From Eubacteriales bacterium (lineage in GTDB: Bacteria > Bacillota > Clostridia > Lachnospirales > Lachnospiraceae), in the NCBI GenBank assembly GCA_030526005.1, contig JAUNDP010000020.1, positions 1 to 37,904 on the forward strand: a stretch of DNA of 37,904 bases, written 5' to 3'. Every line of letters begins with the position of its first letter. Position 1 is the stretch's first letter. Positions 1 through 37,904 of the stretch are shown piece by piece. Position numbers and translations under genes: made by a program. The notes beneath the pieces are model-generated. The model saw nothing but the letters and a program-made list of their open reading frames with translations, did not search any database and was not told the DNA's origin.

Positions 1-53
1 AAAAGAGAAAAGACAGGAAGAGGCTTCTTATTCTGTGCTTTTCTTTTCTTTTT
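1..53 (+). terminator. Rho-independent terminator of an upstream gene outside the window
   Basis: A purine-rich arm at 1-16 (ending GAAAAGACAG) pairs with CTGTGCTTTTC at 33-43, with one bulged base, and the second arm runs into a T-rich tract to 53. It most likely ends a plus-strand gene located before the window, so the enzyme I gene that follows is probably not read from that upstream gene. Confidence 0.6.
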
Positions 54-83
54 AGTATAAATTAAAAAAAAGGGGGGAGAAGG

Positions 84-1763
84 ATGCGAAGGATTACCGG
101 AAAGAGTGTATATGGAGGAATAGCGATCGGCAGGATCTATGTTTACAAAAAAGAAAAAAAACAGGTGCCCTATTGGAAGACCACAGAGACAGACAGAGAG
201 ATCAGGCGATTTTCTGAGGCCAGAGAAAAAGCATTAAAACAACTGCAGGAATTATATGAAAAAGCAGAAGAGGCGGCTGGAAAATCAAGCGCGGCAATCT
301 TTGAAGCCCATCAGATGATGCTGAAAGATGAGTATTATATAAATGCAGTAGAAGAAAAGATAAAGAAGGAGCAAATTAATGCAGAATATGCTGTCAGTAG
401 GACAGAAGAAGAACTGGATGCGGTCTTTTCTTCCATGGAAGATTCCTATATAAGCGAGAGAGCTGCTGACATCAAAGATGTGTCCGAGCGGATTTTATCG
501 ATTTTGAGCGGAACGTCAAAAGAAAAGAGAAAGGAAAAGGAACCATTTATCCTTGTGGCAGATGATCTGACGCCGAGTGAGACCGTTCAGATCGACAAAG
601 AGAAAGTCTTATCTTTTGTGACAGTACATGGATCTGTGAACTCACATACGGCGATTCTAGCAAAAACAATGAATATACCAGCGCTGATTGGCGTTCCGGT
701 CACAGCAGATAAGCAGTTAGATGGGAAAATGGCAATCGTAAATGGAGAGGAAGGATGGATTTGCATTGATCCTGATGCGATTACGTTGGAACGGTATAAA
801 AAAAAGCAGGAAGAAGAGAGAAAAGAAAGAGAAGCTCTCCAGGCGCTGAGAGGAAAAGAGAGTAAAACATTGGATGGGAAAAAAGTTTTACTGTGTGCGA
901 ATATCGGGGACTTAAAAGGCTTGGAAAGCGCAATGGAAAACGGAGCGGACGGAATCGGTCTGTTTCGCAGTGAAATGCTATATCTTGGAAAAGAGACATA
1001 TCCGACGGAAGAAGAACAGTTTAAAGTATATAAGACGCTGGCAGAAACCATGGCAGGAAAAGAAGTGATTATCCGGACGCTTGACATTGGAGCAGATAAA
1101 CATGTGGCTTATTTTCAGATGGAACAGGAAGAAAATCCAGCAATGGGATGTCGGGCAATCCGTATCTGTCTGAGACGTCCGGAGATTTTTAAAACACAGC
1201 TTCGGGCGCTTTTTCGTGCCAGTGTGTACGGAAAGATTTCTATTTTGTATCCAATGATCACTTCTGTGGAAGAGATTGAGAAAATTCAACAGATCATCGA
1301 GGAGATCAAGCAGGAATTAAAAGAAAAAAATTTGGCATTTGGGGAACCGAAGCAGGGAATTATGATTGAGACACCGGCTGCTGCGCTCATCAGTGATCTG
1401 CTTGCAGAACAGGTTGGTTTTTTCAGCATAGGAACAAATGATCTGACGCAGTATACACTGGCAGTGGATCGCCAGAACCCAAGGATGGAAGAATGGTATC
1501 ATCCTTATCATGAGGCAGTTTTGCGTTTGATTGCGATAACTGTTCAAAATGGACATAAAGCAGGCATTCGTGTTGGGATTTGCGGTGAACTTGGCTCTGA
1601 TCCGAATATGACAGAGGCATTTTTAAGAATGGGAGTGGATGAACTTTCTGTCAATCCCGGAAGTATTCTCCCAATGAAAAGGAGAATCTGTGAGATGGAT
1701 CTGTCTGTTTCAGCCATCGAAAAAGATGAAAAAACAGATTTAAAAAATCAAATGATAACATGA
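84..1763 (+). CDS. ptsI: Phosphoenolpyruvate-protein phosphotransferase (PTS enzyme I)
   Basis: Enzyme I is the cytosolic first step of the sugar phosphotransferase system: it takes phosphate from PEP onto a histidine and passes it to HPr. The 559-residue length fits the family (about 570). The N-terminal part starts GGIAIG. The phospho-histidine motif is HGSVNSHTAILAK with His188, and the C-terminal PEP-binding barrel carries GADGIGLFRSEMLY, the IGTNDLTQYTLAVDR block and GICGELGSD with the expected cysteine at residue 500. The usual Gly-Gly-Arg-Thr before Ser-His is changed to Gly-Ser-Val-Asn here. The start follows a very strong GGGGGGAGAAGG site. No HPr gene is next to it, and a terminator precedes it, so it may be a solitary or second copy. 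The family call is firm; the precise sugar role is not visible. Confidence 0.93.
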   Translation: MRRITGKSVYGGIAIGRIYVYKKEKKQVPYWKTTETDREIRRFSEAREKALKQLQELYEKAEEAAGKSSAAIFEAHQMMLKDEYYINAVEEKIKKEQINAEYAVSRTEEELDAVFSSMEDSYISERAADIKDVSERILSILSGTSKEKRKEKEPFILVADDLTPSETVQIDKEKVLSFVTVHGSVNSHTAILAKTMNIPALIGVPVTADKQLDGKMAIVNGEEGWICIDPDAITLERYKKKQEEERKEREALQALRGKESKTLDGKKVLLCANIGDLKGLESAMENGADGIGLFRSEMLYLGKETYPTEEEQFKVYKTLAETMAGKEVIIRTLDIGADKHVAYFQMEQEENPAMGCRAIRICLRRPEIFKTQLRALFRASVYGKISILYPMITSVEEIEKIQQIIEEIKQELKEKNLAFGEPKQGIMIETPAAALISDLLAEQVGFFSIGTNDLTQYTLAVDRQNPRMEEWYHPYHEAVLRLIAITVQNGHKAGIRVGICGELGSDPNMTEAFLRMGVDELSVNPGSILPMKRRICEMDLSVSAIEKDEKTDLKNQMIT

Positions 1764-1796
1764 AAAAAATCAATATCTTTTTTAGCTAAATTTCTG

Positions 1797-1802
1797 TATA
1801 AT
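1797..1802 (+). promoter_or_regulatory. Possible -10 element upstream of the first GH3 gene
   Basis: A perfect TATAAT lies 34 bases before the GH3 start codon. The -35 position is poor (TATCTT at 1774-1779 with 17-base spacing), so an activator or read-through from the enzyme I gene may be needed. The GH3 ribosome site is AAAAAGGAG just before 1836. Confidence 0.35.
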
Positions 1803-1835
1803 TGACCCATCAAGTGACGAAAAAGGAGAAAAACG

Positions 1836-4800
1836 ATGAAAAGAAAACAAGTTATATGCCTTTTATTGGCAAGTTTGATGGGGATTGGATGCGGAACCTC
1901 TCAGATAGCAGCACATGGAAATATTGCCTATGCGGCAGAAACTGCGGCAGATGCAACAACAGCAGAAGCAGGAATCGTATTCCCGGAATATTATCCGGAT
2001 TCTGCTTTAGTAGTAGATAGTGACGAAGTGATTGATCAGAAGATCAGCGCACTGTTAAAGAGTATGACACAGGAAGAAAAGTTCAGCTTCCTTGGAGGAA
2101 ATGGTACAGGTCTTCAGGGAAATGCCGGTTCTCTTCCAGGCGTTCCAAGACTTGGCATTCCGGAATCAAAAATGTATGATGGACCTGCAGGGGTACTGTC
2201 TTTATATGATACAACAAATCCTCCGATTGAGCAGATGTTGGCTTCCACATGGGATACAGATCTGGCATATGATTATGGAAAAATCCATGGAAGTGAAAAT
2301 AAAGCAATCGGCGGAAATATGCAGTTAGGTATTCAGATCGATATTACAAGAAATCCATATTTTGGACGTGCGAAAGACCAGATGGGTGAAGATCCGTTCC
2401 TGCTCTCCGATCTTGCAGTGGCAGAGACAAAAGGAATTCAGGATCAGAACGTCGTTGCTGTATTAAAACATTTTGCAGCATTTGCACAGGATGCGAATCC
2501 ATCTACAAACACAAACGTAGTTGTGTCAGAGCAGGCGCTTCATGAATTGTATCTGCCGGCATTTGAGGCGGCAATCGAAGAAGGCGGAGCAGCAGCTGTC
2601 ATGAGTTCCTACAACATGGTCAATGGAACATTTGCGTCGTCAAATGAATATCTCCAGCTCGATGTTTTAAGAGATATGTGGAAATTTAAAGGATTCACAA
2701 TCACAGACTGGGGCGGAAACGATGGATTTACTCTGAATAAAGGTACGGATATTGAAATGCCGAATGTCAACAGCAATTCCCAGGAAAATGCAGAAGCAAA
2801 GATTGCTTCCGGCGAGATTACTCAGGAGACGATTGACGAGGCAGTTTCCCACGTTTTATATGCGTATGCAAAAGCAGGTTATTTAGGACTTGTCGAAATA
2901 GATGAAAACGGATATGCAAAAGAAGAGGCAGGTCGTACAGAACCGATTAAATTAATGGAAGATACTGAAAAACTGGCACAGGTAAGAGAGGAAAACTCTT
3001 TGATTGCCCGTCAGGTCGCAGAAGAAGGCGCTGTTCTTCTGAAAAATGAGAATGGTGTACTTCCGCTGAATATAGAAGAAGACAAAACAGTAGCTGTAAT
3101 CGGATTAAATGGTATGAATTTGATTTCTGGTGTAGGCGGAGAACGTTCCTATGGTACAATCGCAAAGATGACAAGCCCATATGAAGAACTTGCGGCACGC
3201 CTTGGAGAAGACAAGGTAGAGGGTCAGGTAGCCATGGATATTGTCGGAGAAGCGATTCCGTCTGAATATTTATATACGGACGCAGAAGGAACAGAAAATG
3301 GCGTAAAACGTACTTATGGAATTGCAGGGGCAGAAGGATCGTCCGCTGATGTTCAGGGCCAGATGAGAATGTTTGGCGCACAGACAGCCAAAGCAATGGG
3401 AGATCATGAGATTGGAGAAGATACAGGAATCATTGATCCGACGATTGATTTTACAACAGGAACCATTGATGGCAAACCAAATAAGACATATAAAGTAGAC
3501 GGTGCAGATGAAGGAACAGCAAATGCCTTCACAAAAGAAAGCGGCGCTGTCTATACATGGACAACATATCTGGAGGCGCCGGAAGATGGAGAATATTCTT
3601 TAATTCTGGAAGGAATCGGAGGTTCCGTATCCGGAAAAGTAGAAGTATCTGAGGAAGAGACAGTAAGCTTTGGCCTTGCCAATATCAACCAGGGAACACA
3701 GTGGCCATCAGACAGCTATATCAACACAGAAACAGGTATGAGTATTGCTCCAAAGAGGGTGACGCTGGAATCCGGCAAACGATATAAAGTGACAGTAACA
3801 GCAGAGGCATCTTTGGAAGAAAAAGATCTTCAGGTACGTTTTGCATGGATTACACCATCTCAGAAAAAAGCAAATTATGAAAATGCTTTAAAAGCAGCAG
3901 AGACAAATGATACGGTCGTTGTATTTGCTTACCACAAAGGTGAAAGTGTTGCGGCTACATGGGAAGAGAGCAGCTGCGCGCTGGATGCAGAACAGGAACA
4001 GTTAATCTTAGATGTGGCAGAGAAAGCGCACGCAAATGGAAATAAAGTGGTTGTTGTTCTGAACAACGATACGGCTGTCACAATGGAAAACTGGATTGAT
4101 CAGGTAGATGGACTGCTTGAAATGTACTTCCCGGGACAGGAAGGCGGCGTTGCGACAGCAGAGATTCTGACAGGCGAAGTAAATCCAAGCGGTAAACTGG
4201 CTTATGCAATTCCAAAAACAGATAAAGATACCATGGTGACATGCTCTCAGGAAGCATATGATTCTCTTGATATCGAAGAAGCCGGAAAAGCTTACACAGA
4301 AGAAGACTATCAGAAAGAAATCAAGATGGGAAGATATGATTCTCTGGAAGCAGCGATTGAAGGAATGGGAGAGACACGCACAAATCATACAGCAGATTAT
4401 GCAGAAGGAATCTATACAGGATATCGCTGGTATGATGAATATGATATTGAACCACAGTATGATTTTGGATATGGTCTGTCCTATACAACATTTGAGTACA
4501 GCGATCTGACAGTAGAAGAAAATGCACTGGATGGAGAAAGCGTTGGATATGATGTGACATTTACTGTGACAAACACAGGCGATGTAGCAGGTACAGAGAT
4601 TGCACAGGTTTATCTGGGAGAGGCAGAAGTTCCGGAAGGCGTTCAGATGGCAGAATACCAGCTGTGCGGATACGAGAAGATCGAAGATATGGAACCGGGC
4701 GAGAGCAGAACTGTGACGGTTCATGTGGATGAGAGATCTCTGTCTTACTGGTATACAGACGCAGAGCTGACAGAGAGAGAAGACGGAACAAAAGATAAAT

Positions 4801-4886
4801 GGACGATTGCAGAAGGAACGCGTAAAATTTATGTGGGAGCGGCTTCTGACAATTTGATTCTGGAAAGTGATATCACAGTAGAATAA
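1836..4886 (+). CDS. Secreted glycoside hydrolase family 3 (beta-glucosidase/xylosidase type) with PA14-like insert
   Basis: This is a retaining exo-acting glycosidase of family GH3, 1016 residues. A Sec signal peptide (MKRKQ..., hydrophobic core, likely cut near AYA-AE at about residue 35) sends it out of the cell. The N-terminal barrel contains KHFAAFAQ and the nucleophile motif ITDWGG with Asp291. The alpha/beta sandwich follows (VAEEGAVLLKNENGVLPL), interrupted at about residues 545-672 by a beta-rich stretch that looks like a PA14-type carbohydrate-binding insert. The sandwich resumes through YFPGQEGGVATAEIL. A fibronectin-III-like C-terminal domain begins after the YGLSYTTFEYS motif. 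No LPXTG anchor or transmembrane tail is seen. GH3 specificity (glucosidase, xylosidase, arabinosidase) cannot be told from sequence alone. A strong bidirectional terminator follows. Confidence 0.93.
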   Translation: MKRKQVICLLLASLMGIGCGTSQIAAHGNIAYAAETAADATTAEAGIVFPEYYPDSALVVDSDEVIDQKISALLKSMTQEEKFSFLGGNGTGLQGNAGSLPGVPRLGIPESKMYDGPAGVLSLYDTTNPPIEQMLASTWDTDLAYDYGKIHGSENKAIGGNMQLGIQIDITRNPYFGRAKDQMGEDPFLLSDLAVAETKGIQDQNVVAVLKHFAAFAQDANPSTNTNVVVSEQALHELYLPAFEAAIEEGGAAAVMSSYNMVNGTFASSNEYLQLDVLRDMWKFKGFTITDWGGNDGFTLNKGTDIEMPNVNSNSQENAEAKIASGEITQETIDEAVSHVLYAYAKAGYLGLVEIDENGYAKEEAGRTEPIKLMEDTEKLAQVREENSLIARQVAEEGAVLLKNENGVLPLNIEEDKTVAVIGLNGMNLISGVGGERSYGTIAKMTSPYEELAARLGEDKVEGQVAMDIVGEAIPSEYLYTDAEGTENGVKRTYGIAGAEGSSADVQGQMRMFGAQTAKAMGDHEIGEDTGIIDPTIDFTTGTIDGKPNKTYKVDGADEGTANAFTKESGAVYTWTTYLEAPEDGEYSLILEGIGGSVSGKVEVSEEETVSFGLANINQGTQWPSDSYINTETGMSIAPKRVTLESGKRYKVTVTAEASLEEKDLQVRFAWITPSQKKANYENALKAAETNDTVVVFAYHKGESVAATWEESSCALDAEQEQLILDVAEKAHANGNKVVVVLNNDTAVTMENWIDQVDGLLEMYFPGQEGGVATAEILTGEVNPSGKLAYAIPKTDKDTMVTCSQEAYDSLDIEEAGKAYTEEDYQKEIKMGRYDSLEAAIEGMGETRTNHTADYAEGIYTGYRWYDEYDIEPQYDFGYGLSYTTFEYSDLTVEENALDGESVGYDVTFTVTNTGDVAGTEIAQVYLGEAEVPEGVQMAEYQLCGYEKIEDMEPGESRTVTVHVDERSLSYWYTDAELTEREDGTKDKWTIAEGTRKIYVGAASDNLILESDITVE

Positions 4887-4912
4887 TAAAAATAGGGAAA
4901 GAGATTTTAGAT

Positions 4913-4967
4913 AAAAAGCTGGCAGTTTTTTGTAAAATAAAATTTTACAAAAGCTGCCAGCTTTTTT
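4913..4967 (+). terminator. Strong bidirectional terminator between convergent GH3 and histidine kinase genes
   Basis: The long hairpin AAAAAGCTGGCAG...CTGCCAGCTTTTTT has an almost complete inner stem (TTTTGTAAAA paired with TTTTACAAAA). It carries A-runs on the left and T-runs on the right, so it can end transcription of the GH3 gene on plus and of the regulator-kinase operon on minus. Confidence 0.9.
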
Positions 4968-5054
4968 GAGAATATTCTTAAACTGAAAAACGTTAGAAAA
5001 ATAAAGAACAGCTTTGCTGACGCAAAAAAAGAAACAATAATCGAATGTGCCGTC

Positions 5055-6416
5055 CTATAATGTGGTTTTTCCTTTTAAATTTTCCAGCAGAACAAAGCAG
5101 GTAAAAGAAGAAGCGTCGCTTGAAAAGCTGACGGAACCGTTGTATTTCTTGACGATATTCCGGATAATTGTTATTCCAAGACCATGCAAGTTCTGATCTT
5201 TCTTTGTTGTCAGAAAAGAGGGATTGGTTTTTAAAACATCGTCTTTCGTGCGGTTTTTTACAGTCAGCGACAGATAACCTTTGATCTCTTTGAGCTGAAC
5301 GTGAATTTGCGGGTCAGCGACAGAGACGCTTGCCTCGATTGCATTGTCGCATAGATTCGACAAAATCGTACAAAGATCCAGTTTCTGAACAGAAAGATGA
5401 TTGGAGATCTGAACCTCTATTTTCATCGGAATTTTTTTATTGGATGCCATTTTTAATTTCTGATTCAGCAGCGTATTCAGACTTTCATCCGCACAGATCA
5501 ACTGAAATGGAATAGTCAGAAAATCAGAATTGCCAAACTGATGAAGATAGGACTTTAATTCCTCATATTTTTTCTGTTCAATCAGTCCTTCCATGCAGAA
5601 CAGATGCGCCTTGATATCATGACGAAACTGTCTAGAGGCAGTTAAAAGATCGCGCGTCTGATCAAGATATTGCTTATGGAGCATCCACTCTTTTTCCATA
5701 AGCCGATAACTGATATTTTCTTTGTAATTTCGGATCATAGAAGTAAAAAGATAGAAAAAACATAAAATCATTGCAAACGTGCCTGCCATAAATAGGGAAA
5801 GAAATGGAGTAGCCGCAATTTTAGGTTCCATAGGGCTGAGATAGAAAATCTGCAAAAGCATGAGCAAGATGTCAAATCCACAAAATACAGTCAGGCAGGT
5901 GGAATAGACAGGAGGAACAGAACTGTCCAGATCAGCTGCATTTTTCAGCAAAAAGCGGATGATGAAATACATAAAAATTTTACAGACAATCCGCTTAAAA
6001 AAGAAAACTGCCAGAGAAATCGCATTTGGAATTTCCACAAAAGAGGCGGTTAGATAGCGATAAAGAGACAGATAGACGCCATCCAGCATAAAATAGACCG
6101 AACAATAAATACAGCTGATACTTAATTTCATGACAAAACTGCCGTGAAAGAGTAGAATACTATAAATAAAAAGAGCAGAAAAAATGCTAAATACAAACCA
6201 GAAAAAATCTCTGGAAAATCCTGTAATATAAAGAAAACTACAGATACAAAAGAAGCTGGCTCCATAGAAAAGAACAGGATTTTGCTTTAAGTTTGGACGA
6301 CGCAGAGAAAAATAGTGATTGACTAAAAACAGAATCAGCGTTGTGTCGAAAAAAAGACCGCAAAAATCAATGAAACGGGTCATAAAATCATACGTTGTCT
6401 GATTGAACTGTATCAT
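5055..6416 (-). CDS. Sensor histidine kinase, GHKL type (AgrC-like)
   Basis: This 453-residue membrane sensor kinase has several hydrophobic segments over about the first 230 residues (a multi-pass sensor with no large outside loop). A dimerisation helix follows with the phospho-acceptor motif FRHDIKAH (His266). A GHKL-type ATPase domain carries the N-box LCDNAIEA and the G-box GLGITIIRNIV. This layout is that of AgrC/VirS-like kinases that pair with LytTR regulators. It is the second gene of a minus-strand operon and overlaps the regulator by 29 bp. Its own AAGGAG site lies inside the regulator gene. No AgrB or AgrD gene is nearby, so the ligand is unknown and need not be a cyclic peptide. 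Confidence 0.92.
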   Translation of the reverse strand: MIQFNQTTYDFMTRFIDFCGLFFDTTLILFLVNHYFSLRRPNLKQNPVLFYGASFFCICSFLYITGFSRDFFWFVFSIFSALFIYSILLFHGSFVMKLSISCIYCSVYFMLDGVYLSLYRYLTASFVEIPNAISLAVFFFKRIVCKIFMYFIIRFLLKNAADLDSSVPPVYSTCLTVFCGFDILLMLLQIFYLSPMEPKIAATPFLSLFMAGTFAMILCFFYLFTSMIRNYKENISYRLMEKEWMLHKQYLDQTRDLLTASRQFRHDIKAHLFCMEGLIEQKKYEELKSYLHQFGNSDFLTIPFQLICADESLNTLLNQKLKMASNKKIPMKIEVQISNHLSVQKLDLCTILSNLCDNAIEASVSVADPQIHVQLKEIKGYLSLTVKNRTKDDVLKTNPSFLTTKKDQNLHGLGITIIRNIVKKYNGSVSFSSDASSFTCFVLLENLKGKTTL

Positions 6417-7128
6417 AGATATACTCCTTAAATTTTGTCTGTACTTCAGAAAGACGATAACGGCTGACAGGAAGTGTCATCCCGTTTTCCAGAGTGAGGG
6501 TTTTGCCTTGAAGCGTGTAGATATAACGGTAATTCACCAAATAACTTTTATGAATTCTGAGAAACTGATGTGGTTCTAACAATTTTTCCATATCAGAAAT
6601 TTTATAACGAATCAAAACATGATTTTTATTTGTAATAATATCCAGATAATTATCTTTTGCCTGAATATATATTATATCTTGGATAGAAAAGCGATAGATT
6701 TCATTTTGAATTTCCAGTGTAAGAATATGATCCTTTTTTTCTGTCCCATTTTGGCGCAGATACTCCGCCAGAGCTTCTGATAAATCAGACTGAAAGTGAC
6801 TTTTTCTGATAAAACGAAACGGCTGTACTTTGATTGCATCAAAGACATATTCTTCTTTAGCAGATATAAACATGATTGTTGCCTGTGAATCAATGGAGCG
6901 AATCTTAGAGGCAAGTGTCAGCCCGTTGATTCTTGGCATATCAATGTCAAGAAAATAAAGCTGAAAACGCATTCCTTCCTGAATCAGATTATAGAAATTA
7001 AAACTAGAGGAATAGGAAGAGATGACACAATGCTGCCCGTGTGACGATAAAAATTTTTTGATTGACTGTTCTATATAGGAGAGAGAAGAAAAATTATCTT
7101 CACATATAGCCACTGAGATACAGTTCAT
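6388..7128 (-). CDS. LytTR-family response regulator
   Basis: This DNA-binding response regulator has 246 residues. The receiver domain (about 1-120) has the acidic pair CED near residue 10 and the phospho-aspartate in FLDIDMP (Asp61). The LytTR domain occupies about 140-240 and contains the family-typical IIYIQAKDNYLDI and FLRIHKSYLVN stretches. A further 14 codons upstream are open, but the start is set at 7128 because GGAGGT stands 6 bases before that ATG and none stands before the upstream one. It is transcribed first, with the overlapping GHKL kinase behind it. LytTR proteins bind pairs of 9-bp direct repeats, and such a pair is present in the spacer upstream. Confidence 0.94.
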   Translation of the reverse strand: MNCISVAICEDNFSSLSYIEQSIKKFLSSHGQHCVISSYSSSFNFYNLIQEGMRFQLYFLDIDMPRINGLTLASKIRSIDSQATIMFISAKEEYVFDAIKVQPFRFIRKSHFQSDLSEALAEYLRQNGTEKKDHILTLEIQNEIYRFSIQDIIYIQAKDNYLDIITNKNHVLIRYKISDMEKLLEPHQFLRIHKSYLVNYRYIYTLQGKTLTLENGMTLPVSRYRLSEVQTKFKEYIYDTVQSDNV

Positions 7129-7156
7129 AAAAATACCTCCGAAAATTAATACAAAT

Positions 7157-7185
7157 ATTATAAGATTCAAAGATCAAAAAGTCAA
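7157..7185 (-). promoter_or_regulatory. SigA-type promoter of the LytTR regulator/kinase operon
   Basis: On the minus strand TTGACT (7185-7180) and TATAAT (7162-7157) are separated by exactly 17 bases, one mismatch from consensus. The predicted start is near 7150, giving a leader of about 20 bases before the GGAGGT and ATG. Confidence 0.75.
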
Positions 7186-7203
7186 ATATTTGTAAAAATG
7201 ACC

Positions 7204-7232
7204 ATTTACCACACAAAATTGCGATTTGCCAC
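7204..7232. promoter_or_regulatory. Paired 9-bp direct repeat between divergent promoters (candidate LytTR or AraC operator)
   Basis: ATTTACCAC at 7204-7212 and ATTTGCCAC at 7224-7232 differ at one base and start 20 bases apart, about two helical turns. The similarity extends on both sides (CACA, AAATTG). The pair ends 7 bases before the -35 box of the AraC-type gene and lies about 18 bases behind the -35 box of the LytTR operon. Both regulators flanking it belong to families that bind direct repeats about 20-22 bp apart, so ownership cannot be settled by eye. Confidence 0.5.
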
Positions 7233-7239
7233 ATAAAAA

Positions 7240-7268
7240 TTGTAGAAAAAAACGTTTTATTGTACGAT
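7240..7268 (+). promoter_or_regulatory. Promoter of the tandem-AraC gene
   Basis: TTGTAG (7240-7245) and TACGAT (7263-7268) are spaced by 17 bases. Both boxes are imperfect, as expected for an activator-dependent promoter, and the direct repeat sits directly upstream. The start would be near 7275 with a leader of about 35 bases. Confidence 0.5.
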
Positions 7269-7309
7269 GAAAATATAAAAAATGTAAAGGATTGTGGGAG
7301 GAAGATGGT

Positions 7310-8017
7310 GTGCAGAAATCGCAGAAAGTCATAGAATGCGTAAAAGAATATATCAGAGAAAATTATCAAAATGCAGGTCTTTCTGAAGAGATAGTCAGCA
7401 AGGCAGCAGGTATGTCGCCAATTTCTTTTTCAATTCTATTTAAGAAAGTGACAGGACAGACATACATTTCATATTTGAGAAAAGTGCGTATGGAGGCGGC
7501 AGAGAAAATGCTTTGTCAGACGGAGGAAAAGACGTATGTGATTGCGAAGCAGGTAGGAATTGATGATCCAAACTATTTTAGCTATTTGTTTAAAAAACAA
7601 TATGGAGTCGCACCGAGCCTTTATCGGGAGAAACAGAAAAAAGAGCTTTACTGTAACAAAAAATGGGAGTTAGAAAATGAACTTTTAGTAAAACAGGCAG
7701 AAAAATATATTAAAATGCATTATAAAGAATCAAGATTGTCTGCCGAAGAAATCAGCAAAGAGCTGGGAATCAGTCGCATTTATTTTTCGGGTTTATTTAA
7801 AAAGGTAACAGGACAGACATACGTTTCCTATGTAAAAAAGATACGGATGGAAGCGGCAGCAGAATTGTTTTTGCAGACAAAAAAGAAAGTGTGCGATATT
7901 GCGGAAGAGACAGGATTTGAAGACTGTAACTATTTTAGCTTTGCATTTAAGAAGTATTATAAAGTTTCACCTATACAATATCGAGAAAAGAAGCGTGGAC
8001 AAAGAATGATCAGTTGA
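7310..8017 (+). CDS. Tandem AraC-type DNA-binding protein (two HTH domains, no sensor domain)
   Basis: The 235-residue protein is built from two successive complete AraC/XylS-type DNA-binding domains (about residues 1-105 and 117-225). There is no cupin, receiver or other sensory part. Each half has the family signature: LFKKVTGQTYISYLRKVRM with NYFSYLFKKQYGVAPSLYR in the first, LFKKVTGQTYVSYVKKIRM with NYFSFAFKKYYKVSPIQYR in the second. The halves are clearly related by internal duplication; even the DNA shares ACAGGACAGACATAC. GTG at 7310 is chosen as the start because GGGAGGAA stands 7 bases before it; an in-frame TTG at 7292 has no such site. It is divergent from the LytTR operon and just upstream of a GH3 gene, so a role in controlling that gene is likely but inferred. 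Confidence 0.88.
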   Translation: MQKSQKVIECVKEYIRENYQNAGLSEEIVSKAAGMSPISFSILFKKVTGQTYISYLRKVRMEAAEKMLCQTEEKTYVIAKQVGIDDPNYFSYLFKKQYGVAPSLYREKQKKELYCNKKWELENELLVKQAEKYIKMHYKESRLSAEEISKELGISRIYFSGLFKKVTGQTYVSYVKKIRMEAAAELFLQTKKKVCDIAEETGFEDCNYFSFAFKKYYKVSPIQYREKKRGQRMIS

Positions 8018-8073
8018 TGAAATATAAAATGATCCGGCAGGAAACTGCTAAAAAATAGCTCATTAAGAAAATG

Positions 8074-8092
8074 AACAACCAAACTGGTTGTT
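8074..8092. promoter_or_regulatory. 19-bp palindrome overlapping the second GH3 promoter
   Basis: AACAACCA and TGGTTGTT are perfect inverted 8-bp arms around a 3-base centre. The right arm overlaps the -35 box of the GH3 promoter, the usual place for a repressor operator. No T-run follows, so it is not a terminator. The protein that binds it is not evident; a LacI-like or other dimeric repressor would fit the symmetry better than an AraC protein. Confidence 0.5.
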
Positions 8093-8115
8093 AAGTATAT
8101 AAAACAATTTATATT
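8088..8115 (+). promoter_or_regulatory. Promoter of the second GH3 gene
   Basis: TTGTTA (8088-8093) and TATATT (8110-8115) are spaced by 16 bases. Transcription would begin near 8122, directly at the AGAAAGGGG ribosome site, giving a very short leader. Confidence 0.5.
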
Positions 8116-8136
8116 GTAGCAGAAAGGGGAAGAAAC

Positions 8137-10635
8137 ATGAAAAGAAGTACAAAAAAGAAGATGAAAAGAGCACTGTCATCTGCAATGACATGTCTAATGA
8201 CAGTAAGTATGATTCCAGCAAGTTTTTTATCTGCCGCAGAAGGAGAAGAGAGATATCAGATTATCGCAATGGAAGAAGATGGATTTATCCGTGTGAAAAA
8301 TCCAAATGGCGGGGAAAGACTGAGTTATTCTCCAAATTCTGGATTAAAAATTCTGGAAGTTCAGGACGGAGAATATATCTATGCGTTTAAAGATCTGAAT
8401 AAAAATGGAACGTTAGACGTATACGAGGATTGGAGAGAAGACGATGAGACGAGAGCACGCGATCTTGTTTCACAATTGTCCATTGAGCAGATGGCGGCGC
8501 TGATGCTATATCCATTTATGGGGACGCCGCAAGGCGGTGAACTGGATGAAAAAACGATGCAGCTTTTAGAGACAAAGGGATGCCGTTTTGTCTTATCAAA
8601 CAGTTATAATAGTATACCAGATAATGTAAAATGGAACAATAATATGCAGGAATGGACGGAAGCCAATGATCCTTTTGGCATTCCAGTAAACCGTTCGGCT
8701 GATCCATTAAATACAACATCAAATGAGATGGCAGTTGGTCAGCACACAGAAGGTTCCGTTGTCAAATATAGTGAAAATGGAGTGTCCGGATGGCCGGGAA
8801 ATCTGGGGCTGGCTGCTACATTTAATCCATCTTATGCACTCTTACATGGTCAAATTGCCTCGCAGGAATATCGTGCGCTTGGAATTGCCACAGCACTATC
8901 GCCGCAGATAGATCTTGCCACAGAACCAAGATGGACTCGTTTTTCAGGAACATTTGGTGAAAATTCAAAATTGGATGCCGATATGGGAATAAATTATATT
9001 AAAGGATTTCAGAGTACATGGGATGGTCTTGGAGAAGAAGCTGTTGATCTTGGCTGGGCAGAAGATTCTGTTGTATGTATGGCAAAACACTTTCCAGGAG
9101 ACGGCGCGGCAGAAGGCGGAAGAGAAGCACATAATAACTATGGAAAGTATAATATCTATCCAGGCAACAATTTAGAAGAACATTTAGAAGTGTTTGATGA
9201 AATTATTCATATTGAAGACAGCTTGACAGGCGGTATTAAGGCAATCATGCCATCGTATTCAATTTCTATGAATCAATACGGCTCTATAGGAGAAGAAGTG
9301 GGAAGCGGCTACAGCTCCTATAAATTACAGACGCTTTTGAGGGAAGAGCTTGGATTTGAAGGCTTAATCTGCTGCGATTGGGAAATTACAACAGGAAAAA
9401 TCTGGGGTGTAGAGAACATGACAGAAGCAGAACGTCACCTTCTCGCCATCAAATCAGGATTAAATATGTTCGGAGGAAGCGCAAATGTAGAGGCCAATAT
9501 AGATGCTTACAATATGGGTGTTTTATCGTTGAAAAAGTATGATGGATGGAATCCAGGACAAGGTATTGTCGTAAATGAGAAAAAAGACGATGCAGAAGAA
9601 ACAATGCGTAAACTGTACGAAGACAGTGCATATCAATGCGCATTAATTTCTTTCTATGCCGGTCTGTTTGACGATCCGTATATTTCTCTTGCTGAATCAG
9701 AAGAAGTTTGCGGAAACAATGGATTTAAAGAAGCAGGATATCAGGCACAGCTTGATTCTGTGGTAATGTTGAAAAACAAAGGAAATATAATCAGAGAGAA
9801 TACAGGAGAAAAACAAACGATTTATGTTCCGCTGAAATTTACACCTGCATCGAAAGGATGGATGGGAGATACAGTAGCTTCTATCGGATACTCTTTTGGA
9901 ACAGAAGAAGGATTAAATCTCTTTTTTAATGTTGTAACAGATACGATACGGGAAGGAGCAGATCCTGAAAATTATACAGAAGAAGATATTGTACGCAGAG
10001 AAGATTTTAACGGAGTTGATTTTGCACTTATTTCATTTTCAGCGCCAAACTTTGGCGGATATGATACCTCAAAAGTAGATCTGGACAACAGTGATGGAGT
10101 TATTGATAATGGATATTATCCAATCAGTCTGCAGTTTGGAGAGTACTATGCAGATCCGCAATATGTGCAGGGAACGATCGGCGTGGACAGCGCTGAAGAG
10201 CTGGAATGGATTGCCGCAGGAGGAGAAGCAGGAACATCTCGTTCATATAGTGGAAAGACAGTTGCAGGAAATACTGCTGTACTTGACATGATAAAAGAAA
10301 TAAAAGAAAACGTAAAAGATTTGCCAATCGTTGCGTATATTGAAGCAAGTAATCCATTTTGTGCATATGAATTTGAGAAAGATGCGGATGCCATTTTAGT
10401 TGGATTTTCTATCAGCCAGACAGCGGCATGTGAAGTGATTGCAGGTCTTTATGAACCACAGGGACTTCTTCCGATGCAGCTTCCGAAAGATATGAATACT
10501 GTAGAGCAGCAATATTCTGATGTTGCAGGAGATATGGAAGTATATGTGGACAGTCAAGGAAATGCTTATGATTTTGCATTTGGTCTAAATTGGAATGGAG
10601 TAATCTCGGACGAAAGAACAGAAGCATATAAATAA
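8137..10635 (+). CDS. Secreted glycoside hydrolase family 3 with EF-hand-like loop
   Basis: This 832-residue exo-glycosidase has a Sec signal peptide (Lys/Arg-rich start, hydrophobic core, cut near LSA-AEG). Residues 86-97 read DLNKNGTLDVYE, a complete EF-hand-type calcium loop that often precedes the barrel in this GH3 subgroup. The barrel carries SPQIDLATEPRWTR, the KHFPGDG motif near residue 315 and ICCDWE with the presumed nucleophile Asp414. The alpha/beta sandwich follows, ending with DFAFGLNWNG. Unlike the first GH3 protein it has no PA14-like insert and no fibronectin-like tail, so it belongs to a different GH3 subgroup. The substrate is not determinable. The start follows AGAAAGGGGAAG. 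It lies behind the tandem-AraC gene and before the Nif11-like gene. Confidence 0.92.
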   Translation: MKRSTKKKMKRALSSAMTCLMTVSMIPASFLSAAEGEERYQIIAMEEDGFIRVKNPNGGERLSYSPNSGLKILEVQDGEYIYAFKDLNKNGTLDVYEDWREDDETRARDLVSQLSIEQMAALMLYPFMGTPQGGELDEKTMQLLETKGCRFVLSNSYNSIPDNVKWNNNMQEWTEANDPFGIPVNRSADPLNTTSNEMAVGQHTEGSVVKYSENGVSGWPGNLGLAATFNPSYALLHGQIASQEYRALGIATALSPQIDLATEPRWTRFSGTFGENSKLDADMGINYIKGFQSTWDGLGEEAVDLGWAEDSVVCMAKHFPGDGAAEGGREAHNNYGKYNIYPGNNLEEHLEVFDEIIHIEDSLTGGIKAIMPSYSISMNQYGSIGEEVGSGYSSYKLQTLLREELGFEGLICCDWEITTGKIWGVENMTEAERHLLAIKSGLNMFGGSANVEANIDAYNMGVLSLKKYDGWNPGQGIVVNEKKDDAEETMRKLYEDSAYQCALISFYAGLFDDPYISLAESEEVCGNNGFKEAGYQAQLDSVVMLKNKGNIIRENTGEKQTIYVPLKFTPASKGWMGDTVASIGYSFGTEEGLNLFFNVVTDTIREGADPENYTEEDIVRREDFNGVDFALISFSAPNFGGYDTSKVDLDNSDGVIDNGYYPISLQFGEYYADPQYVQGTIGVDSAEELEWIAAGGEAGTSRSYSGKTVAGNTAVLDMIKEIKENVKDLPIVAYIEASNPFCAYEFEKDADAILVGFSISQTAACEVIAGLYEPQGLLPMQLPKDMNTVEQQYSDVAGDMEVYVDSQGNAYDFAFGLNWNGVISDERTEAYK

Positions 10636-10685
10636 AAGCAGAAATAAATTTTTAAATAATGAAGGAAATTTATTAGGAAATAAAA

Positions 10686-10714
10686 GTGCAATTTTTCAAA
10701 ATATGTGGTACGAT
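10686..10714 (+). promoter_or_regulatory. Weak promoter candidate of the Nif11-like gene
   Basis: GTGCAA (10686-10691) and TACGAT (10709-10714) are spaced by 17 bases. The -10 box and its downstream bases (GTACGATAAAAATA) match those of the tandem-AraC promoter (GTACGATGAAAATA) at 13 of 14 positions. This could mean shared control or simple chance in AT-rich DNA. Confidence 0.3.
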
Positions 10715-10799
10715 AAAAATAATTCTGAATGAAATATATCGAAAAAACGATCGCGTTTCCTATAGGGGCGTCAATACAAAACGAGAAAGGAACAGAAAT

Positions 10800-11096
10800 A
10801 TGGAAACTGCCGCAATGCTGGATGAACTGCAAAGGAAAGCAAATCAGAACAGCGATATAAAAAAAGCACTTTTGGAGACAAGAAAACAAAAAAATCCGGT
10901 AGCAGCATTTTGCAGAAAATGTCAGGAACTGGGATATCCGATCTATGAAATGGATCTGATCAGTGCAGGAGAAGAATTTTATGCCTCCATGCGCAGAAGC
11001 ACAAATGGAGGAGGAGAAAACTCTCCTATGCTGGAAGGGGAAGATGATTTTTATGAACTCTTCTTCGCAAGTATTGAAATAGTGACAGGGCAATAA
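10800..11096 (+). CDS. Nif11-like small protein, possible leader-type peptide
   Basis: The 98-residue protein starts at 10800, where AAAGGA stands 8 bases before the ATG. It has an amphipathic helical region (LDELQRKANQNSDIKKALL) followed by NPVAAFCRKCQELGYPI and YEMDLISAGEEF. This resembles the helix / aromatic-rich helix / ELGY / acidic-helix pattern of Nif11-type domains. After it comes NGGGENS, a double-glycine site like those at which Nif11-type leaders are cut, then an acidic tail of about 25 residues with no cysteine. No modifying enzyme, protease-transporter or second copy lies in the window. It follows the second GH3 gene by 164 bases and has its own terminator. The family call is by eye and moderate; the function is unknown. 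Confidence 0.65.
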   Translation: METAAMLDELQRKANQNSDIKKALLETRKQKNPVAAFCRKCQELGYPIYEMDLISAGEEFYASMRRSTNGGGENSPMLEGEDDFYELFFASIEIVTGQ

Positions 11097-11119
11097 AATC
11101 AAGGACAAAAAACGGAAAC

Positions 11120-11170
11120 AAAAAGCCAGATATGGATCTGTTCAAACGAACGGTTTATGTCTGGTTTTTT
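11120..11170 (+). terminator. Terminator after the Nif11-like gene
   Basis: AAAAGCCAGA pairs with TCTGGTTTTT (one G-T pair) around a loop of about 27 bases, ending in TTTTTT. It closes the plus-strand unit 24 bases after the Nif11-like stop codon. Confidence 0.7.
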
Positions 11171-11205
11171 ATCAGTGAGATGAAAACATCTGCAAAAATA
11201 AAAAG

Positions 11206-11276
11206 GATGGTCGGTCAATGGGGGGACATTGAAGCGACCATCTTAAGGGAGGGGACGGTGCAGATTGGTGCACCGT
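11206..11276 (+). ncRNA. Tandem hairpin element, possible small structured RNA
   Basis: The first hairpin pairs GATGGTCG (11206-11213) with CGACCATC (11235-11242), and inside it TCAATG (11215-11220) with CATTGA (11227-11232). The loop is purine-only (GGGGGA). A purine spacer TTAAGGGAGGGG follows. The second hairpin pairs ACGGTGCA (11255-11262) perfectly with TGCACCGT (11269-11276) around GATTGG. Neither is followed by a T-run, so they are not simple terminators. The strand is uncertain because perfect hairpins look alike on both strands. I do not recognise the element as a known riboswitch class. Confidence 0.35.
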
Positions 11277-11436
11277 ATATGAAAATGAAGTTAAAACAAA
11301 TTTCTTTGTTTGATTATAAGATACATGAAAAATGTGAAAAATTTGTGATTGGAAAGCGAAGATTTTGTGAAAGAATTGTGAGCAAAAAACGAAAATTTTT
11401 TTACCGATACACAATTCTTTGACAATCTTTCTATAC

Positions 11437-12285
11437 TCAGGCAGGACCTGTTTTTAAAAATTTTTTTCGATAGGCAGAGGGCGTCATGCCCTTTTGTTTT
11501 GTAAACTGTCTCGAAAAATAGGGAGCATTCTGGAATCCGACCGCATAACTGATATCTGTTATGCTTAAGGAAGTTTTCATAAGCAGCATACAGGCTTTAT
11601 CAAGACGATACTCAAGGAGGTATTGACTTGGGCTTGTATTCTTATATTTTTTAAACAGTTTAAAAATATACGTCCGATCAATATTATTATCTGCTGCCAT
11701 AGAAGCAATCGTGATATCCTGAAAGAAATGTTGATGAATATAGCGAAGCAGTTCATTATAGTGGACTTCACTCTGAGAGAGCAGAGGTATGAAAGAATCT
11801 TGTTTGTTATTTTTGACATAATCAAGAAGATAGTATAGATTGGCGATTGCTTTCAAATCCTGCTTTTCTTTACAGGCGAGATATACTTTTTCAAAATAAC
11901 TTTCTAATTCGGAATTGACCTGATGGCGGATACAAAAATGTTCCTTTGTCAGACCGCAGCCTTTTAAAATTTCTTTGGCGGCTTTGCCGCGCACACCGAC
12001 CCAGCGGTAAAACCAGGGATTTTCTGGAATTGGAAAATATTTGTTTGGCGTGTGGGGAGGAATCATAAAAATATCTCCAGGATAAATATGCTGAACGTCA
12101 TTTTGAACCTGAAAAATTCCCTCTCCTCTTAGGCAGTAATGAATAGAATAATAATCAATAGGAATAAATTCATATGGCTTTGTAGGGCGACATTCCTCAT
12201 ATCCAGCCTCACAGATATTCAGATCTTCTCCAATGTGCGTCTCATAAAAGGAAAGACCGATACGATTACGAAAAACAGAAGACAT
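11437..12285 (-). CDS. AraC-family transcriptional regulator with cupin sensor domain
   Basis: This 282-residue regulator has an N-terminal cupin-type ligand domain (about 20-150, with YSIHYCLRGEGIFQV and HIYPGDIFMIPPHTPN). Its C-terminal AraC helix-turn-helix pair (about 180-280) carries DRTYIFKLFKKYKNTSPSQYL and ISYAVGFQNAPYFSRQFTKQ, ending GMTPSAYR. This architecture is typical of sugar-responsive activators such as MsmR/AraC types. The start is fixed by AGGAGG just upstream (minus strand 12295-12291). It is transcribed divergently from the large GH2 gene, so it is the best candidate to control that gene; the inducer cannot be read from the sequence. Confidence 0.92.
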   Translation of the reverse strand: MSSVFRNRIGLSFYETHIGEDLNICEAGYEECRPTKPYEFIPIDYYSIHYCLRGEGIFQVQNDVQHIYPGDIFMIPPHTPNKYFPIPENPWFYRWVGVRGKAAKEILKGCGLTKEHFCIRHQVNSELESYFEKVYLACKEKQDLKAIANLYYLLDYVKNNKQDSFIPLLSQSEVHYNELLRYIHQHFFQDITIASMAADNNIDRTYIFKLFKKYKNTSPSQYLLEYRLDKACMLLMKTSLSITDISYAVGFQNAPYFSRQFTKQKGMTPSAYRKKFLKTGPA

Positions 12286-17021
<4,736 letters not shown>

Positions 17022-17059
17022 TAAAAATACCCGAATAACTGAATAAAAGGTGAATAGGG

Positions 17060-17100
17060 AAGAAAACGGTTTCGCTTTCAGCGAGGCCGTTTTCTTATTT
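17060..17100 (+). terminator. Terminator after the GH2 gene
   Basis: AAGAAAACGG pairs perfectly over 10 bases with CCGTTTTCTT around a 17-base loop, which can itself fold (TCGC/GCGA), followed by ATTT. Confidence 0.85.
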
Positions 17101-17177
17101 GGAAATATGGAGAAAATTCAGGCAGCTTTCCTTGTGAAAGATGCAAAAAAACCTGAAGCTTGCAGTTAAAGTAAAAC

Positions 17178-17206
17178 TTGACCAATAAAAATGTTTTTAC
17201 TATAAT
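17178..17206 (+). promoter_or_regulatory. Promoter of the ABC exporter operon
   Basis: TTGACC and TATAAT are spaced by exactly 17 bases. The start would be near 17213, leaving a leader of about 100 bases before the first ABC gene. Confidence 0.8.
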
Positions 17207-17313
17207 AAGATTTCGCAGCAGATATGTATAAAAATAAAAACTATGCTGGAGAGGAAGACAGAGAAAAAATGTCGAGATACAGCAAAAAAACAAAAAATCA
17301 AGGAGGAGAAAAG

Positions 17314-19065
17314 ATGCTGAAAACATTGGCAGCTCAGGTGAAAGAATTTAAAAGAGCGTCTGTTTTGACACCGTGTTTTATGATTTTAGAAGTAATTATG
17401 GAAATGATTATTCCGTTTCTGATGGCTTCCATCATTGATGACGGTGTTGAAAAGGGAGAGATCACTCATATTTATACAGTAGGCGCCTGCATGGTCGTAG
17501 TTGCGGCGATCGGTCTTTTTGCAGGTGTGATGGGGGGAAAATATGGCGCTAAGGCTTCGACGGGATTTGCCAGAAATCTGCGTAAAGCAATGTATGACAA
17601 TATCCAGACATTTTCATTTGCAAGTATTGATAAATATAGCACGGCAGGGCTAATTACACGTCTGACGACAGATGTGACGAATCTCCAAAATGCGTATCAG
17701 ATGATTTTACGTATGTTTACAAGAGCGCCGGCAAGTTTAATTTGCGCTATGATTATGGCATTTTCCATCAATGCAGAATTGGCAACGATCTATCTAGTCG
17801 CAGTTCTGTTTTTAGGAGGATGTCTCTGCCTGATTATGAGCAGAGCGACAAAATACTTTCAGCAGGTATTCCAGAAATATGACGATTTAAATGCGAGCGT
17901 ACAGGAAAATATCACAGGAATCCGCGTTGTAAAAGCATATGTCAGAGAGGACTATGAAAAACAGAAATTTAAAGGAGCAAGCGGAAGCGTATATCGGATG
18001 TTTATAAAAGCAGAAAAAATTCTGACTTTTAATGCACCGCTGATGCAGCTGACCGTCTATTCCTGCATTTTAGGCATCAGCTGGCTGGGAGCAAAGATGA
18101 TCGTAAGCGATTCTCTGACAACAGGAGAGTTGATGAGTCTTCTGGCATATTGTATGAATATCCTGATGAGTCTGATGATGCTCTCGATGATCTTTGTCAT
18201 GGTTACGATGAGTATGGCGAGCGCACGCCGTGTCAGTGAAGTGATCAATGAGAAGACCGATCTTGTGAATCCCGAGAACCCTTTATTAGAAGTAAAAGAT
18301 GGAAGCATCCGTTTTGAACATGTGAATTTCAGTTATCGAAAGGGCAGCAAAGAGCCTGTCTTAAAAGATATTGATCTGTCGATCCGTGCAGGAGAGACGA
18401 TCGGAATCATCGGAGGAACAGGAAGTGCAAAATCGAGTCTTGTCAATCTAATCAGCCGCTTGTACGATGTCACAGAAGGCGCAGTATATGTGGGTGGAGA
18501 AGATGTGCGCAGATACGATCTCGATACGCTGCGAAATGAAGTTTCTGTCGTGCTGCAGAAAAATGTGCTTTTCAGCGGAACGATATTGGACAATCTCCGC
18601 TGGGGAGATGAAAATGCAACAGAAGAAGAGTGCCGCCGCGCATGTATGCTTGCATGTGCCGATGAATTTATCCAGAAAATGCCAGATGGATATGAGACGT
18701 ATATTGAACAGGGCGGAAGCAACGTTTCCGGAGGTCAGAAACAGAGACTTTGTATTGCAAGAGCGCTTTTAAAGAAACCAAAGATTTTGATTCTGGATGA
18801 TTCCACAAGCGCTGTCGATACAGCGACAGATGCAAAAATCAGAAAAGCGTTTGCAGAAGAAATTCCAGATACGACGAAGCTGATTATTGCCCAGCGTATC
18901 TCCAGCGTTCAAAATGCGGACCGGATCATTGTTATGGAAAATGGAACGGTACATGGATTTGGAACCCATGAAGAATTATTGGAGAGAGATCAGATTTATC
19001 GTGATGTATATGAGTCACAGATGAATGGAAGCGGAGACTTTGATCAAAATGGAGGTGACAGATAA
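17314..19065 (+). CDS. ABC exporter half-transporter with degenerate ATP site (BmrC-like)
   Basis: This membrane-bound half exporter has 583 residues: six transmembrane helices in about 1-310 and an ATPase domain after that. Walker A is GGTGSAKSS, the signature is NVSGGQKQR, and the segment after Walker B reads ILILDDSTSAVD. Asp replaces the usual catalytic Glu, as in the BmrC half of BmrCD-type heterodimers. The H-loop also lacks the usual His (IIAQRISS). The start at 17314 is chosen for the AAGGAGGAG site; the upstream in-frame ATG at 17224 has none. The stop codon overlaps the next start by one base, so the two halves are translationally coupled. Drug or lipid export is the usual family role; the substrate here is unknown. 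Confidence 0.93.
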   Translation: MLKTLAAQVKEFKRASVLTPCFMILEVIMEMIIPFLMASIIDDGVEKGEITHIYTVGACMVVVAAIGLFAGVMGGKYGAKASTGFARNLRKAMYDNIQTFSFASIDKYSTAGLITRLTTDVTNLQNAYQMILRMFTRAPASLICAMIMAFSINAELATIYLVAVLFLGGCLCLIMSRATKYFQQVFQKYDDLNASVQENITGIRVVKAYVREDYEKQKFKGASGSVYRMFIKAEKILTFNAPLMQLTVYSCILGISWLGAKMIVSDSLTTGELMSLLAYCMNILMSLMMLSMIFVMVTMSMASARRVSEVINEKTDLVNPENPLLEVKDGSIRFEHVNFSYRKGSKEPVLKDIDLSIRAGETIGIIGGTGSAKSSLVNLISRLYDVTEGAVYVGGEDVRRYDLDTLRNEVSVVLQKNVLFSGTILDNLRWGDENATEEECRRACMLACADEFIQKMPDGYETYIEQGGSNVSGGQKQRLCIARALLKKPKILILDDSTSAVDTATDAKIRKAFAEEIPDTTKLIIAQRISSVQNADRIIVMENGTVHGFGTHEELLERDQIYRDVYESQMNGSGDFDQNGGDR

Positions 19066-20966
19066 TGCCAGGACCAATGGGAAAAGCTCCAAGAGGAGTC
19101 AAATCAAACGTGAAAAATCCGGGAAAGCTTCTGGCAAGAACACTCGGATATATCTTAAAGAGCTATAAGATCCATATTTTTGTTGTTGTAATCTGCATTT
19201 TTATCGGGGTGCTTGCAAATGTGCAGGGAACAATGTTTATGCAGACATTGATCGACGAATATATTCTTCCGATGCTGGGAAGCAGCAATCCTGATTTTGG
19301 ACCGCTGGCAAGCGCTCTTCTTCGTGTGGGAGGATTCTATGCGGTTGGTATTGTCTCTACCTATATTTATAACCGCATCATGGTCAATGTCACGCAGGGA
19401 ACGTTAAATCAGATGAGAAATGATCTGTTTTCTCACATGGAAAGCCTTCCAATCCGATATTTTGATACGCATCCGCATGGAGATATCATGTCCGTTTACA
19501 CAAACGATATTGATACGCTGCGTCAGATGGTCAGTCAGAGTATGCCGCAGATGCTTTCTAGTGTAATCACAATCATCAGTGTATTGGTCAGTATGATCAT
19601 TTTGAATGTACCGCTGACAATTTTAACGCTGGCGATGGTTTTCATCATGCTGATGGTGACGCGAAAACTGGCTTCTTTGAGTGGAAAATATTTTATGGAA
19701 CAGCAGGTCAATCTCGGAAAAGTGAATGCTTACATTGAAGAGATGATGGAAGGACAGAAAGTCGTAAAAGTATTCTGTCATGAAGAAAAGAGCAAACAGC
19801 AGTTTGATGAGATTAATAATGCTCTGTGCGAGAGCGCAAACAATGCAAATAAATTTGCAAATATCCTGATGCCGACGAATGCTCAGATCGGAAATATCAG
19901 CTATGTGCTGTGCGCTATTGTCGGAGGAATTTTAGCTTTAAATCAGATTGGTGGATTTACACTTGGAAAGCTTGCAAGTTTTCTGACCTTTAATAAAAGT
20001 TTCAATATGCCGATCAATCAGGTCAGTCAGCAGTTAAACAGTATTATTATGGCTCTGGCAGGCGCAGAGCGTATCTTTAATCTGCTTGATGAAAAACCGG
20101 AAGTGGACGAAGGATATGTGACGCTTGTCAATGCTGAAAAAGTAGACGGGGAGCTGAGGGAGACGACAAAACAGCATACAGGATGCTGGGCATGGAAACA
20201 TTATCACAAAGCAGACAATACGACAGACTATATAGAATTAAAAGGAGATGTCGTATTTAACGGAGTTGATTTTGGATACGATGATAAAAAGATTGTGCTC
20301 CATGATGTGAAGTTATATGCCACTCCGGGTCAGAAAATTGCATTTGTAGGATCTACAGGCGCTGGAAAGACGACAATCACAAATCTGATCAACCGTTTTT
20401 ATGATATTCAGGATGGAAAGATCCGATATGACGGAATCAACATCAATAAGATTAAAAAAGCAGACCTGCGCCGCTCACTCGGAATTGTCTTGCAGGATAC
20501 AAACTTATTTACAAATACGGTGATGGAAAATATCCGTTATGGAAAACTGGATGCGACAGATGCGGAAGTAATCGCAGCAGCAAAACTTGCCAATGCAGAT
20601 GGATTTATCCGCCGTCTTCCAGATGGCTATCAGACAATGCTGACAGGAAACGGGACAAACTTAAGTCAGGGGCAGAGACAGCTCTTAGCGATCGCCAGAG
20701 CGGCGGTTGCAGATCCTCCGGTATTGATTTTGGATGAGGCGACCAGTTCTATTGATACAAGAACAGAACGACTGGTACAGGATGGCATGGATAAACTGAT
20801 GAAAGGACGGACTACGTTTGTCATCGCTCATCGCCTTTCTACCGTACGCAACAGCGATTGTATCATGGTGCTGGAAAATGGAAGAATTATCGAGAGGGGA
20901 ACGCACGATCAGCTGATTACAGAGCATGGAAAGTATTATCAGCTCTATACAGGGAATCTTGCATAG
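19065..20966 (+). CDS. ABC exporter half-transporter with canonical ATP site (BmrD-like)
   Basis: This 633-residue partner of the preceding gene has an N-terminal six-helix membrane domain (about 30-340). A linker of about 60 residues contains a CWAWKHYHK stretch common in clostridial members. The ATPase domain follows. Walker A is GSTGAGKTT, the signature is NLSQGQRQL, and Walker B ends in LILDEATSSID with the catalytic Glu present; the H-loop His is also present (VIAHRLSTV). With the degenerate partner it should form a heterodimer with one active ATP site. GGAGGTGACAG precedes the start, inside the end of the first gene. The family call is firm; the substrate is unknown. Confidence 0.94.
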   Translation: MPGPMGKAPRGVKSNVKNPGKLLARTLGYILKSYKIHIFVVVICIFIGVLANVQGTMFMQTLIDEYILPMLGSSNPDFGPLASALLRVGGFYAVGIVSTYIYNRIMVNVTQGTLNQMRNDLFSHMESLPIRYFDTHPHGDIMSVYTNDIDTLRQMVSQSMPQMLSSVITIISVLVSMIILNVPLTILTLAMVFIMLMVTRKLASLSGKYFMEQQVNLGKVNAYIEEMMEGQKVVKVFCHEEKSKQQFDEINNALCESANNANKFANILMPTNAQIGNISYVLCAIVGGILALNQIGGFTLGKLASFLTFNKSFNMPINQVSQQLNSIIMALAGAERIFNLLDEKPEVDEGYVTLVNAEKVDGELRETTKQHTGCWAWKHYHKADNTTDYIELKGDVVFNGVDFGYDDKKIVLHDVKLYATPGQKIAFVGSTGAGKTTITNLINRFYDIQDGKIRYDGININKIKKADLRRSLGIVLQDTNLFTNTVMENIRYGKLDATDAEVIAAAKLANADGFIRRLPDGYQTMLTGNGTNLSQGQRQLLAIARAAVADPPVLILDEATSSIDTRTERLVQDGMDKLMKGRTTFVIAHRLSTVRNSDCIMVLENGRIIERGTHDQLITEHGKYYQLYTGNLA

Positions 20967-20972
20967 AAAAGT

Positions 20973-21722
20973 ATGAAAATCATCATAGCTCCGGCAAAAA
21001 AGATGAAGGAAACAGATCTGCTTTTAGCAGATCATCTGCCTGTATTTTGGGAAAGAGCAGACGATCTGAGAAAGTGGATTTGTACCCTTTCTTATGAAGA
21101 GGCAAAACACCTTTGGAACTGCAGTGATAAGATCGCAAAAGAGGCATATAAAAGATTTCAGGAGATGAATATTAAAGCAGCATTTACACCGGCGATTCTG
21201 GCATATGAAGGAATTCAATATCAATATATAGCGCCGTCTGTGATGGAGGAAAGCTCTCTTTCTTATCTGCAGGAACATCTTCGGATTATGTCAGGTTTCT
21301 ATGGGATTTTAAGACCGACGGACAGGATAGTGCCGTATCGGCTGGAAATGCAGGCAAAAACGCAGAGGTTTGGACAGCCATCCATGTATGAGTACTGGGG
21401 AGATACGATCAGCAGACAGCTGTGCAGAGAGACGTCCTGTATCTTAAATCTGGCATCAAAAGAGTATGCGATTGCCATAGAGAAGTATCTGGAAAAAAGG
21501 ATACGATTTGTATCCTGCATTTTTGGAGATTTGCAGGAGAATAAGGTCGTTGTAAAAGGAACAAAAGCGAAGATGGCAAGAGGAGAGATGGTACGGTTTC
21601 TGGCTGAAAATAAAATTGAAGATCCAAAAGAGATGAAAAATTTCGAGAGACTTGGATATCACTATGACAGAGAACGCTCTGATGAAAAAACGTATGTTTT
21701 TATCTGCTCCATGATGGAATAA
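20973..21722 (+). CDS. yaaA: YaaA family peroxide-stress protein (DUF328)
   Basis: This 249-residue protein matches the YaaA family along its whole length: the start MKIIIAPAKKMKE, YGILRPTDRIVPYRLEM in the middle, and VKGTKAKMARGEM and DEKTYVFI at the end. In E. coli YaaA lowers free iron during peroxide stress and binds DNA. It begins 6 bases after the ABC exporter stop with only a weak ribosome site, so it is probably read from the same transcript and coupled to it. No link between its function and the exporter is evident. Confidence 0.92.
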   Translation: MKIIIAPAKKMKETDLLLADHLPVFWERADDLRKWICTLSYEEAKHLWNCSDKIAKEAYKRFQEMNIKAAFTPAILAYEGIQYQYIAPSVMEESSLSYLQEHLRIMSGFYGILRPTDRIVPYRLEMQAKTQRFGQPSMYEYWGDTISRQLCRETSCILNLASKEYAIAIEKYLEKRIRFVSCIFGDLQENKVVVKGTKAKMARGEMVRFLAENKIEDPKEMKNFERLGYHYDRERSDEKTYVFICSMME

Positions 21723-21758
21723 TAAGAACAAGAAGCTTTATGAAAAAAGGTGAAAACA

Positions 21759-22610
21759 ATGAAACTGGAAATTATGACGACAAAAGAATACAGAGAAAAG
21801 AAAGAAGACAGTGTACAAAAGAGACGGCTTCAGGAGAGCATGGAACGAGGGAAACACTGTAAAGCAGAGCTGTTTTCAGATTGTATTGTGGGAACGTTTG
21901 CCATTCCAGATAAGACAGACCTGTTTCACAAGAAACAAATCTTAGGATATTATCTGGATCAGAAAGAACTTCTTCTTGTCAGTGATCAGAAAATGAAGAG
22001 CGATCTTCGCAAGGAAGTGGAAAAATATTCTTTGGATGTCATGGATACACCGGCACAGTTTCTGGCTGGTTTTATTGAATATCTCATCAAAGAAGATGTC
22101 ATTTATCTGCAAAATTTTGAGGAGAGACTTTCCAAAATGGAAGAACATCTGATCCATAAAGAGATGAAACGGTTTGATGTGCAGATCTTGAATATCCGCA
22201 AAGAGCTGTTGATTTTAGATTCCTATTATCAGCAAATGATAGATTTATGCGGAATTTTGGAAGAAAACAGAAACAACCTGATGACAGAGCAGGAGTGCAG
22301 GGTATTTGGAATACAAGCTGCCCGTGTAGAGAGACTTCATGATTCTACTCACGTCTTAAAGGAATATTCTCTCCAGCTTCGAGAATTATATCAGTCCAGA
22401 ATGGATGAGAGACAGAACAAAGTAATGCAGATGCTGACCGTGGTGACAACAATTTTTATGCCATTGACGCTGATTGCCGGCTGGTATGGCATGAACTTTA
22501 CAAATATGCCTGAACTGAGCAGTAAATATGGATATCCGATTGTGATTGCAGTCAGCGTAGGGATGATTCTTCTGGAGATTTTATGGTTCAAATGGAAGAA
22601 ATGGTTTTGA
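21759..22610 (+). CDS. CorA-family divalent cation transporter (first copy)
   Basis: This 283-residue member of the CorA Mg2+/metal channel family has a long, charged alpha-helical cytosolic part (about 1-225). Two C-terminal transmembrane helices follow, with the signature YGMNFTNMPEL between them. ATG at 21759 is chosen because AAAAAGG stands 8 bases before it; the in-frame GTG at 21750 lies inside that site. It follows YaaA by 36 bases and may share its transcript. The protein is clearly different from the second CorA at 28696, so it is not a recent duplicate. Mg2+, Co2+ or another ion is possible. Confidence 0.9.
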   Translation: MKLEIMTTKEYREKKEDSVQKRRLQESMERGKHCKAELFSDCIVGTFAIPDKTDLFHKKQILGYYLDQKELLLVSDQKMKSDLRKEVEKYSLDVMDTPAQFLAGFIEYLIKEDVIYLQNFEERLSKMEEHLIHKEMKRFDVQILNIRKELLILDSYYQQMIDLCGILEENRNNLMTEQECRVFGIQAARVERLHDSTHVLKEYSLQLRELYQSRMDERQNKVMQMLTVVTTIFMPLTLIAGWYGMNFTNMPELSSKYGYPIVIAVSVGMILLEILWFKWKKWF

Positions 22611-22620
22611 TGGATAAAGC

Positions 22621-22649
22621 TTGCGGACTGCTGAGAAAAAGAGTATAAT
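22621..22649 (+). promoter_or_regulatory. Promoter candidate of the UPF0303-type gene
   Basis: TTGCGG and TATAAT are separated by 17 bases. The -10 box is perfect, the -35 box is half matched. The leader would be about 60 bases. Confidence 0.5.
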
Positions 22650-22717
22650 AAACGGTGACATAAAAGAAAAAATGTCAGACTGCTAGACAGGATGATGATC
22701 AGACAGGGGGCATTTGT

Positions 22718-23218
22718 ATGACAATGGATGAATTAATTGCAATGTTGGAGATGCAGGAAGAGATCTTACAGTTTTCTCATTTTACAAATGAGGATGCCTG
22801 GGAATTAGGATGTATGCTTGTGACAGAGGCAAAGAGAAGAAAACTTCCGGTGGCAGTCAGTATCCGGCTGAACAATGGATGTATTCCATTTCAATATGAA
22901 TCAAATGGAATCACTCTTGACAATGAAGAGTGGATGGAGAGAAAGCAAAATACAGTAAAGAGAATGGAAAAAAGCAGTTTTCTTGTCTGTATGCTGTTAA
23001 AAAAAGCAGAACAGACATTGAGCGATTGGAGACTGGATTCAGGAGAATATGCGGCAGCAGGCGGTGCATTTCCAATCCGTGTTGAGGAAGTTGGAGTAAT
23101 TGGATCGATTGTAGTCTCAGGCCTGGATCATATTTCAAACCACGATCTTCTTGTAAAATGTATCAGCCATTACCTTCATATTGACGAAGTACCGCGTATC
23201 AGGGGAAATGTTTTATAA
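22718..23218 (+). CDS. UPF0303 / heme-degrading domain (GlcG/HbpS-like) protein
   Basis: This 166-residue single-domain cytosolic protein matches the family once called UPF0303. The matching parts are FTNEDAWELGCMLV, PVAVSIRLNN, GGAFPIRV with the following VGVIGSIVVSGL, and DHISNHDLLV. These give the GlcG/HbpS-type fold, some relatives of which bind heme. The biochemical role is poorly known. ACAGGGGGCATTTGT with ATG marks the start. A strong terminator follows directly, so it is likely a single-gene unit. Confidence 0.85.
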   Translation: MTMDELIAMLEMQEEILQFSHFTNEDAWELGCMLVTEAKRRKLPVAVSIRLNNGCIPFQYESNGITLDNEEWMERKQNTVKRMEKSSFLVCMLLKKAEQTLSDWRLDSGEYAAAGGAFPIRVEEVGVIGSIVVSGLDHISNHDLLVKCISHYLHIDEVPRIRGNVL

Positions 23219-23232
23219 AAAAGACACAGCAA

Positions 23233-23273
23233 AAAAGAGAGAATGCTAAGAAGATTTTAGCGTTCTCTTTTTT
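23233..23273 (+). terminator. Bidirectional terminator between convergent genes
   Basis: AAAAAGAGAGAATGCTAA pairs with TTAGCGTTCTCTTTTT (one G-T pair) around a short loop, with A-runs to the left and T-runs to the right. It can serve both the UPF0303-type gene (plus) and the pseudouridine synthase gene (minus). Confidence 0.9.
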
Positions 23274-23318
23274 ATATCTCATAAAATGGTCCGTGGCGAT
23301 CATTCAGAAAAATTTGGC

Positions 23319-24197
23319 TTAGAAAAGCTGCATATCTTTTGGAAGAGGCGAGGTAAAAGAAAGCCATTCTTTTGTGATGGGATGGGAGAAAGAGAGCCTG
23401 TGAGAATGGAGCGCCTGCCGATGGATCAGAGAAAAATCAGGATGATACAGAAAATCTCCGATCAAAGGATGACCGATATATTTCATATGGACGCGAATCT
23501 GATGCGTTCTTCCTGTCTCCAGCTTTAAAGAGACGAGAGACAGATTACGTTGGAAACAGATACGCTGAAAATGTGTGACAGCATGATCGCCATGTGTAAA
23601 GTCGACACAGCGAGCAATCACAGAATCGTCCATTCTGGCGATAGGAGCGTCAATCGTGCCTTCAGGAGGCGTTTCCCCCTGTACGATGGCAAGGTATTCC
23701 CGATGGATTTCACGGCGTTTTCCCATCTCGGACAAAATGGCGGCGCTGAGCATATTTTTAGCAACAATCAAAAGTCCGGTTGTGTCACGGTCAAGACGGT
23801 TGATACAACGGTAGACAAATGGTTCTCCTTTTTGAGAAAAGTACCATGCTAAACCGTTTGCAAGCGTGTTGTCATAGTTGTTAATAGAGGGATGAATCGG
23901 CTGATTTGCCTCTTTGTCCAGAACCATCAAATCTTCATCTTCGTAGACAATATGAATCGGAACAGGCACAGGAACGATCTGCTCAGACGGTTTTTCATCT
24001 ATAAGAGAGATTGTCAAGAGATCGTCTTTTTTCAGGCGGACAGAGGAAAAAGCGGCGCAATCGTTGAGTAAAATACCATCGGGAGTTTTGCGGATATGAG
24101 TCAGAACTGCTTTTGAGTATCCCTGTCTTTTTAAAAATTCATATATTTTCAGTCCCTCGTCATGGGAAGAAGCCGTATAATGAAAAATTCGTTTCAT
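23319..24197 (-). CDS. RluA-family RNA pseudouridine synthase
   Basis: This 292-residue enzyme converts uridine to pseudouridine in RNA. An N-terminal S4-like stretch (about 5-75) is followed by the catalytic domain. The motif CINRLDRDTTGLLIV contains the catalytic Asp, and ETGRTHQIRVHMKYIGHPLIGD is the conserved RluA block. The open frame continues 30 codons further upstream. ATG at 24197 is preferred because GAAAGGG stands 8 bases before it and the S4-like region begins there. Which rRNA or tRNA position it modifies cannot be told; RluD-like enzymes act on 23S rRNA. Confidence 0.92.
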   Translation of the reverse strand: MKRIFHYTASSHDEGLKIYEFLKRQGYSKAVLTHIRKTPDGILLNDCAAFSSVRLKKDDLLTISLIDEKPSEQIVPVPVPIHIVYEDEDLMVLDKEANQPIHPSINNYDNTLANGLAWYFSQKGEPFVYRCINRLDRDTTGLLIVAKNMLSAAILSEMGKRREIHREYLAIVQGETPPEGTIDAPIARMDDSVIARCVDFTHGDHAVTHFQRICFQRNLSLVSLKLETGRTHQIRVHMKYIGHPLIGDFLYHPDFSLIHRQALHSHRLSFSHPITKEWLSFTSPLPKDMQLF

Positions 24198-24294
24198 AAA
24201 TAAAACCCTTTCGTTTGCAGCAGGCGGAAACCTACTGTTTTTATAATCGCTGTTTTTTAGTTTAGAAGAGAAGAGAAAAATTGTCAATGATATT

Positions 24295-24327
24295 TATAAT
24301 TTAAAGCATTAACGCTTTAAAATTATA
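24295..24327. promoter_or_regulatory. Large inverted repeat in the divergent RluA/NSS spacer
   Basis: TATAATTTAAAGC and GCTTTAAAATTATA are near-perfect inverted arms (one extra base) around ATTAAC. No T-run follows. The position about 100 bases before both divergent genes suggests an operator or a structured 5' end; the regulator is not known. Confidence 0.45.
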
Positions 24328-24424
24328 TCAAATTCAAAAAATAACGAAAAAAAGCTTTTCAAACAGAACAATATCAGTTAAAATATACAAGAAAAAATTA
24401 TTTATTGTGTAAGGAGAGAGAAGT

Positions 24425-25792
24425 ATGGAACGAGAGAAATTTGGTTCCCGTCTGGGTTTCATTCTGATTTCGGCAGGATGCGCGATCGGTCTGGGAAATG
24501 TGTGGCGCTTCCCATACATCGTGGGACAATATGGAGGCGCCGCTTTTGTGCTTATTTACATCTTATTCTTGATTATTCTGGGGCTTCCGATTGTAGCAAT
24601 GGAATTTGCCGTTGGAAGAGCCAGCCAGAAAAGTGTAGCTCTGTCATTTGACGTGCTGGAGCCGAAAGGATCAAAATGGCATCTGTCAAAATATATGGCG
24701 ATGGCAGGAAACTACATTCTTATGATGTTTTATACGACTGTCGGCGGATGGATGATGATTTACTTTGTGAAAATGGCAAAGGGAGACTTTGCAGGACTCA
24801 ATGCAGAGCAGGTTGAGGGAGAGTTTTCCAATATGCTTTCCAATCCGGTGATCATGACTGTGGGGATGATTATTATTGTTGTGGGATGCTTTGCAGTCTG
24901 TGCTCTTGGTCTGAAAAAAGGAGTAGAAACAATCACGAAATGGATGATGCTATGTCTGCTTGGACTGATGGTTGTTCTTGCAATCAATTCTCTGACGATG
25001 GAAGGAAATGCAGAAGGACTTGCATTTTACTTAAAACCGGATTTCGCAAAGATGAAAGAGGCAGGAATCGGAGAAGTTGTCTTTGCGGCGCTGGGTCAGG
25101 CTTTCTTTACGCTGAGCATTGGAATCGGAGCACTTGCAATTTTTGGAAGTTTTATCGGAAAAGAGAGAAGACTTTTAGGGGAAGCGATCAGTGTCACGGT
25201 TCTTGACACCTCAGTGGCATTTATGGCAGGTCTTATTATTTTTCCAGCTTGTTTTGCATTCGGCGTTCAGCCGGACAGTGGTCCGAATCTGATTTTTATC
25301 ACACTGCCGAATGTGTTCAATCATATGGCAGGAGGACGTGTGTGGGGGTCTTTATTCTTTATTTTCATGACGTTTGCAGCAGTCTCCACCGTGATCGCTG
25401 TATTTCAGAATATTATTACATTTGCAAGAGATCTGACAGGATGCAGTATAAAAAAAGCAGCGATCATCAATGGAATCGTCATCATTTTGCTGTCTATGCC
25501 ATGTATTCTGGGATTTAATCTCTGGAGCGGAATCCAGCCGTTTGGAAGTGGAAGCACAATTCAGGATTTAGAGGATTTTATTGTGAGCAACAATATTTTG
25601 CCGCTTGGAAGTCTGATTTATCTCATTTTCTGTACGAGCCGTTACGGATGGGGATTTAAAAACTTTATGAAGGAAGTAAATGAGGGAAAAGGAATGAAAT
25701 TCCCTAAAGCAATCCGCTTTTATGTGACATGGATTCTTCCAATTATTGTATTGGTTATTTTTATTCAGGGATACTGGGCAAAATTTGCATAA
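24425..25792 (+). CDS. Sodium-dependent transporter, neurotransmitter:sodium symporter (NSS) family
   Basis: This 455-residue integral membrane protein with about 11-12 hydrophobic segments is of the LeuT/MhsT/Tyt1 type. It couples Na+ influx to uptake of amino acids or related amines. The first helix carries the family hallmark SAGCAIGLGNVWRFPY, which lines the sodium and substrate sites. GLPIVAMEFAVGR and the unwound helix 6 region are also present (LGQAFFTLSIGIGALAIFGS). The length fits bacterial members with 11 helices. AAGGAGAGAGAAGT precedes the ATG. It is a single-gene unit with a terminator 5 bases after the stop. The substrate is unknown. Confidence 0.94.
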   Translation: MEREKFGSRLGFILISAGCAIGLGNVWRFPYIVGQYGGAAFVLIYILFLIILGLPIVAMEFAVGRASQKSVALSFDVLEPKGSKWHLSKYMAMAGNYILMMFYTTVGGWMMIYFVKMAKGDFAGLNAEQVEGEFSNMLSNPVIMTVGMIIIVVGCFAVCALGLKKGVETITKWMMLCLLGLMVVLAINSLTMEGNAEGLAFYLKPDFAKMKEAGIGEVVFAALGQAFFTLSIGIGALAIFGSFIGKERRLLGEAISVTVLDTSVAFMAGLIIFPACFAFGVQPDSGPNLIFITLPNVFNHMAGGRVWGSLFFIFMTFAAVSTVIAVFQNIITFARDLTGCSIKKAAIINGIVIILLSMPCILGFNLWSGIQPFGSGSTIQDLEDFIVSNNILPLGSLIYLIFCTSRYGWGFKNFMKEVNEGKGMKFPKAIRFYVTWILPIIVLVIFIQGYWAKFA

Positions 25793-25796
25793 TTTT

Positions 25797-25842
25797 AAAG
25801 ATCTCTCAGCTGATTTCAAAAGATCGGCTGAGGGATCTTTTT
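25797..25842 (+). terminator. Terminator after the NSS transporter
   Basis: AAAGATCTCTCAGCTGAT pairs with ATCGGCTGAGGGATCTTTTTT, allowing G-T pairs, around TTCAAAAG, ending in a T-run. Confidence 0.88.
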
Positions 25843-25979
25843 TAAACAGAGCAGAAATACTTACAGTTACAGCTATAAGAAACTTGGAACAACTTGGAGA
25901 AAGGTATCCAATGATGCCAAACAAAATGAGATATCCGTGAAAAGTGTCAATAAATTTTCAACAAAACAGTCATTTATAC

Positions 25980-26008
25980 TTAACAAATTTCGGAGTTTAT
26001 GGTAAAAT
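25980..26008 (+). promoter_or_regulatory. Promoter of the lactonase gene
   Basis: TTAACA and TAAAAT are separated by 17 bases, each one mismatch from consensus. The predicted start is near 26014. Confidence 0.65.
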
Positions 26009-26119
26009 AATGTTCATGATAGAAAAAAACAGACATTGATTTCTGACAGTATGTTTCTGAAACGGCGTGTCAGAGTACAGATCTGTAGACTGACTATATA
26101 GGTTAAGGAGGACACGGAA

Positions 26120-27187
26120 ATGGGAAAAGAAAAATATGTTGCCTACGTTGGCACTTATACGCACGGAAGCAGCGTAGGCATCCATGTATATGATCTGGAT
26201 GTGGAAGCTGGATATATGACAGAGCGGGAAGTTGTGCCGGTGAACAATGCGTCTCATGTCGCAAAATCGAACAATGGAAAGTATCTGTATTCCATCGCAG
26301 ATGAGGGCGTGGAGGTACTGAAAATAGAAAAAGACGGTTCTTTAAAACCGATCAACCAGGTTGGGATTGAAGGAATGAGAGGATGCTTTCTCTCCACGGA
26401 TAAAGAGGGAAAATTTTTGTTCGTAGGCGGTTATCATGACGGAAAAGTCAGCGTGGTGAAGATTCATGAAGACGGTCGTCTGGGAAGCGTTGTCGATGGC
26501 GTTTTTCATAAAGGTCTGGGAAGCGTTGCAGAGAGAAATTTCCGTCCTCATGTCAGCTGTGTGACAATGACGCCGGATGATAAATATCTGTGTGCGGTGG
26601 ACAATGGAATTGATCAGATTAAACTGTATACCGTTCATCCGACTTCAGGAAAGCTGAAATTATATGATATTCTGCGTCTTCGACCAGAATCTGGACCTAG
26701 ACTGATCCGCTTCAGCAAAAATGGAAAGTTTGCATATGTCATCTGTGAACTCACAAATCAGATTGAAGTTTACAGTTATGATGGAAGCGGAAAATCTCCG
26801 CAGTTTGAATTGATTCAGACGGTGAACACACAGATGGATGCAGATGAGATTGCTTGTGCGGCGTCCGGTATGAAGATTTCTCCAAGCGGAAAATATCTGT
26901 ATTGCTCCACAGCAGGAGACAACACAGCAGCTGTATATGAAATCAATCAGGAGAACGGTATGCTGACGGAACTGTGTATTTTGCCGATCAGCGGAAAATA
27001 CCCGAAAGATATCGATATTTTCCCGGATGAGAAAACATTGGTAGTATTGAACCATGAGTCAAATGACATCCGTTTCTTCCATGTAGATTACGAGAAAAAA
27101 CTGCTTGTAATGAAAGGACGTCCGATTAAACTGGAGACACCAAACTGTATCTTAATTTCAAAATTAGATGACAGTGAAGAAGAATAA
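26120..27187 (+). CDS. Beta-propeller lactonase family protein (YbhE/6-phosphogluconolactonase type)
   Basis: This 355-residue cytosolic protein is of the seven-bladed propeller lactonase family. The first blade is typical (YVAYVGTYTHGSSVGIHVYDL). The repeated blade pattern SxNGKYLY occurs at several points (SNNGKYLYSIAD, DDKYLCAVDN, SKNGKFAYVICE, SPSGKYLYCSTA). The conserved NFRPHVSCVTMTPD and GKYPKDIDIFPD stretches are also present. E. coli YbhE hydrolyses 6-phosphogluconolactone in the pentose phosphate route, but many relatives have other or unknown substrates. AAGGAGGACACGGA stands before the ATG. It is a single-gene unit with its own promoter and terminator. Confidence 0.88.
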   Translation: MGKEKYVAYVGTYTHGSSVGIHVYDLDVEAGYMTEREVVPVNNASHVAKSNNGKYLYSIADEGVEVLKIEKDGSLKPINQVGIEGMRGCFLSTDKEGKFLFVGGYHDGKVSVVKIHEDGRLGSVVDGVFHKGLGSVAERNFRPHVSCVTMTPDDKYLCAVDNGIDQIKLYTVHPTSGKLKLYDILRLRPESGPRLIRFSKNGKFAYVICELTNQIEVYSYDGSGKSPQFELIQTVNTQMDADEIACAASGMKISPSGKYLYCSTAGDNTAAVYEINQENGMLTELCILPISGKYPKDIDIFPDEKTLVVLNHESNDIRFFHVDYEKKLLVMKGRPIKLETPNCILISKLDDSEEE

Positions 27188-27210
27188 CAGCGGAACATGA
27201 ACATACGAAA

Positions 27211-27264
27211 GGCAGTTCAAAGTGAGGGTAGAGAGATCTGCAGATGGCTTTGAACTGCTTTTGT
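27211..27264 (+). terminator. Terminator after the lactonase gene
   Basis: GGCAGTTCAAAG pairs with CTTTGAACTGCTTTT (11 pairs plus one G-T) around a loop of about 25 bases. The second arm leads into TTTTGTTTG. Confidence 0.82.
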
Positions 27265-27365
27265 TTGCAGGATAAAATATTTTAAAACAATCCGAAATCT
27301 CATTGAATGAGAAAAAATGATCAGGGAAAAAGAAGTAAAAAAAGAAAATGGAAAGGAACAGAAAG

Positions 27366-28463
27366 ATGGCAGGATCAACATTTGGGACACATTTTAAGAT
27401 TATGACGTGGGGAGAATCCCACGGAAAGGGAGTAGGAGTTGTTGTGGATGGATGTCCGGCAGGTCTGGAACTTTCCGAGAAGGATATTCAGATTTTTTTA
27501 GACCGGAGAAAACCAGGAAGGAGTCGTTATGCGACGCCGAGAAAAGAAGAGGACTGCGTGGAAATTTTTTCGGGTGTATTTGAAGGAAAGACGACAGGAA
27601 CGCCGATTGCCATGGCAGTTTTCAATAAAACACAGCGCTCAAAAGATTACAGTGAGATTGCCAAAATGTACCGGCCAGGTCATGCAGATCTGACGTATGA
27701 TCTGAAATACGGTTTCCGTGACTACAGAGGAGGAGGGCGATCTTCCGGAAGAGAGACGATTGGAAGAGTTGCGGCAGGTGCGATTGCTGTCAAAATTTTA
27801 AATCAGCTGGGAATCACCTTTACAACGTATACAAAATCAATCGGACCGGTTGTGATGGAGTCATTCTGCAAGGATGAGATTTTGAATAATGCTCTTTGTA
27901 TGCCGGATGCAAAAGCTGCGCAGGAGGCAGAGCAATATCTGGAGCAATGTATGAAAGAGGGAGATTCCTCAGGCGGCGTGATCGAATGTATAATCCACGG
28001 ATTGATGCCGGGAATTGGAGAACCTGTTTTTGAAAAACTGAGTTCAAATTTGGCAAAGGCAATCTGTTCGATCGGAGCAGTAAAGGGATTTGAAATTGGA
28101 GACGGAATGATGGCTGCAAGGGCAAAAGGCAGTGAAAATAATGATGCGTATCATTTAGGAAATGATGGCAGACTGGAGAAAATGACAAATCATTCCGGCG
28201 GAATTTTAGGAGGCATCAGTGACGGAAGCGATGTCATTTTTCGTGCAGCAGTTAAACCAACCCCGTCTATTTTCCACGGTCAGAGAACGGTGACAACAGA
28301 CGGCGAGGAGAGTGAGATCCATATTAAAGGACGCCATGATCCGATTATTGTGCCCCGTGCGGTTGTGGTTGCGGAATCAATGGCTGCTCTGACGGTGCTT
28401 GATTTGATGATGGAAGCAATGACTTCTCGGATGGAATATCTGGTACGTTTTTTTAAATCGTGA
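27366..28463 (+). CDS. aroC: Chorismate synthase
   Basis: This is the last enzyme of the shikimate pathway: it converts EPSP to chorismate using reduced FMN. The 365-residue protein carries all family blocks: ITMTW-type start KIMTWGESHGKGVG, RRKPGRSRYATPRKEED, YRPGHADLTYDLKYG, the Arg/Gly-rich GGRSSGRETIGRVAAGA and HSGGILGGISDG, then the C-terminal RHDPIIVPRAVVVAE. ATG at 27366 is chosen because GGAAAGGAAC stands just before it; an in-frame ATG at 27348 overlaps that site. No other aromatic pathway gene is beside it. No terminator is seen before the next promoter at 28491. Confidence 0.96.
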   Translation: MAGSTFGTHFKIMTWGESHGKGVGVVVDGCPAGLELSEKDIQIFLDRRKPGRSRYATPRKEEDCVEIFSGVFEGKTTGTPIAMAVFNKTQRSKDYSEIAKMYRPGHADLTYDLKYGFRDYRGGGRSSGRETIGRVAAGAIAVKILNQLGITFTTYTKSIGPVVMESFCKDEILNNALCMPDAKAAQEAEQYLEQCMKEGDSSGGVIECIIHGLMPGIGEPVFEKLSSNLAKAICSIGAVKGFEIGDGMMAARAKGSENNDAYHLGNDGRLEKMTNHSGGILGGISDGSDVIFRAAVKPTPSIFHGQRTVTTDGEESEIHIKGRHDPIIVPRAVVVAESMAALTVLDLMMEAMTSRMEYLVRFFKS

Positions 28464-28490
28464 ATATTCTGTAAAATTAGATACGTTTCA

Positions 28491-28519
28491 TTGACAAATG
28501 ATTTTTTTGAAACTATAAT
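28491..28519 (+). promoter_or_regulatory. Perfect-consensus SigA promoter of the CorA leader transcript
   Basis: TTGACA (28491-28496) and TATAAT (28514-28519) are separated by exactly 17 bases, a full match to consensus. The predicted start is near 28526, giving a leader of about 170 bases before the CorA start. So strong a promoter in front of a transporter usually means the control acts after initiation. Confidence 0.9.
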
Positions 28520-28566
28520 ATCCATGAACAGAAAGACTTTACAGCTAAGAAAGAGAGGGTGATTCC

Positions 28567-28623
28567 ATGGAAGGTGGGCCTAGTCCTAGGGAGAAGATAA
28601 GAAAATTAAAAGAGAGAACATAG
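28567..28623 (+). CDS. 18-codon leader reading frame upstream of CorA (MgtL-like arrangement)
   Basis: ATG at 28567 is preceded, 7 bases away, by GAGAGGGTGA, a good ribosome site. The frame encodes MEGGPSPREKIRKLKERT and stops at 28621-28623. It sits wholly inside the leader of the CorA transcript. The peptide has an early acidic residue and prolines, then a basic tail, loosely like the Salmonella MgtL leader peptide, whose translation aborts at low Mg2+. Direct sequence identity is weak. The stop codon overlaps the left arm of a hairpin (28622-28627 with 28655-28660), which couples translation to RNA folding. Translation is inferred, not shown. Confidence 0.6.
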   Translation: MEGGPSPREKIRKLKERT

Positions 28624-28678
28624 TACCTGGGATTCGCCTGGAGAGAGATGATCTGGTACTGTGTACAGATTATTTTTT
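28622..28678 (+). promoter_or_regulatory. Candidate attenuator with two competing hairpins in the CorA leader
   Basis: Hairpin A pairs AGTACC (28622-28627) with GGTACT (28655-28660). Hairpin B pairs CTGGTAC (28653-28659, one bulged G) with GTACAG (28663-28668) around TGT. It is followed by ATTATTTTTT (28669-28678), which looks like a weak terminator. They share bases 28655-28659 and cannot both form. A ribosome at the leader stop codon would cover the left arm of A and favour B; early drop-off would favour A. The CorA ribosome site AAGGAG follows at 28681. Confidence 0.4.
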
Positions 28679-28695
28679 GAAAGGAGCATGGAATT

Positions 28696-29637
28696 ATGAT
28701 TAAAATTTTCCGAACAATGGATGGAGAAATTCAACATGTAAATGAGGCACAGGAAGGCTGCTGGATTGCACTGATCAATCCGACTGCTACGGAAATCCTG
28801 GATATTTCCAAAGAATACAAGATAGAAGTGGACGATTTAAGAGCGCCTCTGGATGAGGAGGAGCGGTCCCGTATCGAGGTGGGCGATAACTATACAATGG
28901 TTCTGGTGGATGTCCCGATTATTGAAAATCGAAATGACAAAGACTGGTTCGGAACAATTCCTATGTCGATCATCGTGACGGATAAACTGATTTTTACGGT
29001 ATGTCTGGAGGACACACCGGTATTGTCTGCTTTTATGGACGGAAGAGTGCGCAATTTCTTCACTTATATGAAAACACGTTTTATCCTGCAGATTTTGTAC
29101 AAGAATGCAAGTCTGTATCTGCACTATCTGCGTATCATTGACAAGAAGAGCGAAGTGGTGGAGAAAAAGCTGCATGGATCGACGAGAAATCAGGAATTGA
29201 TAGAGCTTTTGGAACTGGAAAAGAGCTTGGTTTATTTTACAACATCGCTGCGGTCAAATGAAGTGGTGTTGGAAAAACTTCTTAAGACGGAGACCATTAA
29301 GAAATATCCAGAAGACACAGAACTGTTGGAAGACGTTATCATTGAAAACAAACAGGCGATTGAGATGGCGAATATTTACAGCGGTATCTTGAGCGGAATG
29401 ATGGATGCGTTCGCATCGGTTATCTCAAATAACCTGAATATTGTCATGAAATTTCTGGCAACGGTGACAATCGTGATGTCAATCCCGACGATGATTTTCA
29501 GCGCGTATGGCATGAATGTGAATGAGGCTGGAATGCCATTTGCGGGAAGTCCGTTTGGATTCTGGTTTGTGATTCTGTTCTCCCTCATCTTAAGTATTGT
29601 AGTTGCTATTATTTTTTCTAAAAAGAATCTCTTCTAA
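28696..29637 (+). CDS. corA: CorA-family magnesium/divalent cation transporter (second copy)
   Basis: This 313-residue CorA protein has an N-terminal cytosolic alpha/beta domain (GCWIALINPTATEI, YTMVLVDVPI). A long helix region and two C-terminal membrane helices follow, with the pore signature YGMNVNEAGMPF. It closely resembles the typical Gram-positive CorA of about 310-320 residues and is longer than the first copy at 21759. AAGGAG stands 9 bases before the ATG. It is the first gene of a run (CorA, rhomboid-like, pyruvate kinase, LTA-synthase-like) and is preceded by a consensus promoter and a structured leader with its own short reading frame. Confidence 0.93.
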   Translation: MIKIFRTMDGEIQHVNEAQEGCWIALINPTATEILDISKEYKIEVDDLRAPLDEEERSRIEVGDNYTMVLVDVPIIENRNDKDWFGTIPMSIIVTDKLIFTVCLEDTPVLSAFMDGRVRNFFTYMKTRFILQILYKNASLYLHYLRIIDKKSEVVEKKLHGSTRNQELIELLELEKSLVYFTTSLRSNEVVLEKLLKTETIKKYPEDTELLEDVIIENKQAIEMANIYSGILSGMMDAFASVISNNLNIVMKFLATVTIVMSIPTMIFSAYGMNVNEAGMPFAGSPFGFWFVILFSLILSIVVAIIFSKKNLF

Positions 29638-29669
29638 TTCTAAAATGATGAAGAAAGAAAGGATTGCTT

Positions 29670-30533
29670 ATGAAACTGATTGACAAATTACAGCGCAAAT
29701 TTGGGCGGTATGCGATTCCAAATCTGACAATGTATATCATTATTCTCTATGTGGTCGGATATATTCTGCAGCTGATTCAGCCGTCCTTCGTCTTATATCT
29801 GACGCTGGAACCGGCGCTGATTTTGCAGGGGCAGGTCTGGAGACTGGTGACATGGCTGTTAATTCCGCCTGGAAGGCTGGATATTTTTACTATTATCATG
29901 CTTTCTCTGTATTATTCTTTGGGAAATACATTAGAGAAGACATGGGGAACGTTTCGGTATAACCTCTATATCTTTTCGGGTGTTCTGGCGACGATGATCG
30001 GAGCGTTTATCATATATGGAATTTTTGCTGCGCAGGGAGTAGAACCACTTCTTGGAACAACGTTCAGCACCTATTACATTTCACTTTCTATTTTTTTGGC
30101 TTTTGCCGCAAGTTATCCAAATATGCAGCTGTATTTATATTTCATTATTCCGATCAAGATCAAATGGCTTGCATTGCTGGATGGAGTTTATCTGCTGTTT
30201 GCTTTTGTCAGCAGCAACTGGGCAGGAAGAGTTGCAATCATTGCCTCATTATTTAACTTCCTGGTCTTTTTCCTGGGAGGCGTTCAGTACTGGAGAGTAT
30301 CTCCGTCTGAAATCAGAAGAAAGCAGAAGTTTAAAAAGCAGGTAAGTTCCAATACGCGTTCTTATCCAAACAAGAACAATCAGGTTACAAAGCACAAATG
30401 TGCAATCTGCGGCAGGACAGAACTGGACGGAGACGATCTGGAATTTCGTTTTTGTTCAAAGTGTGATGGAAATTATGAGTATTGCCAGGATCATCTGTTT
30501 ACACACGAGCACGTACATCATGACAAAAAATGA
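29670..30533 (+). CDS. Rhomboid-like membrane protein without catalytic serine, with Cys/His metal-binding tail
   Basis: This 287-residue protein has about six membrane segments in about 18-210. The rhomboid-type loop motif VWRLVTWLLIPP and the following TLEKTWGTFRYNLYIFSG place it with rhomboid-like proteins. Where active proteases have GxSG, it has LGTTFSTYYIS, and no matching catalytic His is apparent, so it is probably a pseudoprotease. The tail (about 238-283) has CAIC, then FCSKC, then CQDH and several His, with spacing CX2C-X14-CX2C-X6-CX2H-X3-H. This resembles a small treble-clef or RING-like zinc site. ATG at 29670 is preferred over TTG at 29664 because AAGAAAGGA stands 7 bases before it. 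It lies 25 bases before pyruvate kinase. Its function is not known to me. Confidence 0.75.
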   Translation: MKLIDKLQRKFGRYAIPNLTMYIIILYVVGYILQLIQPSFVLYLTLEPALILQGQVWRLVTWLLIPPGRLDIFTIIMLSLYYSLGNTLEKTWGTFRYNLYIFSGVLATMIGAFIIYGIFAAQGVEPLLGTTFSTYYISLSIFLAFAASYPNMQLYLYFIIPIKIKWLALLDGVYLLFAFVSSNWAGRVAIIASLFNFLVFFLGGVQYWRVSPSEIRRKQKFKKQVSSNTRSYPNKNNQVTKHKCAICGRTELDGDDLEFRFCSKCDGNYEYCQDHLFTHEHVHHDKK

Positions 30534-30558
30534 GAAGATATAGCAGAGGAGAAATGGT

Positions 30559-31995
30559 ATGAAAAAGACGAAAATTATCTGTACAATGGGTCCAAATGCA
30601 AATGACAGAAAGATTGTGATGGATCTGGCACAAAATGGTATGGATCTGGCAAGATTTAACTTTTCACACGGAGATCATGAGGAACACAGCGCACGAGTGA
30701 AGCTTGTAAAAAGTGTCAGAGAAGAATTAGATAAGCCGATCGCCTTAATCCTAGACACAAAAGGACCGGAAATACGAACTGGCTTATTAAAAGATGGAAA
30801 AAAGGTAATGCTGAAGGAAGGAGCAGCTTTTCGCCTGTGTATTGATGATGTGACTGGAGACGAACATCACTGTTCCATCACATATAAAGACCTTCCAAAA
30901 GATTTGAAATCTGGAGACCGCATTCTGATTGATGATGGTCTGATCGAATTGATTGTGGGCAAAGTGATGCCAAAAGAGATCCACTGTATCGTAAAGAACG
31001 GCGGAGAGCTGGGTGAGCGAAAAGGAATCAATGTCCCAAATGTCAGTGTAAATCTTCCGGCTGTCACGGAAAAAGATAAACAGGATATTTTATTTGGAAT
31101 CAAACAGGGATTTGATTATATAGCAGCTTCATTTGTGCGAAATGCCGCATGTATTGAAGAAATCAGAAAACTGTTGAGAGAGCATCATGCAGATCACATC
31201 GGTATCATTGCCAAAGTAGAAAATGCAGAAGGCGTAGAAAATATTGATGAGATCATTGAAGCCGCTGATGCCGTTATGGTTGCCAGAGGAGATCTGGGCG
31301 TTGAGATTCCAGCAGAAGAAGTGCCTTACATTCAGAAGATGATTATCCATAAATGTAACGAGCAGGTAAAACCTGTCATCACAGCGACGCAGATGCTGGA
31401 TTCTATGATCCGCAATCCGAGACCGACAAGAGCGGAAGCAGGAGATGTGGCAAACGCAATTTATGATGGAAGCGATGCAATCATGCTTTCCGGAGAGACA
31501 GCAATGGGAAAATATCCGATTGAAGCGGTGCGCATGATGACAAAGATTGCAGAACATACGGAGAAACATCTTGATATTCAGCGTCAGATGAGGCTGAACA
31601 AACGCCACGAGAGTCAAAATATTTCCTCGGCTGTGGGACTTGCCACAGTAGATACGGCGACAAACTTAAATGCGGTATGTATTATCACACCGACAATTTC
31701 CGGACAGACAGCACGTTTGATCTCAAATTTCCGTCCGCAGATGCCGATTTATGCGATTTCTCCAAATACAGATTCTGTGCTGCGTATGCAGCTTTACTGG
31801 GGAGTATATCCGCTCAAGGGAATGGGCGAGATTTCTACACAGACAATCATTGAAAATTCTGTTCATCTGGTACGTCAGAAAGGACTGGTACAAAAAGGTG
31901 AATTAGTCGTATTGACTGCAGGAGACCCGGCTACCAATATGGTGTCCAGAGAAGGCGCAATGACAAATATGATGCATGTAATAGAGGCAAAATAG
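30559..31995 (+). CDS. pyk: Pyruvate kinase
   Basis: This glycolytic enzyme makes pyruvate and ATP from PEP and ADP. The 478-residue length is that of the short form without the extra C-terminal PEP-utiliser domain of many Firmicutes. Family blocks are KIICTMGPNAND, ARFNFSHGDHEEH, ILDTKGPEIRTG, the catalytic-Lys region IIAKVENAEGVENIDEI, VARGDLGVEIP, VITATQMLDSM and GSDAIMLSGETAMGKYP. AGAGGAGAAATGGT precedes the ATG. It follows the rhomboid-like gene closely and is followed by the broken LTA-synthase-like gene after 19 bases, so all are likely on one transcript. Confidence 0.96.
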   Translation: MKKTKIICTMGPNANDRKIVMDLAQNGMDLARFNFSHGDHEEHSARVKLVKSVREELDKPIALILDTKGPEIRTGLLKDGKKVMLKEGAAFRLCIDDVTGDEHHCSITYKDLPKDLKSGDRILIDDGLIELIVGKVMPKEIHCIVKNGGELGERKGINVPNVSVNLPAVTEKDKQDILFGIKQGFDYIAASFVRNAACIEEIRKLLREHHADHIGIIAKVENAEGVENIDEIIEAADAVMVARGDLGVEIPAEEVPYIQKMIIHKCNEQVKPVITATQMLDSMIRNPRPTRAEAGDVANAIYDGSDAIMLSGETAMGKYPIEAVRMMTKIAEHTEKHLDIQRQMRLNKRHESQNISSAVGLATVDTATNLNAVCIITPTISGQTARLISNFRPQMPIYAISPNTDSVLRMQLYWGVYPLKGMGEISTQTIIENSVHLVRQKGLVQKGELVVLTAGDPATNMVSREGAMTNMMHVIEAK

Positions 31996-32014
31996 GATAG
32001 ATAGAAGGAAAAAA

Positions 32015-33966
32015 ATGTCAAAAGATTATAAAGTACGAGCTGTCAAGGCAGGAGCTATGGCAGCTGTGTTATGTGTTTTAAGTCTGCTGGCAGGGAAAGG
32101 AGAGGGATTTGACGTTGCTAAAATGTCAATATCACTCTTTTTTTCTGTCTTGGCAGGAATAGCAGTTTGGTGGAAAGGAAAATTTCCAAAACCCGTCAGT
32201 ATAGCGATTGCAGTGGCAGCGCCTGCAGCAGCGCTTTGCTGTATGGAATTTTATACGCATGTGCCGTGGGATTTAAGTGTTCCCATATTTTTAGTAAATT
32301 TGATTTTTTATGTGATTTTATACGCCGGTTTTACGTTTCTGACCGGCAGTGTAAAGAGAGGATATGCGATTGCGACAGTAATTCCGATGATTGTAGGAAT
32401 GATCAATTATTTTGTGGTGAGTTTTCGCTCTTCTCCGGTTGTGCCGTGGGATATTCAATAGGAACAGCAGTGTCTGTCACGGATAACTATGAATTTACAA
32501 TTACATACCGATTGGTATTTGTGATCCTTGCTTTTGTATGGATTATCATTTTGTCATCGAAGACACAGCTGACAATAACAAAACGAAAATGTAAACTGGC
32601 CGGCTTTCTGGTATCCTGTATCTGTATGGCAGGCTATTTGAAAGGAATTCAGATGGATCAGATTTCAGATCTGGTAGGATTTGATACCACACTGTTTACA
32701 CCGACTGTTCTGTATCGCAATAACGGATTCTTTGGCGCATTTCTCTCAAATTTAAAATATTTGAACGTAAAAGAGCCGGAGGGATATTCGGTTGAGATGG
32801 TGGAAAAAATCGAACAGGAGATAGACGACAAGAAAGAACAACCCGATGATGATTCAGAAAAGCCAAATGTAATTGTCATTATGAATGAGGCATTTGCAGA
32901 TTTATCATATGTGGCAGATTTTGAGACAAGTGAAGACTATATGCCGAATATTCACAGTCTTAAGGAAAATACAGTAAAAGGAAATTTGTTTGTCTCAGTA
33001 AAAGGCGGAAATACAGCAAATACAGAGTTTGAATTTTTGACAGGAGACAGCTGTGCGTTCTTACCTTCTGGAAGTGTGGCATACCAGCAATTTCTCCACA
33101 AAGAGACACCAAGTCTGGCAAGTCATCTGAAAAATATGGGATATGCAACGACTGCAATTCATCCATATTATGCTTCCGGATGGAATCGCGAAAAGGTTTA
33201 TTCCTATTTTGGATTTGACCAGGCGCTGTTTCTGGACAGCTTTGATAATCCGGAAAAAATCCGCGAATATGTCAGCGACCGCGAAGCGTTTAAAAAAATT
33301 ATAGAACAGTATGAAGCAAAAGAAAAAGGAAAACCTTTGTTTTTGTTTGAAGTGACTATGCAGAATCATGGGGGATACAGCAGAGATTATCCGGGATTTG
33401 AGCCAACGATTGAGCTGACTCAATTTCCAGAGAAAACGACGCAGGTTTTGGCTGTGGAAAAATATCTGACATTGATTCAAAAAAGTGATGAGGCATTTGG
33501 AGAATTGCTGGATTACTTTGAAGATCAGGAAGAGAAAACAGTAATTCTGATGTTTGGCGACCACCAGCCTTCGGATTATATCACAAATCCTCTTTTGAAC
33601 TTAAATGGAATTGACAGAGAGTCTTCTCTGGAGGAGTTCCAGAAAGGATATGTCGTTCCATTTGTGATGTGGGCGAACTATGATATAGAAGAAGAAAGCG
33701 TTGATAAAATCAGCGTGAATTATCTGAGCAGTCTTCTGATGGAAAAAATAGAACTTCCGATGAGCGATTATCAGATCTACTTAAATGAACTGAGAAAGAC
33801 CATTCCGGTTTTGACTGGAAATGTGTTTATTGATCAGAATGGCGGATATCATACGTTAGATGAGGACGTACTACAGGAAGAAAGAGATGAGTATGCTTCC
33901 TTACAGTACAATCATTTGGTGGACACTTCTCATCGCGTACAGTCGTTTTTTGATATTAAGCCTTGA
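32015..33966 (+). pseudogene. Frameshifted LTA synthase-family (phosphoglycerol transferase/sulfatase-fold) gene
   Basis: Two overlapping frames together make one protein. The first (32015-32461, 148 residues) has the membrane helices and ends FRSSPVVPWDIQ-stop. The second frame becomes meaningful at SIGTAVSVTDNYEFTITYRL (from about 32455) and runs to 33966. Related proteins read PWD-(x)-S-x-GTA without a break, so a shift of one base (or four) at about 32450-32461 has split the gene. The C-terminal part has the LtaS/sulfatase fold: NVIVIMNEAF, GGNTANTEFEFLTG with the likely catalytic Thr, HPYYASGWNRE and MFGDHQPSD. Such enzymes add glycerol-phosphate to lipid or sugar anchors at the cell surface. 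There is no homopolymer at the break. It could be a real mutation or a sequence error; a programmed slip is unlikely. Confidence 0.82.
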
Positions 33967-33991
33967 CAAAAAGAAGAAGGATGAGTATATT
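33963..33991 (+). promoter_or_regulatory. Promoter of the diaminopimelate-decarboxylase-like gene
   Basis: TTGACA (33963-33968), which contains the stop codon of the preceding gene, and TATATT (33986-33991) are spaced by 17 bases. A second weaker pair, TTGATT (33992-33997) and CATAAT (34015-34020), also 17 bases apart, follows directly. Confidence 0.65.
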
Positions 33992-34067
33992 TTGATTAAA
34001 TGTAAAAAATTTAGCATAATTATAAATTTTATACGATGAAGTATATGAAAATGAGGAGCGACTGAAA

Positions 34068-35342
34068 ATGAAAAAACAGCCTTTTGTAACACTGGAACAA
34101 GTAAAAGAGATTGTAAAGGAATATCCCACGCCGTTTTATTTATACGACGAGAAGGGAATCAGAGCGAATGTTCAGGCATTGAACGATGCGTTTTCCTGGA
34201 ATAAAGGATATAAAGAATATTTTGCGGTGAAGGCAACGCCAAATCCATTTTTGATTCAGATTTTGAGAGAATACGGCTGCGGCTGCGACTGTTCTTCCAT
34301 GACAGAACTGATGATGTCCGATGCAGTTGGATCAACGGGAGACGATATCATGTTTTCTTCTAATGATACGCCGGTGGAAGAATTTCAAAAGGCGGCTGAT
34401 CTGAACGCAATTATTAATCTTGATGATATCACACATATTGAAATCGTTGAGGAGACGCTTGGAAAACTTCCGAAGAAGATGAGCTGCCGTTACAATCCGG
34501 GCGGAACTTTTAAAATTACAAATGATATCATGGATAATCCTGGAGATTCAAAATATGGCATGACAAGAGAGCAGATTTTTGAAGCTTTCCGTGTCATGAA
34601 AGAAAAAGGTGTGGAGGAATTTGGAATCCATGCATTTCTGGCAAGCAATACAGTGACAAATGAATATTATCCAATGCTGGCAAAAATTTTATTTGAGACA
34701 GCGGTAGAACTGAAAAAGGAAACGGGAGCAGATATTAAATTTATCAATCTTTCTGGAGGAATCGGGATTCCATATCTGCCGGATCAGGAGCCGAATGATA
34801 TTATGAAAATCGGCGAAGGAGTAAGAAAAGTATACGAAGAAGTGCTTGTGCCGGCAGGGATGGGAGACGTTGCCATCTATACAGAGCTGGGACGCTTTAT
34901 GATGGGACCGTACGGATGCCTTGTGACAAAGGCAATCAATGAGAAACATACGCATAAAGAGTATATTGGAGTAGATGCGTGCGCTGTCAATCTGATGCGT
35001 CCGGCAATGTATGGCGCATATCATCATATTACAGTGCTTGGAAAAGAAAATGCGGTATGCGATCATCTGTATGATGTGACGGGATCTCTGTGTGAAAATA
35101 ATGATAAATTTGCGATTGACAGAATGCTTCCTGAGATTGAAAAAGGGGACTATCTGGTTATTCATGACACAGGGGCTCATGGATTTGCCATGGGATATAA
35201 TTATAATGGAAAACTGAAGTCAGCGGAACTTCTTTTAAAAGAAGACGGAAGCATACAGATGATTCGAAGAGCAGAGACAGCGAAAGATTATTTTGCAACA
35301 TTTGACTGCTTTCCGATTTATGAAAAAATGATTCAGGAATAA
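34068..35342 (+). CDS. lysA: Diaminopimelate decarboxylase-like PLP enzyme (alanine-racemase-fold)
   Basis: This fold-type III PLP enzyme of 424 residues is most like diaminopimelate decarboxylase, the last step of lysine synthesis. TPFYLYDEKGIRAN is the N-terminal block. YFAVKATPNPFL has the PLP-binding Lys. The Gly-rich NLSGGIGIPY and YTELGRFMMGPYG bind cofactor phosphate. GSLCENNDKFA carries the active-site Cys contributed across the dimer. Where many LysA proteins have HxHIGS, this one has IHAFLASN, so it belongs to a divergent clade. Other decarboxylases of the fold remain possible. GAGGAGCGACTGAAA precedes the ATG. It appears to have its own promoter and a strong terminator. Confidence 0.87.
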   Translation: MKKQPFVTLEQVKEIVKEYPTPFYLYDEKGIRANVQALNDAFSWNKGYKEYFAVKATPNPFLIQILREYGCGCDCSSMTELMMSDAVGSTGDDIMFSSNDTPVEEFQKAADLNAIINLDDITHIEIVEETLGKLPKKMSCRYNPGGTFKITNDIMDNPGDSKYGMTREQIFEAFRVMKEKGVEEFGIHAFLASNTVTNEYYPMLAKILFETAVELKKETGADIKFINLSGGIGIPYLPDQEPNDIMKIGEGVRKVYEEVLVPAGMGDVAIYTELGRFMMGPYGCLVTKAINEKHTHKEYIGVDACAVNLMRPAMYGAYHHITVLGKENAVCDHLYDVTGSLCENNDKFAIDRMLPEIEKGDYLVIHDTGAHGFAMGYNYNGKLKSAELLLKEDGSIQMIRRAETAKDYFATFDCFPIYEKMIQE

Positions 35343-35352
35343 GACGCAATTT

Positions 35353-35410
35353 AAAAACAGTGCAGATGAGAACTCTTCCCAGGGAGGATTTCTGTCTGCA
35401 CTGTTTTTTG
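35353..35410 (+). terminator. Terminator after the LysA-like gene
   Basis: ACAGTGCAGA (35357-35366) pairs perfectly with TCTGCACTGT (35395-35404). It is flanked by an A-run before and a T-run after, so it can also serve the convergent acyltransferase gene on minus. Confidence 0.92.
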
Positions 35411-35419
35411 TAAAATGGA

Positions 35420-36454
35420 TTACTTCATCTTTTGTTGTTTTCTGAAAATGATCTGATATAAAAACTGGAAACATTGTGATATCAAAAGCGAACAGATAAA
35501 TACGGCCGGAACGATCAGAGGATAATAGAGCAGACGGTCTTCCATAAATAAGACGGTGCGGTTTAATTTCTGATAGAAGATCTGATCAAAAATGTAAGAG
35601 ACGAGATACGTTCCAAATGAGAGCACAGAAATCCGTACAATGATATTTTTGATAAGAGAAGGCAGTCCGGACAGATTCAGTTTTTGAATCAGAGCAAATA
35701 AAAGAGCAGAAGAAAGAACATTTTGGAATCCGCCCCATCCATTATAAATTCCCCATACAAATTTTTCCCCATAAGAAAAATGGATATTAAACATCGTACA
35801 GAAAATAATCCAAATAAACAGAAGGAGAGCTAAGAAGCGTTTCTTCATAGAAACGGGATATTCACTTAAATAAGCGCCTAAAAAATAATAGGAAATCGGA
35901 TAGATGCCCTGCCACCAATTCGGAACAATTTCTTTATAATAATTGACCATAGTGGGCAGTGAAGTCAGCGCAAGAAAAATGAGAACCAGAATCTGCTTCT
36001 GACGCTTTGTTGTCAAATTTTGATAAATGAGATTTAAAAATGGGATCATCAAAAACAGTCCTAAATACATTTCCACATACCAGCTGTACTGCGCTGCACT
36101 GAAATCAAAAATACTCAGGATCGCTTGCGAAGGAGTATAAGGGATTCCTTTATAAAAATAATTAAATCCCATGCAGGCGATACAGGAGAGCAGATAGATA
36201 AACAGGGTATGAAGGATACCGCGGTAATATCGTGCAGAGAGCGCCTTCTTATTCATCAGAGCGCCAGTCACAAGAAGAAATAAAGGCACACAGACCATAA
36301 AAAGAGTGCGCATTCCTGTCATGAGATACATACGCGGCGTGGAGACAGGAATGGAATAAAATCCGTTATTATAGAAAAAATGGACGGATAGAACAGTAAA
36401 AACAGCAATACATTTTGTGAGATCAAGATTCAAATTTCGTTTTTTAGATTCCAT
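35420..36454 (-). CDS. Acyltransferase family 3 membrane protein
   Basis: This 344-residue integral membrane protein with about ten hydrophobic segments is of the acyltransferase-3 (OafA/WecH-like) family. Members transfer acetyl or other acyl groups to cell-surface sugars or other acceptors. The first part has the family start NLDLTKCIAVFTVLSVHFFYNNGF, split here by residue type, with the conserved His in VHF. FMVCVPLFLLVTGALMN is the second conserved block, and WYVEMYLGLFLMIPFLNLIY follows. Its ribosome site AGGAGG lies a few bases before the ATG on minus. It stands alone, convergent with the LysA-like gene; the acceptor is unknown. Confidence 0.88.
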   Translation of the reverse strand: MESKKRNLNLDLTKCIAVFTVLSVHFFYNNGFYSIPVSTPRMYLMTGMRTLFMVCVPLFLLVTGALMNKKALSARYYRGILHTLFIYLLSCIACMGFNYFYKGIPYTPSQAILSIFDFSAAQYSWYVEMYLGLFLMIPFLNLIYQNLTTKRQKQILVLIFLALTSLPTMVNYYKEIVPNWWQGIYPISYYFLGAYLSEYPVSMKKRFLALLLFIWIIFCTMFNIHFSYGEKFVWGIYNGWGGFQNVLSSALLFALIQKLNLSGLPSLIKNIIVRISVLSFGTYLVSYIFDQIFYQKLNRTVLFMEDRLLYYPLIVPAVFICSLLISQCFQFLYQIIFRKQQKMK

Positions 36455-36545
36455 AAAATAAGCACCTCCTAATAAAAATCAGTTTAGCTGATTTTCATGA
36501 AAATGTCAAAAAGTAAAAAAATATTTGAAATTTAAGAAAAAGTAC

Positions 36546-36574
36546 TTGCAATTTAAAAATGTGTATGATATTAT
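36546..36574 (+). promoter_or_regulatory. Promoter of the tRNA-Leu gene
   Basis: TTGCAA (36546-36551) and TATTAT (36569-36574) are separated by 17 bases; an overlapping TATAAT lies at 36572-36577. The start would be about 20 bases before the tRNA. Confidence 0.5.
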
Positions 36575-36602
36575 AATAAAGGTTCTAAAAGAACAGAAAA
36601 AA

Positions 36603-36686
36603 GCCGGTGTGTCGGAATTGGCAGACGAGACAGACTCAAAATCTGTTATCCATCCGGGTGTGTGGGTTCGAGTCCCACCACCGGCA
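36603..36686 (+). tRNA. tRNA-Leu (anticodon CAA, reads UUG)
   Basis: The acceptor arms GCCGGTG (36603-36609) and CACCGGC (36679-36685) pair perfectly, with discriminator A at 36686. The anticodon stem ACAGA/TCTGT encloses the loop CTCAAAA, giving CAA. A long variable arm, typical of leucine tRNA, is present, and the T arm is GTGGG-TTCGAGT-CCCAC. The terminal CCA is not encoded (ATTCA follows), so it must be added by a nucleotidyltransferase. Confidence 0.96.
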
Positions 36687-36703
36687 TTCAATTTTAGCTG
36701 TGT

Positions 36704-36750
36704 AAAAAAAGAGATGAAAATCATAAACTGATCTTCATCTCTTTTTTTCT
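36704..36750 (+). terminator. Terminator after tRNA-Leu
   Basis: AAAAAAAGAGATGAA pairs with TTCATCTCTTTTTTT around a short loop containing ATCATAAACTGATC, with A-run and T-run on the two sides. It may also stop minus-strand transcription of the YitT gene. Confidence 0.9.
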
Positions 36751-36796
36751 GTGTTTCAAGGCAAATTTGAAACAGTAAGAACCATAAGCTCCAGAA

Positions 36797-37669
36797 TTAC
36801 TTCGGAGCAGTCGGTTCTATAAAGCCTTCGCCAAAGACTTCGCTTGTCTCTGTGATCATGATAAAGGCATCGGGATCAATATGATATACGGCGCTGTGAA
36901 GTTTGTAAACTTCAGATTTTGAACAGGCGCACAGCAGAACCTGACGTTCTGTATTTGTATATGTTCCTGTTCCCCGGATCGCAGTGGAACCGCGGGCGCA
37001 GATTTCATCAATCTTAGCAGCCACATCTTTACTTTTTGTTGTGATAATAATCATGAGTTTTCCGGCTCCCATGCCGTACATGATCTTGTCAATGACAATA
37101 GAAGTAGCAAAAGTAGAAATTAAACCGTACAAGACAGCATCAATATTTCCAAATACAGGCCATCCAAGAGCGATGACGAACAAGTCGATGACCATGGTGA
37201 CGAGTCCGAGCGAGAGATGTGGAAAAATCGCTTTGATGGACATGGTCAGAAAATCTGTACCGCCTGTGGAAGAGCCTCTCATATAGATAATGGCAAGTCC
37301 TGCACCCAGAAATACTCCGGAAAACAGTGCGGCAAGAAGCGGATCACCGGAATATGGCGGAAAGTAAGGAAATACAAAATCTACAAAAATAGTACAAAAT
37401 ACCATAGTCTTTAATGATTTTAAAAGAAACTTTTTCCCGACCAGCTTATAGCTGAAGAGAATAAATGGAATATTTAAAATCAGAGTGGTAATTCCAATAG
37501 GCAGATCCCAGAGATAATTGATAATCAAGGCAAGACCTGAGAGACCGCCGGGAGCAAAGTTTGCTGTCTTGGCAAATGTATAAAGCCCAACGGAATATAA
37601 AATTGCTCCAAGTATATCACAGACAAGATCAAGCATAAAAGCATGACGCTGCTGCTTTGTTGAAAACAT
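36797..37669 (-). CDS. YitT family membrane protein (DUF161/DUF2179)
   Basis: This 290-residue protein has about five to six N-terminal membrane segments (ILGAILYSVGLYTFAKTANF, GGLSGLALIINYLW) with the family motif GSSTGGTDFL near residue 130. A C-terminal cytosolic DUF2179 domain begins at about residue 200 (KLMIIITTKSKDVAAKI, GTGTYTNTERQVLLC, IDPDAFIMITETSEVFGEGF). The length fits the YitT/YvjA/YxkD family, which is widespread in Firmicutes and of unknown transport role. GCGAGGT lies 7 bases before the ATG on minus. It follows the amidohydrolase gene (minus) by 44 bases and may share its transcript. Confidence 0.92.
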   Translation of the reverse strand: MFSTKQQRHAFMLDLVCDILGAILYSVGLYTFAKTANFAPGGLSGLALIINYLWDLPIGITTLILNIPFILFSYKLVGKKFLLKSLKTMVFCTIFVDFVFPYFPPYSGDPLLAALFSGVFLGAGLAIIYMRGSSTGGTDFLTMSIKAIFPHLSLGLVTMVIDLFVIALGWPVFGNIDAVLYGLISTFATSIVIDKIMYGMGAGKLMIIITTKSKDVAAKIDEICARGSTAIRGTGTYTNTERQVLLCACSKSEVYKLHSAVYHIDPDAFIMITETSEVFGEGFIEPTAPK

Positions 37670-37713
37670 AAAGATACCTCGCTTTCTGTCGAAAATTACT
37701 TCGGATCAGAATA

Positions 37714-37904
37714 TTATTTGTCCGATCTGGAATAGATGATACGATCCTGTTTTATCGTGTGACAAACTTTGATCGAACGTAAATCCTCTTTTTTAACCTT
37801 AAGAGGATTATCAGAGAGAATTACAAAATCGGCAACTTTTCCAGGTGCGATACTTCCTTTTTGATCTTCTTCAAAATACTGATATGCCGCGTTTATGGTG
37901 ACAG
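37714..37904 (-). CDS. Amidohydrolase, C-terminal end (gene continues beyond window)
   Basis: The last 62 codons of a minus-strand gene are visible, reading VTINAAYQYFEEDQKGSIAP, then GKVADFVILSDNPLKVKKED and a short basic end before TAA at 37716-37714. NAAYQYFEEDQKGSI and GKVADFVIL are the characteristic end of amidohydrolase family 3 (YtcJ-like) metal-dependent hydrolases, where the chain returns to the small beta-sandwich domain. The catalytic part lies outside the window. The gene is upstream of YitT on the same strand. Confidence 0.85.
   Translation of the reverse strand, partial: VTINAAYQYFEEDQKGSIAPGKVADFVILSDNPLKVKKEDLRSIKVCHTIKQDRIIYSRSDK

Follow-up and report, generated by a model that had tools for sequence, protein, structure and literature searches.

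The leader of a corA gene in a Lachnospiraceae genome probably acts as an MgtL/MgtQ-type attenuator that senses Mg2+ through the ribosome, judging from a conserved upstream open reading frame (uORF) and the competing RNA folds that follow it. Comparative searches suggest that this putative attenuator uORF is widespread in the Clostridia, where it appears to be stacked in part on the M-box riboswitch. The gene lies in a 37,904-nucleotide stretch of DNA (the window; contig JAUNDP010000020.1 of assembly GCA_030526005.1), for which an initial annotation had proposed an MgtL-like leader. To our knowledge, only enterobacteria have so far been described as sensing Mg2+ through ribosomes that a leader peptide destabilises (MgtL, MgtQ and CorL). 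What appears to be new here is that the frame precedes transporter genes of two families and that it can share a leader with the M-box; the anatomy of the leader peptide resembles the one already known from MgtL and MgtQ.

The features of the leader are collected in the table below. The perfect promoter described initially agrees with the consensus throughout, and a sigma-70 promoter recurs before the corA leader in two genus relatives (G001 and G002). Between promoter and corA lies a leader of ~170 bases, and the neighbour on its other side is a frame that appears aroC-like by eye (27348-28463). The 18-codon frame behind a good ribosome site was likewise present as described, the site being an extended one whose consensus among relatives, AAGAAAGGAAGTG, we take to be complementary to the 3' end of 16S rRNA. 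The downstream product belongs to the Pfam CorA family, and its match to TIGR00383 reaches 130.6 bits, under the curated cut-off of 200.75. The leader as a whole (28526-28700) folds better than 200 of 200 dinucleotide shuffles (z -3.6); taken alone, 28620-28690 gives a weaker signal (z -1.7), with 12 of 200 shuffles equally good.

Table. Features of the corA leader in the window (hairpins as predicted) and of tandem leaders elsewhere.
Feature	Position or loci	Strand	Details
Sigma-70 promoter, TTGACA-17-TATAAT	28491..28519	+	Consensus matched at 12/12 positions
Extended ribosome-binding site of the uORF, AAGAAAGAGAGGGTGAT	28547..28563	+	
uORF, MEGGPSPREKIRKLKERT	28567..28623	+	18 codons; ATG 28567; stop TAG 28621-28623
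uORF core codons M-[DE]-x-[DG]-P, here MEGGP	28567..28581	+	Constrained part of the peptide (pN/pS, motif counts)
Hairpin A, putative anti-sequestor	28620..28662	+	Arm 1 28620-28627, arm 2 28655-28662; predicted -12.8 kcal/mol
Hairpin B, putative sequestor	28637..28684	+	Predicted -18.0 kcal/mol for 28634-28695
corA ribosome-binding site, AAAGGAG	28680..28686	+	
corA, Mg2+ transporter	28696..29637	+	Pfam CorA PF01544, 9.5e-54
M-box and uORF in tandem in one leader, corA or mgtE	L133, L136, L137, L141, L142, L143, L144, L237, L238, L250, L263, L268		

The uORF was compared across two collections of corA upstream regions. Set 1 held 83 regions, namely those of 80 corA orthologues (the best 80 of 580 confirmed), of two genus relatives and of the window itself; set 2 held 78 regions from 245 genomes of the class. 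A recognisable frame was found in 39 of the 83 regions of set 1. A loose motif had flagged 47, and eight were dropped from later counts: L005, which carries an apparent inserted element, and L021, L043, L048, L055, L056, L061 and L067, judged by eye to be chance frames. No such uORF was counted before 44 of the 83 related corA genes in set 1 and 59 of the 78 in set 2. The set 1 peptides begin M-[D/E]-x-G-[P/S], and the remainder varies in sequence and length. Across 37 frames (the 39 less L060 and L065), pN/pS was 0.37 for codons 2-5 vs 0.93 for codons 8-13, a measure of codon conservation that is biased upward because the set 1 uORFs were picked by motif. Constraint on the amino acids thus covers codons 2-5 and fades beyond codon 7. 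In the comparison of orthologous leaders, as proposed initially, the start and early codons are conserved, competing hairpins occur in many relatives, and the later codons are unconstrained.

Motif counts were compared with those of scrambled versions. Frames of the form M[DE]x[DG]P preceded by a ribosome site occurred in 28 of the 83 regions of set 1 and in 18 of the 78 of set 2, vs 0-2 for scrambled motifs unable to match those peptides. The scrambled M[DG]x[DE]P also gave 18/78 in set 2 (0/83 in set 1), because MDxDP fits both motifs. With a looser motif, 19 of the 78 regions of set 2 were found to carry the frame, spread over nine labelled families in addition to that of the window; the usual form in these other families of the class is MDADP, MDCDP, MDTDP or MDSDP. 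Some leaders carry Ser or Thr at position 5. Proline would accordingly not be the sole key residue, and the core appears to consist of an acidic residue 2 with Gly/Asp-Pro at positions 4-5.

Several leaders departed from this pattern. In Oliverpabstia intestinalis (L005) the uORF MEAGPDPR lies 282 bases before corA, with a repeat-like element apparently inserted between the two. Two divergent candidates, TTG-KPGPG in L060 and MSPRPEPD in L065, precede corA outside the main pattern. In several relatives from Blautia, Hungatella and Lacrimispora (L022, L024, L027, L029, L038, L039 and others), a promoter-like sequence was seen by eye near corA with no leader frame, and the system has therefore been lost or was never gained there. 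Attenuation by amino-acid starvation was considered and rejected, since the uORFs contain no run of one codon family.

Further searches took no account of the gene that follows the frame. Although derived from frames that precede corA, the patterns and profiles used in them are, like the motif counts above, less biased than the codon-conservation test. A pattern of 20 bases, modelled on the Lachnospiraceae form, gave 13 matches in 397 genomes of the family, all 13 preceding corA, with one match for the reversed control. A pattern of the MDxDP form gave 14 matches in 245 genomes of the class, 12 before corA and two before mgtE, with none for its control. A sequence-only profile (R1) run on 100 genomes returned nine strong matches, all ahead of corA; at the 21 weaker loci given (E ~0.003 to 0.09), where corA alone was looked for, none lay nearby. 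A second profile (R2) returned 41 matches at E <= 0.01 in the class genomes, of which 20 preceded corA, 14 mgtE and seven neither (L249, L251, L253, L257, L259, L261 and L262); the top 28 (E <= 7.8e-4) all preceded corA or mgtE. The R2 training set included 18 of these 41 matches. Among the 23 outside it, 16 precede corA or mgtE, as do 10 of 10 at E <= 7.8e-4.

In a draw of 299 genomes from the phylum, R2 gave 11 matches at E <= 0.002, five before corA, three before mgtE and three before neither (L266, L269 and L273). At L269 an MDADPEPQ frame precedes a 432-residue frame that looks by eye like an ABC permease and that tblastn matches to neither CorA nor MgtE; the match may be a chance one or mark a further target. 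Identification as mgtE rests on Pfam for L212 and L215, on NCBIfam for L212, and for the remainder on tblastn with the L212 protein, the weakest assignment being L268 (28.5% over 221 residues, a partial match). In the class, 30 of the 34 corA and mgtE leaders fit M-[DE]-x-[DG]-P exactly and 33 of the 34 have [DG]P within the first seven residues, although the profile that retrieved these leaders itself represents the motif. CorA and MgtE are different Pfam families that share the function of Mg2+ uptake.

A known Mg2+ sensor often accompanies the uORF. The M-box (RF00380) was found at least once in 55 of the 245 class genomes, and in 16 of the 34 corA and mgtE leaders (9/20 corA, 7/14 mgtE) it lies upstream of the uORF on the same strand. 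The uORF therefore often shares its mRNA with an established sensor of the ion. The distance from M-box to profile match ranges from 24 to 402 nt and is 55-63 nt in 9 of the 16. When cmscan was applied to 20 chosen loci, an M-box was found in 12, two of these outside the class. At set 1 loci bearing the uORF, the M-box was absent from all 20 tested (20 of 36 contig-derived loci, mostly Lachnospiraceae). In the window, the uORF stands alone, without an M-box: the Rfam search of the leader bore out the initial annotation, which had recognised no M-box or other known Mg2+ RNA, and the sole match at E<1 was to an lncRNA model at 20.4 bits vs a cut-off of 50. Nor was RF00380 found anywhere in the window's genome (95% complete), with a control search positive in B. 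subtilis and L. lactis. Preceding mgtE as well as corA, and often following an M-box, the uORF appears tied to Mg2+ more strongly than the window alone could indicate.

Downstream of the uORF, the predicted fold of the window contains two hairpins. As proposed initially, the uORF stop codon overlaps the left arm of hairpin A, whose inner arms are 28622-28627 and 28655-28660. The two hairpins also share bases as had been claimed, hairpin B taking 28655 and 28657-28659 from arm 2 of A. The outer pairs of B join CCT (28637-28639) to AGG (28682-28684) of the corA ribosome site. To score such arrangements across relatives, we looked for an arm 2 able to pair with an arm 1 upstream of it and equally with an arm 3 abutting or entering the transporter ribosome site; the weaker of the two stems was compared with dinucleotide shuffles, using ungapped stems and control stretches of fixed length. 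For the window alone this gave p 0.19, which is not significant, the test missing the bulged inner stem of the window's B because it admits ungapped stems only. Statistical support for competing hairpins comes from the relatives.

Among these, competing hairpins at p<0.05 were found in 20 of 39 set 1 leaders with the uORF vs 1 of 42 without it, and in 5 of 19 vs 1 of 58 in set 2; L005 and L020 were excluded from the uORF-less controls of set 1 (42 of 44) and L200 from those of set 2 (58 of 59). A repeat with 60 shuffles gave 18 of 39 uORF leaders at p<0.05 in set 1. The stem at the ribosome site was significant by itself in 24 of 39 leaders with the uORF vs 3 of 42 without (set 1) and in 10 of 19 vs 3 of 58 (set 2). 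In set 1 the threshold was missed by 19 of 39 uORF leaders and in set 2 by 14 of 19, and four leaders lacked any arm 1/2/3 triple; among genus relatives, L002 gave p 0.01 and L003 p 0.31. In the clear cases L014, L015 and L025, arms 1 and 3 are alike and compete for arm 2, and arm 1 begins no more than three bases from the uORF stop. Arm sequences change between loci and the pairing is kept. Folding of the free RNA was also compared with folding in the presence of a ribosome parked at the stop: 24 of 39 leaders changed in the predicted direction, and the mean unpaired probability of the ribosome site was 0.38 vs 0.37. With no overall signal from this comparison, the case for a switch rests on the pattern and not on thermodynamics. 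In one family (L137, L138, L141 and L142), a long inverted repeat, GAGTATCTTTTGACATC...GTCAAAAGCTACTC, was noticed by eye around the end of the uORF.

These features suggest how the leader could work. Ribosomes would load onto the uORF and meet in M-[D/E]-x-[G/D]-P a stretch that should be hard to synthesise, with an acidic residue beside the start and, at codons 4-5, a Gly-Pro or Asp-Pro bond that forms slowly. Gly-Pro is a slow bond for the ribosome. Asp-Pro motifs are reported to stall B. subtilis ribosomes in the absence of EF-P (PMC11381351). When Mg2+ is low, the ribosome would halt or drop off at the early codons, leaving arm 1 free to pair with arm 2 in hairpin A; hairpin B would then be blocked, the corA ribosome site open and CorA made. 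With ample Mg2+, translation would run on to the stop and the ribosome would cover arm 1; arm 2 would then pair with arm 3, and the resulting hairpin B would bury the corA ribosome site. The net effect would be induction of corA at low Mg2+; we infer this sign, the dependence on Mg2+, the translation of the frame and the early halt. The initially proposed MgtL-like leader with Mg2+ control is thus retained in its frame, its early residues and its competing hairpins, found in many relatives, and altered in its output, which is predicted to be sequestration and not termination.

A different reading, positive coupling, would have uORF-bound ribosomes expose the start of corA, through long-range pairing between the initiation regions or through termination beside the corA ribosome site; translating the uORF would then activate the transporter, with Mg2+ secondary. 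In the window, 28559-28569, in the uORF initiation region, can form 11 bp with 28687-28697, in that of corA, and across the three members of the window's genus that were computed the pairing energy is -14.3 kcal/mol in G000 and G002 and -10.0 in G001. By this model both starts would be hidden unless a ribosome occupied the uORF. A long-range pairing of this kind was not seen by eye outside the genus. Elsewhere, the uORF stop lies near or within the transporter ribosome site or the frames overlap: in L155, L161, L163, L164, L190 and L194 it falls 11-15 nt ahead of the start of corA, the mgtE leaders L222 and L246 belong to the same group, and in L237 and L238 the uORF overlaps mgtE itself. A uORF stop within the ribosome site or past the transporter start does not fit the hairpin switch proposed for the window, which therefore does not operate in those families; occlusion or coupling must replace it where the stop reaches the transporter ribosome site. 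A mutation of the mgtQ start to a stop is also reported to have lowered mgtB (PMC8092293). Most set 1 leaders, however, leave 39 to 92 nt between uORF stop and corA start, with space for two hairpins, and as an account of the window we consider coupling rather unlikely.

The uORF might also sense translation difficulty in general, such as a shortage of EF-P, of ABC-F proteins or of charged tRNA-Pro, with slow Gly-Pro or Asp-Pro synthesis inducing the transporter irrespective of Mg2+. Overexpression of YfmR is described as relieving Asp-Pro stalling in B. subtilis lacking EF-P (PMC11381351), and EttA as acting on MgtL (PMC11282234), both of which favour such a role. On the other hand, the frame precedes two unrelated families of Mg2+ transporter, often beside an M-box, contains no run of Pro codons and in some leaders has Ser or Thr in place of Pro at position 5. 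We regard a general sensor of this kind as doubtful, and less credible than coupling.

Still less probable is the form of attenuation in the initial annotation, in which hairpin B and its T-run would end transcription. Six T do follow the inner stem of B (28673-28678), and T-rich equivalents occur in G001 and G002. In the predicted fold, however, this T-run is paired inside hairpin B, and a terminator scan of 28000-30000 flagged nothing in the leader, its one terminator-like site (29803-29816) lying inside the next gene. Clear leaders beyond the genus (e.g. L007, L010, L016 and L040) have no T-run after the hairpin and pair into the ribosome site. This part of the earlier description is disfavoured, and hairpin B looks more like a ribosome-site sequestor than a terminator in the modelled folds. 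Least credible of all is that the leader is a riboswitch-like structured RNA with an incidental frame, or that the frame encodes a small protein with a function of its own, for although the leader is well folded, it has no Rfam match, amino-acid constraint is confined to the early codons and arm sequences differ between loci.

If the leader is indeed a ribosome-based Mg2+ attenuator, sensing of Mg2+ by leader peptides would be a widespread principle across clostridia, and the arrangement would point to a means of controlling Mg2+ uptake in genomes that lack an M-box. Dozens of natural variants would be available for finding the residues that make a ribosome Mg2+-sensitive, and in the tandem of M-box and uORF, what each sensor measures would be testable within one mRNA. 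A broader proposal, which we judge evenly balanced between right and wrong, is that M-[D/E]-x-[D/G]-P serves bacteria in general as a nascent-peptide sensor of Mg2+. In the Bacillota it would control corA and mgtE, partly stacked behind the M-box, such that free Mg2+ would be read by the riboswitch in transcription and ribosome stability then by the uORF in translation; lineages like that of the window would keep the ribosome sensor only, and enterobacterial MgtL would be either distantly related or a striking case of convergence.

A literature search, which covered few subscription papers or preprints, found no description, for the Bacillota, of a uORF like this one ahead of corA or mgtE. The corA leader with CorL in Gammaproteobacteria is similar in placing a uORF and two alternative folds before corA (PMC11552253, PMC6429828), and translation of that uORF is described as inversely related to corA (PMC11552253). 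It differs in the UUG start of E. coli corL, a single N-terminal Pro and a Rho-dependent output, as presented in the same study (PMC11552253). The corA motif is reported from Gammaproteobacteria and metagenomic DNA only (PMC6429828), and an mgtE motif from Thioalkalivibrio only, according to its description (PMC11109978).

The M-box (ykoK) riboswitch RF00380 is an aptamer, unlike the translated uORF. In M. tuberculosis, an M-box is followed by uORF2 (Rv1805A), a conserved frame with a conserved Pro that recalls the tandems described here (PMC12810186). By that account uORF2 is specific to mycobacteria, has its Pro at position 7, lies before pe20 and is itself shown to be controlled by the M-box (PMC12810186), all of which sets it apart from the clostridial frames.

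MgtL, which precedes mgtA in Salmonella and E. coli, resembles the window's uORF as a short frame before an Mg2+ transporter gene, with alternative mRNA folds that for the window are predicted, and at 17 codons in E. coli vs 18 it is of similar length. The absence of an exact EPDP had been counted against the window's peptide; MEGGPSP is indeed not EPDP, but this was too pessimistic, in that E. coli MgtL starts MEPDP and shares M-[DE]-x-[DG]-P with MEGGP. The nearest approach to EPDP among the listed frames is MDPDP in L263. Homology between MgtL and the uORF cannot be judged from five residues. MgtL is found in another phylum with mgtA as its target, in place of corA and mgtE here. Its translation is reported to drop off at EPDP when Mg2+ is low, with a Rho-dependent terminator as output (PMC11282234), vs the sequestration of the ribosome site predicted here.

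MgtQ, encoded between mgtC and mgtB in Salmonella, provides a parallel for that output. It carries Asp2 and a further acidic residue, acts on translation and has one stem that hides the transporter ribosome site (PMC8092293); its Asp2 and Glu5 are reported to impede its own translation and to raise mgtB (PMC8092293). MgtQ is described as eight codons long, placed within an operon and directed at mgtB (PMC8092293), unlike the uORF of the window. The stem logic differs as well: MgtQ is reported to set stems 1:2 and 3:4 against 2:3 (PMC8092293), and the window's leader would set 1:2 against 2:3.
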